64,000 bases of DNA, taken from positions 1-64,000 of the forward strand of contig QHSQ01000140.1 in the NCBI GenBank assembly GCA_003221615.1, given 5' to 3'. The DNA is from Candidatus Rokuibacteriota bacterium. GTDB lineage: Bacteria; Methylomirabilota; Methylomirabilia; Rokubacteriales; CSP1-6. Numbering within the stretch: position 1 is the first letter of the stretch; each line of letters begins with the position of its first letter. A program made the position numbers and the translations under genes. Positions 1 through 64,000 of the stretch are shown piece by piece. Under the pieces are notes generated by a model. It was not told the origin of the DNA and made no database searches. It was given only the letters and a program-made list of their open reading frames with translations.

Positions 1-789
1 CGTCCGCTTCACTTCTTCGGCGTTCGGGCCGCGGATCGAGTAGGCGATGTCGGCCTCGGCGCGCTTGAGCATCGCCAGGCGCGTCGATTCGTCCGGCACC
101 GATCTAAAAACGAGGCGCTTCACGGCGGGCGTCTTGCGCCAGAAGCCCTCGTACGCCTCGACGACTAGCTCGACGCCGGGATTGAACGACACGAAGCGGT
201 ACGGCCCGGCGCCCACCGGGGCCTTCTTGAAGCCTTCCTCGCCGACCCGCTCGGTGTACTTCTTCGGCACGATCCAGGCCGCGCCGGTGGCGGGGGTGGC
301 ATAGAACGTCATGAAGTCGGGCCACGGCTGCTTGAACCGGAACCGGACGCGCAACGGGTCCACGATCTCGACCGCCGCGACGCGCGCCTTCAAGGTCGAG
401 GCCCCGGCGCCCTTGTAGCGCTCGAACGAAAATTTCACGTCCTCGGCGCCGAGCGGATCGCCGTTGTGGAACTTGACGCCTTTGCGCAGCACGAACTCGT
501 AGGTGAGCCCGTCCTTCGAGGCCGTCCACGACTCGGCCAGGCTCGGCGCCCAGGCGTTGCCGGGCATCGGCTTCGCGAGCGCGTCGTGGAGCGCGTAGAG
601 CGTCAGGAAGGGCGTGATGACGCCCGGTGTCTCGGCGGGATCGAACCACGTCGGCGCCAGCGAGACGTGGACCGCGATCGTGAGCTGGCCCTCTGGTGCG
701 GCGGCGGCCGGCGTGGCCACCGGCGAGAGCACCGCGACGGTCAGGGCGAGCAGGAGCGCCGGCGGCGGGGACGAGCGACGAACCCTCAC
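1..789 (-). CDS. ABC transporter substrate-binding protein, peptide/nickel (SBP_bac_5) family, partial (C-terminus outside window)
   Basis: Minus-strand frame from GTG at 789 (GGAGGAAAC upstream) reads MRVRRSSPPPALLLALTVAVLSPVATPAAAAPEGQLTIAVHVSLAPTWFDPAETPG...; signal peptide and SBP5-like sequence. Confidence 0.85.
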   Translation of the reverse strand, partial: MRVRRSSPPPALLLALTVAVLSPVATPAAAAPEGQLTIAVHVSLAPTWFDPAETPGVITPFLTLYALHDALAKPMPGNAWAPSLAESWTASKDGLTYEFVLRKGVKFHNGDPLGAEDVKFSFERYKGAGASTLKARVAAVEIVDPLRVRFRFKQPWPDFMTFYATPATGAAWIVPKKYTERVGEEGFKKAPVGAGPYRFVSFNPGVELVVEAYEGFWRKTPAVKRLVFRSVPDESTRLAMLKRAEADIAYSIRGPNAEEVKRT

Positions 790-890
790 GGTTTCCTCCG
801 TTCTATCTATCGAAAGCGTGGCGTGTTGGCGTGATCCGGGTGCACCTCGACGTCGCAGCATACACCGTCGGGCCGTTTATAATCCGGTCC

Positions 891-2114
891 ATGAAGACCT
901 CCGAGATTCTCGCCGACGCCAAGAGCATCCTCGACGACACGATCCAGCTTCGCCGGCGTATCCACCGACACCCCGAGGTCGGGCTCCAGGTGCCGCGGAC
1001 CCAGGCGGCGGTGCTGGAAGCGCTCGACGGCCTCGGCCTCGATATCCGAACGGGAGAGCGCACGACGTCGGTCGTAGCGCGGCTCACCGGCGCCCGTCCG
1101 GGTCCCACGATTCTGTTGAGGGCCGACATGGACGCGCTGCCGATGCCGGAGGAGACGGGCCTTCCGTTCGCCTCGGAGGTGAGCGGCACGATGCACGCCT
1201 GCGGCCACGATGCGCACACGGCGATGCTGGTGGGCGCCGCGCGCCTTCTCTCGCGCCGCCGCGATTCGCTCGCCGGCTCGATCCTGTTCATGCTGCAGCC
1301 GGGTGAGGAGGGCTATCACGGCGCGCGCGTGATGATCGAAGAGGGTTTGCTCGACGGGGCGGCGCCACCGACCGGCGCCTTTGCGCTACACGTCACCCAT
1401 CGGATGACGGCCGGCTCCATCTCGGCCCGCCCCGGTCCGGCTATGGCTTCCGGCGATACCCTGCAGATCGTGGTGCGCGGCAAGGGGGGCCACGCCTCGG
1501 CGCCGCACGACTGCCTCGATCCGATTCCGATCGCGTGCGAGATCGTGCAGGCGTTCCAGACCCTCGTAACCCGCCGGGTCCACGTCTTCGATCCGGCGGT
1601 CGTGACCGTCGCCAAGATCGAGGCGGGGACGACGCGCAACGTGATCCCCGACACGGCGAGCCTGCTCGGCACGATCCGGACCGTCTCCGAAGACACCCGC
1701 GAGCGTGTGCTCGAAGGCGTGCGCCGCGTCGCGGAGGGCGTGGCGGCCGCCCATGGAGCCGCCGTCGACGTGGACCTGATCCGCGGTTATCCGGTCACCG
1801 TGAACAACGCGGACTTCGCCGGCTTCGTGCTCGACACCGCCCGTGAGCTGCTCGGCCCCGAGGCGGTCCACGCGGCGAGCCATCCGATCATGGCGAGCGA
1901 GGACTTCTCGTACGTGCTCCAGAAGGTGCCCGGCGCGATCGCGAACCTGAGCACGCGACCGGACGCGAGCCAGGCGTTCCCCAACCACTCACCGCGCATG
2001 CTCGTGAACGAGTCGGCCCTCACCAACGGCATCGCGATGCACCTCGCGGTCGCGTTGAGATTCCTGGAGAAGACGGCAGACCCCGCACGGTCTGAGGGCC
2101 AGGGCTCTGCGTAA
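891..2114 (+). CDS. M20 family amidohydrolase (hippurate/N-acyl amino acid hydrolase-like)
   Basis: RRRIHRHPEVGLQ, LRADMDALPM, MHACGHDAHTAMLVGAA, MLQPGEEG motifs; ATG at 891 inside the longer ORF 696..2114. Confidence 0.93.
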   Translation: MKTSEILADAKSILDDTIQLRRRIHRHPEVGLQVPRTQAAVLEALDGLGLDIRTGERTTSVVARLTGARPGPTILLRADMDALPMPEETGLPFASEVSGTMHACGHDAHTAMLVGAARLLSRRRDSLAGSILFMLQPGEEGYHGARVMIEEGLLDGAAPPTGAFALHVTHRMTAGSISARPGPAMASGDTLQIVVRGKGGHASAPHDCLDPIPIACEIVQAFQTLVTRRVHVFDPAVVTVAKIEAGTTRNVIPDTASLLGTIRTVSEDTRERVLEGVRRVAEGVAAAHGAAVDVDLIRGYPVTVNNADFAGFVLDTARELLGPEAVHAASHPIMASEDFSYVLQKVPGAIANLSTRPDASQAFPNHSPRMLVNESALTNGIAMHLAVALRFLEKTADPARSEGQGSA

Positions 2115-2176
2115 AGACTAGAACTCTGCCTAAGGCTAGGGTTGTGCGTAGGGGCTGGGGTTGTGCGCGCGTAAAA
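2102..2176. repeat. four degenerate ~19 bp tandem units (GGGYTSTGCGTAARGRCTA-like)
   Basis: GGGCTCTGCGTAAAGACTA / GAACTCTGCCTAAGGCTA / GGGTTGTGCGTAGGGGCTG / GGGTTGTGCGCGCGTAAAA. Confidence 0.6.
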
Positions 2177-2188
2177 GCGTTGGGGGGT

Positions 2189-2216
2189 GTGGGGGGGCCA
2201 TTTCGGGGCCCCCCAC
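2189..2216. terminator. GC-rich hairpin between convergent genes, probable bidirectional terminator
   Basis: TGGGGGGGCC-ATTTCGG-GGCCCCCCA inverted repeat between the ends of two convergent CDSs; no clear U-tract. Confidence 0.5.
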
Positions 2217-2225
2217 GTTCATCAA

Positions 2226-3371
2226 CTAGCTCATCAGGCCGTAGAACTTCCCGGCGTTCTCGCACGTGATCTTGCGCACCACGTCGGCCGGCAGGTGGCC
2301 GAACTGCTCCTCGATGTACTTCGACGACTCGGGCCACACGCCGTCGGTGTGCGGATAGTCCGAGGCCCACATGAGCGTCTCGGCGCCCATCTCGTGGATC
2401 ATCTGGGTCCCGATGCGGTCGAACTGGAACGTGGCCTTGCACTGGCGCCGCCAGTAGTCGCTCGGCTTCATGGTGAGACCGAGGTCGCGGAAGCGGTCTT
2501 CCCATTCGAAGTCCATCCGGTCGAGCGCGTATGGGATCCAGCCGATGCCACTCTCGCCGAAGGAGATCTTCAAGTTCGGATACCGCTCGAGCACGGCGGA
2601 GCCGATGATCGCGGACAGGATATTGACCAGATTCATCTGAAAGCCACAAACGCCCTGGAACAGCGCGGCCCGGCGGGCGAGGTTGGTGGTCGCCTTCTCG
2701 CGCACGCTCTGCGGCACGCTGGGGAACGTGTGGAAGTGCAGCGGCAGGTTGACCTCGCTGACGGCCTGCCAGAGCGGCTCCCAGCACGGATGCCACATGG
2801 GCTCCATGTCCCACGAGCACGACAGCTCGAGCCCCTTCAGGCCCATCTTCGCCACGCGCCGAACCTCTTGCACGGCCGCGTCGATGTCACCGTAGGGCAG
2901 ACAGGCCAGGCCGATCTGACGGTCCGGATAGTGACGGCAGAAGTCCTTTAGCCAGTCGTTGTAGATCCGGAACATCTCCTTCGCCGCATCGTGGTCGTTC
3001 AGCCGGGTGGCGGCGCCCAGGATGCCGAAGATGACCTCGGCCTGCACGCCGTCGAGCTCCATGTCCTTGATCCGGAGGTGTGGATCGGTCGGCCGCCGAA
3101 TGCCCTTCTTGCCGTCTTCGTACAGCCCGACCGCGGCCATCTTGTCGACGCGGTAGTTCTGCCCGGGCACCAGCTTGGCGCCGCCAGGGCCGACGCCCCC
3201 GACCAGACCGAACGACGTGCCGTTCTTGCAGGTCCAGTGGGGACCGTCGGGGCCATCGGCGACGTACGGCATGCGCTCGCGCATCGCCGCCGAAGCGTTA
3301 ACCGTGAACAGGTCGTTGGGGATCCAGGGCATGTCGATGTGGCAGTCGGCGGAGATCCGGTCGTAGCGCAT
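2226..3371 (-). CDS. amidohydrolase family 2 protein
   Basis: SADCHIDMPWIPNDLF N-terminus, MWASDYPHTDGVWPES C-terminal motif, 381 aa. Confidence 0.9.
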   Translation of the reverse strand: MRYDRISADCHIDMPWIPNDLFTVNASAAMRERMPYVADGPDGPHWTCKNGTSFGLVGGVGPGGAKLVPGQNYRVDKMAAVGLYEDGKKGIRRPTDPHLRIKDMELDGVQAEVIFGILGAATRLNDHDAAKEMFRIYNDWLKDFCRHYPDRQIGLACLPYGDIDAAVQEVRRVAKMGLKGLELSCSWDMEPMWHPCWEPLWQAVSEVNLPLHFHTFPSVPQSVREKATTNLARRAALFQGVCGFQMNLVNILSAIIGSAVLERYPNLKISFGESGIGWIPYALDRMDFEWEDRFRDLGLTMKPSDYWRRQCKATFQFDRIGTQMIHEMGAETLMWASDYPHTDGVWPESSKYIEEQFGHLPADVVRKITCENAGKFYGLMS

Positions 3372-3466
3372 CGTGGCCTCCTCTCGAGGATGGCCACGAT
3401 GGTACGCTCTTGCGCTCGCGCGGTAAAGAACGACCGCCGCCGAGGCCGCCGGTGTCGGACCCGCGC

Positions 3467-3904
3467 CTACGCGGGCGGCGAGGATGCCGGCGTCAGCTGA
3501 TAGAGCTGCATCCGGGCCTTGATCTGCTCGTCCCAGCCCCGGGCCCGCACGTCGATCATCACCCCGTCAGGGCCCTTGAATTTCCGGTTGACCTTGCTGC
3601 TGCCCGGGCATTCCGTGCAGCTGGCAGCTTCCAGTGAGGTCGACGCTCCCTCGAGGTCGTCCACGTAGAAGCCGATGTGGTGGATGCCCTTGACCGTGGA
3701 CGGGCCTTCGCCCAGGTTGGGGGTGTCGTCGCCGCCGTACTTCAGGATGGCGAAGTAGATGTAGCCGTCGCTCAGCCAGACTCCATCGGCGCCGCTATCG
3801 GCGGGCTCCCGGCGCAACTCTTTCAACCCGAAGATGTTCTTGTAGAACTCGGCGGTCTTCACCGGATCGTCGGTCGACAACGCGATGTGTTTGATCCGTG
3901 CCAT
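3467..3904 (-). CDS. VOC family (glyoxalase/bleomycin resistance-like) protein
   Basis: IKHIALSTDDPVKTAEFYKNIFGLKEL...GIHHIGFYVDDLEG. Confidence 0.9.
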   Translation of the reverse strand: MARIKHIALSTDDPVKTAEFYKNIFGLKELRREPADSGADGVWLSDGYIYFAILKYGGDDTPNLGEGPSTVKGIHHIGFYVDDLEGASTSLEAASCTECPGSSKVNRKFKGPDGVMIDVRARGWDEQIKARMQLYQLTPASSPPA

Positions 3905-4051
3905 TACTCGTTCCTTTCCTTTGCGCGCATGTCCGGTGCACGCATGGCGACCATGCCGGAGCGTTCGCCTCTGTAGACCATCACCTGGACTCAGCTTCTC
4001 GCACGGGCCGCGTGGGTCGTCAAGCTCGTGTCCTGATGACCGCGCGGACCA

Positions 4052-4681
4052 TCACTCCTGCCGGCCTCGGGACCGCCTCGGGGAGACTTCTTCAGCCGGT
4101 GGCACGACCGCTCGAGGCTCTTTTGGTTGGTGCAGCAGAACTTCGATGGGCCCGTCTGCCCGCATGATCACCACTCGATCCGGCTCGATCCGCTCCACCT
4201 GTCCGCCAGCCAGCTTGTCCCCGGTCTTGTAGCCCAGGATTTGCTTCGTGACGAGATCCTGAACGAACGCAACTCGAGTGTCGTCGCTGATGGCCACGCC
4301 ATAGAGCTCCAACGGTGGCGCTGGTGGCAGAATCGGAGCCATGGCTTCCGAGGATCTCGGCTCGGAACGATTCGGATGGAAGAGGGTCCTGGTCGCGATC
4401 ACGTCGTAGACTCCGCCGGAGCGCGAATTCCGCACGGCGCCGTGATCGCGAGGGGCCGCTGCCGCGGGGGGCCGCGCAATGCGAGATGGTGATTGGAGAT
4501 CGTGAGTCAAGAGGGCGTGGCCGATGCGGATGGAAGAGAAGATCGAGATGCCGGCCAGGAAGAGGTTGAGCGCGAGTAGGGGCCGAGCGAGGACCTTCCC
4601 GACCGTCTCGACAGAGACGAGCGGCGCGACCTCGCGATCGCGCCGCTCGCTCACCTCAGCCATATTGGATGGCTGGCCCAA
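4052..4681 (-). CDS. GspC/PulC-like type II secretion periplasmic domain protein
   Basis: Single TM near N-terminus, then LELYGVAISDDTRVAFVQDLVTKQILGYKTGDKLAGGQVERIEPDRVVI typical of the GspC homology region. Confidence 0.65.
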   Translation of the reverse strand: MGQPSNMAEVSERRDREVAPLVSVETVGKVLARPLLALNLFLAGISIFSSIRIGHALLTHDLQSPSRIARPPAAAAPRDHGAVRNSRSGGVYDVIATRTLFHPNRSEPRSSEAMAPILPPAPPLELYGVAISDDTRVAFVQDLVTKQILGYKTGDKLAGGQVERIEPDRVVIMRADGPIEVLLHQPKEPRAVVPPAEEVSPRRSRGRQE

Positions 4682-4696
4682 CGATCAACGCTCGAG

Positions 4697-6142
4697 CTAG
4701 TCGTCTCCCTCGTCCTCCGACGGCCTCGCAAACACCGCGATACAGCCCTTCAGGCAGTCGGGGAAGGCGTTGTTCGCCGCCAAGGGTACGAACACGTGGT
4801 TGTTCCGGGCGTTGGCGGCCACCGAATGCGCCGTCCCGGCGGGATGCGGGTTGGGCTGGGAAGCCGGGACCGCGGGGACGTTGAGCGTCGGCACAAGCTG
4901 GAGCAGCTTCTGTCGGTCCGCGTCGATCACGCCGAGAACGGCGGCGCCTTGGGCCGTGAGCGTCGGTGCGGTTGCCGCAGATCCGAGTGGGGCCCGCGCC
5001 GGGGTAATGGCGTTGGGGGCGAGAGGGCTACCGGACGATGCGGTGTAGTAGTTATTGTCGCCCTTGTTGAACCACACTTCGTCTCCGGGTCCGACGTTGA
5101 AGATGATCTTATCGATGTTGCCCGTTCTGACGTCCAGGATCACATACCGCGGCTTCGCGGAATTCGCATCCCTGTCCGCATTCCCGGTCCATACACCGCC
5201 GGCCGTGTCGAAGACCGTGTTGCAGCCGACGAGCAGATCTTGCTTGGGACCTAGGGCGAGGCCGGCGGGCGAGCAGAACTCCACCGGATAGGTCGCCTCC
5301 ACCGTGCCGGTCGTCGAGATGCGCAAGACCCCTCCGTGCGAGGCTGTCGGCCCGATTTGCGGGATGGAGAGATAGAACTTGCCGGTGCCGGGATCCCACA
5401 CTGGCTGCTCGGCGCCGTTCTGGGCATCGACGCCGTGGGCCGCATCGAAGTCGATGGTCTTCACGACGGTGAGAGCGCCTGTCGCCTTGTTGACTTGGAT
5501 CAACGTGCCGAACGGCGGATCTGAAGCATTGTTGATCACGAGAAGCAGCCCATCCCTCGGATCGTACGCCAGCTCATCTGCGCGGGTCTTTTCGCCGACT
5601 TTCGTGAAGACCTCGCTGACAGTCGTCGGAGGGTTGGTCCGGAGGTCGAACGAAAGCACGCGGCTCGGGGCGTCGGTCACGAAGAGCCAGGGGAACGCAC
5701 CGACGACGCCGTTGGGGCCAGCGCAATCGTTGGCACCGGCGGGGGGAGAACACGGCACAAACCCGGCGAACGGGCCGTGGCCGTTGTTCGGGAAAATCTG
5801 CGGAGCAATCGTATCCGTGTTGGCGTTGACGACGTCGACGGCCTTGTTGGAGCGATCGGCGAGATAGTAGGTTCCAGTCGCCGGATCGACGAAGCTGATA
5901 TCGAAGGAGTACATGGCGCCGGACGTACCATTTATGGCGCTCACGGGCACCGGGATCGTCTTGAGAAGCTTGACAGGTCCTGTAGCCCTTTCCCTGTCCC
6001 GGTCGTCGCGGTCGTCAGCGCGGCCGGATCCGGTGCTGAGTAGCAGGAAGGGAACAGCAACGAGAAGAAGCAGCAGCCAGAGGGAGCACTTGCGCACCAT
6101 TGCGAGACCTCCTGTTGTGAGCCGCGAAGGGTCAAGCTCCAC
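4697..6142 (-). CDS. secreted beta-propeller (NHL/YncE-like) hypothetical protein
   Basis: Signal peptide CSLWLLLLLVAVPFLLLSTGSGRA; repeated strands such as TGTYYLADRSNKAVDVVNANTDTI. Confidence 0.7.
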   Translation of the reverse strand: MELDPSRLTTGGLAMVRKCSLWLLLLLVAVPFLLLSTGSGRADDRDDRDRERATGPVKLLKTIPVPVSAINGTSGAMYSFDISFVDPATGTYYLADRSNKAVDVVNANTDTIAPQIFPNNGHGPFAGFVPCSPPAGANDCAGPNGVVGAFPWLFVTDAPSRVLSFDLRTNPPTTVSEVFTKVGEKTRADELAYDPRDGLLLVINNASDPPFGTLIQVNKATGALTVVKTIDFDAAHGVDAQNGAEQPVWDPGTGKFYLSIPQIGPTASHGGVLRISTTGTVEATYPVEFCSPAGLALGPKQDLLVGCNTVFDTAGGVWTGNADRDANSAKPRYVILDVRTGNIDKIIFNVGPGDEVWFNKGDNNYYTASSGSPLAPNAITPARAPLGSAATAPTLTAQGAAVLGVIDADRQKLLQLVPTLNVPAVPASQPNPHPAGTAHSVAANARNNHVFVPLAANNAFPDCLKGCIAVFARPSEDEGDD

Positions 6143-6222
6143 GCATGAGGTGTGGCCTAGCTGCGCCTCACCGCTACGCGGTGACGCCCGTGCCCTCGAG
6201 GGCCGCGGGCGAGAAGACGGCG

Positions 6223-6522
6223 TTACGAGAACGGGTGGGGAGGAGCCCGCGTGGAAAGGGATTCGAGTGGGCGGGCCGAGACGAGCTGTCGTCGGCTCGA
6301 GGCGATCAGGCTGAGACAGACGGCGACGAGCCCGCCAGTGTCCGCGATGTGGGAGTCGACGGCGGTGACGGCGCCGGTGATGAACAGGATGACGTCATCG
6401 TAGTCGTTGTCATCGTAGAAACCGGGAATCCATGTCGGGTCCGTCGGGCTGGCGTGGGCGAGGGGCGGAAGCGCGAGCAGGGCACCCAGGAGGAGGCCCG
6501 CAAGCGACGCCCTGCATTTCAT
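6223..6522 (-). CDS. small secreted/membrane hypothetical protein
   Basis: Signal-peptide-like MKCRASLAGLLLGALLALPPLAHAS plus a second hydrophobic segment. Confidence 0.5.
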   Translation of the reverse strand: MKCRASLAGLLLGALLALPPLAHASPTDPTWIPGFYDDNDYDDVILFITGAVTAVDSHIADTGGLVAVCLSLIASSRRQLVSARPLESLSTRAPPHPFS

Positions 6523-6594
6523 GGTCCCGAGACCATACGCCGTTGGGACATCGCACGCAAGTGGCCCGAACGGCGTTCCGCGTAGCGGACCGGC

Positions 6595-6894
6595 TTACGA
6601 GACTCCTTCGACGATACGGATGTCGCGCTCGGCGGCGTTGCCGAGCTCCTTGAGCGCGGCCTGGTAGTCCGGGCTATCGTGAGCCGCGGTGGCCTGCGCG
6701 ACGCTGTCGAACTCGATCACGACCACGCGCTGACTGAGCCCCGCCTCATAGGTCTTCGCCGGCATGCCCCGAGCGAGAAAACGCCCGCCCGCCGCCTGGA
6801 TGGCGGGTGCCGCCAGCTTCGCGTACGCGGCCAGCGCGTCGGGGTTCTTGATGGCGTGATAGCACGCGATCCAGTACGCCTTTGCCATGACCAC
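6595..6894 (-). CDS. DUF1330 family protein
   Basis: MAKAYWIACYHAIKNPDALAAYAKLAAPAIQAAGGRFLARG...VVIEFDSVAQATAAHDSPDYQAAL. Confidence 0.9.
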   Translation of the reverse strand: MVMAKAYWIACYHAIKNPDALAAYAKLAAPAIQAAGGRFLARGMPAKTYEAGLSQRVVVIEFDSVAQATAAHDSPDYQAALKELGNAAERDIRIVEGVS

Positions 6895-6915
6895 CCTCCG
6901 GATTTATAGGCGTGA

Positions 6916-7275
6916 TTACTTCTTGAACGCTCCGCCGCGATCGAGCTGCATCAGCGCCTGCACGCCCGTGCTGAACGTCGGCCCGCCGCCCGGCAGCGCG
7001 GCCGACTCGATCGCTTCGAGCAGCTCGCGCTTGGTGGCGCCGTGCTGGATCGCCCGGCGCATGTGCGTGATCACGCCCTCCTCACGGCCGCAGTAGGCGA
7101 GGATCCCGATGATGACCATCTCGCGATGCTTGATCGAGAGCTCCTTACCTTCGCCGACCGAGAGCTGGGTCAGCGGCCCGCGGGCGCGCACGTACTCGGG
7201 ATCTTCTTTCGCCACCCAGTCCCAGAACGGATAGCCGTACGGACTCGCGGTCTTTCCGTCAACCTTATCGCTCAT
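6916..7275 (-). CDS. carboxymuconolactone decarboxylase (CMD/AhpD-like) family protein
   Basis: LSIKHREMVIIGILAYCGREEGVITHMRRAIQHGATKRELLEAI. Confidence 0.85.
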   Translation of the reverse strand: MSDKVDGKTASPYGYPFWDWVAKEDPEYVRARGPLTQLSVGEGKELSIKHREMVIIGILAYCGREEGVITHMRRAIQHGATKRELLEAIESAALPGGGPTFSTGVQALMQLDRGGAFKK

Positions 7276-7355
7276 CGTGACCTCCCGGTGATCTTCGACG
7301 ACGCGCTGAAGGTATCACATTGCCCGCAGGGCGATTCGTGCATACCCTGTCACTG

Positions 7356-9011
7356 ATGGCCTCTGCGCCGCCCTCCGCCGCGCCGGGCAACACCGGCCTC
7401 GCCCGGTCCTGGATCGATCGCAACGTCCTGGCGCTCGGTCGCGAGATGCGGCTCTCGTACCTTCCGCCGCTCATGGTCTACGTGGCCGCGGGCATCGCGG
7501 GGCTCACCGCGATCGTCGCAACGTTCTACATCAAGGAGCGGTTGGGGCTCTCGGCCGAGTTCCTGGCGGGGCTCGGCTTCTGGGCCGGCTTGCCCTGGGC
7601 GCTGAAGGTACCGCTCGGGCACCTCGTCGATTTGCTCTGGCGCTGGAAAGCCGCGCTCGTGTTCGTGGGAGCCGGCCTGATCGCCGTGAGCCTCGGCATC
7701 ATGATCGGCCTGCTCGGCTCGACCGACTCGATGCGTGCGCTCGCGAGCGTCGAGGCGTGGTTCATCCTGTCCACCTTGCTCGCGCCGATCGGCTACGTCG
7801 TGCAGGACGTGGTCGCCGACGCGATGACGGTCGAGGCGGTGCCGCGCGTCGATGCCGAGGGCCGGCCGACCAGCATGGCCGAGCGCAAGTCGATGAACAC
7901 GACGGTGCAGACACTCGGGCGCGTCGCGATCATCGGCGGCACCGTGCTGGTCTCGGTCGCCAACGTCTACCTGCTGCGCGGGGTGGGCGAGATGTCCGAG
8001 GCCGACAAGGCGCTCGCCTATCTCCGTGTCTATCACCTGGCGCTCGTGATTCCGGTGGTCTCGGTGCTCGGCGTCGTCCTGGGGCTCGCCCTCGGGTGGC
8101 GCGACACGAGACGGCTGGTCGCGAAGGGCTTCGCGAAGAGCGAGGCACGCCGGATGCTGAACCCGCACGGCGAGCGGCCCCCGGTCAACTGGTGGATCAT
8201 CGGCGGTGGCCTCGCGTTCGCGGTCGTCTCGCTCGGCGTCGGCATTGGCAACGTGGCCGGCGGTCAGGAGATCGTGTTCGGCGCGTCCATGGCGATCGTG
8301 CTGTTCCTGATGTGGCGGATCACGACCGAGCTGGAGCCGGAGGCGCGCCACGTGCTGGTGGGCACCGCCGTCCTCGTGTTCGTCTTCCGCGCCATGCCCG
8401 GGCCGGGTGCGGGCTCGACGTGGTGGATGATCGATCTGCTCGGGTTCGATCAACAGTTCCTGGCCGAGCTGTCGCTGATCGGGAGCGTTCTCACCCTGGT
8501 CGGGCTATTCGTCTTCCGCCGCTTCATGGCCGAGCGGTCCATCGCCTACATCGTCGGCTCTCTCACGATCGCGACGACGGTCATCGGCGCGCCGGTCGTG
8601 GGCATGTACTACGGCCTGCACCACTGGACCGCCGCGCACACCGGCGGCATCGTCGACGCGCGCATGATCGTCCTGATCGACACCGCCCTCGAATCGCCGC
8701 TCGGCCAGATCGCGATGGTGCCGATGCTGGCGTGGATCGCCAACTCGGCGCCCGACCGGCTGAAGGCGACGTTCTTCGCGGTCATGGCCTCGTTCACGAA
8801 CCTGGCGCTGGCCGCCGCGCAGCTCGGCACGAAGTATCTGAATCAGGGCTTCGTCGTCACGCGCGAGGTCAGGGACGCCTCGGGCGCGATCACGACGCCG
8901 GCCGACTATAGCCAGCTGGGCACCCTGCTCGTCCTGACGACCATGGTCGGGTTCGTCGTGCCGATGCTGGCCGTCGTGTTCGTGAAAGCGACCCGCTTCC
9001 GCAGCGCGTGA
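7356..9011 (+). CDS. MFS-type membrane transporter (folate/biopterin transporter-like)
   Basis: ~12 hydrophobic segments; AEFLAGLGFWAGLPWALKVPLGHLVDLLWRWK; ATG 7356 within ORF 7320..9011. Confidence 0.75.
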   Translation: MASAPPSAAPGNTGLARSWIDRNVLALGREMRLSYLPPLMVYVAAGIAGLTAIVATFYIKERLGLSAEFLAGLGFWAGLPWALKVPLGHLVDLLWRWKAALVFVGAGLIAVSLGIMIGLLGSTDSMRALASVEAWFILSTLLAPIGYVVQDVVADAMTVEAVPRVDAEGRPTSMAERKSMNTTVQTLGRVAIIGGTVLVSVANVYLLRGVGEMSEADKALAYLRVYHLALVIPVVSVLGVVLGLALGWRDTRRLVAKGFAKSEARRMLNPHGERPPVNWWIIGGGLAFAVVSLGVGIGNVAGGQEIVFGASMAIVLFLMWRITTELEPEARHVLVGTAVLVFVFRAMPGPGAGSTWWMIDLLGFDQQFLAELSLIGSVLTLVGLFVFRRFMAERSIAYIVGSLTIATTVIGAPVVGMYYGLHHWTAAHTGGIVDARMIVLIDTALESPLGQIAMVPMLAWIANSAPDRLKATFFAVMASFTNLALAAAQLGTKYLNQGFVVTREVRDASGAITTPADYSQLGTLLVLTTMVGFVVPMLAVVFVKATRFRSA

Positions 9012-9054
9012 CGCTGCGTCGCCCGCAGCCCGTAGCGCGCACGAGCCGAGCGCG

Positions 9055-9534
9055 CTAGCGCGGCAGGAGCACGATGTCGAGAGTCGCTCCGGCCACCCTG
9101 ACCGTCAGACGCCAGGGCGCCTGACCGACCTGGTCGAGGGGAAAGTAGAGCACGGTGTTACCGGCCACACGGGTGTCGCTGCCCACGGGAATGCTGACGC
9201 CGACGCCGGTGCCGACGCCCACGCCGCCGCCTCGGCCCCCGCTGAAGCTTCCCCCGCCGACTCCGATCCCGAAGCTGGATCCACTCGCCGAGGTCGTCGG
9301 CGGCTGCTCGATCGTCTGCGGCCTGATCGAGACGTTGTCGGTCCTGGTGATCTGCGCGTCCTCCAGCCGGTAGCCGTCCGTGTCGACTTCCACGCGGAGC
9401 CGATCGGCCAGCAGCACGTAGTCGGCAGAGAGCGACACGCCCGACGGCTGAGTGACCGGTTTGTAGGGAAGGGTCGCGCGCGAGCATCCGGTCAGCGCGA
9501 TCATCAGCGCGAACAGGCATGTCGTGAGCTTCAT
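9055..9534 (-). CDS. lipoprotein with Gly-rich segment
   Basis: MKLTTCLFALMIALTGCS lipobox; SFGIGVGGGSFSGGRGGGVGVGTGVGV; start at 9534, not the 9801 extension. Confidence 0.75.
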   Translation of the reverse strand: MKLTTCLFALMIALTGCSRATLPYKPVTQPSGVSLSADYVLLADRLRVEVDTDGYRLEDAQITRTDNVSIRPQTIEQPPTTSASGSSFGIGVGGGSFSGGRGGGVGVGTGVGVSIPVGSDTRVAGNTVLYFPLDQVGQAPWRLTVRVAGATLDIVLLPR

Positions 9535-9544
9535 CGCATCCCTC

Positions 9545-11476
9545 CTATCCGGAGTGTAGTTGACTCCCGACCTGCTTCGCCACCACCTGCAGGAGCCCGG
9601 CGCCGTATCGCGCGGCCTTGTACGGCCCGACACCGTGGGCGCGCTCGAGCTCCGCGAGGTCGCGAGGCCGAAGCGCGGCGATGTCGCGCAACGTGCGGTC
9701 GCTCGCCACGATGAAGGGAGCCACGCCTTCGGCACGCGCCACGGTGAGCCGATAGCGGCGGAGCGCCTCGAAGAGGGCCACCGCCGCGGCGTCCAGCTCA
9801 CCGGGCTCGTTTGCGGCCGTCCGTGCCGGCGTCCGATCGGGCGCTGGTTTCTCTCGCCGCGGCCCCACCGGCCCGGCGCTCCTGGGCCGGGACTCGGCCG
9901 GTAGCAGCAGACGCGCGGGGCGCTCGCCCCGCATCACGGCGCGGCCATCGTCGGTCAAGGTCACGACCGGGCGGTCGATCCCGGCGAAGCTCACCCAGCC
10001 GGCCGACACGCACCGCCGAAGCAGAGCGACCAGCCACGACGCCGGGTGCTCCTTGAGATTGCCGAAGGTCCTCACGGTCGTGAGCCCGGCGCGCTCGAGC
10101 CGCTCATCCGCTTCGCCGCGGATCAGCTTGACCGCGAGCTGCAGGCCGAATCGCCCGTGCACGCGCGCCACACCCGAGAGCGCCTTGCGGACGATCAAGG
10201 TGACGGCCTCCGGATCGCGCGCATCCGTGTCTCCACCGAGGGCGAGGCACACGTCGCAGCGGCCGCAACCCGCGAGCGTCTCGGCCTCGTCGCCGAAGTA
10301 ACGCAGGATCGCGTCGTGGCGGCAGCTGCCGCCCTCGGCCCAGCGGATCAGCTCGAGGAACATGCTCCACTTGTGCTCGACCACCACCGCGTCCGCGGTC
10401 GCGTCGCCGGCGCCCCGCTCGAGCAGCGCCCGGCGCAGCGGCAGATCACGTGCGCCGATCAGGAGAAGCCCGAGCGCGGGCGTGCCGTCGCGGCCCGCTC
10501 GCCCCACTTCCTGGTAGTACGCCTCGATCGACCCGGGCGGGCCGAGGTGGATCACCGCGCGCACGTCCGGGCGGTCGATGCCCATGCCGAACGCGTTGGT
10601 CGCCACCACGACCTCGAGCCGGCCGTCGGCGAAGTCTCGCTGCGCGGCCTCCCGCGTCTTGCCGTCGAGGCCGGCGTGGTACGCGCGCACGCGCCAGCGG
10701 CGCGCGGCGAGTCGCGCGCTCTCTTCGTCGGCCTGCTTGCGCGTCGGCGCATAGACGATGGCCGTCCCGCGCGCGCGTCCCGGGCCGCCGAGGGCTTCCG
10801 CGAGGGCGGCGTCGACGAGCGTTTCCCGCTCGCGGTGACCGCCGATCTCCGCGGCGCGCAGGGCCAGGTTCGGGCGCGCGAAGCCCCGGACGATCTGCGG
10901 CGTGTCCGCCGGCAGCCCGAGCCGCGCCAGAATCTCGTCGCGCACGATCGGTGTGGCCGTGGCCGTGCATGCGAGCACCCGGGCGCCTGGCAGGTCGCCG
11001 AGCACGGCGCCGATCTCCAGATACTCCGGGCGGAAGTCGTGACCCCACTCGCTGATGCAGTGGGCCTCGTCGATCGCGACCAGCGGGCAGTCGAGCTCGC
11101 GGACGAGCCCGCGGAAACCCGGAAAGACGAGCCGCTCGGGCGCGACGTAGACGAGCGAGAGCTCGCGCCGCGCGATCCGCGCCATGCGCCGGCGCATCTC
11201 CGCCGCCTCGAGCGTGGCGGCGAGATAGGTCGCCCGCACGCCGCGCGCCTCGAGGGCCTGGACCTGGTCGGCCATCAGCGCCACCAGCGGCGACACCACC
11301 AGGGTCGTGCCGGGCAGGATCGTGGCCGGAAGCTGGTAGCTCAGGCTCTTGCCGCCGCCGGTCGGCGCCACCAGCAGGAGCCGTCCGCGGGCGAACAGCG
11401 TCTCGACCGCCTCACGCTGGCCGGGACGGAACTCCGTGTAGCCCAGTCGCACGAGGGCCGCGTCGAGGTCGCTCAC
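9545..11476 (-). CDS. recQ: RecQ-type ATP-dependent DNA helicase
   Basis: APTGGGKSLSYQLPA, AIDEAHCISEWGHDFRPEY, TATATPIV, YYQEVGRAGRDG, C-terminal HRDC-like region. Confidence 0.95.
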   Translation of the reverse strand: MSDLDAALVRLGYTEFRPGQREAVETLFARGRLLLVAPTGGGKSLSYQLPATILPGTTLVVSPLVALMADQVQALEARGVRATYLAATLEAAEMRRRMARIARRELSLVYVAPERLVFPGFRGLVRELDCPLVAIDEAHCISEWGHDFRPEYLEIGAVLGDLPGARVLACTATATPIVRDEILARLGLPADTPQIVRGFARPNLALRAAEIGGHRERETLVDAALAEALGGPGRARGTAIVYAPTRKQADEESARLAARRWRVRAYHAGLDGKTREAAQRDFADGRLEVVVATNAFGMGIDRPDVRAVIHLGPPGSIEAYYQEVGRAGRDGTPALGLLLIGARDLPLRRALLERGAGDATADAVVVEHKWSMFLELIRWAEGGSCRHDAILRYFGDEAETLAGCGRCDVCLALGGDTDARDPEAVTLIVRKALSGVARVHGRFGLQLAVKLIRGEADERLERAGLTTVRTFGNLKEHPASWLVALLRRCVSAGWVSFAGIDRPVVTLTDDGRAVMRGERPARLLLPAESRPRSAGPVGPRREKPAPDRTPARTAANEPGELDAAAVALFEALRRYRLTVARAEGVAPFIVASDRTLRDIAALRPRDLAELERAHGVGPYKAARYGAGLLQVVAKQVGSQLHSG

Positions 11477-11515
11477 TCCTCACCCGTCACGCTTTGTGAT
11501 ATAGCAGAGCCGCTC

Positions 11516-12451
11516 GTGGCCAACAACGCGTCGACGAAATTGGTCATCAAATTCGGTGGCTACCAGGAGCCCGCCTCCATCCACAATCGCGCCGCGGCGC
11601 GATTCGGCGAGCTCCTCCGGGAGCGCCTCGGCGATCGCGTTGACTTCGAGCTGATCGGCAGCATCGTCAAGCTCGGCCGCCCGGCCGGCGAGCTGGTCCC
11701 GATGGTCGAGCGGGGCGAGCTGTCGTTCTGCTACATGTCGACCGTGCGTTTTTCGCGCGCCGCGCCGGAGCTGCAGCTCCTCGAGCTGCCGTTCGTGGTC
11801 ACCGATCGCGGCGTCGCGTTCCGCGCCCTCGACGGTGAGTACGGCGAGCGGGCGCGGCGGGAGCTCAACGCGAAGACGGCCTACCGTCTGCTCGAGTACT
11901 GGGACAACGGCTTCCGGCACCTCACGAACCGGGTGCGGCCGATTCGCGTGCCCGACGACTGCCGCGGCATCCGCATCCGGACTCAGACGAGCGAGCTACA
12001 CGGCGAGGTGTTCCGGGCGCTCGGCTTCGAGCCGATCGCGTCCGACATCAAGGAGTTCGTCGAGCAGATCGGCGGCGAGCGCTTCCAGGCCCAGGACAAT
12101 CCGCTCACCAACATCTACAACTTCGGCGTCCATCGCCATCACCGCTACATCACGCTGAGCGGACACTTCTGGGGCGCGTCCGCCATCGTGTGCAACGCGG
12201 CCCGCTACGCGAGCTGGCCGGCGGAAGTCCGCGCGATCGTCGACGCGGCGGCTCGCGAGGCCACCGCGTATCAGCGGCGGCTCGCGGCGGCGGAGGACGC
12301 GGAGATCATGGCGAGGCTCGATCCCGCCCAGAACGACGTGATCCAGCTGACCGCGGCTCAGCGCGACGCGTTCGTGCGCGCGGTGCAGCCGGTGCTGGAG
12401 AAGTATCGCCGACAGCTCGATCCGACGCTGTTCGCCTACCTCGGATCATGA
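11516..12451 (+). CDS. DctP/TRAP-type substrate-binding-like protein without recognisable signal peptide
   Basis: GTG start VANNASTKLVIKFGGYQEPASIHN; GFRHLTNRVRPIRVPDDCRGIRIRTQTSELHGEVFRALGFEPI typical of DctP family. Confidence 0.8.
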   Translation: MANNASTKLVIKFGGYQEPASIHNRAAARFGELLRERLGDRVDFELIGSIVKLGRPAGELVPMVERGELSFCYMSTVRFSRAAPELQLLELPFVVTDRGVAFRALDGEYGERARRELNAKTAYRLLEYWDNGFRHLTNRVRPIRVPDDCRGIRIRTQTSELHGEVFRALGFEPIASDIKEFVEQIGGERFQAQDNPLTNIYNFGVHRHHRYITLSGHFWGASAIVCNAARYASWPAEVRAIVDAAAREATAYQRRLAAAEDAEIMARLDPAQNDVIQLTAAQRDAFVRAVQPVLEKYRRQLDPTLFAYLGS

Positions 12452-12478
12452 GCGTCGCGCCGCGAGCCGGCGCCGCGA

Positions 12479-12640
12479 TCAGCGCGCGGTGCTCGCCTGA
12501 GACTTCTGATCGCCGTCGACCTGCACGATGAAGTGCTTCTGCGCCGACGGCATGTCGACCTCGATGGGCTTGGGATTGAGCGACGCGCAGCCGAAGAGCA
12601 GGAGGACGAGACCGAAGGACGCGTATCGGAGAGCCGCCAT
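12479..12640 (-). CDS. small lipoprotein (53 aa)
   Basis: MAALRYASFGLVLLLFGCASLNPKPIEVDMPSAQKHFIVQVDGDQKSQASTAR; lipobox LLFGC; not in the supplied ORF track. Confidence 0.7.
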   Translation of the reverse strand: MAALRYASFGLVLLLFGCASLNPKPIEVDMPSAQKHFIVQVDGDQKSQASTAR

Positions 12641-12822
12641 GTGTTCCTCCTGCCCCGTGAGCGGGTGCGCGGAAGAATACGAGCGGCACCGTGTTCTGTC
12701 AAGCGCGTCGAGCAGAACAGAGCGTCGGGCCGGGTTCCAGGGCTGCGGAACGGGTTCCGGAAAGAACGACGGCGCGGGGGGTCCCGCGCCGTCAGGCGGT
12801 CTGCGTTACGGCGAAGCGCGTG

Positions 12823-13164
12823 CTAGTTGCCGCCGTCGCCGGGGCCCTGGACCTCGTTGAGCCGATCGGGGAACTGCTTGTAGTTGAGGTTGAGCTCCTG
12901 ATTGTTGCGATACGCCTTCCCGTTCTGGAACGTAACCTGCGAGGCCGGATACTGGGGCTCCGTCGCCACGCTCTGGCTCTGGATGCCCGACGCCTGTCCG
13001 GCAACCTGCGCGCCGGCCTGCGCCGTCGGGCACGGGCCGAAGTTCGTCCCCTCAGGACCGTACGAGCCGCCACACCAGGCGCCAACCGGCGCACCCTGGG
13101 CGAAGACCATCGCCGGGATGGCCAGCGCCGCGACCGCAATCGCTACGACTCCCGTCCACCGCAT
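12823..13164 (-). CDS. small secreted hypothetical protein
   Basis: MRWTGVVAIAVAALAIPAMVFAQGAPVGAWCGGSYGPEGTNFGPCP...; signal peptide; start inside ORF 12823..13476. Confidence 0.7.
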   Translation of the reverse strand: MRWTGVVAIAVAALAIPAMVFAQGAPVGAWCGGSYGPEGTNFGPCPTAQAGAQVAGQASGIQSQSVATEPQYPASQVTFQNGKAYRNNQELNLNYKQFPDRLNEVQGPGDGGN

Positions 13165-13404
13165 GTCGCATTCTCCATCGTGTTGAGGTTCACTGCGCCA
13201 ACTCCACCGCGTCCGTGCTGTCTGTAAGCGATTCCCGTAGGAGCAACGGCGATGCCAAGCCCAGACACCCGATCCAAGCTCGCTGCGGTGTGGATTTAGA
13301 CGCCGGCGACGGCGGGGACCGGACGAAACTCGGGTTCTCGGCTGCCGGAAATTGTTCCCTATCGGTGCCGTGCTGACAAATATTTGGGGAAGAAATTGCT
13401 TGAC

Positions 13405-13445
13405 TTGACACGGGGCCGCGGCTGGAGCAGCCTCGCGTGAGGCCA
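13405..13445 (+). promoter_or_regulatory. shared promoter/operator module copy A (upstream of E1 alpha)
   Basis: TTGACA-N18-AGCCTCGCGTGAGGCCA; contains GCCTC-GCGT-GAGGC palindrome; identical spacing to copy B at 29283..29323. Confidence 0.6.
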
Positions 13446-13469
13446 GAGGCACCCACGGGAGACATCCAG

Positions 13470-14453
13470 ATGACAACCCAGATGATCGAGCCGCGGATGG
13501 AGCTGGAGCAGAACCTCCACATGTACCGTCAGATGGCGAAGATTCGGGCCTTCGAGGAGCAGGTGAACGAGCTCTACAAGAGCGCGAAGATGCCGGGTCT
13601 GGCCCATCTCTATGTCGGTGAGGAAGCGGTGGCGGTCGGCGTGTGCGAGGCGCTGCGCCGCGACGATTTCATCACGAGCACGCATCGCGGCCACGGCCAC
13701 TGCCTGGCCAAGGGCGCGTCCGTGAATCGGATGTTCGCCGAGCTCCTGGGCAAGGAGCCTGGCTACTGCCGCGGCAAGGGCGGCTCGATGCACATCGCCG
13801 ATCCCGAGACCGGCAACCTCGGCGCCAACGCCATCGTCGGCGGCTCCGCCGGGATCGCGACGGGCGCCGCGCTCTCGGCGAAGATGCGGGGCAGCAACCA
13901 GGTCGCCGTGTGCTTCTTCGGCGACGGCGCGCTGGGACAGGGTCTGCTCTACGAATCGATGAACATGGCGTCGCTCTGGAAGCTGCCAGTCATCTATATC
14001 TGCGAGAACAACCTCTACGGCGAATACACGCCCTGCGGCGAGACCATCGCCGGCGAAATCCTGGCGCGGCCCCGGGCGCTCGGCGTGCACGCCGAGACCG
14101 TCGACGGCCAGGACGTCCAGGCTGTCAACGCGACGATGCGGCGGCTGGTCGAGCGCGCGCGCCGTGGCGAAGGGCCCGCCTTCCTCGAGTGCAAGACCTA
14201 TCGCTACTACGGCCACCACGTCGGCGACGTCAACCGCGAGTACCGCACGCGCGACGAGGAGAAGGAGTGGATGAGCCAGCACGATCCGCTCGCGACCCTC
14301 GCCGGACGGCTCTCCGGGCAGGGGCTCGCGGATCAGGGGATCTTCGACCGCATCCAGACCGACGTGAAGGCGGAGATCGACACCGGTGTCCAGTTCGCGC
14401 TGGCCGCGCCCTACCCGGACGCGAACCAGGTCGGCGAGGATGTCTACGCGTGA
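13470..14453 (+). CDS. pdhA: pyruvate/acetoin dehydrogenase E1 component, alpha subunit
   Basis: [69 protein letters not shown] (ThDP motif); GTG 13437 is an alternative start. Confidence 0.95.
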
Positions 14454-14478
14454 CGCCAGAGCGCAAAGGAGTCACACC

Positions 14479-15072
14479 ATGAGAGCTCGTACGATGTTGC
14501 GGGCCGTGACTCTCGTCCTGGCCGTGTGCCTGGCCGCACCGTCCCTGGCGAGGGCGCAGACGCCCGGCGCGGGCGCTCCGCCGCCCCCGAGCGTCAAGGT
14601 CGGCGACACCGCGCCCGACTTCACGGCGAATTACCTCACCGCGGCCGACGCGAACGGCAAGCGCGACCGGAAGGCCGTCAAGCTGAGCGAGTTCAGAGGG
14701 CAGAAGAACGTCGTGCTCGCGTTCTTCCCGGCGGCGTTCTCGCCGGGCTGCACGAGCGAGGTGGCGAAGTACCGGGAGAGCGCCGGCGAGTTCAACTCGA
14801 ACAACACCGTCATTCTGGGGATGAGCGTCGACAGCGTCTGGGCCAACGTCGCCTTCGCCGAGAAGCTGGGGGCGGACTTCAACATCCTGAGCGACGCCAA
14901 ACGCGACATCAGCCGCGCCTACGGTGTCTTCGACGACAATTCGGTCATCGCTCGCCGGACGACGTTCGTCATCGATCGCAAGGGCGTCGTGCAGAAGGTC
15001 TTCATGGCCCAGGAGGCGCTCGATCCGGCTCAGGCGCTGGCGACGTGCGCGCTCCTGAAAGAGGTCAAGTGA
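14479..15072 (+). CDS. exported peroxiredoxin (AhpC/TSA family)
   Basis: Signal peptide; [14 protein letters not shown]...[24 protein letters not shown]. Confidence 0.9.
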
Positions 15073-15088
15073 GCCCGGCGGACAACAC

Positions 15089-16015
15089 GTGAGCCTGAGC
15101 CCCGAGGAGTTTCGCGAGCACTTGAAACTGTCGTCCGCCACGGCCGGGTTGAAGCTTCCCGACCTGGAGCTGCCCGTCGCGCATCACGTGATCCTGCGCG
15201 GGATGCGCTTCCACTATCTCGACTGGGGTACGGCGGGCCTGCCGGCCGCGCTGTTCCTGCACGGCGGGGGGCTCAACGTGCACACCTGGGACCTGGTGTG
15301 TGCCGCCCTCAAGACCGAGCGGCACTGCCTGGCGCTCGATCAGCGGGGCCACGGCGACAGCGAGTGGTCGCCGGTCATGGACTACGCCACCGAGAGCCAC
15401 GCCGGCGACCTCGAGGCGTTCGTCGATCATCTCGGTCTCGATCGCTTCGTCCTGGTCGGCATGTCGCTGGGCGGCGCGAACGCGCTCGCGTGGGCCGGCG
15501 CCAACAGCCGGCGGCTGGCGGCGCTCGTGCTCGTGGACGTCGGCCCCGAGGTCCGCCAAGCCGGCGTGCGGAAGATCGCCGCCTTCACGTCGGAGGCGAC
15601 GCCGCTCGACTCGGTCGAGGAGTTCGTGACGCGTGCCCTGGCGTTCAACCCGCGGCGCGACGCCACCCTGTTGCGACGGAGCCTGCTCCACAATCTACGG
15701 CGCATGCCCGACGGCAAATGGATGTGGAAGTACGACCAGCGCCACCGCGGCCGCGCCCTCGATCCGGCCGCCGCGGCGCGTCGCCGCGAGCTCTTGTGGT
15801 CGGCGGTCGCCAAGGTGTCCTGTCCGACCCTCGTGGTGCGCGGCGCCGAGAGCGACGTCTTCCACGACGAGGACGCCGAGCGCCTGGCCCGAGCGCTACC
15901 CGCCGGACGCTGGGTGAAGGTCACGGGCGCCGGCCACACCGTGCAGGGCGACAATCCGGCCGGGCTGCTCGTGGCGCTACGCGAGTTCCTGGGTGAGGCC
16001 GCCGCGAAGCGCTGA
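15089..16015 (+). CDS. alpha/beta hydrolase
   Basis: ALFLHGGGLNVHTWDLV, ALDQRGHGDSEWS, VLVGMSLGGANALAWA, GAGHTVQGDNPAG. Confidence 0.93.
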   Translation: MSLSPEEFREHLKLSSATAGLKLPDLELPVAHHVILRGMRFHYLDWGTAGLPAALFLHGGGLNVHTWDLVCAALKTERHCLALDQRGHGDSEWSPVMDYATESHAGDLEAFVDHLGLDRFVLVGMSLGGANALAWAGANSRRLAALVLVDVGPEVRQAGVRKIAAFTSEATPLDSVEEFVTRALAFNPRRDATLLRRSLLHNLRRMPDGKWMWKYDQRHRGRALDPAAAARRRELLWSAVAKVSCPTLVVRGAESDVFHDEDAERLARALPAGRWVKVTGAGHTVQGDNPAGLLVALREFLGEAAAKR

Positions 16016-16057
16016 CGGAGTACAATCGGGGCACATTGCCAGAGGGAGGTTGCGCCA

Positions 16058-16942
16058 ATGCCCGTCGTCACCCGGCAGATCGGTCCGTGCTTCGCCGCCG
16101 AAGTCGAAGGCATCGACATGACCCGGCCCTTGTCCCCGGACGAGGTCAAGGCGATCCACGCCGGGATGGACCGATACGCCGTGCTAGTCTTCCACGGCCA
16201 GAGGATCGACGACGACCAGCAACTGGCCTTCACCAAGAGCCTCGGCGAGATCGAGCTGGCCGTCGGCACGAGCCTGCGCGCGCCGGACGAATACCGCCTG
16301 CCGACGACGTTCGCCGACGTGTCCAACCTCGACCAGCACCACAAGGTGTTCGCCCGTGACGATCGTCGCCGGCTGTTCGCCATCGGCAATCGACTCTGGC
16401 ACTCCGACAGCTCGTTCAAGGTGGTCCCGGCGAAGTACTCGCTGCTGCACGCCCGCGCGATTCCGTCCAAAGGCGGCAACACCGAGTTCGCGTACATGCC
16501 CGCGGCCTACGACACCCTCGAGGCCGAGACCAAGGCCGAGGTCGAGGATCTGATCTGCGAGCACTCGCAGATCTTCTCCCGCCAGCAGCTGGGGTTCACC
16601 GACTTCACCGACGAGGAGCGCGCGCGCTTCAAGCCGGTGCTCCAGCGTCTCGTGCGCGTTCACCCCGGCACCGGCCGCAAGTCGCTCTACCTGTCCTCGC
16701 ACGCGGGGACGATCGTCGGCTGGCCCGTGCCCGAGGCGCGCTTCTTCCTGCGCGACCTGGTGGAGCACGCGACCCAGCCGGAGTTCGTGTACTCCCACAA
16801 GTGGCGGGTGGGTGACCTCGTGATGTGGGACAACCGCCAGACGATGCACCGTGCCCGGCCCTTCCCGGCACACGAGCCGCGCGATATGCGCCGCACCACG
16901 CTCAAGGGCGACGGGCCGACGGTGGCCCAGGTCGCCGCCTGA
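16058..16942 (+). CDS. TauD/TfdA family 2OG-Fe(II) dioxygenase
   Basis: WHSDSSFKVVPAKYSLLHARAIPSKGGNTEFAYMPAAYDTL; GDLVMWDNRQTMHRARPF. Confidence 0.93.
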   Translation: MPVVTRQIGPCFAAEVEGIDMTRPLSPDEVKAIHAGMDRYAVLVFHGQRIDDDQQLAFTKSLGEIELAVGTSLRAPDEYRLPTTFADVSNLDQHHKVFARDDRRRLFAIGNRLWHSDSSFKVVPAKYSLLHARAIPSKGGNTEFAYMPAAYDTLEAETKAEVEDLICEHSQIFSRQQLGFTDFTDEERARFKPVLQRLVRVHPGTGRKSLYLSSHAGTIVGWPVPEARFFLRDLVEHATQPEFVYSHKWRVGDLVMWDNRQTMHRARPFPAHEPRDMRRTTLKGDGPTVAQVAA

Positions 16943-16979
16943 GAAGACCCGAAGACTCCGACGAGGGGAGGTGATGCAG

Positions 16980-17039
16980 ATGGCGAAAGGCAAGAGCATG
17001 CGGAAGGAGACGAAGAAGCCGAAGAAGAAGAAAAAGTAG
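16980..17039 (+). CDS. Lys-rich micropeptide (19 aa; 21 aa from ATG 16974)
   Basis: MAKGKSMRKETKKPKKKKK with GAGGGGAGG 8 nt upstream of ATG 16980; immediately precedes the ABC-F gene. Confidence 0.5.
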   Translation: MAKGKSMRKETKKPKKKKK

Positions 17040-17042
17040 CGG

Positions 17043-18839
17043 ATGGCCCGACCGCTCCTGCTCAGCTGTGAGGCGGTAAGCAAGGCCTACGGCACGCGGA
17101 GTCTCTTCGACGGTCTGACGTTCGGGCTGTTCGAAGGCGACCAGGCCGGCCTCGTCGGTCCGAACGGGTCCGGCAAGTCCACCCTCCTCAAGATCCTGGG
17201 GGGGATCGAGACGGCCGATCGCGGCTCTCGCTCGCTGCGCGGCGGTGTCCGCGTCGGCTACGTTCCTCAGGACCCGGTCTTCTCGACCGGTACGACGGTC
17301 GCCGACATCGTGCTGGGGAGGCTGGCCGGTGTCGACGAGGAGGATCGCCCCGGACGTCTCGCGCACGCGCTCAGTCGCGCCGGGTTCACCGACGGACGCG
17401 CGAACGTCGAGGCGCTCTCGGGCGGCTGGAAGAAGCGGCTCGCGATCGCGCGCGAGCTGGCGGCCGCCCCGGACATCCTCTTGATGGACGAGCCCACCAA
17501 CCACCTGGACGTCGAGGGGATCCTCTGGCTCGAGGATCTCCTGACCGAGCGGTCGCGCGCCTTCCTCGTGGTGAGCCACGATCGCTATTTCCTGGAGCAC
17601 GTCGCGACGCGCATGCTCGAGCTCAATCGCGTCTACCCCGACGGGCTGTTCGAGGCCGAGGGCCGGTACAGCGAGTTCCTGGCGCGCCGAGACGAGTTCT
17701 TGCGCGGCCAGGCGGCCTACCAGGACGCGCTCGCCAACACGGTCCGGCGCGAGATCGAGTGGCTGCGCCGCGGCGCCAAGGCGCGCTCGACGAAGGCGAA
17801 GGGGCGCATCAAGCAGGCCGGTCGGATGATCGAGGAGCTGGAGGACGCCCGCGGGCGCGGTCTGACGGCCACGGCGGGGATCGACTTCACCTCGTCGCAG
17901 CGCCGGACCCGCCGGCTCCTCGTCACGAGCGGGGTGACGAAATCCCTCGGCGGCCGGCGGCTCGTCAGCGATCTCGATCTCGTCATCACGCCTGGCACGC
18001 GCGTCGGGCTGATCGGTCCGAACGGGAGCGGCAAGACGACGCTCCTCGACGTGCTCGCGGGTATGGTGCCGCCCGACGCGGGCGAGATCGAGCGGGCCGA
18101 CGATCTCCGCATCGTCCGCTTCGAGCAGGAGCGCACCGGCCTCGATCCCGCGCAGAGCCTCCGGCGCGCGCTGGCGCCCGAGGGCGATGCCGTCATGTGG
18201 CAGGGCCGCAGCGTCCACGTCGCCGCGTGGGCCAAGCGCTTCCTGTTTCGGCCCGAGCAGCTCGAGGTGCCCGTCGGCCACCTCTCCGGAGGCGAGCAGG
18301 CTCGGATCCTGATCGCCCGGCTGATGCGCGAGCCCGCCGACCTCTTGATCCTCGACGAGCCCACCAACGATCTCGATATCCCCACGCTCGAGGTGCTCGA
18401 GGAGAGCCTCGCCGAGTTCGACGGCGCGCTCGTGCTGGTCACCCACGACCGCTTCATGCTCGAGCGCGTGTCCACGATCATCCTCGCCCTCGACGGCGCG
18501 GGCGGCACGGCGACGTTCGCCGACTACTCGCAGTGGGAGGCGACCCGCGCCACCGCCGCGGCCGAGCCGCGCAAGGCGCCGCCGGAGCGCGCCGCCGACT
18601 CGCCGCGCCAGCGGCCCAAGCGCCTGGGCTATCGCGAGCAGCGCGAATGGGACGGAATGGAGCAGGCGATCCTCGACGGCGAGCGCGCGGTCGAGGCGTG
18701 TCAGCGCGACGTCGACGACCCGGCGATCGCATCGGATCCGACCGCGCTGCAGCAGCGGTACGCGGCGCTCGAGGCCGCGCGCGCCGACGTGGACCGGTTG
18801 TACGCGCGCTGGGCGGAGCTGGAGGCCAAGCAGGCCTGA
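17043..18839 (+). CDS. ABC-F family ATP-binding protein (Uup/EttA-like)
   Basis: Two Walker A (GPNGSGKSTLLK, GPNGSGKTTLLD), two signature motifs (LSGGWKKR, LSGGEQAR), DEPTNHLD and DEPTNDLD; no TM domain. Confidence 0.95.
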   Translation: MARPLLLSCEAVSKAYGTRSLFDGLTFGLFEGDQAGLVGPNGSGKSTLLKILGGIETADRGSRSLRGGVRVGYVPQDPVFSTGTTVADIVLGRLAGVDEEDRPGRLAHALSRAGFTDGRANVEALSGGWKKRLAIARELAAAPDILLMDEPTNHLDVEGILWLEDLLTERSRAFLVVSHDRYFLEHVATRMLELNRVYPDGLFEAEGRYSEFLARRDEFLRGQAAYQDALANTVRREIEWLRRGAKARSTKAKGRIKQAGRMIEELEDARGRGLTATAGIDFTSSQRRTRRLLVTSGVTKSLGGRRLVSDLDLVITPGTRVGLIGPNGSGKTTLLDVLAGMVPPDAGEIERADDLRIVRFEQERTGLDPAQSLRRALAPEGDAVMWQGRSVHVAAWAKRFLFRPEQLEVPVGHLSGGEQARILIARLMREPADLLILDEPTNDLDIPTLEVLEESLAEFDGALVLVTHDRFMLERVSTIILALDGAGGTATFADYSQWEATRATAAAEPRKAPPERAADSPRQRPKRLGYREQREWDGMEQAILDGERAVEACQRDVDDPAIASDPTALQQRYAALEAARADVDRLYARWAELEAKQA

Positions 18840-18879
18840 CACGCCCGAATGGACTCGGAGCCGTGGTAGCGTAAAGAAA

Positions 18880-20358
18880 ATGCGGCCGACGCGGGCGAGC
18901 TCGTTGAGGTGGGTGTGCCTGGCCGTCGCGCTCACGCTCGGCGTGCCGCGCGCGGGATTCGCCGAGGAGCCCCTGACGGCCAAGGCCCCGGCCAAGACGC
19001 TGTCGTGGGAGACGGGCGAGGGCCACAGCTACTTCATTCCCGCCTTCGAGATCGCCGGGTTCATCGCCGGCCTGAACCTGTTCAACCGGTTCCTCGCCGA
19101 TACCGACGACTATGACTCGGATCTGCACTCGATCAAGCACAACCTGACGGCGGCCGAGGTGATCGACAAGGACCCGTTCAGCACAAATCAGATCGGACAT
19201 CCGTATCAGGGCAGCATGTACTACGGGTTCGCGCGGTCGTCCGGACTCAACTACTGGCAGTCAATGGGGTACACCGTCGCCGGCAGCCTCCTGTGGGAGA
19301 CCGTCGGAGAGAAAACGCCGCCTTCGCTGAACGACAACATCGCGAGCGGTATCGGCGGGTCGTTCGTCGGCGAGGCGCTGTTCCGCATGGCCAGCCTGCT
19401 GCTCGAGGGCGGCGGCGAGACGCCCGGCTTCTGGCGCGAGCTCGGAGCCGCGGCGATCTCGCCGCCGACCGGCTTCAACCGTCTCGTCTTCGGCGATCGG
19501 TTCGACGCCGTCTTTCCGAGCCGCAACCCGGAGATCTTCATCCGCCTGCGGCTCGGCGCGACGCTCACGACCGACATCGACACCGGCGGATTGACCCACG
19601 AAGCCAAGAAGTATGAGGGCAGTCTCGACTACTCGATCATCTACGGGCTTCCGGGCAAGCCCGGCTACAAATACACGCGACCCTTCGACTACTTCCAGTT
19701 CGAGATCACCGCGGTGCCGAACGCCGATCCGATCTCGAACCTCATCGAGAACGCCGCCGTTCGCGGCCTGCTCCTGGGCACGGGCTACGAGCTCGGTAAC
19801 GACTATCGCGGGCTCTGGGGCCTGTTCGGGAGCTTCGACTACCTCTCGCCGCAGGTCTTTCGCGTCTCGACGACGGCCCTCTCGCTCGGCACGGTCGCCC
19901 AGTGGTGGCTCACGCAACGGATCGCGCTCCAGGGGACGGTCCTCGGCGGGGTCGGGTTCGGCGCGGCCGGCACGGTCGGCGACCGGGCGGAGCGCGACTA
20001 CCACTACGGGATCATTCCGGAGGCGCTCGTCGGCCTCCGCGCGATCTTCGGCGAGCGCCTCATGGTCGACGCGACAGGCCATCAGTACTACGTGGCCGGG
20101 AAAGGCGCTGGAGGGGGGATCAGCACCAGCGACATCGGCGGCGAGATAATCACCCGCGTGAACCTCGGGTTCACGGTCCGCGTCTATGGCCCTCACGGCA
20201 TCGGCGTCCAGTACCTCCTCTCGACGCGCGACACGAGTGTCCCCGGCGGGGGCGATCGTCATCAGAGGGTGGAGACGGTCAACCTCACGTACAACTTCCT
20301 CGGCCACACGCGATTCGGCGCCGTCGAATGGCGCCCTGCGGAGCTCGCCGCGCGCTGA
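18880..20358 (+). CDS. DUF3943-like outer-membrane/periplasmic protein
   Basis: Signal peptide; TDDYDSDLHSIKHNLTA..DPFSTNQIGHPYQGSMYYGFARSSGLNYWQSMGYTVAGSLLWE. Confidence 0.75.
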   Translation: MRPTRASSLRWVCLAVALTLGVPRAGFAEEPLTAKAPAKTLSWETGEGHSYFIPAFEIAGFIAGLNLFNRFLADTDDYDSDLHSIKHNLTAAEVIDKDPFSTNQIGHPYQGSMYYGFARSSGLNYWQSMGYTVAGSLLWETVGEKTPPSLNDNIASGIGGSFVGEALFRMASLLLEGGGETPGFWRELGAAAISPPTGFNRLVFGDRFDAVFPSRNPEIFIRLRLGATLTTDIDTGGLTHEAKKYEGSLDYSIIYGLPGKPGYKYTRPFDYFQFEITAVPNADPISNLIENAAVRGLLLGTGYELGNDYRGLWGLFGSFDYLSPQVFRVSTTALSLGTVAQWWLTQRIALQGTVLGGVGFGAAGTVGDRAERDYHYGIIPEALVGLRAIFGERLMVDATGHQYYVAGKGAGGGISTSDIGGEIITRVNLGFTVRVYGPHGIGVQYLLSTRDTSVPGGGDRHQRVETVNLTYNFLGHTRFGAVEWRPAELAAR

Positions 20359-20373
20359 GCGGGCGCGGGTGTC

Positions 20374-21975
20374 TTACTCCGCGACGTGCGCGGCGGCGCG
20401 CTCGGTCGCCGGCGCAGTGGCCGGAGTCGAGGGCTCCATCCGGATGCGGCGCATCAGCGGGAGGAATAAGGGCACGGCCGCGAACATCACCGCCAGCAGC
20501 CAGAAGTCGTCGGCGTAAGCCAGGAGCTGGGCTTGCGTCACCGTCTCGCGGTAGAGCATCAGGATCGCCTGGCGCTCGGCGGTGAACGCGTCGCTGCCGC
20601 GTGTGACGAAGTGGCTGGCCCATTTGGCCAGGCGCTCGCGCGTGCCCGGGTCCCACGCGGTGATGTGGCTCACCAGCGTCGTCTGATGGATCTGGCTCCG
20701 CTGGGCCAGCAAGGTGGTGACCACCGCGATGCCGACGCTGCCGCCGATGTTGCGCGCCATGCCGTACACCGCGGTGGCGTTGACCAGCTTGTCGCGCCGG
20801 ATCGTGGCCAGGGTCAAGGTCGAGAGCGGCACGAAGACGAAGCCGAGTGCGAAGCCCTGGATGAAGCGCGGGATCGCCAGCGCCCAGTAGTCCATCCCGA
20901 GCGTCAGTGACGTCATCATGTAGAGGCTGACGGCGTTGAGCAGGCACCCGAATCCGAGCATCATCCGCTGGTCCACGCGCGTCACGATCCCCGAGGCGAA
21001 GAGCGAGAAGATGTTGCCGAGGCCGCCCGGCGCCAGCACGAGACCTGAGGTCCACGCGTCGTAGCCCAGGAGCTTCTGGGTGAAGACGGCGACCAGCAGC
21101 ATGCCCGAGAAGGTTCCGAAACCGACGATCATGCTCAGGGTGGCGCCGGTCGCGAAGTTGCGGTCGGCGAACACCGTGAGATCGAGGATCGGATCGCGAG
21201 TCGTCAGCTCGCGGATCAGAAAACCGGCCAGCGCGCAGATGGCGACGACGCTCAGCACGACGATCGTGCCGGACGCGAACCAGTCCTCACGCTCGCCCCG
21301 GTCGAGGACGAGCTGCAGGCACCCGAAGCCGGCGACCATCAGGCCGAGCCCCCACCAGTCGATCCGCGCCGCCCGGCGCAGGTACGGCGGATCGAACAGG
21401 AACACGCTGGCCATGAAGAAGCCGACGATCCCGACCGGCAGGTTGATGTAGAAGATCCAGCGCCACGACCATTCATCGGCGAGATACCCCCCGACGGTCG
21501 GGCCCAGAATCGGGCCGAAGATGAACCCGAGCCCCCAGATGGCCATCGCCAGGCCGCGCTGGTGAAACGGGAAGATCTCCCAGAGGATCGCCTGCGAGAG
21601 CGGAATGATCGGCCCGCCGCCGAGCCCCTGGAAGATGCGCGCCGCGATCAAGGTGGTCAGGTCGGGGGCGGCGCCGGAGATGAACGAGCTGACCACGAAG
21701 AGCGTGGCGCAGATCAGGAAGAATCGCCGGCGCCCGAACACGCCGGCCAGCCAGCCGGTGGCCGGGATGATCACCGCGTTCGCGGCGAGATACGACGTGA
21801 TCACCCACGACACCTCATCGAGCCCCGCCGACATCGATCCCTGCAGGTGCGGAAGAATGACGTTGGTCACGCTGGTGTCGAGGATCTGCATGAAGGCCAC
21901 CACCATGACGGTGACGGTGATGGCCCACTTCCGGGCGGATGAGATCGCGGGCGCTTCCGGTGCCGGGGACGTCAT
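20374..21975 (-). CDS. DHA2 family MFS drug exporter (EmrB-like)
   Basis: FMQILDTSVTNVILPHLQGSMSAGLDEVSWVITSYLAANAVIIPATGWLAGVFGRRRFF; 14-TM pattern. Confidence 0.93.
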   Translation of the reverse strand: MTSPAPEAPAISSARKWAITVTVMVVAFMQILDTSVTNVILPHLQGSMSAGLDEVSWVITSYLAANAVIIPATGWLAGVFGRRRFFLICATLFVVSSFISGAAPDLTTLIAARIFQGLGGGPIIPLSQAILWEIFPFHQRGLAMAIWGLGFIFGPILGPTVGGYLADEWSWRWIFYINLPVGIVGFFMASVFLFDPPYLRRAARIDWWGLGLMVAGFGCLQLVLDRGEREDWFASGTIVVLSVVAICALAGFLIRELTTRDPILDLTVFADRNFATGATLSMIVGFGTFSGMLLVAVFTQKLLGYDAWTSGLVLAPGGLGNIFSLFASGIVTRVDQRMMLGFGCLLNAVSLYMMTSLTLGMDYWALAIPRFIQGFALGFVFVPLSTLTLATIRRDKLVNATAVYGMARNIGGSVGIAVVTTLLAQRSQIHQTTLVSHITAWDPGTRERLAKWASHFVTRGSDAFTAERQAILMLYRETVTQAQLLAYADDFWLLAVMFAAVPLFLPLMRRIRMEPSTPATAPATERAAAHVAE

Positions 21976-22015
21976 TGGCTCCAGCTGGTTCGCTCGGACG
22001 TGCGCCGAGCGCGGA

Positions 22016-23062
22016 TCAGGCTAGTCGATACGCTCGTCTCGCGGTGGTGCTGAAGAGCGCCAGCTTCTCCTCGGCCGAGGCGCGCCCGGCGATGCGCTTG
22101 AACGCGTTCCAGAGCGCGGCGTACCCGATACCCATCTTCTCGACGGGGAAGTTGCTCTCGAACATGCACCGCGTCGGGCCGAAGCGCTCGATGCAGAGCT
22201 CGATGTACGGCCGCCAGTAGTCGGCCAGCTCGGCCGAGGACGGCGGCGCCGGGCGCGTGCCGTAGTCGTACGCGGCCAGGCGCATCATCATGCCGCCGAG
22301 CTTCATGACGACGTTGGGGCATCGCGCGAGCTCGGTGATGCCGGCCTTCCACGTCGCGAACACCTCGTCGCGCTTGCCGGTGTAAGGGCCGTAGCCGAGC
22401 GGACCGCCGCAATGGCCCACGATGATGTTCGCGCTCGGAAACGCGCGCGCCAGGTCGATCGCGTCGTCGAGCTGGGGATGGAACACCCATGCGTCGAGCG
22501 AGAGGCCGAGCGCCGTCAGGCGAGTCAGCCCGGCGCGGAAATCGGCCTGCTTCATGAGATGCGGGCCATTGGCGACGGCGCTGTTGCCGATCATCTCGCT
22601 CGCGTCCCAGGCCGCGGAATGCCGTACGCCGCGGAACCGCCCTCCGCCGGCGCGAATCAGCGCCTCGAGCACGGGCTCGACTCGATCGCCCAGGGTGAGA
22701 TCGGCGAACCCGACGATCCCGGCGGCGACCCGCGTCGGCCCGTACTGGCCGCTCTCGCTCATCGCCGCGACGCCCGCGACGAACGCGGTCTCGCCCACCG
22801 GACGCATCTCGGCCGGGCCGCCGGCGCGGTACATCGCGTGGCATTCGAGGAACACGGTGGCGACGACGTTGTGGCCGGAGGCGAGATCGGCCAGGAGCTC
22901 GTGCAGCAGGTAACGATGACCGCCGCGCTCCCACAGGTGATGGTGCGTATCGATGATCGGCAGCTCCGGCTCGAGGATCGGCTCGGGCGGCGCCTTGGCG
23001 AGCCACGCCTCGTCCGGCGGGCGGATCCTTCCATAGCGTGTCGGCGATCCCGCGCGGCCCAT
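22016..23062 (-). CDS. amidohydrolase family 2 protein
   Basis: IIDTHHHLWERGGHRYLLHEL; MFESNFPVEKMGIGYAALWNAFKRI. Confidence 0.9.
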   Translation of the reverse strand: MGRAGSPTRYGRIRPPDEAWLAKAPPEPILEPELPIIDTHHHLWERGGHRYLLHELLADLASGHNVVATVFLECHAMYRAGGPAEMRPVGETAFVAGVAAMSESGQYGPTRVAAGIVGFADLTLGDRVEPVLEALIRAGGGRFRGVRHSAAWDASEMIGNSAVANGPHLMKQADFRAGLTRLTALGLSLDAWVFHPQLDDAIDLARAFPSANIIVGHCGGPLGYGPYTGKRDEVFATWKAGITELARCPNVVMKLGGMMMRLAAYDYGTRPAPPSSAELADYWRPYIELCIERFGPTRCMFESNFPVEKMGIGYAALWNAFKRIAGRASAEEKLALFSTTARRAYRLA

Positions 23063-23063
23063 G

Positions 23064-23171
23064 TCAGTGCGAGTGATGGCTCGTCCCCTGACCGTGCGAG
23101 TGACCGTGGTGCGAGAAGCCGCTCGACGCAGGTGCGGACGTCGAGGGGGATGCCGGGCGGCTGAAGCTCAT
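23064..23171 (-). CDS. His-rich 35 aa micropeptide
   Basis: MSFSRPASPSTSAPASSGFSHHGHSHGQGTSHHSH; starts 4 nt after the upstream stop, ends 1 nt before the next ATG (TGA-C-ATG). Confidence 0.55.
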   Translation of the reverse strand: MSFSRPASPSTSAPASSGFSHHGHSHGQGTSHHSH

Positions 23172-23175
23172 CGCG

Positions 23176-23901
23176 TCAGCTCCGTTCGATCTCGGGCGCG
23201 ATCCGTCCGGCGTCGGCCACGTGGGCTTGCCAGTAGTGATGCGTTTTCGCGACCACTGTGATGATGCTCTTCACCTCATCCGTCAGCCCGTAGTCGGGTC
23301 CGGCCGGAAGCAGGAGCCGGTCGTCCTCGAGGCGCGCGCCGACGTTCTCGAGGATAATGACCGCGCACATCCACGCGGCCATCGTCGGGGAGTCGCACGT
23401 GACCGAGAGCCAGCCCGGTCCGGCCGCCTCCGCGTAAAGTCCCGTCGTCTCCCAGATTCCCCGGCGCATCTCGGCGAGCATCTCGGCGTCGGAGTCCGCG
23501 CCGGAGCCGCCCGGTGCGCGCAGCGGGCTCTCGGGGCCGCGCTGCGGGGGCCCACCGTAGAGCGCGAGCTCGCAGAACGTCGTCCACATGCGACCCCAGT
23601 CCGGTCGACCGTCGGCGCGCCACAGAAACGGCGCCGAGGTCATGGGCGCGGCGGGATCAGGACGGGTGGTGGGCGCGTACTCGCGCCGCTGCGCCTCGCC
23701 GTCGCGACGCAGCGAATGCTCGAGCGCGTCGAGGCGTGAGACCGGAGCCGCGGCGACCGTGACGGGCATCCCGACCTGGTCGGCGAGCCGGGCCGCGAGA
23801 TCGGCGCATGCCAGGCGTGTCGCCGCGAGAAGATCGGCGTCGATCACGAGGACGAGACGGCCGGCCATGCCGTCGTCACGCGGGTCTCGAGCGTCGGTCA
23901 C
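23176..23901 (-). CDS. conserved hypothetical protein
   Basis: 241 aa; PFLWRADGRPDWGRMWTTFCELALYGGPPQRG ... VKSIITVVAKTHHYWQAH; operonic with the His-rich ORF and amidohydrolase. Confidence 0.7.
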   Translation of the reverse strand: MTDARDPRDDGMAGRLVLVIDADLLAATRLACADLAARLADQVGMPVTVAAAPVSRLDALEHSLRRDGEAQRREYAPTTRPDPAAPMTSAPFLWRADGRPDWGRMWTTFCELALYGGPPQRGPESPLRAPGGSGADSDAEMLAEMRRGIWETTGLYAEAAGPGWLSVTCDSPTMAAWMCAVIILENVGARLEDDRLLLPAGPDYGLTDEVKSIITVVAKTHHYWQAHVADAGRIAPEIERS

Positions 23902-24004
23902 AGCGCGCGATCATAGCATCTCCGTCGTTCAGCGGCGCGCCGACGAGCCCGGGCGGGAGCCGGCGCGCCACGCTCGTGTACACTGGCCGAACGGAGGATC
24001 CCAC

Positions 24005-25285
24005 GTGGCACTGTCCATCGCGCCGATCACGCGGCCGTTCGACGCCGTGGTCGAGCTGCCCGGATCGAAGAGCTACTCGAATCGGGCCCTGCTGGTCGCC
24101 GCGCTCGCCCGCGGGCGCTCCGAGGTCACGCGCGCGCTCTTCTCGGACGATACGCGCTACATGCACCAGGCCCTCGAGGCGCTGGGCGTGCGCGTGCGGG
24201 CCGACGAAGCCTCGCAATCGTTCGTCGTCGATGGGGTCGATGGGCGCTTCCCGGCCTCCGAAGCCACCCTGGAGATCGGCAACGCCGGGACCGCCGCGCG
24301 CTTCCTGACGGCGGCCGTCGCGCTCGCTCGCGGCACCTTCGTGATCGACGGCTCGCCGGCGATGCGCAAGCGTCCGATCCAGCCGCTGCTCGACGGCCTC
24401 CGCGCGCTCGGCGTCGACACCGAGAGCCGTGAGGGTACCGGCTGCCCTCCGGTCGTCGTGCGCGCACGCGGCATCGCCGGCGGCCATGCACGCGTGCGTG
24501 GCGACGTCTCGAGCCAGTACCTGAGCGCCTTGCTGATGGCGGCGCCCTATGCCGCCCGCGACGTGGAGATCGAGATCGAGGGCGATCTGGTGTCGGCGCC
24601 CTACGTGACGATGACGCTCTCCACGATGGAGGAGTTCGGCGTGCGCGCCGAGCGCGACGGCGACCGGCGCTTCCGCGTGGCGTCAGGCCAGCGCTACGCG
24701 GGGCGCCGATACGCGGTCGAGCCCGACGCTTCGGGTGCGTCGTACTTCTTCGCGGCGGCGGCGGTCACCGGAGGCCACGTGGTGGTGCCGCGGCTCGGCC
24801 ACCGATCGGCGCAGGGCGATCTCGGACTGCTCGACGTGCTCGCGCGCATGGGCTGCGAGGTCACGATCGAGGCCGACGCGATCGCGGTGCAAGGGCCCGC
24901 GCGTCTGCGCGCCGTCGAGGCGGACTTCACGCGCATGGGCGATGTCGCGACCACCCTGATGGCGATCGCGCCGTTCGCCGACGGTCCCGTGACCGTCAAG
25001 GGCATCGCGCAGACCCACTACGAGGAGAGCGACCGTCCGGTCGCCGCCGCGACGGAGCTCCGCCGCATGGGCCTGCGGGTCGAGAGCACCTGGGACTCCG
25101 TGACGATCCACCCGGGCGCGCCGCAGTCGTGCGAGGTGCAGACCTACGACGACCATCGCATCGCGATGAGCTTCGCGGTGACGGGCCTGCGCGCGCCGGG
25201 GATCGCGATCGCGAATCCGGAATGCGTGTCGAAGACGTTCCCGGAGTTCTTCGAGGTGCTGGGAAGCCTGACCAAGCCGAGGTGA
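24005..25285 (+). CDS. aroA: 3-phosphoshikimate 1-carboxyvinyltransferase (EPSP synthase)
   Basis: ELPGSKSYSNRALLVAAL, GNAGTAARFLTA, DGSPAMRKRPIQPLLDGLRALG, DDHRIAMSFAV. Confidence 0.96.
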   Translation: MALSIAPITRPFDAVVELPGSKSYSNRALLVAALARGRSEVTRALFSDDTRYMHQALEALGVRVRADEASQSFVVDGVDGRFPASEATLEIGNAGTAARFLTAAVALARGTFVIDGSPAMRKRPIQPLLDGLRALGVDTESREGTGCPPVVVRARGIAGGHARVRGDVSSQYLSALLMAAPYAARDVEIEIEGDLVSAPYVTMTLSTMEEFGVRAERDGDRRFRVASGQRYAGRRYAVEPDASGASYFFAAAAVTGGHVVVPRLGHRSAQGDLGLLDVLARMGCEVTIEADAIAVQGPARLRAVEADFTRMGDVATTLMAIAPFADGPVTVKGIAQTHYEESDRPVAAATELRRMGLRVESTWDSVTIHPGAPQSCEVQTYDDHRIAMSFAVTGLRAPGIAIANPECVSKTFPEFFEVLGSLTKPR

Positions 25286-26061
25286 CCGTGATCAACGTGT
25301 ATGCGCTCTGCACCGGCCTCATCGAGCTCGATCGCGCCAGTATGGTGTCCGACCTCACGCCCGGTCAGCCCTGGACCGTGCCGGTGCTGAGCTTTCTGGT
25401 GAGCCATCCCCGCGGCACGCTCCTGTTCGACACCGGCGTGCACTGCCAGGCGCGCCTCGATCCGCTGGCGCGCCTGGGCCCCGAGCGGATCAAGCGCCTG
25501 ACGGTCAAGTCACGGGAAGGCGACGACGTCGTGCCCCAGCTCGCCAGCCTCGGGCTCGAGCCCGACGGCGTCCGCTTCGTGGCGAACTCGCATCTGCACT
25601 TCGACCACTGCGGTGGCAACGAGTTCTTCCCGCGGGCGACGTTCCTGGTGCAGCGGGCCGAGCTCGAGGCGGCGCGCCGCCCGGGCTTCGTGCCGAGCTA
25701 CAGCCCGAGCCCGCTCGACTTCGACCATCCGCTCGACTACCGCATGCTCGACGGCGAGCACGACGTGTTCGGCGACGGCAAGGTCGTGCTGCTGCCGACG
25801 TACGGGCACACGCCCGGCCATCAGTCGCTGCTGGTCCGTGCCGGCAAGCAGGCGCAGATCGTCGCCGCGTCCGACGCGTGCTACACACGGGAGAACATGG
25901 ACCGCGACGTGCTGCCGAAGATCCTCTGGAACCCGTCGGTCATGTCCGAGTCACTGGCGACGCTCCGAAAGCTCCGTGACCAGGCCGGCGCCACGATGTT
26001 CTACGGCCACGACCCCGCGCAGTGGGAGACGATGCCGAGAACGCCGGCCCCGGTGATCTGA
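25282..26061 (+). CDS. metallo-beta-lactamase fold hydrolase (AHL-lactonase-like)
   Basis: NSHLHFDHCGGN (HxHxDH), TYGHTPGHQSLLV; overlaps the aroA stop (GTGA). Confidence 0.9.
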   Translation: MTVINVYALCTGLIELDRASMVSDLTPGQPWTVPVLSFLVSHPRGTLLFDTGVHCQARLDPLARLGPERIKRLTVKSREGDDVVPQLASLGLEPDGVRFVANSHLHFDHCGGNEFFPRATFLVQRAELEAARRPGFVPSYSPSPLDFDHPLDYRMLDGEHDVFGDGKVVLLPTYGHTPGHQSLLVRAGKQAQIVAASDACYTRENMDRDVLPKILWNPSVMSESLATLRKLRDQAGATMFYGHDPAQWETMPRTPAPVI

Positions 26062-26073
26062 GGACCGACCGCG

Positions 26074-27123
26074 ATGCGATTTGGACTGTTCTATCAGGCG
26101 TCGGAGGCGGATGGGCAGACGCACATCGAGCGCTACGCCGAGATGCTCGATCTGATCGCGCTCGGCGACACGCTCGGGTTCGACGTGGCGTGGCTGGCCG
26201 AGCTGCACTTCGGCGGCGCGTTCTCGCTGCTGGCGAGCCCGTTGATGGTCGTCCCCGTGATCGCGCAGCGCACGCAACGGATCCGCATCGGGACCGCCGT
26301 CACCCTGCTGCCGCTCCACCATCCGCTGAGCTGCGCCGAGCAAGCCGCGACGGCCGACCTGCTCTCCGGCGGCCGGCTGGAGTTCGGCGTGGGCCGCGGC
26401 TCGATCCCGAGCCAGTTCCACGGCTTTCGGGTGGCCGTGTCGGAGAACCGCGCGCGCTTCGACGAGGCGCTCGAGATCATTCGGCTGGCGTGGACGAAGG
26501 AGCGTTTCAGCTTTCGGGGGGCGTTCTATCAGGTGGAGGACGTCGCCGTCGTGCCGAGACCGCTCCAGCGGCCGCACCCACCGATCCGCGTCGCCGTCCA
26601 CACGGCCGAGAGCTTCGCCCATATCGGGGATCTCGGTCTCTCGATCTATTCGGGGACGACGACCACGCCGCTGCCGCAGCTGCGCGAGTACACGGCGCTC
26701 TACCGGGCCCATCTCGCGGCCGCGGGACACGCCTGGCAACCCGATCAGATGGCGCTGATGCTGCCGGTGCACGTGGGCGCGACATCCGGCGCCGCGCGCG
26801 ACGCGATGCGCGCCGGCGTGCTGAAGTACTACAAGAACATCGAAACGATCTTCGCGCAGCTCCCGGACTCCTACGGCGACCACCTGCCGCGCCTGAAGAC
26901 GATCCGGGAGACCATCGCCAATCTCCCGTACGAGAAGTTCTGCCGCGACCAGGGCGTCTTCGGCGACGCGGCCGAGGTCGTCGATCGGCTCCAGGCGGCG
27001 CGCGACGAATTCGGGCTCTCGCAGATCATCTGCTGGTTCGATCAAGGCTCGATGCTGCCGCGGGCGGAAGTCGAGCGCGCGATGCGGCAGTTCACCGACG
27101 AGGTCATGCCGAAGTTCCGCTAG
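26074..27123 (+). CDS. LLM class (luciferase-like) oxidoreductase
   Basis: MRFGLFYQASEADG; LPLHHPLSCAEQAATADLLSGGRLEFGVGRG. Confidence 0.93.
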   Translation: MRFGLFYQASEADGQTHIERYAEMLDLIALGDTLGFDVAWLAELHFGGAFSLLASPLMVVPVIAQRTQRIRIGTAVTLLPLHHPLSCAEQAATADLLSGGRLEFGVGRGSIPSQFHGFRVAVSENRARFDEALEIIRLAWTKERFSFRGAFYQVEDVAVVPRPLQRPHPPIRVAVHTAESFAHIGDLGLSIYSGTTTTPLPQLREYTALYRAHLAAAGHAWQPDQMALMLPVHVGATSGAARDAMRAGVLKYYKNIETIFAQLPDSYGDHLPRLKTIRETIANLPYEKFCRDQGVFGDAAEVVDRLQAARDEFGLSQIICWFDQGSMLPRAEVERAMRQFTDEVMPKFR

Positions 27124-27155
27124 AGAAGGCGCGCTTCGGAACGAAGGAGGACCGT

Positions 27156-27887
27156 GTGGCCAAGAGCGTCGTCACGCCCGAGCGGTTCGCCAGAGGCATG
27201 ACGTTCGAGGAGTACGTGAAATATGCCGAGACGCCCGAGAACCTCGCCCGGGAGGGGTTCGGCAGCTATTTCCCCGACGGCGGATCGATCGGCGCCGTTC
27301 GCAAGGACCAGAGCGCGGTATTCCGCGAGCGCTACGCGCGCGCGCGGCTCACCGACCAGCAGATCGGGGCCATCAAATGGCTCGCCGCGCACCCGGACGG
27401 CCCCGCGAAGATCCTCGTGATCTCCGAGGACTGGTCGTCCGACTGCCGGCGTGACGTGCCGATGCTGGCGCGGCTGGCCGAGGCGGGCGGGCTGGAGCTC
27501 AGGATCTTCAACCGCGACGGCAAGAAGATCCTCGGAACGCGGCGGCCGGATCCGGCGGCCCATCGCGACGGCAACCACGACATCATGCTCGAGTTCTTGA
27601 ATTCCAAGAACGGCGGCGAGTGGGCCTCGGTGCCGGTCGTGGTGATCTACACGAAGGACTTCCGCGAGCTGCACCGCTACATCGAGTATCCGGCCATCTA
27701 TCACAAGGACTATATCCGCGGCCACATGCAGTCGGCGCGGAGCGGCGAGACCGAGGCGCAGACGAAGGACCGCGCCCAGCGGGAGTTCGTCGCGATGCAG
27801 GCCTCGCCGTTCTTCGACGTGTGGGCCTCGGCCGGGATCGACGAGATCCTGAGCGCGCTCTACGAGAAGCTGACGGTGAAGGCCTAG
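27156..27887 (+). CDS. thioredoxin-family protein
   Basis: AKILVISEDWSSDCRRDVPMLARLAEAGG...WASVPVVVIYTKDF; GTG at 27156 in ORF 26022..27887. Confidence 0.75.
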   Translation: MAKSVVTPERFARGMTFEEYVKYAETPENLAREGFGSYFPDGGSIGAVRKDQSAVFRERYARARLTDQQIGAIKWLAAHPDGPAKILVISEDWSSDCRRDVPMLARLAEAGGLELRIFNRDGKKILGTRRPDPAAHRDGNHDIMLEFLNSKNGGEWASVPVVVIYTKDFRELHRYIEYPAIYHKDYIRGHMQSARSGETEAQTKDRAQREFVAMQASPFFDVWASAGIDEILSALYEKLTVKA

Positions 27888-27898
27888 GCCGGGACGGC

Positions 27899-29242
27899 TC
27901 AGGTCGGACGCGCGGCCACGACCAGGAGGCCTTCGACCGGCTTCTTGAGCTCGAGTCGAAGATGAACGTGGGTCAGCCGGCGAGGCTCGAGACGAGCCGC
28001 GGACAGGACCCGGCGCACGTACGCCTCGGTGTGGCTATAGCGTCCGTGCGGGTTGATCCTGAATCCCTGGGGCGCCTCGGCCTCGCTCGCGCGCTCCAGG
28101 GTGAAGACCAGATGGCCTCCGGGGCGCAGCCCGCGCAGCGCCGCCGCCATCACGGGCGCCAGATCGCCGAAGTAGACCAGGGTGTCCGCCGACACCACGA
28201 GGTCCCAGGCCGCCGGCACCGCGCCCACGAACGCGGTCAGCTCGCCGAGGATCAGATCGTCGTAGAGCTTGCGCACGCCGGCGCGCTTGAGCATCTCGAG
28301 CGACAGATCGACGCCGACCAGTCGCCGGGCGAAGGGCTTCACGCGCTCCCCGCAGAGCCCCGTCCCGCATCCGGCATCGAGGATATCGAGCCGACCCTCC
28401 GGCGCTCCCGCCACGTCGGCGGCGGCCTCGGCCACCAGCGCCGGCGCGCGATACTGAAGATTCTCGAGGATCTGGTCGAAGCTGTCGGCGAAGCCCTCGA
28501 AGATGTTCCGCACGCACTCGTCCGAGGCGCGGGCGGGCACCTCCTGTCCGGTGCACGCCGACAAGAGGTGTCGCGCCAGCGGGTTGTCGGGCTCGAGCGA
28601 CAACCACTTCCGGTACACGTCGGCCGCTTCGTCGATTCGCCCCCATCCGTAGAGCGCGGACCCGAGCCGGCGATACGAGTCGAAATGAAACGGCCGCAGC
28701 ATGACGGCTTGCCGGTACGCGGTCAACGCCTCGGCCATGCGGTCGAGCGCCTCGAGCGCCTTGCCAAGGTTCAGGTGGGCGTCGGCCATCTCGGGCCGGA
28801 GCGCGATGGCCCGCTCGTAGAGCGCCACCGCTTCCTCGTGGCGCTTCTGCTGCTGGAGCGCGTTGCCGAGGTTGTTGTGGGCGTCGGCCAGGTCGGGCTG
28901 CAGCGCGATGGCCCGCTCGTAGCAGGTCACCGCTTCCTCGGCGCGCTTCTGATGCTGCAGGACGTTGCCGAGGTTGTTGTGAGCGTCGGAGTAGGTGGGC
29001 GCGAGCTCCACCGCGCGCCGGATCAAGGTCTCGGCCTCGGCCAGCCGCCCGAGCTGGAACGCCACCATCCCACGGAAGTGCCAGGCGTCGGGATAGTCGG
29101 GAGCGACCGCGATGATGCGTCGATAGAGCTCGTCGGCGGCCTCCAGGCGGTCTTCCTTCTGCAGCTCTCGGGCATAGGCCATCGCGTCGGCGAGCCCGAG
29201 CTCTTTCGCCGCGGTCGCGCCCGCGTCGTCACCGGTCGCCAT
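27899..29242 (-). CDS. TPR-repeat protein with C-terminal SAM-dependent methyltransferase domain
   Basis: Tandem TPRs (AEEAVTCYERAIALQPDLADAHNNLGNAL) followed by LDILDAGCGTGLCGERVKPFARRLVGVDLSLEML. Confidence 0.9.
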   Translation of the reverse strand: MATGDDAGATAAKELGLADAMAYARELQKEDRLEAADELYRRIIAVAPDYPDAWHFRGMVAFQLGRLAEAETLIRRAVELAPTYSDAHNNLGNVLQHQKRAEEAVTCYERAIALQPDLADAHNNLGNALQQQKRHEEAVALYERAIALRPEMADAHLNLGKALEALDRMAEALTAYRQAVMLRPFHFDSYRRLGSALYGWGRIDEAADVYRKWLSLEPDNPLARHLLSACTGQEVPARASDECVRNIFEGFADSFDQILENLQYRAPALVAEAAADVAGAPEGRLDILDAGCGTGLCGERVKPFARRLVGVDLSLEMLKRAGVRKLYDDLILGELTAFVGAVPAAWDLVVSADTLVYFGDLAPVMAAALRGLRPGGHLVFTLERASEAEAPQGFRINPHGRYSHTEAYVRRVLSAARLEPRRLTHVHLRLELKKPVEGLLVVAARPT

Positions 29243-29282
29243 GGCAGAGATTCTAGTCGATGGATTCAAGGCGCGACGCCAC

Positions 29283-29323
29283 TTGACTCCGCGCCCCGAA
29301 CGGGCGAGCCTCGCGTGAGGCCA
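29283..29323 (+). promoter_or_regulatory. shared promoter/operator module copy B (upstream of E1 beta)
   Basis: TTGACT-N18-AGCCTCGCGTGAGGCCA, same 24-nt start-to-start spacing as copy A. Confidence 0.6.
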
Positions 29324-29337
29324 CGGGCGACCGCGGT

Positions 29338-29389
29338 AGTGCGCGCTGCAGACCGTCGCGGGGCTGGGGCCCCGCCGGTCGAGGCGCGC
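29338..29389 (+). repeat. leader hairpin repeat, single copy (variant stem GACCG/CGGTC)
   Basis: AGTGCGCGCTGCAGACCGTCGCGGGGCTGGGGCCCCGCCGGTCGAGGCGCGC; ends 19 nt before the E1 beta ATG. Confidence 0.85.
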
Positions 29390-29408
29390 ATATAAACGGA
29401 GGGCGGTC

Positions 29409-30395
29409 ATGAGCGAGCGAGAGCTGACGTACGGCGAGGCGGTGAAGGAAGCGATCGCGGAGGAAATGCGGCGCGACCCGCGCGTGTTCCTCATCGGCGA
29501 GGACGTGGCCGAGGCCGGCCACCCGTTCAAGACCCTCACGGGGCTCGTCCAGGAGTTCGGCACTCAGCGGATCATCGACACGCCGATCTCCGAGCCCGGC
29601 TACGCCGGCATCGGCGTCGGCGCCGCGATGACGGGCATGCGCCCGGTCGTCGACGTGATGTTCGGCGACTTCATCACGCTGACGATGGATCAAATGGTCA
29701 ACCAGGCCGCCAAGGCGCACTACATGTCGGGCGGCAAGATCAAGGTGCCCATCGTCTTCCGCACGACGCTCGGGGCGACGCGGCGCTCGGCCGCCCAGCA
29801 CTCGCAGTCGCTGCACGCCTGGGTGAGCCACGTCCCCGGCCTCAAGGTGGCGCTGCCCTCGGGCCCGTACGAGGCCAAGGGCCTGATGAAGACGGCCATC
29901 CGCGACGACAGCCCGGTCGTCATTTTCGAGGACAAGATGATGTACCGGGTCAAGGGCCCGGTGCCCGCCGACGACTACACGATTCCTTTCGGGGTCGCCG
30001 AAATCAAGCGCCCGGGCACGGACATCACGATCGTCGCCACCAGCAGCATGGTCGCGGTCGCTCTCGGCGCCGCCAAGCTCCTCGAGAAGGCTGGGATCAG
30101 CGCCGAGGTGATCGACCCGCGCACGACGTGGCCGCTCGACAGGCAGGCCCTGATCGAGTCGGCCAAGAAGACCTCGCGCGCGATCGTGGTGGACGAGGGC
30201 TACGAGCGCTACGGCGTCACCGCCGAGATCGCCTCGGTGATCGCCGAAGGCGCGTTCTATCACCTGGACGCGCCGGTGAAGCGCATCGGCGCCATGGACG
30301 TCCCGGTGCCGTTCTCGCCGGTGCTCGAGGATCTCACGGTGCCGACGGAGAAGTCGGTCGCGGAGGCCGCGAAGGCGCTCTGCCGGAAGTCATGA
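29409..30395 (+). CDS. pdhB: pyruvate/acetoin dehydrogenase E1 component, beta subunit
   Basis: RELTYGEAVKEAIAEEMRRDPRVFLIGEDVAEAGHPFKTL; QHSQSLHAWVSHVPGLKVALPSGPYEAKGL. Confidence 0.95.
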   Translation: MSERELTYGEAVKEAIAEEMRRDPRVFLIGEDVAEAGHPFKTLTGLVQEFGTQRIIDTPISEPGYAGIGVGAAMTGMRPVVDVMFGDFITLTMDQMVNQAAKAHYMSGGKIKVPIVFRTTLGATRRSAAQHSQSLHAWVSHVPGLKVALPSGPYEAKGLMKTAIRDDSPVVIFEDKMMYRVKGPVPADDYTIPFGVAEIKRPGTDITIVATSSMVAVALGAAKLLEKAGISAEVIDPRTTWPLDRQALIESAKKTSRAIVVDEGYERYGVTAEIASVIAEGAFYHLDAPVKRIGAMDVPVPFSPVLEDLTVPTEKSVAEAAKALCRKS

Positions 30396-31447
30396 GCCCC
30401 GTGACTCCTCCCGTGCGCATCGACGTCGATCTGTCCAGCGATACGGTCACGCGGCCCACCGCCGACATGCGCCGCTTCATGTGCGAGGCCGAGGTGGGCG
30501 ACGAGCAGAAGCTCGAGGATCCGACCGTCAATCTCCTGAACGAGATGGTGGCCGAGCTCCTGGGCAAGGAAGCCGCGGTGTTCCTGCCGTCCGGCACCAT
30601 GTGCAACGAGATCGCGCTGCGCGTACACGCGCGGCCGGGCGAAGAGGTGATCGCCCACCACACCGCGCACCCCATCAATTTCGAGACCGGCGGGCCGGGC
30701 GCGCTGGCCGGCGTGAACATGCGAGCGATCGACGGCGCGCGCGGTCAATTCGACGCGGCGGCAGTCGAAGCGGCGGTGCGCCCGCCCTCGCGCTACGCGC
30801 CCCGCACTCGGCTCGTCTGGGTCGAGCAGACGAGCAACCTCGGCGGCGGCTCGGTGTGGCCGCTCGAGCGTCTCGAGGCGGTGGCCGCGGTCGCGAAGCG
30901 CCACGGCCTGGCGACCCATATGGACGGCGCGCGCCTCATGAACGCGGTGGTGGCGAGCGGCGTCTCCGCGCGGGACTATGCGGCGCGGTTCGATTCCGCG
31001 TGGATCGATTTCACCAAGGGCCTCGGCGCTCCGGTCGGCGCCGCGCTGGCGGGCTCGCGGGCGTTCATCGACGAGGCATGGCGGTGCAAGCAGCAGATGG
31101 GGGGCGCCATGCGCCAGGCCGGGATCATCGCCGCTGGCGGCGTGTACGCGCTGCGCCACCACGTGAAGCGTCTGGCCGAGGACCACGCGAACGCGCGCCG
31201 TCTGGCCGAAGGCCTGGCCGGTCTGCCCGGCGTGCGTCTCGACCCGAGGACGATCGACACGAACATCGTTTTCTTCGAGCTGACGGGCTCGCTGACCGCC
31301 TCGGCCGCCGTGGAGCGCCTGCTCGTCCGCGGCGTGCGCATGGGCGCGCTCGGGGCGCGCACGATTCGCGCTGTCACCCACCTCGACGTCGACGCCCACG
31401 CGATCGAGCGGGCGCTGGCCGTCGCCCGCGACGTCTTCACGGGCTGA
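30392..31447 (+). CDS. ltaE: low-specificity L-threonine aldolase
   Basis: DLSSDTVTRPTADMRRFMCEAEVGDEQKLEDPTVNLLNE; FLPSGTMCNEIA; PLB-type lysine region DFTKGLGAPVGA. Confidence 0.92.
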   Translation: MSPVTPPVRIDVDLSSDTVTRPTADMRRFMCEAEVGDEQKLEDPTVNLLNEMVAELLGKEAAVFLPSGTMCNEIALRVHARPGEEVIAHHTAHPINFETGGPGALAGVNMRAIDGARGQFDAAAVEAAVRPPSRYAPRTRLVWVEQTSNLGGGSVWPLERLEAVAAVAKRHGLATHMDGARLMNAVVASGVSARDYAARFDSAWIDFTKGLGAPVGAALAGSRAFIDEAWRCKQQMGGAMRQAGIIAAGGVYALRHHVKRLAEDHANARRLAEGLAGLPGVRLDPRTIDTNIVFFELTGSLTASAAVERLLVRGVRMGALGARTIRAVTHLDVDAHAIERALAVARDVFTG

Positions 31448-31459
31448 GCGCGGATCCCG

Positions 31460-32791
31460 ATGCCGACCGACATCATCATGCCCGCCCTGGAGCTGGCGCA
31501 GGAGACCGGCAAGGTCGTGCACTGGCTCAAGCGCGCGGGGGACACCGTGCGCAAGGGTGAGCCGATCGTCGAGATCGAGACCGACAAGGTGACGGTCGAG
31601 ATCGAGGCGCCGGCGTCCGGCGTCTTGCGTGATGTAACCGCGCAGGAGGGCGACGTGGTGCCCGTCGGGCGGACGATCGCGATCGTCGTCGGGACCGACG
31701 AGGCCGGCGCCGCCGCTGCCGCGGCGACCGTCATGCCCCCGGCCAGCGCGGCCGCGACGGGCGCCATTCCGATCCCGCCGACCGCGGTCAGCGCGGCGGG
31801 CGGCGCGGTGAAGGCATCGCCGCTCGCGCGGAGGATCGCGGAGCAGCACGGCGTCGACATCGCGCGGGTCCGAACGCCGAGCGGACGGGTCGAGAAGGCC
31901 GACGTCCTGGCCTACGTCGAGAGCCAGAAAGCCGCGGGGAACGGACGGGAAGGACGACTCGTCGCGGCTTCGCCGAAGGCGCGCCGCCTCGCGGCCGAGC
32001 GAGGGCTCGATCTCGCCGCGGTTCGCGGCACAGGCCCCGGCGGCGCCGTCCTGGCGGTGGACGTGCCGGTCGCGCGCGTTGCCCCGGCGTCCGCCGCGAT
32101 GCCGAGCGCGCCGCGCGTCGGCGCTCCTGGCGTCGGTACGGTCTGGCGAATCATGGCCGAGCGCATGACGACCAGCTGGACGACGGCGCCCCATTTCTAT
32201 CTGGTGCGCGAGGTCGACGTGAGCCGTCTGGTCTCGTGGCTCGATCGGGCGCGCAAGCAGACGGGTGCCCACATCACGTACACGGATCTGCTGATCAAGC
32301 TCGTCGCGGCGGCGCTCTCGCGTCACCCGCGCGTGAACGCGTCATGGAGAGACGACGCGATCGCGCAGCACACGGACATCAATATCGGCCTGGCGGTGGC
32401 CATCGACGACGGCCTCGTCGTGCCCGTGATCCATCGCGCGGACACGCTGGGCCTCGCGGAGATCGCAGCCCGGCGGGAGGACGCGGTGAGCCGTGCCCAG
32501 GCTGGCAAGCTGCGCCCGGGCGACATCCAGGGCGGTGGATTCACGATCAGCAACCTCGGGATGTACGGCGTGGACGCATTCAGTGCGATCGTCAATCCGC
32601 CGCAGGCCGCCATTCTCGCCGTCGGGCGCATCGCCGACCGCGTGGTCGCCCGCAATGGCCAGCCCGCCGTCCTGCCCACGATGATGCTGACCCTGTCGTG
32701 CGACCATCGCGCGCTCGACGGCGCGCGGGGGGCCCAGTTCCTCGGGGCGCTCGCCGATCTGGTCGAGGAGCCGCTGGCGCTTCTCGTCTAG
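31460..32791 (+). CDS. pdhC: 2-oxo acid dehydrogenase E2 (dihydrolipoamide acyltransferase)
   Basis: Lipoyl motif VEIETDKVTVEIEAP; peripheral subunit-binding domain; catalytic LSCDHRALDGARGAQFL. Confidence 0.95.
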   Translation: MPTDIIMPALELAQETGKVVHWLKRAGDTVRKGEPIVEIETDKVTVEIEAPASGVLRDVTAQEGDVVPVGRTIAIVVGTDEAGAAAAAATVMPPASAAATGAIPIPPTAVSAAGGAVKASPLARRIAEQHGVDIARVRTPSGRVEKADVLAYVESQKAAGNGREGRLVAASPKARRLAAERGLDLAAVRGTGPGGAVLAVDVPVARVAPASAAMPSAPRVGAPGVGTVWRIMAERMTTSWTTAPHFYLVREVDVSRLVSWLDRARKQTGAHITYTDLLIKLVAAALSRHPRVNASWRDDAIAQHTDINIGLAVAIDDGLVVPVIHRADTLGLAEIAARREDAVSRAQAGKLRPGDIQGGGFTISNLGMYGVDAFSAIVNPPQAAILAVGRIADRVVARNGQPAVLPTMMLTLSCDHRALDGARGAQFLGALADLVEEPLALLV

Positions 32792-32822
32792 GAGTTCCGG
32801 CGGGCGCTATACTTCGAGCATC

Positions 32823-33575
32823 ATGAGAAACCCCCGACTCGTCGCCTTCGCGCTCGTCCTCGGTATCGTCGCTTCGACGCTCGGCGCCCGGCCCGTCGTG
32901 GGCGCCGACGAGCCGAAGCTCACGCAGCAAGAGATCGAAAAGATCGTGCACGACTACCTTCTCCGCGAGCCCGAGGTGCTCGCCGAGGCCCTGCGGAGTC
33001 TGCAGCAGCGCCAGTCGTCGGCCGCGGCTCAGAGGGCCAAGCAGGCCATCCGCGACCATCAGCAGGCGCTCCTGTCCGATCAGGGCTCGCCGGTCGAGGG
33101 CAACGCGCAGGGTAAAGTCACCATCGTCGAGTTTTTCGACTACCGATGCGTGCATTGCCGCCGCGTCGCGTCCACGATCGACAATCTGATGCGCTCGAAC
33201 GCGTCGGTCCGCGTCATCTACAAGAACTTCCCGGTGCTGGGCGAGCCCTCGGTGCTGGCGGCTCGAGCCGCGGTCGCCGCCCAGCAACAGGGCGGATGGC
33301 CGAAGCTCCACCGGGCGATGCTCGCTTACGAGGGAGATTTCACGACCGAAACCCTCCTGGCGCTCGGCACGTCGGTCGGGCTCGACTCCGGGAAGCTCAA
33401 GACGGACATGATGTCGCCCGCGACCGACAAGGCCCTGCAGGCCAACCTGACCCTCGCGGCCGCCCTCGGAGTGGACGTCACGCCGACCTTCGTGATCGGC
33501 GAGCGCGTCATCAGGGGGGCGCTCTCCGCCGAAGCCTTCCAGGCGCTCGTCGACGAGGAAGCGGGCAAGCGCTAA
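32823..33575 (+). CDS. DsbA-family thioredoxin-fold oxidoreductase, exported
   Basis: Signal peptide; VTIVEFFDYRCVHCRRVASTIDNLM (CVHC); GVDVTPTFVIGERVIRGAL. Confidence 0.88.
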   Translation: MRNPRLVAFALVLGIVASTLGARPVVGADEPKLTQQEIEKIVHDYLLREPEVLAEALRSLQQRQSSAAAQRAKQAIRDHQQALLSDQGSPVEGNAQGKVTIVEFFDYRCVHCRRVASTIDNLMRSNASVRVIYKNFPVLGEPSVLAARAAVAAQQQGGWPKLHRAMLAYEGDFTTETLLALGTSVGLDSGKLKTDMMSPATDKALQANLTLAAALGVDVTPTFVIGERVIRGALSAEAFQALVDEEAGKR

Positions 33576-33644
33576 CCCCGCGCGCGCTCCGCGGCAACCT
33601 TTAGCCGACCCGCGGGTGGGCATCGAGGCGGCCCGGAATAAGCC

Positions 33645-33674
33645 TTGACTGGGCGTCTCATAAACGCCTAGAAT
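33645..33674 (+). promoter_or_regulatory. sigma70-like promoter of the fdh operon
   Basis: TTGACT-N18-TAGAAT; spacer carries GGCGT-ctcataa-ACGCC inverted repeat. Confidence 0.6.
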
Positions 33675-33722
33675 TATGCTCGAAATAGCATATGGTGCTC
33701 ACACCGTAGGCTAATTCGAGCA
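33675..33722 (+). promoter_or_regulatory. nested inverted repeats immediately downstream of the fdh -10
   Basis: TATGCT-cgaaat-AGCATA (33675-33692) overlapping TGCTCGAA(33677)...TTCGAGCA(33722). Confidence 0.5.
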
Positions 33723-33764
33723 ATCGCCCTCGAAACGATAGACTCTGGTTCCACAGGAGAGCCC

Positions 33765-34628
33765 ATGAGTCTAGAGCCCGATCTGGAAGTACCGCGAGGC
33801 GTTCCCGCTGTTCGTCATAGGGTTGTAAAAGTCCGCGATCACGTCGCCTCGGAATGTCAGGACCATCTCGCCGTCGAAGAACCCCTCGAAATCCGTCTCG
33901 GCGGCCTCAGCCTGAGTGTCACCATGCGTACGCCCGGCGAGGACGAGGAGCTCGTCGCGGGCTTCCTCTTCTCGGAAGGCGTCATCGCGGGGGCCGACGA
34001 TCTCGACGTCCTCGCTCGGTACCGCGGTCCGGACGGAGATCCCGAGGACGGCAACGTGATGAACGTGCTGTTGAAGGGCGACCCACGGGTCGCGAAGGAG
34101 CGTCTGCGTCGCAACTTCGTGGCGTCCTCGTCCTGCGGCCTCTGCGGACGGGCCACCATCGACGCGATCCGAGCCTCGCTGCCGGCCGTGCAGTCCGACC
34201 TCGTGATCTCCGTCGATCGTCTCAACTGTCTCGGCGCGGCGATGCATGACGCGCAGGCGACGTTCGAGAAGACCGGCGGGCTGCACGCCGCCGGGCTCTT
34301 CGACGCCGACGGCCGGTTGATCGTGCTCCGTGAAGACATCGGTCGTCACAACGCCGTCGACAAAGTCATCGGCCACATGGTGCTGTCCCGCGGCGTGCCG
34401 CTCGACCGGCACGTGCTCATGGTCAGCGGGCGCGTGAGCTTCGAGATCATGCAGAAAGCCTTGACCGCCAGGATCCCGGTGATCGCCGCGGTCTCGGCGC
34501 CGTCCAGCATGGCGGTCCAGATGGCGCTCGCCGCCGACATGACCCTCATCGGGTTCATGCGGAACGGCGGATTCAACCTGTACGCGGGCGCCCATCGTCT
34601 GGCGCCGAGCGCCGCGGAGCTGGTGTGA
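33765..34628 (+). CDS. fdhD: formate dehydrogenase accessory sulfurtransferase FdhD
   Basis: EEPLEIRLGGLSLSVTMRTPGEDEELVAGFLFSEGVI; SSCGLCGRATID; REDIGRHNAVDKVIGHM. Confidence 0.96.
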   Translation: MSLEPDLEVPRGVPAVRHRVVKVRDHVASECQDHLAVEEPLEIRLGGLSLSVTMRTPGEDEELVAGFLFSEGVIAGADDLDVLARYRGPDGDPEDGNVMNVLLKGDPRVAKERLRRNFVASSSCGLCGRATIDAIRASLPAVQSDLVISVDRLNCLGAAMHDAQATFEKTGGLHAAGLFDADGRLIVLREDIGRHNAVDKVIGHMVLSRGVPLDRHVLMVSGRVSFEIMQKALTARIPVIAAVSAPSSMAVQMALAADMTLIGFMRNGGFNLYAGAHRLAPSAAELV

Positions 34629-34719
34629 TTGGCCATGCGAAGCTCTCAGTACGACTCCTGGCTTCGGTGATTGATCGGCGATACCAACGCCGTTCTCGCT
34701 TCGTAGGAGGAACGTGACC

Positions 34720-37700
34720 ATGCCCCAGATGACACGAAGGGATTTCGTCAAGCTCGGCGCGGTCAGTGCGGGCGCGCTGGGCACCACGCCCCTCGGCTTC
34801 GACCTCGCCGAGGCGGTCCAAGTCCAGCAGAACCTCCGGATCGACGGGGCGAAGGAAGTGCACTCGCTGTGTCCGTACTGCGCCGTCGGGTGCTCGATCA
34901 TCGCCTTCACCAAGGAAGATGCCAAGGGCCACGCGAAGCTCCTCCAGATCGAGGGCGATCCCGACAGCCCGGTCAACGAGGGCCGACTCTGCCCGAAGGG
35001 TGCCACGGCGATGCAGCTGGCGATCAGCAGCCGGCGCGTGTCCAAGCCCCTCTACCGCGCCCCGGGAAGCGACAAGTGGCAGGAGATCTCCTGGGACGAG
35101 ATGCTCGACAAGCTCGCGCAGCGCATCAAGGAGTCGCGCGACGCTACGTTTGTCGCGAAGGACGCCAAGGGCAACACGGTCAATCGTACCGAAGGCATCG
35201 CGTTCGCGGGCGGCGCCACCTTCAGCAGCGAGGAAGGTTATCTGGCCGCCAAGCTCATGCGCACCCTGGGGGTGGTGCACATAGAACAGCAGGCCCGAGT
35301 CTGACACGGCCCCACGGTCGTCAGTCTGGCGGCCACATTCGGTAGGGGCGCGATGACGAATCACTGGCGTGACATTCAGCACGCCGACGTGATCATCATC
35401 AACGGGGCGAATCCGGCCGAGGCTCATCCGGTCGGGTTCCAGTGGTTCCTGAAGGCGAAGCTCGATCCGCGGCGCGGGATCGGCCGCGGCGGCGGCGCCA
35501 AGATGATCCACATCGACCCGCGGTTCACCCGGACCTCGGCCGTGTCCGACGTGTATGCCCGGATCCGGACCGGCACGGACACCGCCTTCTTCGGCGGCCT
35601 GATCAACTACGTCCTCGAGAAGAACCTGATCCATCACGAGTACGTGAAGAACTACACGAATGCGTCCTTCATCGTGAAGCAGGGGTTCGGCTTCAGCGAG
35701 GGCCTGTTCAGCGGCTACGATCCGGTCAAACGCATCTACGACACCTCGACGTGGGGCTACGAGGGCGACGCGCCCGCCCAGGCGGCATTCGAGCGCGCCC
35801 AGAAGGAGATCATCGCCGGCGGTCAGGGCCCGGCCGGCGCGGGCGCCGGGGTGGCGCTCGCCAAGCGCGACATGCAGCTCGAGCACCCTCGTTCGGTGTT
35901 CCAATTACTCAAGGCGCACTATTCGCGCTACACACCCGAGATGGTCGCCTCGATCACGGGGATACCCGCGGATCAATTCCTGGAGATCGCCAAGATCGTC
36001 GGCGAGACCGGGCGTCCCGACAAGGTGATGACGGTCGTCTACGCAGTCGGGCTCACGCACCACACCACCGGCGGCCAGCTCATCCGCACGGCGGCCCTGC
36101 TCCAGCTGCTGCTCGGCAACATGGGGCGGCCGGGCGGCGGCATGAACGCCGAGCGCGGCCACGCCAACATCCAGGGCAATACCGACAACGCGATCTCGTG
36201 GGAAATCTTGCCCGGCTACCTGCGCATTCCGGCGCCGGGCCAGAAGAACCTGGACGACTACGTCACCCAGAGCGCGCCCAAGAAGTTCGACGCGAATTCC
36301 TGGAACTTCTTCGGCACGAACTACCGGAAGTTCATGGTCAGCCTGCTCAAGACCTGGTACGGCGACAACGCGACGGACAAGAACGAGTACGCGTTCGACT
36401 TCATCCCGAAGCCGGCCACCAACTCGTCGTGGATCTCGATCTACGACCAGGCGCTCAAGAAGAAGATGGAAGGCGTCATCCTGTCGGGCATGACGGCGAC
36501 CAGTATCGGCCCCGACGCGAACCAGGTGATGACGGCGCTCGGCAACCTCAAGTGGCTGGCGGTGATGGACCCGCTGCCGACGACCAGCTCGGAGTTCTGG
36601 CGGCGGCCGGGCGCGGATCCCAAGACGATCCAGACCGAAGTGTTCATGATCCCGAGCACGCACTGGATCGAGAAGGACGGCTCGTTCGTGAACAGCGGCC
36701 GCTGGATGCAGTGGAAAGAAGCGGCCCTCGCCCCCGAGGGCGCGCGTCACGACCACTGGGTCCTGGCCGACGTGTTCGCGCGTGTGAAAAAGCTCTACGC
36801 GCAGCAGGGCGGTAAGCTCCCCGATCCGCTGATGGCCGTGACGATGAACTACAAGGATCCGCTCAAACCGGAGCTGGACGAGATCGGCCAGGAGATCAAT
36901 GGCTTCGATCTGACAACCGGCAAGCGGATGGCGACCTTCGGCGCGCTCAAGGACGACGGGACGACCACCGCGGGCAACTGGATCTACACCGGCTCGTATC
37001 CCGAAGCCGGCAATCTCTCGAAGCGGCGCGCGGGCGTCCAGGATCCCAAGAAGAACGATCCCACCGGCATGGGCTACTACCACGGTTGGGCATGGAGCTG
37101 GCCGCTCAACCGCCGCGTCATGTACAACCGCGCCTCCGCGGACCTCAACGGCAAGCCGTGGGACCCGTCGCGTCCGGGTATCGAGTGGGATCCGACGGAG
37201 AAGAAATGGAAGGGGGACGTGCCAGACTATCCGCCCACGATGGATCCGAAAGATCCGAAGAGGTGGGGGCCGTTCATCATGAACGGCGAGGGCGTCGGAC
37301 GGCTCTTCTCGAGCTCGATGCTCGACGGGCCGTTCCCTGAGCATTACGAGCCGGTCGAGTCGCCGGTGGAGAACCCGCTGCATCCCAAGCAGTCGGAGTC
37401 ACCGGTCGTGTTCTTGTACGACAAGCAGGGTGGTCGCGAGAACCGCTTTGGAACGGTCAAGGACTATCCATACATCGCGACCAGCTACAGGCTGACGGAG
37501 CACGAGCACTACGTCACGCAGCACGTGCCGGCCCTGGTCGGGCTGCAGCCGAGCCCCTTCGTCGAGATCCCGGAAGAGGTCGCGAAGGAAAAGGGCATCC
37601 AGAACGGCGATCGCGTTCGCGTCACCTCCAAGCGCGGCAAGCTCGAGGTGCTGGCGGTCGTGACCAAGCGCCTGGGCGGTCTCGAGGTCAATGGCAAGCG

Positions 37701-37872
37701 GGTCTATCACATCGGGATCCCGATCCACTGGGGCTTCGTCGGCATCGCCGCCGACCGGGACCCGACCAAGGGCGCCAACTGGCTCGCCAACGCGCTGACG
37801 CCGTTCGTGGGCGACGCCAACTCGCGGACGCCGGAGTTCAAGGCGTTCCTGGTGAACATCGAGAAGATTTGA
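34720..37872 (+). CDS. fdnG: formate dehydrogenase major (alpha) subunit, selenocysteine-containing, Tat-exported
   Basis: Two collinear ORFs (34714..35304, 35353..37872) joined by in-frame UGA: ...HIEQQARV-U-HGPTVVSLAATFGRGAMTNHWRDIQHADVIIINGANPAEAHPVGF; Tat motif TRRDFVKLG; 4Fe-4S motif CPYCAVGCSII. Confidence 0.93.
35302..35334 (+). promoter_or_regulatory. UGA(Sec) codon and bSECIS-like hairpin
   Basis: TGA-CACGGCCCCAC-GGTCGTC-AGTCT-GGCGGCC; 7-bp stem (with G-U pairs), 5-nt loop, 11 nt after UGA. Confidence 0.8.
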
Positions 37873-38678
37873 TGGACGGACTCTCCGTCGAATCGATGAC
37901 GACCGAGACCTGGGCCCGGCGCCGGCGCCGGGCCCGGCAGCTCGCCGAGCGCCATACGTTCGCCGGAGAGCTGCTGCGCCTCTACGAGGCGCTGCTCGAC
38001 GTGCAGGAGCCCGCGTTCTTGAAAGCCCGCGACGAGAGACCCGAGCCCGGGCGCCTGGCCGCCTACGCGGCTGGCCGAATCATGGGTGAGGTCGCCGAAG
38101 CGACGATCACGGCCGGACCTCCGCCGCTGGCGGCCGCCGTACGCGACCGCCTTCGCGACGCCGAGCCCGCCGAGTTCGTCAGTCGCTGGCTGGCGGGCGA
38201 GCGACAGGACGCGGTCGACGAATATCTGGCGCGGGCCGCCGCCGGGCCCGTGCTCGAAGCGCTGGGGCCGGCTGCCGGCGACGCGTGCTCGCGCGGACTC
38301 GCCGAAGGCGGCTGTCCCCGCTGCGGCGGCTTGCCGCAGCTCTCGTACTTGACCGACGCCGGCGAGACGCTCGTGAGCGGGCCGCGAATGCTGCTGTGCT
38401 GCCGCTGCGGCGAGAGCTGGATCCATCAGCGCATGACCTGCGCCGGTTGCGGCGAGCACGCCACGAGCAAGCTCCCGATCTTCGCCGACGCCGAGCGCTT
38501 TCCGCATCTGCGGGCCGACGCCTGCGAGCAGTGCCGGCGATACCTGATCACGATCGATCTTCGCAAGGAGCCCGAGGCCGTGCCGGTCGTCGACGAGCTC
38601 GTCGCGCTCCCGCTCGACCTCTACGTCAAGGAGCGCGGCTTCACGAAGATCGTGCCCAATCTGATGGCGATCGGATAG
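37872..38678 (+). CDS. fdhE: formate dehydrogenase accessory protein FdhE
   Basis: Paired CxxC motifs: CPRCGGLPQLS, LLCCRCGESW, CAGCGEH, CEQCRRYLITIDLRKEPEAVPVVDELVALPLDL. Confidence 0.92.
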   Translation: MDGLSVESMTTETWARRRRRARQLAERHTFAGELLRLYEALLDVQEPAFLKARDERPEPGRLAAYAAGRIMGEVAEATITAGPPPLAAAVRDRLRDAEPAEFVSRWLAGERQDAVDEYLARAAAGPVLEALGPAAGDACSRGLAEGGCPRCGGLPQLSYLTDAGETLVSGPRMLLCCRCGESWIHQRMTCAGCGEHATSKLPIFADAERFPHLRADACEQCRRYLITIDLRKEPEAVPVVDELVALPLDLYVKERGFTKIVPNLMAIG

Positions 38679-38688
38679 GAGAACCACC

Positions 38689-39453
38689 ATGGCGCGAACG
38701 GTCGGCTTCTTCACCGACACGACGCTCTGCATCGGCTGCAAGGCCTGCGAGGTGGCGTGCAAGGAGTGGAACCAGCTCCCGGGGCACGCGCCCGCGTTCG
38801 GCGACGGCTACGACAATACCGGCCAGCTCGACGAGCAGAACTGGCGCCACGTCCAGTTCCACGAGCGCACCACCGCCAAGGGCGGCGTCGCCTGGAACAT
38901 GATGAGCGACGTTTGCAAACACTGCGCGATGGCGAGCTGCATGGAAGTCTGTCCGACCAACGCGATCATCCGGACGGAGTTCGACACCGTCTACATCCAG
39001 CCGAGCGTGTGCAACGGCTGCCGCGACTGCATCGCGGCCTGCCCGTACCACGTGATCGGCTTCGACGAGGCGAGTGGTCTGGCCCGCAAGTGCACGTTCT
39101 GCTACGACCGCCTGCAGGCCAACCTGATGCCCGCCTGCGCCAAGGCGTGCCCGACCGAGTCGATCAAGTTCGGCGACCTGGACACGATGCGCCAGGTCGC
39201 CGGCGCGCGGCTGAACCAGTTGCGCGGGCAGGGGATGTCGGAGGCGCGCCTGTACGGCGACAAAGAGTACGGCGGTCTGCACGCCCTGTTCCTCCTGACC
39301 GACAAGCCCGAGGTCTACGGGCTGCCCAACACCGAGAACGCGGTGCTGCCGAGCCGCAACAACGTGCGCAGCTATCTCGGCTCGCTGGTCACGGCCGCCC
39401 TCGGCATCGTCGGCGCGGTCTTCGCGTTCCGCGAGCGCGGCGGGAAGGAGTAG
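38689..39453 (+). CDS. formate dehydrogenase iron-sulfur (beta) subunit
   Basis: Ferredoxin motifs CIGCKACEVACKEWN, CKHCAMASCMEVCPTNAI, CNGCRDCIAACPYHV, CTFCYDRLQANLMPACAKACP. Confidence 0.95.
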   Translation: MARTVGFFTDTTLCIGCKACEVACKEWNQLPGHAPAFGDGYDNTGQLDEQNWRHVQFHERTTAKGGVAWNMMSDVCKHCAMASCMEVCPTNAIIRTEFDTVYIQPSVCNGCRDCIAACPYHVIGFDEASGLARKCTFCYDRLQANLMPACAKACPTESIKFGDLDTMRQVAGARLNQLRGQGMSEARLYGDKEYGGLHALFLLTDKPEVYGLPNTENAVLPSRNNVRSYLGSLVTAALGIVGAVFAFRERGGKE

Positions 39454-39457
39454 CGTC

Positions 39458-40321
39458 ATGCCCCAGCACTTCGTCGCGCCGCCGCAGTGGGAGTGGTACA
39501 TCGTCTGGTATTTCTTCCTCGGCGGCATCGCGGGCGGCGCCTACGCGCTCGGCGCGATTCTCAGGCTGATGGGCGACCAGCGCGACGCGCCGGTCTCACG
39601 GCTGGCCTTCTTGCTGACCTTGCCGGTCCTGGCCATCTGCCCGATCCTCCTCACGCTCGACCTCGGGCGGCCGCTGAGGTTCTGGCACATGCTGATCGAC
39701 AGCCGCACCTTCGGCCTCAACTTCAAGTACTGGTCGCCGATGTCCGTCGGCGCCTGGGTGCTGATCATCTTCAGCCTGTTCGCGTTCGTGTCCTTCCTGG
39801 AAGCGCTGGGCAGCCTGCGCGGCTCGCGTGCGCCGTTCCTGAGCGGCGGCCTGGGCCGCGTGTTCATGATCATCGGCGCCTTCTTCGGGCTCTTCCTGGC
39901 CGGGTATACCGGCGTGCTACTGAGCGTGAGTAACCAGCCTGTGTGGAGCGACACGTGGGCGCTCGGCGGGCTGTTCCTCGCCTCGGGTCTCAGTGTGGCT
40001 GCGGCGGCGCTGACGCTGATGACGCGGCTCGGCCGCCACGACGCGAGCGCCGAGGCCAAGCTCTCGCGGGCGGATCGCTACTTCACGATTCTCGAGCTCG
40101 TCCTGCTCGTCGTCTTCTTCTTGAGCCTCGGCGCGGTGGGGTCACAGTTCCTCCAGCCACGGTGGATGGCGCTCTGGGTGGTCGTGCTGGTCGGCACGCT
40201 CGTGCCGCTCGCGCTCCATCTCTCGACCGAGCGCCGGATGCCGGCCATGCTCGCGGCGGTCCTGACCCTGGTGGGCGGGCTGGCCCTTCGGATCGTGGTG
40301 GTGTTCGGCGCTCAGATGTAG
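39458..40321 (+). CDS. NrfD/PsrC-type membrane subunit of formate dehydrogenase
   Basis: PPQWEWYIVWYFFLGGIAGGAYALGAILRL; 8 or more hydrophobic helices; directly follows the FeS subunit. Confidence 0.9.
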   Translation: MPQHFVAPPQWEWYIVWYFFLGGIAGGAYALGAILRLMGDQRDAPVSRLAFLLTLPVLAICPILLTLDLGRPLRFWHMLIDSRTFGLNFKYWSPMSVGAWVLIIFSLFAFVSFLEALGSLRGSRAPFLSGGLGRVFMIIGAFFGLFLAGYTGVLLSVSNQPVWSDTWALGGLFLASGLSVAAAALTLMTRLGRHDASAEAKLSRADRYFTILELVLLVVFFLSLGAVGSQFLQPRWMALWVVVLVGTLVPLALHLSTERRMPAMLAAVLTLVGGLALRIVVVFGAQM

Positions 40322-40354
40322 GGTGCGCGCCGGCGCCCTGCCTCAGGCGTTTTC

Positions 40355-41020
40355 ATGCTGAAGATCGGAGTGCGGCTGCCCCGGCAGTTCGAGGATTCCG
40401 GCGACTACCTCGCCGATGCCCGCGCCATGGAATCGGCGGGCGCCGATTCGCTGTGGCTCGATGACGAGGGCTACGATCCGTGGCTCCTGCTCGCGGGCAT
40501 GGCGACCGTCACCAGCCGGATCCGGCTGATCGTTCCGATCTCGAGCGCCGAACGGCGCGACCCGGAACATCTCGGCGTCCGCGTGGCGACCCTGAGCCGG
40601 CTCTCGCGCGGGCGCACCGCGCTGGCCGTCACCGGCATCGCCGAGAGCACGACCGGTGTCGATGCGGTCCTCGAGCTTGCGAGGCGCTTTCAGTGCTGCG
40701 TGATCCTCGAGGCGGCGGGCGATCGTCGGGCGGGGCTCGCCGACGGCCTGGTCGGCTTCGACGAGTCGCCGGCGCGGTTCCGCGCCGCCGTCGAGCCCGT
40801 CGCCCGGTTCCGTGAGCGCGAGAAGCTCACGAGTCCCTTCGAGCTCTGGGCCGCGATCAAGACACCGGACGACCGCGAGGCCTGGCGCAGGCTACGGCGC
40901 GAGTACGAAGACGCGGGCGCCACGGGCATCATCGTGCCCCTGGATCCTCGGCTGCTCGATCTCCTCCGCAACGGCGACGAAGAAGAAGATCGGTCCGATC
41001 TCGGCCTGGCTCAGGGCTGA
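40355..41020 (+). CDS. short luciferase-like (LLM) protein
   Basis: MLKIGVRLPRQFEDSGDYLADARAMESAGADSLWLDDE; 221 aa, shorter than typical LLM enzymes. Confidence 0.6.
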   Translation: MLKIGVRLPRQFEDSGDYLADARAMESAGADSLWLDDEGYDPWLLLAGMATVTSRIRLIVPISSAERRDPEHLGVRVATLSRLSRGRTALAVTGIAESTTGVDAVLELARRFQCCVILEAAGDRRAGLADGLVGFDESPARFRAAVEPVARFREREKLTSPFELWAAIKTPDDREAWRRLRREYEDAGATGIIVPLDPRLLDLLRNGDEEEDRSDLGLAQG

Positions 41021-41044
41021 GCCCGTCCGGTTCGCGTCCGCCCC

Positions 41045-42200
41045 TCAGGCGCGTGCCAGGCTCCCGACGAGAGCGCTCATGTCGGTCGCATGGTCGAGCT
41101 CGGCGACCGCGCCGATGACGGCGGTCGCCTGCCGGGTGTCGAGAACCGATCACGTGGGCGGAAGCCGAGGAGAAGTTCAGGCGGTACACGGCGTCGGTTC
41201 TCGACACCCGGCAGGCGACCGCCGCGGTGAAGGGCAAGCTGTACTGTCCGCCGAGCACGTCCCGGGGCTCGCGGGCCGCGTGCCGCTCCTCCATGATGCG
41301 CGGCGCGCCACGGATCGCGATGCGCGTGATCGCGCCCGGGTCGAGCGGATGCTCGCGCTTGAGGTCCTGGATCGCCTGGACCACGGCCTGCTGCGTGACG
41401 TGGGTCGCATACGACTTCAGGGACGGCGGCTCGATGGCCCACTCGCGACCCAGGCGCGACACGAGCTTCTCGAGGCGCGGCGGCGTCGAGAACGCGTTGA
41501 AGTAGCCGGAACGGCCCTCGAGGACCGTCGCCGGCCCGCGCACGCCCTGTCGTGCCAGCAGCGCGCTCTCCAGCCCGAGCTGGGCGGCCCGGCCGAGGTG
41601 CAGGCGCTTGGTGTCGCCGCCGCTCCACGCGAACTCCAGCAGGCCCGCGCTCGACGAGCCCGCAATGCCCAGCGCGTCGGTCAGCCGCGCCTCGTCGAAT
41701 CCATAGAGCTTGCCGACCGCGACGGCCGCGCCGAACGGCCCCTGCGTGCCCGGGTTGTGAAAGCCGCGCACCGTCTCGAGGCCGACGGCCGTACGCGCGA
41801 TTCGCGCCGAGACTTCGAAGCCGAGGGCCAGGGCGGTGAGGAAGGCGACGCCGTCGAAGCGCTCGCGCTCGGAGATCGCCAGCGCCGCCGGCAGCACGGT
41901 GCCGCTGGCATGCGAGCCCGTGAGCGGCTCGCACTCGAACGCGCCGACGAGCACGCCGTTGGCGAGCGCGGCACGCGAGACGTCCGTGCGCCAGCGATGA
42001 TGGAGGACCGACGCCTCGGCCGCGCCCCCGAGGGCTTTCGCCACCGCCACGATCCGCTGGGCCCACGGCTGCCGGGTGCCCACGAGCGCGGCGCCGAACG
42101 TGTCGAGGACGGTGATCTTGAGGTTCTCGACCAGGCGCCGCGGCAGGTCGGTGAACGTGGTGTCCGCCACGAACCGGGCGAGCGTTCGAGTCTCGTTCAT
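41045..42200 (-). pseudogene. MmgE/PrpD family protein, C-terminal region rearranged
   Basis: Intact to ...AREPRDVLGGQYSLPFTAAVA; then foldback. Native C-terminal peptide AEAEEKFRRYTASVLDTRQATA is on the PLUS strand at ~41157-41222; native tail SVLDTRQATAVIGAVAELDHATDMSALVGSLARA* is in another minus frame ending at 41045. Confidence 0.8.
41121..41222. repeat. 29-bp perfect inverted repeat with 44-bp spacer
   Basis: 41121-41149 GCGGTCGCCTGCCGGGTGTCGAGAACCGA; 41194-41222 TCGGTTCTCGACACCCGGCAGGCGACCGC. Confidence 0.97.
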
Positions 42201-42283
42201 ACGTCTCCGGCGCGAGTATACCGGGGTCGGCGGTGATGTTAAGCTCGCTCCTCGGTGCGCACAATCGAATCGGAAGGGGACCC

Positions 42284-43699
42284 ATGAGCCGCGAGCTCTG
42301 CTTCTCTACGGCGATCGAGCTGGCGCGTCGTATCCGCTCGCGCGAGGTGTCCGTCACCGAGGTCGTCCAGGCGCACCTGGCGCAGATCGAGCGGGTCAAC
42401 CCGAAGGTGAACGCGATCGTCACGCTCACCGCCGAACGGGCCCTGGCCGAGGCACGCGAGAAGGACGCGGCCCTCGCGCGGGGCGCCGCGGCGGGGCCCC
42501 TCTTCGGATTGCCCGTCGCGCACAAGGACCTGGTGCCCACCCGCGGGATCCGGACGACGTACGGCTCACGGATCTACCGCGACCACGTCCCCGACCAGGA
42601 CGCGCTGCTCGTCGAACGGCTGCGGGGGGCCGGCGCGATCACCTTCGGCAAGACCAACACGCCCGAGTTCGGCGCGGGCTCGCAGACATTCAACGAGGTC
42701 TTCGGCCGCACGCTGAATCCATACGATCTCGCGAAGACGTGCGGCGGCTCGAGCGGCGGCGCCGCCGTGGCGCTCGCCTGCGGGATGGTGCCGATCGCCG
42801 ACGGCAGCGACACCGGCGGCTCGCTCCGGAATCCGGCGAGCTTCTGTAACGTGCTCGGTTTGCGCGGCGCGGTCGGCCGCGTCCCACCGTGGCCGACGGA
42901 CGCGCCGTGGGGAACCCTGCACGTGCCGGGCGCGATGGCGCGCACGGTGGCGGATCTGGCGCTGATGCTGAGCGTGATGGCCGGGCCCGACCGCCGCTCG
43001 CCGATCGCGATCGCCGAGCCGGGCGACCGCTTCCGCGGCGACCTCGGCCGTGACTTCAAGGGCGTGCGGATCGCGTGGAGCCGCGATCTCGGGGGATTGC
43101 CGGTGGACCGGCGCGTCACGAAGGTGCTGGACGGGCAGCGCGCCACCTTCGAAGCGCTCGGCTGCCACGTCGAGGACGGCGAGCCCGACTTCACCGACGC
43201 CCGGCACGTCTTCCAGGTACAGCGCGCGTTGAGCTTCGCGGCGCGCTACGGCCCGCTGCTCGCACAGCACCGCCACCAGATGAAGGACACGGTCATCTGG
43301 AACACCGAAGAGGGGCTGCAGCTCACGGCGCGCGAGATCGGCGAGGCCGAGGTGCAGCGCGCGCGACTCTACCACCGGGTGCGGGAGTTCATGGAGCGCC
43401 ACGAGTTCCTGCTGATCCCGGCCGCGCAGGTGCCGCCGTTCGACGTCTCCCAGCCCTATGTGACCGAGATCAACGGCACGCGGCTTCCCACGTACATCGA
43501 TTGGATGCGCGTCTGCTCGGATATCACGGTGACGGGCCTGCCGGCCCTCTCGATTCCCGCGGGCTTCACGGACGACGGGCTACCGGTGGGACTGCAGATC
43601 GTCGGACGGCACCAGGACGAATGGGGCGTGCTCCAGCTCGCTCACGCCTTCGAGCGGGCGACCGGATTCCATCGGCGCCGGCCGCCGGTCGCCGACTGA
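42284..43699 (+). CDS. amidase (amidase signature family)
   Basis: GLPVAHKDLVPTRGIRTTYGS; CGGSSGGAAVALACGMVPIADGSDTGGSLRNPASFCNVLGLR. Confidence 0.95.
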   Translation: MSRELCFSTAIELARRIRSREVSVTEVVQAHLAQIERVNPKVNAIVTLTAERALAEAREKDAALARGAAAGPLFGLPVAHKDLVPTRGIRTTYGSRIYRDHVPDQDALLVERLRGAGAITFGKTNTPEFGAGSQTFNEVFGRTLNPYDLAKTCGGSSGGAAVALACGMVPIADGSDTGGSLRNPASFCNVLGLRGAVGRVPPWPTDAPWGTLHVPGAMARTVADLALMLSVMAGPDRRSPIAIAEPGDRFRGDLGRDFKGVRIAWSRDLGGLPVDRRVTKVLDGQRATFEALGCHVEDGEPDFTDARHVFQVQRALSFAARYGPLLAQHRHQMKDTVIWNTEEGLQLTAREIGEAEVQRARLYHRVREFMERHEFLLIPAAQVPPFDVSQPYVTEINGTRLPTYIDWMRVCSDITVTGLPALSIPAGFTDDGLPVGLQIVGRHQDEWGVLQLAHAFERATGFHRRRPPVAD

Positions 43700-43705
43700 G
43701 TCGAT

Positions 43706-43744
43706 CCGGCCGAAGGCCGGCGAAACACCGGGCCCGGCCGGTGT
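43706..43744. terminator. two adjacent hairpins between convergent genes
   Basis: CCGGCC-GAA-GGCCGG (43706-43720) and ACACCGG-GCCCGG-CCGGTGT (43725-43744). Confidence 0.6.
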
Positions 43745-43772
43745 GCTGGTGGCCGAGCCCGGAGGCATCCGA

Positions 43773-44213
43773 TCAGCGTCGCGTCTCGCGCATGCCCGGA
43801 CTGCTGTCCAGCGTCTCACGAATGCGCCGACCCGTTTCGGTCGTGGCCGTCTGCAGACGGTCAGCCGCCTGCACGACGAGGCGCGCGCTGGTTCCCATGA
43901 GCGCGAACGCGCGCTGGGTGGACTCGAAAGTCTCCGCGAGGCCTCGCTGGTAGAGACGCAGCGGGTCCGTCAGCGCGTCGGTCCACGCCGGCTGCCACCG
44001 CAGCGCCGCCGCGTGCGAGTCGTGCACCGCCTCGAGCGCCGTGATCTGGAGCTCGGCCGCCAGCCTCGCGTTTTCCTTGGCGGCGATGATCGAGAGCTCC
44101 GTGAGCGAGCCGATCATCCGCTGGGCGACGCCGAGCGAGGCGGCAGCGGCCTCGCCATCCGGCATCGACTGTTCGAACAGTCGGGAAGTCCGTTCCTGGG
44201 TCGCGGTCTCCAC
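43773..44213 (-). CDS. phasin-like helical protein
   Basis: SLTELSIIAAKENARLAAELQITALEAVHDSHAAALRWQPAW...ETFESTQRAFALMGTSARLVVQAADRL; GTG at 44213 preferred to 44297. Confidence 0.6.
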   Translation of the reverse strand: METATQERTSRLFEQSMPDGEAAAASLGVAQRMIGSLTELSIIAAKENARLAAELQITALEAVHDSHAAALRWQPAWTDALTDPLRLYQRGLAETFESTQRAFALMGTSARLVVQAADRLQTATTETGRRIRETLDSSPGMRETRR

Positions 44214-44226
44214 GAGTGGGCTCCTT

Positions 44227-44547
44227 TCATCCGGTGTCGCCGTCGATGAGCTCGCCGTCGATGTCGATGAAGACGATCGACTCAGCGCCGGGAGCACGTT
44301 GCACCCAGATCGCTGACGCCACGACCCCCGTCTGGAGGTTCAGCCCTTGCCAGACGCCGCCGGTTGGTGGACGATCGCGCCGACTGCGAGTCACCGCGAG
44401 CTTATATTCTGCGAATCCCGCGTGCGCGAGCGCCTCGACGACGTCTCGGGGCTGCGCCGCCCACGCGTGCGCGTTCTCTGACCATTGGATCTTGCCGCTC
44501 TGGCGTAGCTCGTTCAGCCGTTCGAGCTCTTCCACGCCACCCCTCAT
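44227..44547 (-). CDS. hypothetical protein
   Basis: 106 aa MRGGVEELERLNELRQSGKIQWSENAHAWAAQPRDVVEALAHAGFAEYKL...; upstream of the phasin-like gene, same strand. Confidence 0.5.
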   Translation of the reverse strand: MRGGVEELERLNELRQSGKIQWSENAHAWAAQPRDVVEALAHAGFAEYKLAVTRSRRDRPPTGGVWQGLNLQTGVVASAIWVQRAPGAESIVFIDIDGELIDGDTG

Positions 44548-45208
44548 CGAGCACCTCCTGGCTGTGTGTTCGACCTACCGATGTAGTAGCTCCGGTGCGG
44601 CTGCGGCGTGATGACGAATCGATCACCGCGTCGTGACCCGAGCACCGGAGATCGGACGGCACGCAATGCGCTTGCCAGGTCGTCGACCTGACGGCCGCGT
44701 GCGATTCGCGATGACAAGTGCCCGCAATCGCGGGACTGTCGGTCCGCGCTGCAGACGTCGCTGCCGTGACGGGAGATCGGATAGCGCCGAAGGAACAGTC
44801 ACACACGCGCGATGCATGCTCGAACCGGATGCAGCGAGTTCAGGACCTTAGCGCGTGTGGCCGTCGAACGCGCAGGGTGGGCGGTTCTGCCACACCGGAG
44901 CTCGCATTCCTTGACATCATTCACGACCGTCACTACCCTGACCTGGTAATTTCAATGCGACACGCAGACTTGCCCGCCTTCCGCCTCCCCGGTCGAGGCG
45001 TTTTCTGATCGCCTAGCTCTCCCGCGGCGGCCGTCGTCGCTTCGGCGACGCCGCGCCGTCATGTCGATTCACCCCGGCTCTCTCGGCTTGGTGTTGCGGA
45101 GCGCTGCAGTCCGCGAACCTTGCCGGCCTAGAGTCGGGATCTGCGCGTGGACGACCCGGATCGAATCGGGGAGCACCGTTGAATCAGGAGCGGAGGGGAG
45201 AAGCAGGA

Positions 45209-46183
45209 ATGACCCGGCGTGAGGATTGCCGCGCTCCGCGCATCGTGGGCGGATCGCGACCGATGCGCGACGTGCTGGAGATGGTGGCCCGCGTGGCGCG
45301 GACCCGCAGCACCGTGCTGATCCAGGGAGAGACCGGCACCGGAAAGGAGCTCATCGCCCGGGCCATCCACGCGGCGAGCTCGCGAGCGGTCCGGCCGTTC
45401 GTGCCGGTCGATTGCAGCGCGCTCGCCGAGGGCGTGCTCGAGTCCGAGCTCTTCGGGCACGTGAAGGGCGCGTTCACCGGAGCGGTGATCCACAAGCGCG
45501 GGCTGTTCGAGACGGCCAACGACGGCACATGTTTTCTCGACGAGATCGGCGAGATCAGCCTGTGCGTCCAGGCCAAGCTGCTCCGGGTTCTGCAGGAGCA
45601 CGAGATCAAGCGGGTGGGGGGCACCGACAGCGTCGGCGTGGACGTCAGGGTGGTCGCGGCGACGAATCGGGATCTCGGCGCGCTGATCGACGGGGGCCGG
45701 TTCCGTGAAGACCTGTTCTATCGCCTGAGCGTGGTCACGCTCCAGATCCCGCCATTGCGCGATCGGCGCGAGGACATTCCGCTCCTCGCCGACCATTTCC
45801 TGCGCGTGTACGCCAGCGCCAACGGCCGACGCGTGTCGGACATCGCCCCCGAGGCAATGGCCTTGATGGTCGGCTACGACTGGCCCGGGAACATCCGTGA
45901 GCTGGAGCACGCCATCGAGCGCGCCGTCGCCTTGACGACGAGCTCAGTGATCCGTCCGGAGGACCTGCCGCCGAAGTGTGCCGGGACGGTACCCACCACC
46001 GACGCGCCAGGATCGGCGCTCAGCCTGCGTGGAGTCGTGACGCGCCATGTTCACCGCGTGCTGCGCGAGGCGCGCTGGAACAAGAAGCTGGCGGCTCAGC
46101 TCCTCGGCATTCATCGGCGCACGCTCTATCGCCTCACGAAGCGGTACGGCATCAGCCTGAGTGAGCGCGACAGCCGCGGTTGA
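45209..46183 (+). CDS. sigma54-interacting transcriptional regulator (AAA+ and Fis-type HTH, no N-terminal sensor domain)
   Basis: GETGTGKELIARAIH, GHVKGAFTGAVIHKRG, CFLDEIGEISLCVQAKLLRVLQ, C-terminal NKKLAAQLLGIHRRTLYRLTKRYGI. Confidence 0.93.
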   Translation: MTRREDCRAPRIVGGSRPMRDVLEMVARVARTRSTVLIQGETGTGKELIARAIHAASSRAVRPFVPVDCSALAEGVLESELFGHVKGAFTGAVIHKRGLFETANDGTCFLDEIGEISLCVQAKLLRVLQEHEIKRVGGTDSVGVDVRVVAATNRDLGALIDGGRFREDLFYRLSVVTLQIPPLRDRREDIPLLADHFLRVYASANGRRVSDIAPEAMALMVGYDWPGNIRELEHAIERAVALTTSSVIRPEDLPPKCAGTVPTTDAPGSALSLRGVVTRHVHRVLREARWNKKLAAQLLGIHRRTLYRLTKRYGISLSERDSRG

Positions 46184-46253
46184 AGCGCCGGACGAGCCGC
46201 AATGAGATAATCCCGCCCGCATCGCTCACGATCCGACCGAGAGGAGCGCCGGC

Positions 46254-47216
46254 ATGAAGGCCTACTGGATCAGCCCCGGTCCCACGGCAACGGCGGTCGA
46301 GCTGCGCGAAACCGCCGCACCCGAGCCCAAGGCCGGCGAGATTCTCGTGCGGGTGCGGGCCGCGTCCTTGAACCGTGGCGAGCTTCTGGGCGGCGCCCAC
46401 GGCGCCGCGCTGAAGCCCGGCGGCGGGGAATGCGCGGGCGAGGTGGTCAAGGTCGGCGACGGCGTCACCGGCGTGTCGGTCGGCGCGCGCATGATGGGAC
46501 GGTGCGGGGGCGGCTTCGCCGAGCTCGCCTTGATGGACGCGCGCGAGGCCCTCCGCGTGCCGGAGCGCCTCACGTGGGACGAGGCGGCCGCCACGCCCCT
46601 CACGTTCATCGTCGTCTACGACATGCTGATCGCTCAGGGCCACCTCGCGGCCGGTCAGTGGCTCTTCGTCACCGGGATCTCGTCGGGGGTCGGCGTGGCC
46701 GCGCTACAAACCGCGAAGGTGCTGGGGGCGCGCGTCATCGGCACGTCCGGATCCGCCGACAAGCTGGCCCGGCTCGAGAAGATCGGCCTCGACGTCAGCC
46801 TTCGCACGCGCGCCGGCGATTTCCACGACGCCGTGATGAAGGCCACCGAGGGCAAGGGTGTGAACCTCGTGGTCAACAACGTGGGCGGCTCGATGTTCGC
46901 CGCGTGCGTCAAGATCCTGGCGTTCGAGGGGCGGCTGGCGACGGTGGGACATCTCGACCACGTGCTCTCGGCCACCCTGGACATCGAGGCGCTGCATCGC
47001 AAGCGCCTCACGGTCTTCGGCGTCAGCAACCGGTTGCGGACGGCGGGTCAGCGCGCCGAGACCGTCCGCGCGTTCGCGCGCGACGTCCTGCCTTACTTCG
47101 AGGACGGGCGGCTTCGGCCGCTCGTCGACCGGGTCTTCGGCTTCGACGAGCTGCCGGCCGCCATCGCGTTCATGGAGTCCGACGCGCAGGTCGGCAAGAT
47201 CGTCGTCCGCGTCTGA
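46254..47216 (+). CDS. zinc-binding/quinone oxidoreductase-like medium-chain dehydrogenase
   Basis: PEPKAGEILVRVRAASLNRGELLGG; FVTGISSGVGVAALQTAKVLGARVIGTSGSADKLARL. Confidence 0.93.
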   Translation: MKAYWISPGPTATAVELRETAAPEPKAGEILVRVRAASLNRGELLGGAHGAALKPGGGECAGEVVKVGDGVTGVSVGARMMGRCGGGFAELALMDAREALRVPERLTWDEAAATPLTFIVVYDMLIAQGHLAAGQWLFVTGISSGVGVAALQTAKVLGARVIGTSGSADKLARLEKIGLDVSLRTRAGDFHDAVMKATEGKGVNLVVNNVGGSMFAACVKILAFEGRLATVGHLDHVLSATLDIEALHRKRLTVFGVSNRLRTAGQRAETVRAFARDVLPYFEDGRLRPLVDRVFGFDELPAAIAFMESDAQVGKIVVRV

Positions 47217-47247
47217 TCCCGATCCCGGGATTACTCGGGGAGGCGAG

Positions 47248-48263
47248 CTAGCCGAGCACCCCCTGCGCCCGAAGCTTCTCCACGTCCGCCGCGGACAGCC
47301 CCAGGACTTCGCCCAGCACCTCGGCGGTGTGCTCGCCGGCGAGCGGCGGCGGCGAGGTCGGCGCCGGCGAGGCCGAGAGATGCACGGGACAGCCCGGAAG
47401 CCGGATGCGGCCGCGCGTGGCGTGCTCGATCGTGTGGATCTGGCCGCGCGCGTTCAGGTGCGGGTCCTCCAGGATCTCGCCCGTGTCGAGGATGGCGCCG
47501 CAGGGCACGCCCGCCTTGCCGAGGATCGCCATCACCTCGTGCTTCGTGCGGGCGCCCGTCCACGCGCGGACGATCTCGTTCAGCGAATCGCGATGCTCCC
47601 AGCGCGTCTTCGCGTCCTGATAGCGGGCGTCGGCCAGCAGGTCCTCGCGCCCGATCGCGGTCACGAAGTCGCGCCACATGTCCTGGTTGACGGGCTGCAC
47701 GTAGATGTAGGCGTGGTCGTTGGACCCGCCCGGCGCGCACGGATAGGCCCCGCCGGGGACGCCGCCCACCAGTCCGTTGCCGCGCCGCTCGGCCGGGGAA
47801 AGCCGGTCACGCTCATCACGCCGCCGGTGGCCTGGGCGATCATGTCGAAGCTCTTGTACTCGCTGTACGGGCCGGAGAGCCCGAAGCCCTTGATACGCGC
47901 CACGATGATCCGTGGATTGGTCGCGCGCAGGCGCTCGTAGTCGAGGCCGAGCTTCTCCATCAGGCCGGGCGCGAAGTTCTCGACCACGACGTCGGCCTTC
48001 TCGACCATCTTCAGGAAGAGCGCCCGGCCGTCGGCGTTTTTCAGGTCGATCGTCACGCTGCGCTTGTTCGAGTTGAAGACCAGGAAGAACATCGCGTCGA
48101 GCCCCGGCACTTCCGGCCGGTTGCGGCGCGACTGCTCGCCGCCGGGCGGCTCGATCTTGAGCACGTCGGCGCCCAGCCAGCCGAGGAACTGGGTGCAGGT
48201 GGTGCCGGCTTCGAACTGGGTGAGGTCGAGGACCCGCATGCCGGTCAGCGCGCGTTCGGCCAT
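47248..48263 (-). pseudogene. CaiB/BaiF family CoA-transferase with internal deletion/frameshift
   Basis: N-terminal frame to ...[10 protein letters not shown] (ORF 47661..48263); C-terminal frame from ...[53 protein letters not shown] to 47248; middle segment absent. Confidence 0.8.
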
Positions 48264-48343
48264 GGCTCACTCTCCTGAAGAACGGACGCTTCGAAGGTCC
48301 GCTGCGCGAACAGCGTAGAGGATCGTCGCCCCCTCGTCCATCC

Positions 48344-49798
48344 TCATGCGTAGCCGGGCGGCGGAACGAACGCCTGGAACTCGCGCTCGAGCAGCCGCGC
48401 GAAGGCGAGGCACCTGAGATCGCCGTACTGCGGCCCGACGATCTGCACGCCGACGGGGAGCCCGCCCGGCGTGAAGCCGCACGGCGCGGCGGTCGACGGC
48501 AGATAGAACGCGCCGCTGTAGCCGGCCCAGAACAGATGGTCGGTCACGGGCACGCGCTTGCCGTCGACCATCAGCGTGCGCTCGTAGCGCTCACCCTTCT
48601 GATCGTGCGGGAAGGCCGCCGCGCCGGCGACCGGACACAGGAGCAGGTCGTGGGTCGTGAAGAACTCGGCCCACGCGCGCCGCATACGGTGGCGCGTCTC
48701 GTTCGCCGCGAGCCAGTCGCGATGCGACAGGACCGCGGCGCGCGTGGCGCGCGCATAGTAGCTCTGATCGCCGACCGCGAGGCCGCGCGCGATCGCCGCG
48801 TTCTGCTCGAAGTCCGCGTCGCTCTGGCGGTCGGACGTCGCGGCGCGCAGGAGCCGCGTGTAGACGGCGAACGCCTCGCCGGGATCGATGGCCGGGCGCG
48901 CGCGATCGTCGACCTTCGCCTTCTGCCGGCTCAGAAAGTCGGCCAGGGTCTGGAGCCGGTCCTGCACCTCGCGAGCCACGGCGATGTCGGGCGCGTCGAG
49001 CATCAGGGCCACCTTGAAGTCGCGCAGCCGCCGCTGCCGTGGCGGCGCGAGCCGCAGCTGCCATCCCGCCGCCTCGATCTCGTCGGGGCCGGCCATGACC
49101 GACAGCGCCAGCGCGAGGTCGTCGGCGCTCCGCGCGAGCGGACCCACCACGTCGATGTCGACGGCTGCGGTTTGCCAGGGTAGCGCCTGGCCGCTACGCG
49201 GCACGATGCCCCAGGTCGGCTTGTGGCCATAGACGCCGCAGAAGTGGGCCGGGTTGCGGATCGACGAGCCGATGTCGCTCCCGGCCTCGAGCCCGGTGAG
49301 CCCGGCCGCGAGCGCCGTCGCGGAGCCGCCCGAGGATCCGCCGGGCGCGCGCGCGACGTCCCACGGGTTGTTCGTGGTGCCGTAGATCGTGTTGTAGCTC
49401 TGCCAGTCGGCGAGGAAGAGCGGCACGTTGGTCTTGCCGAAGAGCACGACGCCGGCGTCGAGCAGGCGGTCGACGGCGACCGCGTTCTTCGTCGCGACGT
49501 TCCTGGCGTAGGCCGGCACGCCCCACGTGGTCGGCAGGCCCGCGACGTCATAGGACTCCTTGATCGTCATGGGCACCCCGTGCAGAGGCCCCCATATCTG
49601 GCGGCGGGCCAGCGCCCGATCCGCCGCACGGGCGCGCGTGCGCGCGCGGTCGAAATCGCGCACGACGACGGCGTTCAGCGCACCGTCGTACTTCTCGACG
49701 CGCGCGAGATACAGGTCCAGCAGCTCGAGGCAGCCGAGCTTCCTCTTCTTGATATCGGCGGCGAGCTGCCTGGCGGAGCGGAAGGGGATCTCGAGCAT
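48344..49798 (-). CDS. amidase (amidase signature family)
   Basis: GPLHGVPMTIKESYDVAGLPTTWG; APGGSSGGSATALAAGLTGLEAGSDIGSSIRNPAHFCGVYGHK; start MLEIPFRSA at 49798. Confidence 0.95.
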   Translation of the reverse strand: MLEIPFRSARQLAADIKKRKLGCLELLDLYLARVEKYDGALNAVVVRDFDRARTRARAADRALARRQIWGPLHGVPMTIKESYDVAGLPTTWGVPAYARNVATKNAVAVDRLLDAGVVLFGKTNVPLFLADWQSYNTIYGTTNNPWDVARAPGGSSGGSATALAAGLTGLEAGSDIGSSIRNPAHFCGVYGHKPTWGIVPRSGQALPWQTAAVDIDVVGPLARSADDLALALSVMAGPDEIEAAGWQLRLAPPRQRRLRDFKVALMLDAPDIAVAREVQDRLQTLADFLSRQKAKVDDRARPAIDPGEAFAVYTRLLRAATSDRQSDADFEQNAAIARGLAVGDQSYYARATRAAVLSHRDWLAANETRHRMRRAWAEFFTTHDLLLCPVAGAAAFPHDQKGERYERTLMVDGKRVPVTDHLFWAGYSGAFYLPSTAAPCGFTPGGLPVGVQIVGPQYGDLRCLAFARLLEREFQAFVPPPGYA

Positions 49799-49859
49799 GG
49801 CCGGCCTCCTGCGCGGTCTCCAGAGACCACTGAGCGCGATGGAAGTATACTGTTCGCCC

Positions 49860-50606
49860 ATGGCCGAATCGACCCCGCCGCATCCTGTCCTGGAGGCGTA
49901 TTACTCGGTCGCGGCCGACCGGCAGTCGTTCGTCGGCGAGCTGTTCGACGGCGCCGCCCGGCACTACAACCACATCGGCCGGATGCTCGACCTGGGCTCA
50001 GGCCCAATGTATCGGCGCCAGGCTCTCCAGCGGGCCGGCCTGCGCCGGGGCATGCGCCTCCTCGACGTCGCGACCGGCACCGGTCTGGTCGCGCGGGGGG
50101 CGGTCGAGATCCTGGGCGACCCCCGGGGCGTGGTGGGCGTCGATCCGAGCGGCGGCATGCTGCGCGAGGCGCGCACCGCGCTCTCGGGGCCGCTCGTGCG
50201 GGGCCGGGGCGAAGCGCTGCCGTTCCGCGAAGATACCTTCGACATGCTCAGCATGGGCTTCGCCTTGCGCCATGTCCCGGATCTCGAGATCGCCTTCTCG
50301 GAGTACCGCCGCGTCCTGAAGCCGGGCGGCCGCGTTCTCCTTCTCGAGGTGTCTCGGCCGGCATCGCGGGTCTCTCGTTGGCTCATGCAGACCCACTTCC
50401 AGCGCGTGCTGCCGATGCTGACGCGTCTGAGCACAGGGAGCGAGCCGGCTGAGCTCCTGATGAAGTACTACTGGGACACGATCGACCGCTGCGTGGCGCC
50501 CGAGACGATCCTCGGCGTCTTGCGGCGCAACGGGTTCGTCGGAGTGGAACGGCGAGTGTTCTTCGGATTTCTCAGCGAGTACGTCGCGGTCAAGCCCGAC
50601 AGATAA
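49860..50606 (+). CDS. UbiE/COQ5-like SAM-dependent methyltransferase
   Basis: MRLLDVATGTGLVARGAVEILG, GFALRHVPDLEIAFSEYRRVLKPGGRVLLLEVSRP. Confidence 0.92.
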   Translation: MAESTPPHPVLEAYYSVAADRQSFVGELFDGAARHYNHIGRMLDLGSGPMYRRQALQRAGLRRGMRLLDVATGTGLVARGAVEILGDPRGVVGVDPSGGMLREARTALSGPLVRGRGEALPFREDTFDMLSMGFALRHVPDLEIAFSEYRRVLKPGGRVLLLEVSRPASRVSRWLMQTHFQRVLPMLTRLSTGSEPAELLMKYYWDTIDRCVAPETILGVLRRNGFVGVERRVFFGFLSEYVAVKPDR

Positions 50607-50633
50607 GCGCCGTCATCCCACCGAGCCCGCCCG

Positions 50634-51917
50634 TCACCGGATGGCGAGGTCCGTCGGCTTGACGCCGCGTAAGCCGTAGCGTCCGAGGAAACGCAGGAGG
50701 CCTCGGCTGTAGCGGGACGTCGTCGCGGCGCCGCTGGCCAAGAGGCCGACGTGCCGCGCGATGTGCTGCTGCATGGCTCGCTTGAGCAATCCCGGGTTTG
50801 CCGGCATCCACGAGCGCCCGGCCTGGATCAGCGCCGCCAGCCGTCCATCGTAGAGATAGGCCACCAGCTCGAGCCACGCCGACAGCATCTCATTCTGCGT
50901 CGCGGCGTACGAGGTCAGCACCGAATCGAGCTCGGTCGGCGACGGAATCTCGCGCCGGCGCAACCAGGGTGCGAGGGCATCCGCGAGCTGCTCGGCGGAC
51001 CTGAGCGCCAGGAACACGCCCGGCGACAGCATCGGATCGACGAAGCCGAATGCGTCGCCGACCATCACCCAGCCGCTCCCGTGGCCACGCTCGGAGATCA
51101 GCTGGTAGTTGGCGTAGGTCGCCACGTCCGTCACCCGGCGTCCGCTGCCGACGATGAACGTGAGCCCGGGGTCGGCCGCGATCGCGCGCTCGAGCCGCTC
51201 TTCCGGCGTCCGCCCGAGCTTCGCCGCGTCGTCCTGGCCAAGCACGATGCCGATGGAGAGCCGCTCCTGGAGTGGAATACACCAGCTCCAGCCCGCCTCG
51301 CCGCGGGCGATCCGCACCTGGCCAGGCGCGTCGTCCCAGCTGAAGCCCTCGAAGTGCGCGAAGTGCGCGACGTCCTTGCGGGGCCCGAGCCGCGCGGCAA
51401 TCCCGAGCGCGCGGGCCGCGAGGCGCGCGCGTCCGGTGGCATCGACGATCAGATCGGGCTGACCCGAGAGGCCCGGTGCTGCCGCGATCGCCTCGGGGGC
51501 GAGCCGCAGCTCGGCGCCCGTTTCACCCGAGGTGTTCGGCTCGAGCTGGACCCGGGTGGTCACGTAGTCGACGCCGGAGGCGATCGCCTTGGCGAGCAGC
51601 GCGTCGTCGAAATGCGGGCGGGGGACGTTGTAGGCGTACGGGAAGACCGAGGGCGCGAAGCGATTGAACGTCACGCTCACCCGGTCCGCGTGAGACCAGA
51701 TGAACGAGACGCCGGGCTTGACGCGGCTGAAGCTCGCGGTCTCCTTTTCGAGGTCGAGTCGCTGGAGGATCGGCACCACAGCCGGAACGAGTGATTCGCC
51801 GACGAGCAGCGCGGGACGGCGCCCGTCGTCGAAGAGCGTCACGTCCGCGCCCTCGCGAGCGAGCAGGATCGCCAGCGCGGAGCCCGAGGGCCCGGCGCCG
51901 ACGATCGCGATCCGCAT
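50634..51917 (-). CDS. FAD-dependent oxidoreductase, flavin-dependent halogenase-like
   Basis: MRIAIVGAGPSGSALAILLAREGADVTLFDD; GESLVPAVVPIL; GWSWCIPL matches halogenase WxWxIP; GDAFGFVDPMLSPGVFLAL. Alternative start ATG 51965. Confidence 0.85.
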   Translation of the reverse strand: MRIAIVGAGPSGSALAILLAREGADVTLFDDGRRPALLVGESLVPAVVPILQRLDLEKETASFSRVKPGVSFIWSHADRVSVTFNRFAPSVFPYAYNVPRPHFDDALLAKAIASGVDYVTTRVQLEPNTSGETGAELRLAPEAIAAAPGLSGQPDLIVDATGRARLAARALGIAARLGPRKDVAHFAHFEGFSWDDAPGQVRIARGEAGWSWCIPLQERLSIGIVLGQDDAAKLGRTPEERLERAIAADPGLTFIVGSGRRVTDVATYANYQLISERGHGSGWVMVGDAFGFVDPMLSPGVFLALRSAEQLADALAPWLRRREIPSPTELDSVLTSYAATQNEMLSAWLELVAYLYDGRLAALIQAGRSWMPANPGLLKRAMQQHIARHVGLLASGAATTSRYSRGLLRFLGRYGLRGVKPTDLAIR

Positions 51918-51946
51918 GCGTCGAGGTCCGCCGACGCCGCCGGATT

Positions 51947-53272
51947 TCAATTCGCCGCGCTCCATCCCATTCCCTCGCGAATGACCTCGACGATCCTTGC
52001 CGCCTCGGCCTCGGTCACGACGCCCTCGATCCAGGACACGACCAGATTGCTCCGCCCCCCACAGCGATTGAAGAATACGCCGATTCCCGGCCGCGGGGGA
52101 ACGACCGGTACGTGATAGGCGTTCACGACTTTGCGTCCGAAACACTCGGCGAGCGCGGCGGGCCAGTCCGCGAGGTCGGCGCAGTTGAAGGAGAAGAGCT
52201 CTCCGCTTTCCGTCCACGGCAGCACGCGGAGCATCCGCGAGAGCGGCTGGTACTGGAGGAACTCCATGGCCACTTCGTTGGCCTCGATCTGTCCGTCGCG
52301 GACGGCGTCGGCCATCTGGCGACGCAGCGCCCGCGCCAGCCCGGGCACGTCCGCGGTATCGGATGGCGTGAACCGCGCGAAGTGGAACCCGAGCTGATTG
52401 CCGAAGGTCGCGCCCAGCTCTCCCTTCGGGCGCATGTCGACGGAGATCGGAAGCAGACAGGGCACCTCTGCGAGGTCTCGCCGGCGCCAGAGCTCGGTCA
52501 TCGCCTTGCCGACCAGGGCCACGCGCCAGCAGATCTCCCGCGTGGCGCGCGGGTCAGTCGATGGGGGAGCGACGAAGCTCTCGTGCTTGAAGCACGCCCG
52601 ACCCGGCGGTACGGGTGGACCGCCCGGCGAGACCGGCGGCACCGGCGCGAGCGTTCGAAGATATTTCAGGCTCGCCCCCGCGATGCGGCCGCGCTCGAGG
52701 AGCCGGCGCGGAGCCCGATCGGGCACGAAGGTCGGCGGCGCGTCGCCCCAGGGCATCGCGCCCTCGTGACGGTCGAGATGGTTGAGGTGCGTCAGCAAGT
52801 TCTCTCCGCCCCGAGCGTCCATGAGGGGATGAAACCACGTCAACACCAGCAAGCTCGTCGGGCTCGGCCGCGCGGATTCGTCGTCGACGAGCAGCACGCG
52901 GAGCGGCGCCTCGCGTCTCGGCTCGATGCCGAGATTGAGCTCGCTCGCCAGCTCTGTGTGGAGCTGATCGCGCGCGGTGATCGTCGCCCGGCGCAGCGGC
53001 GGGCGGCTCAGGGTATTGCGCGAGCCCGCCGCCCAGTGAAGCTTGCCCCACGGAAACGGACGGCGCAGCCGAGCCGCTGGCCAGGGGCAGACGTCGAGAA
53101 ACCGGTCCCACGCGCGAGTGATGCGCTCGGCATCGATGGGGCCATCGCACTCGACCACGAGCATGGTGTTGTGGTCGAGCCCAACGCCCTTCCAGCGCGG
53201 GTGGCGCGCCAACAGCACGAGATCGGCGCCGCGCAGCGGTAGTCGGCGCACGTCTCGCTTCAGGGCGGCCAC
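51947..53272 (-). CDS. acyltransferase/condensation-like (CoA-dependent acyltransferase superfamily) protein
   Basis: WFHPLMDARGGENLLTHL resembles HHxxxDG; ISVDMRPKGELGATFGNQLGFHF. GTG 53272 preferred; the 53359 start would run into the repeat array. Confidence 0.7.
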   Translation of the reverse strand: MAALKRDVRRLPLRGADLVLLARHPRWKGVGLDHNTMLVVECDGPIDAERITRAWDRFLDVCPWPAARLRRPFPWGKLHWAAGSRNTLSRPPLRRATITARDQLHTELASELNLGIEPRREAPLRVLLVDDESARPSPTSLLVLTWFHPLMDARGGENLLTHLNHLDRHEGAMPWGDAPPTFVPDRAPRRLLERGRIAGASLKYLRTLAPVPPVSPGGPPVPPGRACFKHESFVAPPSTDPRATREICWRVALVGKAMTELWRRRDLAEVPCLLPISVDMRPKGELGATFGNQLGFHFARFTPSDTADVPGLARALRRQMADAVRDGQIEANEVAMEFLQYQPLSRMLRVLPWTESGELFSFNCADLADWPAALAECFGRKVVNAYHVPVVPPRPGIGVFFNRCGGRSNLVVSWIEGVVTEAEAARIVEVIREGMGWSAAN

Positions 53273-53300
53273 GTGATTTCGTCCAGCGGATCGTCTCCGA

Positions 53301-53489
53301 TTCAGAGGCGCGCCTCGGCCGGCGGGGGCCCCAGCCCCGCGACGGCCTGCGACGCGCACCAGGTTCAGAGGCGCGCCTCGGCCGGCGGGGGCCCAGCCCC
53401 GCGACGGCCTGCGACGCGCACCAGGTTCAGAGGCGCGCCTCGGCCGGCGGGGCCCCAGCCCCGCGACGGCCTGCGGCGCGCACTACAGG
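53301..53489 (-). repeat. leader hairpin repeat, three tandem ~63 bp units
   Basis: 53301-53363, 53364-53425, 53426-53489; each TTCAGAGGCGCGCCTCGGCCGGCGGGG(G)(C)CCCAGCCCCGCGACGGCCTGCGRCGCGCAC...AGG. Confidence 0.95.
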
Positions 53490-53595
53490 TCGTCGTATCG
53501 GCCAGGACTCTGACGCGGCTCTGCGGGCATGTCAAGCGACCCGACCGAGCGCTGGTACACTCTGCGCCGAGCAAACCGATCTCAAGGAGCGCGCG

Positions 53596-54594
53596 ATGGG
53601 TGACGTGGGCCTCATGGGCATGCACGTGCCAGGCATGTCGTGGCGGGAGATGCGGGAGGCGGCGGTCCTGGCCGAGGAGCTCGGCTACAGCTGCCTCACG
53701 ATGGGCGAGTCGTGGGGCGAAGACGCGCTGACGTCCCTGGCTCAGCTCGCGGCCGCGACCTCGCGCGTCCGCATCGGGACCAGCATCGTGCCGGTCTTCG
53801 CGCGCTCGCCGGCGAATCTCGCGATGACGGCGCTGAACATGGACCGCATGACCGGCGGGCGGTTTTTCCTGGGCCTCGGCACCAGCGGCCGTCTCGTGAT
53901 CGAGGACTTTCACGGCGAGAACTTCGCCAAGCCGCTGACGCGGATGCGCGAATACATCGACATCATCCGCAAGGCCGCGCGCGGCGAGCGGCTCGACCAC
54001 GACGGCGAGTTTTTCCACACCAAGCGCTTCCAGCTCCGCTTCACGCCGCACCGGGCGAGCCTGCCCATCTACATCGCCGCGCTGAGCCCGCCGAGCCTGC
54101 GGCTCACCGGTGAGCTCGCCGACGGCTGGCTGCCGATCTTCCTGGCACCCTCGCGCATGGCGGCCGCCGTGGTGGAGCTGAAAGCCGGTGCTGCGGCCGC
54201 GGGCCGGAGCCTTCGCGACATCGCCATCTCGCCGCAGGTGTCGATCTACGTCAGCGACGATGTGGCGGCGGCTCGCGACCGCGAGCGGCCGCACATCGCC
54301 TTCTACATCGGCGGCATGGGCGTGTTCTATCACCAGTACATGCACCGCATCGGCTTCGGCGCCGACGCCGACCGCGTGCGCGAGGCGTTTCAGGCGCGCC
54401 AGCGCGACCGGGCTGCGGAGCTGGTCACCGACGAGATGGTCGACGCGATGACGATCCTCGGCACGCCCAAGCAGTGCCACGATCAGATCCAGCGGTTCTT
54501 CGATGCCGGCGTGCAGGAGGTCAGGCTCGTCTTCAATGAGCCGAACAAAGACGCCTATCTGAAGGCGCTTCGGGCGGTCGCGCCCCGCGGCTAG
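53596..54594 (+). CDS. LLM class oxidoreductase
   Basis: AAATSRVRIGTSIVPVFARSPANLAMTALNMDRMTGGRFFLGLGTSG. Confidence 0.93.
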   Translation: MGDVGLMGMHVPGMSWREMREAAVLAEELGYSCLTMGESWGEDALTSLAQLAAATSRVRIGTSIVPVFARSPANLAMTALNMDRMTGGRFFLGLGTSGRLVIEDFHGENFAKPLTRMREYIDIIRKAARGERLDHDGEFFHTKRFQLRFTPHRASLPIYIAALSPPSLRLTGELADGWLPIFLAPSRMAAAVVELKAGAAAAGRSLRDIAISPQVSIYVSDDVAAARDRERPHIAFYIGGMGVFYHQYMHRIGFGADADRVREAFQARQRDRAAELVTDEMVDAMTILGTPKQCHDQIQRFFDAGVQEVRLVFNEPNKDAYLKALRAVAPRG

Positions 54595-54780
54595 GGCAGT
54601 CCAGGTACGGGATTTCCCTGGTGTTGAGTCGGGGGAGATCCCTGATTGGCGGGTAAGCGCGACCTCGCTAGCATTTGCGAGATGATAAAGGCGCCCGTGC
54701 GTGAAGATGCGGATCTACCCCGGGGTGCGTATGGCTCCGATGCCGACCGCACTCTCCCGGACAAGGAGAGGTCTGGTATC

Positions 54781-55479
54781 GTGGGCCGTTCCGAGAGCCG
54801 TTCGATGGGCGATCGTGTCAGCGCGGCCATCGATCAGGGCGGTGTGCCGCAGCTCTTGCGGCGTGGCCTGAACCGGCTGACGTCGCCGTGGGTCGAGTTC
54901 GGCAGCGTGACTTTTTTTCGGCGGCGGTTGGACGGGGGGCCCGAAGTGGCCCGGGCCCGGGCGGGGCTCTCGGTGCTCCATGCCTCGCTCGCCGATATTG
55001 CGCTGGTGCTGGAAGTTTCCGACCCGCGTCGAACACCCGGGATGGTGCAAGAGCGGCTGCGCCGCGGCGATCTGTGCTTTCTCGCGCTGGATGCGGCGGG
55101 CCGCCCCGTCCACTCCGGCTGGGCGACGACGCAGGGTGCGCATGTCCCGGAGCTGGAGCGCGACGTCGTGTTGCGGCGGGATGAAGCGTACCTGTACGAT
55201 GCCTTCACCCCGCCGATGCGGCGCGGTAACGGAGCCTTCGGCTTCGTCCTCGATCATCTCTTCGCCGCGCTCCAGGAGCGGGGCGCGCGCGTCGTGTATT
55301 CGTACGTCCGCAGCGATGATCCCAAGGGCCAGCGCGCGGCCTGCGTGCGACTGCGTCCGGTCGGCACCCTCGCCTACGTTCGCCTGTACGGTCGAGCGCC
55401 ACTGGTATACGGCAGGTCGAGGGGTGCGATGCCCACGCTCATCAGGGGCGTCGTCGGGAATGCGCAGCCGCCCGGATGA
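54781..55479 (+). CDS. GNAT-like acetyltransferase
   Basis: RRDEAYLYDAFTPPMRRGNGAFGFVLDHLFAALQERGARVVYSYVRSDDPKGQRAACVRLRPVGTLAYVRLYG; GTG 54781 has GGAGAGG upstream; ATG 54805 alternative. Confidence 0.65.
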   Translation: MGRSESRSMGDRVSAAIDQGGVPQLLRRGLNRLTSPWVEFGSVTFFRRRLDGGPEVARARAGLSVLHASLADIALVLEVSDPRRTPGMVQERLRRGDLCFLALDAAGRPVHSGWATTQGAHVPELERDVVLRRDEAYLYDAFTPPMRRGNGAFGFVLDHLFAALQERGARVVYSYVRSDDPKGQRAACVRLRPVGTLAYVRLYGRAPLVYGRSRGAMPTLIRGVVGNAQPPG

Positions 55480-55513
55480 ACACCCTCTTCTAGCCCCGAC
55501 GGGAAGGCAAGGC

Positions 55514-56243
55514 TACGTCTCCCACGCGCCCGCGCAGCGTCAGACTCCTGTTCTTCAATCTGGCCCTGGCGCTGGTCGCCGCCTCGATCCCTTGCCTGGC
55601 GGCCGAGGCCGTCCTTCGCCTGCTCGCGTTCCCATCGAACACGCCGGGGCTACCCTCCACGAGCTGGCGCAACTCAAGGAGCTCGGCCTGGCGTTCCACC
55701 CAGACGTGGTCGTGGTCGGCTTTTTCTACAACGACGTCGAGCTCTCGACCGCGCAGGGCCGTCGGCTCGCGCGGACGATCCCGGCCGCCGCCGGACCGCC
55801 CTCTCTTCCCCGTCGGGTGTGGTCGGACGTCGACGCCGGCGTCAGCGCCATGCAGCATCGGTCCCTCCTCTACGCGTGGGTCGCCTCGCACCTGGGCGCG
55901 GCGATCCGGCAGTTGGGCGCCAAGGGATTCGGGCAGGTAGGGAAGATCAACGATCAGTATGTCGACACCAATCAGAACTGGCAGCTGACGCGGGCGGCGC
56001 TCCTCGAGATGAAGCGCCTGTGCGAGCAGCGCGACATCCGGGCTTCTGTCGGGCTCAGTCGATCACGTGCCTGGACCTGCTCACGGCCTTCTGGGGTCTG
56101 GACGGGACGAAGTTCTGGATCTCGCCGACCGACGGGCATCCGGATGCCCGTGGCCACCGCATCATCGCCGAAGCCCTCGCCAGGTTCCTGGTCCCGCTGC
56201 TCCGGCCACGCTCGGTCGGCGTCCCGCCCTACGCAGCGCGCTG
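55514..56243 (+). pseudogene. SGNH/GDSL-type hydrolase remnant with two internal deletions
   Basis: Frame 1 TM anchor VRLLFFNLALALVAASIPCLAAEAVLRLLAFPSN; frame 2 ELAQLKELGLAFHPDVVVVGFFYNDVELS...MKRLCEQRDI; frame 3 FCRAQSITCLDLLTAFWGLDGTKFWISPTDGHPDARGHRIIAEALARFL; no GDS motif or intact start. Confidence 0.75.
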
Positions 56244-56289
56244 AGGCCGCCCCCTCCACGCCTCTCGGCGCCCACGGAGGGACGGATCC

Positions 56290-57162
56290 CTAGGCCCGAA
56301 GAGCGAAGAAGCCCCGGATCAACTCGGCGATCTGGGCCCCGGCCTCATCGAGCGCGAAATGTCCGGCGTCCAGCAGATGCACCTCGGCCTCCGGCAGGTC
56401 CTCGCCGTAGGCCAGCGCGCCGGCGACGGTGAACGAAAGGTCGTGCTTCCCCCACACGACGAGGGTCGGCGGCTGGTGCTGCCGAAGGTAGGCTTGCCAT
56501 CGCGCATACGAGGCGACATTGGAGCGGTAATCGTGGAAGAGCTCCAGCTGGATGTCGATCATGCCCGGTCGACTCAGGAACGCGTATTCGCTCTCCCAGG
56601 TCTCCGGATCGATCCGCTCGGGGTGCGGGCTCTTGCCCACGTGCCGTTGCCTGGTGGCCTCGAACGACAGGAGGTTCGTGCGCACCGCGGCCTCATGCGC
56701 CGCCCGGTCGGCCCAGAACGCTCGACGCGGCGCCCAGAGATCCGACAGCCCCTGGGCGTGGGCGACGGCGTTCTGCACGATCAGCGCCTGCACGCGCTCG
56801 GGGTGGGCCAGGGCGAGACGGAACCCGATCGGGCCGCCATAGTCTTGCAGGTAGAGGGTGTAGCGGTCGGCCCGTTGCTGCTCCAGGAAGTGGTCGACGA
56901 TCTCCGCCAGGTGGTCGAAGGTATACAGGAACACGTCCGGTGCCGGCGCGGCGCTACGGCCGAACCCTGGATAGTCCGGCGCCAGCAGATGGAACCGGTC
57001 GGCCAGACGTGGAATCAGCTCGCGGAACATCACCGACGAGGACGGAAACCCATGCAAGAGGACGAGCGTCGGGTTCTGTGCGTCGCCGGCCTCCCGGTAG
57101 AAAATGCTGAGGCCGTCGATCGTCACCGTCCGGTGCCTGACCGTCGTGCCGCCCATGGTCAC
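56290..57162 (-). CDS. alpha/beta hydrolase (haloalkane dehalogenase/epoxide hydrolase-like)
   Basis: PTLVLLHGFPSSSVMFRELIPRL, LAPDYPGFGRSAAP, YLQDYGGPIGFRLA, LLDAGHFALDEAG. Confidence 0.93.
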   Translation of the reverse strand: MTMGGTTVRHRTVTIDGLSIFYREAGDAQNPTLVLLHGFPSSSVMFRELIPRLADRFHLLAPDYPGFGRSAAPAPDVFLYTFDHLAEIVDHFLEQQRADRYTLYLQDYGGPIGFRLALAHPERVQALIVQNAVAHAQGLSDLWAPRRAFWADRAAHEAAVRTNLLSFEATRQRHVGKSPHPERIDPETWESEYAFLSRPGMIDIQLELFHDYRSNVASYARWQAYLRQHQPPTLVVWGKHDLSFTVAGALAYGEDLPEAEVHLLDAGHFALDEAGAQIAELIRGFFALRA

Positions 57163-57263
57163 TGGCCGTTACGACGCCGGATCCCGCGCCCGGGATTCCG
57201 GGCGCGGTGGTCCTGATGCTACAGTGTGGCGCTCGGACGGAGCCATCACCGGCGAGGTGATCC

Positions 57264-58280
57264 ATGAAATTCGGTCTCTACAGCTCGATCGCGAATCCCC
57301 CACGGGGCGAGGATCTCGATCGCTGCATCGACGAAGTCATCGCCGAGGCGCAGCTCGCGGAGGCGAGCGGCTTCGACTCGTGCTTCTTCGGCGAGCATCA
57401 TCAGGACCACGACGGCTTTCTGCCCTCGCCGCTCATCGTCGCTACCGCCGTGGCCGCGCGTACGCAGCGTCTTCGCGTCGGCACCTCGGTGATCCTGTTG
57501 CCGCTGCACCATCCGGTGCACGTGGCCGAGGACGCGATCACGCTCGATCTCGTCTCCAGGGGCCGCCTCATCCTCGGCGTCGGCATCGGCTACCAGCCGG
57601 CCGACTTCCGCGCCTTCTCGGTGCCCATGGAGCACCGCATGGGTCTGTTCGAGGAGAGCGTCGAGATCCTGCGCCTGTGCTGGGCGGGCGAGACGTTCTC
57701 GTACCGGGGCAAGCACTACACGCTCGAGGACGTGCAGATTCGTCCTCGGCCGTACCAGGCCTCCGGTCCGCCGCTCTGGTTCGGCGCCAGCGTGCCGGCG
57801 GCGGCCCGCCGCGCGGGTCGGCTCGCCGATGGATTCGTGGGGACGCCCAGCACCGGCCTCGCGAACGCGACGCAGCTCGCCGACGTCTACAAGGACGCGG
57901 CCGCGAAGGCCGGGCGAGCGGCCGACGTCATCCAGATGCGGGACGCGTGGGTGGCTCGCACCCGGGCCGAGGCCGACCTCGTGTACGGCCCGCATGTGAT
58001 GGCCGCCTATCGGTACTACTGGGAGGCCCGGCTGGCGGAGTTCCAGAACATGCCCGCCGATACGAAGTTCAGCCTGGAGAACCTGGCGCCCGACCGTCTG
58101 ATCCTCGGCGATCCCGAGACGTGCGTGCGGGAATTCCACCGCTGGCACCAGGCCACGGGCGCCAGCACGTTCCTGCTGCGGCTGCGCCACGCCCATTCGG
58201 GCGGACCCCCGCACGAGAAGATCCTGGCGGCGATCCGGCTCTTCGGCGAGCGGGTGCTGCCGTACTGCCGCGAGGGCTGA
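57264..58280 (+). CDS. LLM class oxidoreductase
   Basis: DSCFFGEHHQDHDGFLPSPLIVATAVAARTQRLRVGTSVILLPLHHPVHVAEDAITLDLVSRGRLILGVGIGY. Confidence 0.94.
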   Translation: MKFGLYSSIANPPRGEDLDRCIDEVIAEAQLAEASGFDSCFFGEHHQDHDGFLPSPLIVATAVAARTQRLRVGTSVILLPLHHPVHVAEDAITLDLVSRGRLILGVGIGYQPADFRAFSVPMEHRMGLFEESVEILRLCWAGETFSYRGKHYTLEDVQIRPRPYQASGPPLWFGASVPAAARRAGRLADGFVGTPSTGLANATQLADVYKDAAAKAGRAADVIQMRDAWVARTRAEADLVYGPHVMAAYRYYWEARLAEFQNMPADTKFSLENLAPDRLILGDPETCVREFHRWHQATGASTFLLRLRHAHSGGPPHEKILAAIRLFGERVLPYCREG

Positions 58281-58299
58281 AAACCCGCACCCTCCGAAG

Positions 58300-58329
58300 T
58301 TGACTGTCGTCTCGGCGTTTTGCTAGTGT
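58300..58329 (+). promoter_or_regulatory. sigma70-like promoter
   Basis: TTGACT-N18-TAGTGT just upstream of the 58351 CDS. Confidence 0.45.
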
Positions 58330-58350
58330 CGGAACAGTGGGTGCGCGCGA

Positions 58351-59451
58351 GTGCGGCCCACGGCGTTCCTCGAGCTCACACGGATGATCCCTCCGGCGGA
58401 TCCGCTCGACGTAACCTTCGAGGTGGCGGCTCGAGCCCGCTTCGAGATCGTCGACCTGCGTACGCGCTTCTCGAGCGAGCACGCCGACGCCTTCGCGTCG
58501 TATCCGTGCTGCCTCTACTGGTCGGCCCACACGACGGCCGGCTTCCTCGACCGCAGCCTGGTCGCGCGCCTCGGTCCCGGTCGCGTTTCGAGCTACATCG
58601 AGACCCTGCGCCGGATCTTTCCCGAGGGCGCCGGCTACGCGCACGATCGCCTCGAGCGCCGGCGCGATCTCGACGCCGCGCAGCGCGCCGTCGAGCCGCG
58701 CAACGGCGACTCGCATCTGGCGTTCATCGCCGGTGGGCTCCGGCCGTGCGTGACACATCCCAACCGCGCGGACGAGCCGGTGTGCTTCGTCGATCTGGAC
58801 GGCGTCAACGAGGGCCGGCCCCGCCGTCGCCAGACGCGCGTGATCGGCTTCCATCGCGAGGTGGTGGCCGCGCAGACGCGCCTGCGGGTGCCGCTGTCGG
58901 GGCATCCGATCGACTCCATCAATCTGAAGGATCCCGCGCTCGGGCTCTCCGAGGAGCTCGCCGAGTTCGTCGCGAAGGCTGACGTCGGCAAGGGACGGCT
59001 CCACATCGCGCTCGGTCACGGCGAGCGCGACGCCGCGCTGACGATCAACGAGTTCGAGACCCTGCTGATGAAATACGACCTCGCGGCGGTGCTGCGTAAC
59101 CCGTTCCGATTCATGGCCGAGGAGACGCGGCAGGCGCTGGCCAACCCGCGCGCCGTGCCGGGCAAGGCGCTCGGCTATGCGCGTTACGACCTGGTCCGCG
59201 TGCTCAACACCGGCCTCAGCACCCTGGGATTGCGCGGCTCGTTGCTGGAACGGATCCTCGCCGCGACCCTGGCCGTTCCGGCCGCGCGCGTGTTCAGGGT
59301 CAGGCGGTCCATCAGCCTGCTGGTCGCGGAGACGGACCACGGCCGCCCGGCGCCGGTGGAGGGCGTCTATCAGAGCCCGATCCTGATCCAGTGGCGACGC
59401 GCGGCCCGCGACGTCCGCGAGCTCGACGTCACCCTGTACCGGCTGGAGTAA
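58351..59451 (+). CDS. N-terminal YjbQ/UPF0047-like domain with ~220 aa uncharacterised C-terminal extension
   Basis: CLYWSAHTTAGFLDR...YAHDRLE...NGDSHLAFIAGGLRPCVTHPNRADEPVCFVDLDGVNEGRPRRRQTRVIGF, then unassigned sequence. Confidence 0.7.
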   Translation: MRPTAFLELTRMIPPADPLDVTFEVAARARFEIVDLRTRFSSEHADAFASYPCCLYWSAHTTAGFLDRSLVARLGPGRVSSYIETLRRIFPEGAGYAHDRLERRRDLDAAQRAVEPRNGDSHLAFIAGGLRPCVTHPNRADEPVCFVDLDGVNEGRPRRRQTRVIGFHREVVAAQTRLRVPLSGHPIDSINLKDPALGLSEELAEFVAKADVGKGRLHIALGHGERDAALTINEFETLLMKYDLAAVLRNPFRFMAEETRQALANPRAVPGKALGYARYDLVRVLNTGLSTLGLRGSLLERILAATLAVPAARVFRVRRSISLLVAETDHGRPAPVEGVYQSPILIQWRRAARDVRELDVTLYRLE

Positions 59452-59456
59452 GCGGC

Positions 59457-60065
59457 TCAGACGCCGGTGCCGAACCCTCCGGCGGTGCGGACCGTCGCCG
59501 CCTCACCGATGTGACCCGCGGAATGGAACAAGGCGATGCCGCTCAGCATCGCCGAGCGCGGCCGGCCCGGGAATGCCTTCACGATCTGCTCGGTTCGCAC
59601 GCCGAACGCGCCCTGATCGGCGGCGCGCTGGACGGCGTCGACGGCGACGGTACCCTCCCAATCTTGAGGTCTGAAGCCTGAGACCACCTCGCGCGTGCGG
59701 CGACCCACCGCGTCGCGATACTCGCGGAGCGCGCCGAGCTCGATCTGCCGCGTCACCTCGGTGACCTCGGCGCTGGTCATGCCGATGCCGAAGTCGCGCC
59801 GCGTGACCGCCAGACGCTTGGCCCAGCCTTCGTCGTCGAGGAGCTGCGTGCGCGCGCCCAGGATCGTGTTGATGAAGATGTCCTCGGCGCGGGCGATGTG
59901 CCACATGAGCCACGCCAGCGAGTTGAGATCCTCGCGCGGGCGGACGCGCATCTGCTCGTCGCTCAGGCTGGCGAACGTGCGCTCCGAGGCCGACATCTTG
60001 TTGCCGCCGACGGCGGCCGAGTGCATCGCGGCGTGCTGGTCCAGGAACATGTCACGAACGTCCAT
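59457..60065 (-). CDS. DinB-like family protein
   Basis: MDVRDMFLDQHAAMHS..LAWLMWHIARAEDIFINTILG..ALFHSAGHIGEAATVR; ATG 60065. Confidence 0.85.
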   Translation of the reverse strand: MDVRDMFLDQHAAMHSAAVGGNKMSASERTFASLSDEQMRVRPREDLNSLAWLMWHIARAEDIFINTILGARTQLLDDEGWAKRLAVTRRDFGIGMTSAEVTEVTRQIELGALREYRDAVGRRTREVVSGFRPQDWEGTVAVDAVQRAADQGAFGVRTEQIVKAFPGRPRSAMLSGIALFHSAGHIGEAATVRTAGGFGTGV

Positions 60066-60082
60066 GGCTCCTCCCGATGGGT

Positions 60083-61048
60083 TCACGCCACGTCGCGCTG
60101 GCGCGTGGCGTTGTAGTTGGCGTCGTACCACCAGTCGAGGTACGCCGCGTAGGTGATGGGGGGATGCCGCGGAGGGTTGCCCGGCCCGTGGCATGTCGGC
60201 AGACACGCGATCTCCGTGTCGAGGTGCGGGCCCATGAAGTAGGGAATCGCGTAGCGTGGCCGGCCGACCGGCGGCAGCGCGCGATGCGGCGTCGACTTGA
60301 ACCGGTGATTCGTCCAGCGCTGCATCATGTCACCCGAGTTCACCGCGAACGAGCCTGGAACGTACGGCACGTCGGTCCAGGTCCCGTCCGGCATGCGCAC
60401 CTGGAGCCCGGGCACCTCGCTCTGGGCGAGGAACGTCACGAAGTTCGCGTCCGTGTGCGGCGCGATGCCGAACTGGTTCGCCTCGGGGGCTACCGGCGGA
60501 TAGTGGGTGAGCCGGAAGCTGAACTGGCTCTCGGCGAAGGCGTCGTCGAAGGTGTCCGCCGGCAGGTCGAGCGCCGTCGCGCACAGGGGCAGGAGCTTGC
60601 GTCCCAGCGCGTCCACGGCGTCGGTGTAGGCGAGCACTGCTTCGCGAAAGCCCGGCAGATCCGCCGGCCAACGGTTGGGCCCGGCGAAGCGCCGACCGGT
60701 GCGCACGAGCGGATCGTCCGCCGGACGCTCGCGCTTCACGAAGAACGCCTCGTTCAGGTCGGGCTTGTTGTTGGCGTTCACGTCCGAGGTCCACACCGCG
60801 TAGCGCCCGAGCATCATGTAGCCGTTGTTGTGCTCGTTCATGCGTAACGCGAGCTTTCTGTCCATGGGCTGGGCGTGGAAGCGCCGGGCCTCGCCGAACG
60901 TGTCGTCGATCAAGGCCTGCGGGATGCCGTGGTTGACGACGACGAAGAAGCCGACGTCCTCGAGCGCGCGCCCGAGCTCGGCCGCCGTGGCGGCGAATGC
61001 CCGCGGCCGCTCCGCGAGGTACGGACCCAGATCGATCACCGGGATCAT
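60083..61048 (-). CDS. isopenicillin N synthase-like 2OG-Fe(II) oxygenase
   Basis: IPVIDLGPYLAERPRAFAATAAELGRALEDVGFFVVVNHGIPQALID; FGIAPHTDANFVTFLAQSEVPGLQVRMPDGTWTDVPYVPGSFAVNSGDMMQRWTNHRFKSTPHRAL. Confidence 0.95.
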   Translation of the reverse strand: MIPVIDLGPYLAERPRAFAATAAELGRALEDVGFFVVVNHGIPQALIDDTFGEARRFHAQPMDRKLALRMNEHNNGYMMLGRYAVWTSDVNANNKPDLNEAFFVKRERPADDPLVRTGRRFAGPNRWPADLPGFREAVLAYTDAVDALGRKLLPLCATALDLPADTFDDAFAESQFSFRLTHYPPVAPEANQFGIAPHTDANFVTFLAQSEVPGLQVRMPDGTWTDVPYVPGSFAVNSGDMMQRWTNHRFKSTPHRALPPVGRPRYAIPYFMGPHLDTEIACLPTCHGPGNPPRHPPITYAAYLDWWYDANYNATRQRDVA

Positions 61049-61076
61049 GACGATGAGATAGCACCCCTGGACGCCT

Positions 61077-61105
61077 TTGACAACGAGCCGGGAGGGAGTT
61101 ACGGT
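61077..61105 (+). promoter_or_regulatory. sigma70-like promoter
   Basis: TTGACA-N17-TACGGT, 21 nt upstream of ATG 61127. Confidence 0.45.
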
Positions 61106-61126
61106 CCGGCGCACGGGAGGTGAGCC

Positions 61127-62254
61127 ATGGCCCACGGCAAGTTCAAGGTCCTCGATAGCGACATCCACATCATCGAGCCGCCTGACCTGTGGCCGCGGTA
61201 CATCGATCCGGCCTTCCGGGACCGCGCGCCGATCGGCCTCACGGAGGACGAAGGCGACTTGCGACTGGCCCACGACGGCAAGGGCTGGGGGCGGGTCGCG
61301 ATCGACGCCGACCGCAGCCGGCGCCGGCAAGGAAAGAACTACGCCCTGAACCAGGAGCGCTGGAGACCGTACGCCGAGCGGGGCTGGACGTCGAAGGTGC
61401 AGCTCGAGGCGATGGACATCGAGGGCATCGACGTCGCGGTGGTTTACCCGTCCCGCGGACTCTTCGCCCTCACGATCCCCAACATGGATCCCCGGCTCGC
61501 CGCGGCCATGGCGCGCGCCTACAACGACTGGCTCCACGACTTCTGTCAGGAGAATCCGGAGCGCTTGCTCGGGGCCGGCATGATCTCGCCGTTCGACGTC
61601 GACGACGCGGTGGCCGAAGCCAGGCGCTGCGTCCGCGAGTTCGGTTTCCGGGCGATGTTCCTCAGGCCGAACGAGGTCAACGGACGCAACTGGCACGATC
61701 CCTACTACGAGCCGCTCTGGGCCGCGCTCGAGGAGCTCGAGGTCCCGCTGGGCTTCCACGAGGGGTCGGGCTCGCAGCTCCGGCAGGTGGGCGAGCAGTT
61801 CGGCGCCAACACGATGCTGAAGCACATCTACTCCCATCCGGTCGAGCAGATGCTCACCGCCGGCGCCTTCTGCGCGGGCGGCATCCTCGAGCGCCATCCG
61901 CGGCTGCGCGTGGCCTTCCTCGAGGGCAACTGCAGCTGGGTGCCGTTCCTGCTCTGGCGCATGGACGAGCACTGGGAGTGGCTGGGTGACATCTACGCGC
62001 GCGAGCTGACGATGGCGCCGAGCGAATACTTCAAGCGGCAGTGCTTCGTCTCGGTCGAGTGCGACGAGGAGCCGGTCAAGCACGTCATCGATGCCATCGG
62101 TGACGATCGGATCGTCTTCTCGACGGACTTCCCACACGGCGACTCGAAATTCCCCCGGGCGGTCGAGTCGTTCCTCCGGTTGCCGATCTCCGACGAGAGC
62201 AAGCGCAAGATCCTCTGGGACAACTGCGCCGCGTACTACGGGTTCCCGTCCTGA
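61127..62254 (+). CDS. amidohydrolase family 2 protein
   Basis: KFKVLDSDIHIIEPPDLWPRYID; RIVFSTDFPHGDSKFP. Confidence 0.93.
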   Translation: MAHGKFKVLDSDIHIIEPPDLWPRYIDPAFRDRAPIGLTEDEGDLRLAHDGKGWGRVAIDADRSRRRQGKNYALNQERWRPYAERGWTSKVQLEAMDIEGIDVAVVYPSRGLFALTIPNMDPRLAAAMARAYNDWLHDFCQENPERLLGAGMISPFDVDDAVAEARRCVREFGFRAMFLRPNEVNGRNWHDPYYEPLWAALEELEVPLGFHEGSGSQLRQVGEQFGANTMLKHIYSHPVEQMLTAGAFCAGGILERHPRLRVAFLEGNCSWVPFLLWRMDEHWEWLGDIYARELTMAPSEYFKRQCFVSVECDEEPVKHVIDAIGDDRIVFSTDFPHGDSKFPRAVESFLRLPISDESKRKILWDNCAAYYGFPS

Positions 62255-62260
62255 GCCGGT

Positions 62261-62382
62261 GGAGTGCGCGCTGCAGGCCGTCGCGGGGCTGGGGCCCCGC
62301 CGGCCGAGGCGCGCCTAAAGATGGAGTGCGCGCTGCAGGCCGTCGCGGGGCTGGGGCCCCGCCGGCCGAGGCGCGCCTTAAA
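62261..62382 (+). repeat. leader hairpin repeat, two tandem ~62 bp units
   Basis: GGAGTGCGCGCTGCAGGCCGTCGCGGGGCTGGGGCCCCGCCGGCCGAGGCGCGCCT(A/T)A.. at 62261 and 62323; ends ~20 nt before ATG 62402. Confidence 0.95.
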
Positions 62383-62401
62383 AAGTCGTGAGGAGGGTGC
62401 G

Positions 62402-63547
62402 ATGACCTCGTACAAGCTCATCTCGGCCGATTCGCACATCGTCGAGCCGCCGGACCTCTACACCAACCGGATCGAGTCCAGGTTCAAGGACCGGGCGCCG
62501 CGCCTGGAGCGGCTGGAAACGCCCAAGGGCCGTAAGTTCGACGCGTGGGTCATAGACGGACAGCAGGTCGGCACTCTCGGTGCCGTGATGCAGGCCGGCC
62601 AGCGGTTCGAGGATCCTTCGCAGATCGACTTCCTGGGGATGTGGGAGGACGTCCGGCTCGGCGCGTACGATCCCCAGGCGATGGTGAAGGAGAACGAGAT
62701 GGACGGCGTGTGGGGCTCGTGCCTGCAGCCGAGTCAGGGCCTCTTCTGGTATCGCATCCCCGATAGCGAGCTCCTCACCGCCATCTGCCGCGTCTACAAC
62801 GACTGGATCGCCGACTTCTGCAAGCCGTTTCCCGACCGGCTCAAGGGCATCGCGATGCTCAACGTCGACGACGTCGAGGAGGCTTCGCAGGAGCTCGAGC
62901 GCTGCGCGCGGCTCGGGCTGGTCGGCGCCTTCATCCCGGTCTCGCCGCTGGCCGACCGGCCGTATCGCCACGCGATCTACGACCGCCTCTGGTGGACGGC
63001 GCAGGACGTCGGGATGCCGCTCCTGATGCACATCGGCACCCCGCGCGGCGGCATCCCGGGCTGCGAGTTCACGATGAACCTCGGCGAGCTCACCGGCGCG
63101 GGCCGCTCGACCACCGATTACTGGGTGCGCTACTCGCTGGGGGCGATGATTTTCGCCGGAGTCTTCGACCGCTATCCGCGGCTCAAGGTCGGCTCGGTCG
63201 AGCACGAAGCCGCGTGGATTCCTCACTGGCTCAAGCAGATGGACTTCACGTATCGCGAGCGGCCGGTGTTCACGAAGGGCTGGCGGTCGAAGGAGGGGCT
63301 CCTGCCGAGCGACTACTGGCGCCGCAACATGTTCGTGGAGTTCATGGAAGACGATCTCGGCATCCAGATGCGCGACACGATCGGCGTCGACAACATGCTC
63401 TGGGGCAGTGACTTCCCACATGCCGAGTCGACGTGGCCGAAGTCGCGCGATTTCCTGGCCCGCATCTTCGCCGGCGTTCCCGAGCAAGATCTGAAGAAGG
63501 TCACCTCGGAGAACGCAGCCCGCCTGTTCGGCTTCAAGCTGAACTAG
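62402..63547 (+). CDS. amidohydrolase family 2 protein
   Basis: YKLISADSHIVEPPDLYTNRIESRFKDRAPR; NMLWGSDFPHAESTWPKSRDFLARIF; ATG 62402, GAGGAGGG SD. Confidence 0.94.
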   Translation: MTSYKLISADSHIVEPPDLYTNRIESRFKDRAPRLERLETPKGRKFDAWVIDGQQVGTLGAVMQAGQRFEDPSQIDFLGMWEDVRLGAYDPQAMVKENEMDGVWGSCLQPSQGLFWYRIPDSELLTAICRVYNDWIADFCKPFPDRLKGIAMLNVDDVEEASQELERCARLGLVGAFIPVSPLADRPYRHAIYDRLWWTAQDVGMPLLMHIGTPRGGIPGCEFTMNLGELTGAGRSTTDYWVRYSLGAMIFAGVFDRYPRLKVGSVEHEAAWIPHWLKQMDFTYRERPVFTKGWRSKEGLLPSDYWRRNMFVEFMEDDLGIQMRDTIGVDNMLWGSDFPHAESTWPKSRDFLARIFAGVPEQDLKKVTSENAARLFGFKLN

Positions 63548-63573
63548 GCCCGCGGCTCGAGCGCGAGAGCGGC

Positions 63574-63885
63574 ATGCTCGAAGGCTTCGTGGCGGTCACC
63601 GCGGCCTCCGAGCTGCCGCCCGGCGCGATGAAGTGGGTCGTCATCGATCGCGAGCGCGTGCTGATCGCGAACGTCAACGGGTCCTTCTACGCGCTCCGCG
63701 ACGTCTGCGGCCATGCGGGCGCACCGCTCTCGACGGGCGAGCTCGTGGGGTACGTGATCGAGTGCCCGCTGCACTACGCCTGCTTCGACGTTCGCAGCGG
63801 TAAGCTCCTGAGCGGACCCGTCTCGGGCGACGTCCCCACCTACCAGGTTCGCGTCGAAGGGGACACCGTGTACGTGAAGCGGTAG
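63574..63885 (+). CDS. Rieske [2Fe-2S] ferredoxin-like protein
   Basis: VCGHAGAPLSTGELVGYVIECPLHYACFDVRSGK (CxH...CxxH). Confidence 0.92.
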   Translation: MLEGFVAVTAASELPPGAMKWVVIDRERVLIANVNGSFYALRDVCGHAGAPLSTGELVGYVIECPLHYACFDVRSGKLLSGPVSGDVPTYQVRVEGDTVYVKR

Positions 63886-63896
63886 CATGAGGTGTC

Positions 63897-64000
63897 ATGC
63901 CAAGGCTGCTCGCGATCTTGCCGGGCCTGTTCGTGGCCGTCGCGGCAACGAGCCTCGGAGCCGACGCCGCTGGCGACGCGCTCGACCGCGGGCTACGCGC
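63897..64000 (+). CDS. putative exported protein, partial (5' end only)
   Basis: ATG 63897: MPRLLAILPGLFVAVAATSLGADAAGDALDRGLR...; signal-peptide-like. Confidence 0.5.
   Translation, partial: MPRLLAILPGLFVAVAATSLGADAAGDALDRGLR

Follow-up and report, generated by a model that had tools for sequence, protein, structure and literature searches.

The DNA analysed here, referred to as the window, is a stretch of 64,000 nucleotides (contig C512 of a 7.24-Mb Candidatus Rokuibacteriota assembly) in which the genes for the two subunits of an E1 dehydrogenase component lie 15 kb apart. A first-pass annotation had noticed the same short module upstream of each. What is this shared sequence, and what would read it? 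Our answer is that the two modules are probably sigma-70-type promoters with a weak -10 element and a common start-site sequence, which would drive both transcription units and give them matched output. The genes concerned are these:

13470-14453, + strand: E1 alpha subunit (2-oxoacid dehydrogenase, pyruvate dehydrogenase E1 alpha type; Pfam E1_dh PF00676, 9e-79)
29409-30395, + strand: E1 beta subunit (Pfam Transket_pyr/Transketolase_C; NCBIfam NF006667 above cut-off)
30413-31447, + strand: PLP-dependent (threonine-type) aldolase in the E1 beta unit (NCBIfam NF041359 above cut-off)
31460-32791, + strand: E2 acyltransferase with a lipoyl domain, in the E1 beta unit (Pfam 2-oxoacid_dh, E3_binding, Biotin_lipoyl)

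These Pfam and NCBIfam assignments bear out the proposal that the modules precede E1 alpha and E1 beta. The best NCBIfam model for E1 alpha is PDH_E1_alph_y, with a score under that model's cut-off.

Paired modules, probably promoters

As first described, TTGACA (13405-13410) and TTGACT (29283-29288) are each followed 24 nt on, start to start, by the identical 17-mer AGCCTCGCGTGAGGCCA, at 13429-13445 and 29307-29323, and the weaker TTGACnCnGnGCC match between them is likewise confirmed. The left half of the 17-mer holds a -10 box, so that each module can be divided into promoter elements:

13404-13410, + strand: E1 alpha -35 element CTTGACA (from the sequence; C-TTGAC in 29 of 29 class sites)
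13428-13433, + strand: E1 alpha -10 element CAGCCT, after a 17-bp spacer (genome-wide xAnnnT spacing peak at 17/18 bp; kept across genera)
13434-13445, + strand: putative discriminator/start-site region CGCGTGAGGCCA of E1 alpha (leaderless ATG peak; 10/10 kept in G005, G006 and G007)
29282-29288, + strand: E1 beta -35 element CTTGACT (from the sequence; conserved)
29306-29311, + strand: E1 beta -10 element GAGCCT, after a 17-bp spacer (from the sequence; genome-wide xAnnnT spacing)
29312-29323, + strand: putative discriminator/start-site region CGCGTGAGGCCA of E1 beta (12/12 identity with the E1 alpha copy)

When promoter candidates were compared in 5,356 pairs, no other pair agreed as well over the 12 bases after the -10 box, the next best reaching 9/12, while the spacers of the two promoters agree at 9 of 17 positions and their flanks at the level of chance. 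This identity makes it likely that the two parts of the split complex are expressed at matched levels, through the core promoter and start-site sequence that they share, and the co-regulation originally suggested for the split dehydrogenase gains from the analysis: the module is real, conserved and, in this genome, almost confined to the two E1 genes, which likely implies matched transcription. Many copies at unrelated places would have told against it, and this is not what we found. Across the 7.24-Mb genome the exact 14-bp inverted repeat within the module has no occurrence besides these two, and an assembly search for TTGAC-N16-26-CCTCNNNNGAGG returned only three unrelated matches besides the two E1 sites. 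The 14-mer alone is nevertheless not the significant part. Base composition predicts about 0.4 copies per genome, and the window shows no enrichment of near-matches with up to 2 mismatches; we therefore place the weight on paired position and conservation. The candidate CGCGTGAGG, considered as a general start-site signal, was rejected: of its copies in 1.25 Mb, 6 are intergenic and 40 lie in genes, and it stands directly after a -10 box only at the two E1 sites.

The promoter form of this genome

The module had been thought to have no -10 element where one is expected. This is incorrect: CAGCCT and GAGCCT sit 17 bp from the -35 element and fit the form TTGAC-N17/18-xAnnnT found across the genome. 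Promoter statistics were drawn from 1.25 Mb (17%) of the genome, with genes called by a home-made caller, by scanning the positions 3' of each TTGAC within 619 upstream regions. These regions contain 103 TTGAC, after which xAnnnT lies at a spacing of 17 bp in 28 cases and of 18 bp in 25, while each of the remaining spacings between 10 and 24 has 1-5. In all non-coding DNA of the same 1.25 Mb the corresponding counts are 64 and 40, against 2-17 elsewhere. Boxes without a leading T are real in this genome, because [CG]AnnnT in all non-coding DNA occurs 33 times at 17 bp and 1-14 times at other spacings. Intergenic TTGAC with xAnnnT at 17-18 bp defines 104 promoter candidates, in 46 of which the first -10 base is C or G; the pentamer seen most often at -10 is AGCCT (10/104). 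Both E1 sites thus have the TTGAC and the xAnnnT at 17-18 bp of a sigma-70-type promoter, and lack the first-position T, which is preferred and not defining in this genome (C in alpha, G in beta). The narrower string CTTGAC-N17-GCAGCCT was dropped as an abundant class, since it is not enriched genome-wide (12 occurrences, against 17 in a reversed control).

Start sites can be placed from the same candidates. An ATG peak lies 7-9 nt past the -10 box (14/104), and in the E1 alpha genes of G055 and G015 the ATG follows CAGCCT/GAGCCT by exactly 7 nt, as leaderless genes would look. On this basis the start sites are placed inside the 17-mer, the predicted positions being about 13440-13442 for E1 alpha and about 29318-29320 for E1 beta.

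In the mechanism we propose, RNA polymerase, presumably with the housekeeping sigma factor, would bind the -35 element CTTGAC(A/T) and, beyond the 17-bp spacer, the -10 element xAnnnT (CAGCCT or GAGCCT). The first part of the 17-mer would act as the -10 element and the remainder as GC-rich discriminator and start site, with transcription beginning about 7-9 nt past the -10 box. E1 alpha and E1 beta, in separate units, would need matched amounts, which could account for the retention of a common core and start-site sequence; a weak non-T -10 box together with a common discriminator would give both promoters equal strength and response.

There is precedent for such boxes. In Mycobacterium smegmatis, ANNNT is present in 79% of 6,090 promoters, a leading T in 63% of those, and the ANNNT promoters without it (about a third) are weaker (PMC6448022); -10 boxes lacking the first T are well known in high-GC bacteria (PMC6448022; compare PMC3160421). 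The E1 promoters resemble these high-GC sigma-70/SigA ANNNT promoters, specifically the VANNNT subset (PMC6448022), and leaderless TAnnnT signals (PMC3160421), in having A and T at -10 positions 2 and 6, in a start (here predicted) 7-9 nt on, and in some leaderless starts. They differ in a strong TTGAC -35 element and in that two unrelated genes share 12 more bases after the -10 box. The conserved GC-rich CGCGTG between -10 box and start also resembles, in sequence, the GC-rich discriminators of promoters under ppGpp or supercoiling control (e.g. PMC8422995), although here the whole genome is GC-rich. For an uncultured and poorly studied phylum, TTGAC-N17/18-xAnnnT, with non-T boxes common and some starts leaderless, may serve as a working promoter definition.

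Conservation among relatives

Relatives were compared block by block, with the G003 alpha, G061 beta and G001 beta rows left out and flanks aligned without gaps. Between this genome and its congener G007, the alpha promoters agree in the -35 element (7/7), spacer (14/17), -10 box (6/6) and next 10 bases (10/10), while the flanks agree at 5/30 and 10/30 and the leader at 2/15. Across about eight genera, CTTGACTC...GCAGCCTCG or near variants are found at E1 alpha and/or E1 beta. Judged by these alignments, the E1 promoter is a genuine footprint. The expectation of conservation in relatives was thus borne out for the -35 element, the -10 box and the next 10 bases in the congener, but the right arm of the palindrome is not kept across genera.

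Two features of the alignments argue against contacts of an ordinary sigma-70 promoter as the whole explanation. The constraint on CGCGTGAGGC in the E1 promoters is, from the sequences compared, greater than a generic -10 box needs and goes beyond sigma-70 contacts alone, and the alpha spacer, identical at 17 of 17 positions between this genome and G005/G006, could reflect a further bound factor.

The palindrome over the predicted start site

The inverted repeat was put forward as a shared control site. Its two copies are:

13430-13443, no strand: inverted repeat GCCTC-GCGT-GAGGC, first copy, over the -10 box and start site (from the sequence; putative as a functional palindrome)
29308-29321, no strand: inverted repeat GCCTCGCGTGAGGC, second copy (from the sequence)

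Comparison does not support that proposal: the left arm overlaps the -10 box, and the right arm varies while the -35 and -10 elements stay. If GCCTCGCGTGAGGC were an operator, a dimeric repressor would cover the -10 box and start of both genes and shut both down in response to a metabolite, in the manner of E. coli PdhR, whose site sequence we take to be unrelated to this palindrome. The location over -10/+1 would suit a repressor, the palindrome is better conserved than the downstream leader, and it is perfect in both copies of this genome, at E1 alpha of G005, G006 and G007, and at an upstream site in G004 (contig C192, at the contig end, following the genes that otherwise neighbour E1 beta). 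An operator should, however, keep its symmetry in orthologous promoters, and here the symmetry is broken in about half of the genus sites, with the -10 box retained, and in nearly all other genera. The right arm reads GAGAT in G002 and G003, GGGGC in G005/G006 beta and CCCTC in G007 beta, and the symmetry is broken in G004 alpha and G001 beta as well. Other genera keep the promoter without the palindrome, with right arms such as GGAGGCC (g23, where GCCTCGGAGGC has an arm spacing of 1, not 4), GGTGGGG, CCTAGTC and GACGTAG, among others; the one exception is the E1 beta promoter of G061, which retains CTCGCGTGAGGCC. Inverted repeats with 5-bp arms occur in 12 of the 104 promoter candidates and in 13% of random intergenic windows, and the 57 family genomes hold 21 copies of the exact 14-mer, five of them at identified E1 promoters, one at the G004 site on C192, and 15 scattered and unplaced. 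No linked cognate regulator was recognised among the annotated genes from E1 alpha to E2, where one gene (23176-23868, between E1 alpha and E2) is without a family match. The likeness to PdhR control in Proteobacteria, a palindrome near the start of pyruvate-dehydrogenase-type genes (PMC5343134), is therefore limited, as the symmetry is not conserved here and the cluster has no recognised GntR regulator. We dropped the palindrome as a conserved unit, the right arm not being kept and equal repeats being so frequent in random intergenic DNA, and regard the operator as improbable.

A hairpin in the 5' leader RNA was also considered and rejected: GCCUCGCGUGAGGC folds weakly (-8 kcal/mol), neither module has an Rfam match above the gathering score, and a transcript beginning at the predicted start would contain only part of the hairpin, because its left half falls in the -10 box.

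Other genes with an E1-type promoter

A sequence-only model built from 20 E1 sites was searched over 56 genomes, and a second over the genus with 29 sites, some of them non-E1 sites whose scores are partly by construction. The only strong scores in the genome studied here are the two E1 sites (E values of 1e-6 and 2.5e-5), followed by a DinB site (0.017). DinB-like and S9 peptidase genes carry an E1-type promoter in five or more genomes (here C189:14451; also G004, G005, G006 and G008), a YVTN beta-propeller gene does so here (C33:26179) and in G005 and G007, an LLM/cyclase operon in G044, G045 and G056, and a Zn-alcohol dehydrogenase gene standing before E1 beta in G052 and G053. On C33 the YVTN beta-propeller gene with the E1-type promoter lies behind a putative PQQ-dependent alcohol dehydrogenase (L228, 13221-17183). 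The E1 cluster of G042 has further promoter copies inside: at C221 (L369, 12210-14005) a partial E1 beta copy precedes a full one, and the cluster contains three E1-class promoters. From the sequences, the shared promoter type may mark a regulon, or these sites may simply be ordinary promoters at the GC-rich end of their range.

The recurrence of this gene set would favour a broader operator, either GGCTGnnnCAGCC in the spacer and -10 box or the CTTGACTCCGnGCC...CTGnnGCAGCCTCG block in full. A dedicated activator, or else an alternative sigma factor, would recognise it and govern a small regulon including E1 alpha and E1 beta; this reading overlaps the sigma-70 promoter in where it places the promoter. 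A G at column 21 is invariant in the model, and CTG is common upstream of the -10 box. Yet the E1 beta promoter of this genome lacks CTGnnnCAG, the reversed control for the strict string tells against a special class, and CTTGACTC is unlinked to non-T -10 boxes in the general promoter set (p = 0.46). We consider such a regulator possible, if unlikely, and are a little more doubtful of its extension to a lineage-specific Rokubacteria regulon (split E1, DinB/S9 peptidase, YVTN, LLM/cyclase) in which an undescribed regulator or sigma factor, acting through a CTTGACTCCGnGCC-N-CTGnnGCAGCCTCG promoter class, would balance the split dehydrogenase. It might also be supposed that the likeness is recent, one promoter having been copied before the other gene when an operon split. 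E1 alpha adjoins E1 beta in G016, G040, G047 and G049, and alpha and beta promoters are alike within g23 genomes as well (G043: CTTGACTCCGxGCC..CTGACGCAGCCTCGG); but the likeness ends sharply at the promoter blocks, as the spacer and flank comparison above indicates, and the shared block is older than the split of several species. Recent duplication thus seems very improbable, and two sigma-70-type promoters kept alike remain our preferred explanation.

Gene order in the family

The distance from E1 alpha to E1 beta is about 1 kb in G070, with one gene between, and 9-40 kb in others. In many of the genomes where the two are separated, though not in G002 and G003, a promoter of the E1 kind stands before E1 beta itself. 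The locus offers an example of a complex with two subunit genes that lie side by side in some relatives and keep matching promoters where they are far apart. E1 beta paralogs (about 48% identity) in one genus (G047:C133, G049:C140, G050:C148, G051:C26) show one TGA in the match, possibly from the alignment overrunning a stop.

A dispersed hairpin repeat in the E1 beta leader

Between the E1 beta promoter and the ribosome-binding site lies a further element:

29339-29391, + strand: dispersed 53-bp hairpin repeat in the E1 beta leader (fold -42 kcal/mol)

It is absent from this leader in G006/G007 and tandem in G005, and the copy at 29339 has no above-threshold match in Rfam. Further copies of the 53-nt hairpin GTGCGCGCTGCAGGCCGTCGCGGGGCTGGGGCCCCGCCGGCCGAGGCGCGCC are found in the window at 62264-62316 and 62326-62378 (+ strand) and near 53307-53483 (- strand). 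This genome has 78 copies with up to 3 mismatches, often in tandem at 60-66 bp, and none of the reversed pattern; 36 of the 57 family genomes carry the repeat, with up to 138 copies. Compensatory pair changes (C-G/A-T, G-C/A-T) occur in the stem. The intergenic copies lie in sense toward the downstream gene in 36 of the 41 examined, commonly end 15-27 nt before its start codon, and are often squeezed between a stop codon and the ribosome-binding site. For REP-like repeats, such a position, in sense and close to the start codon, seems unusual.
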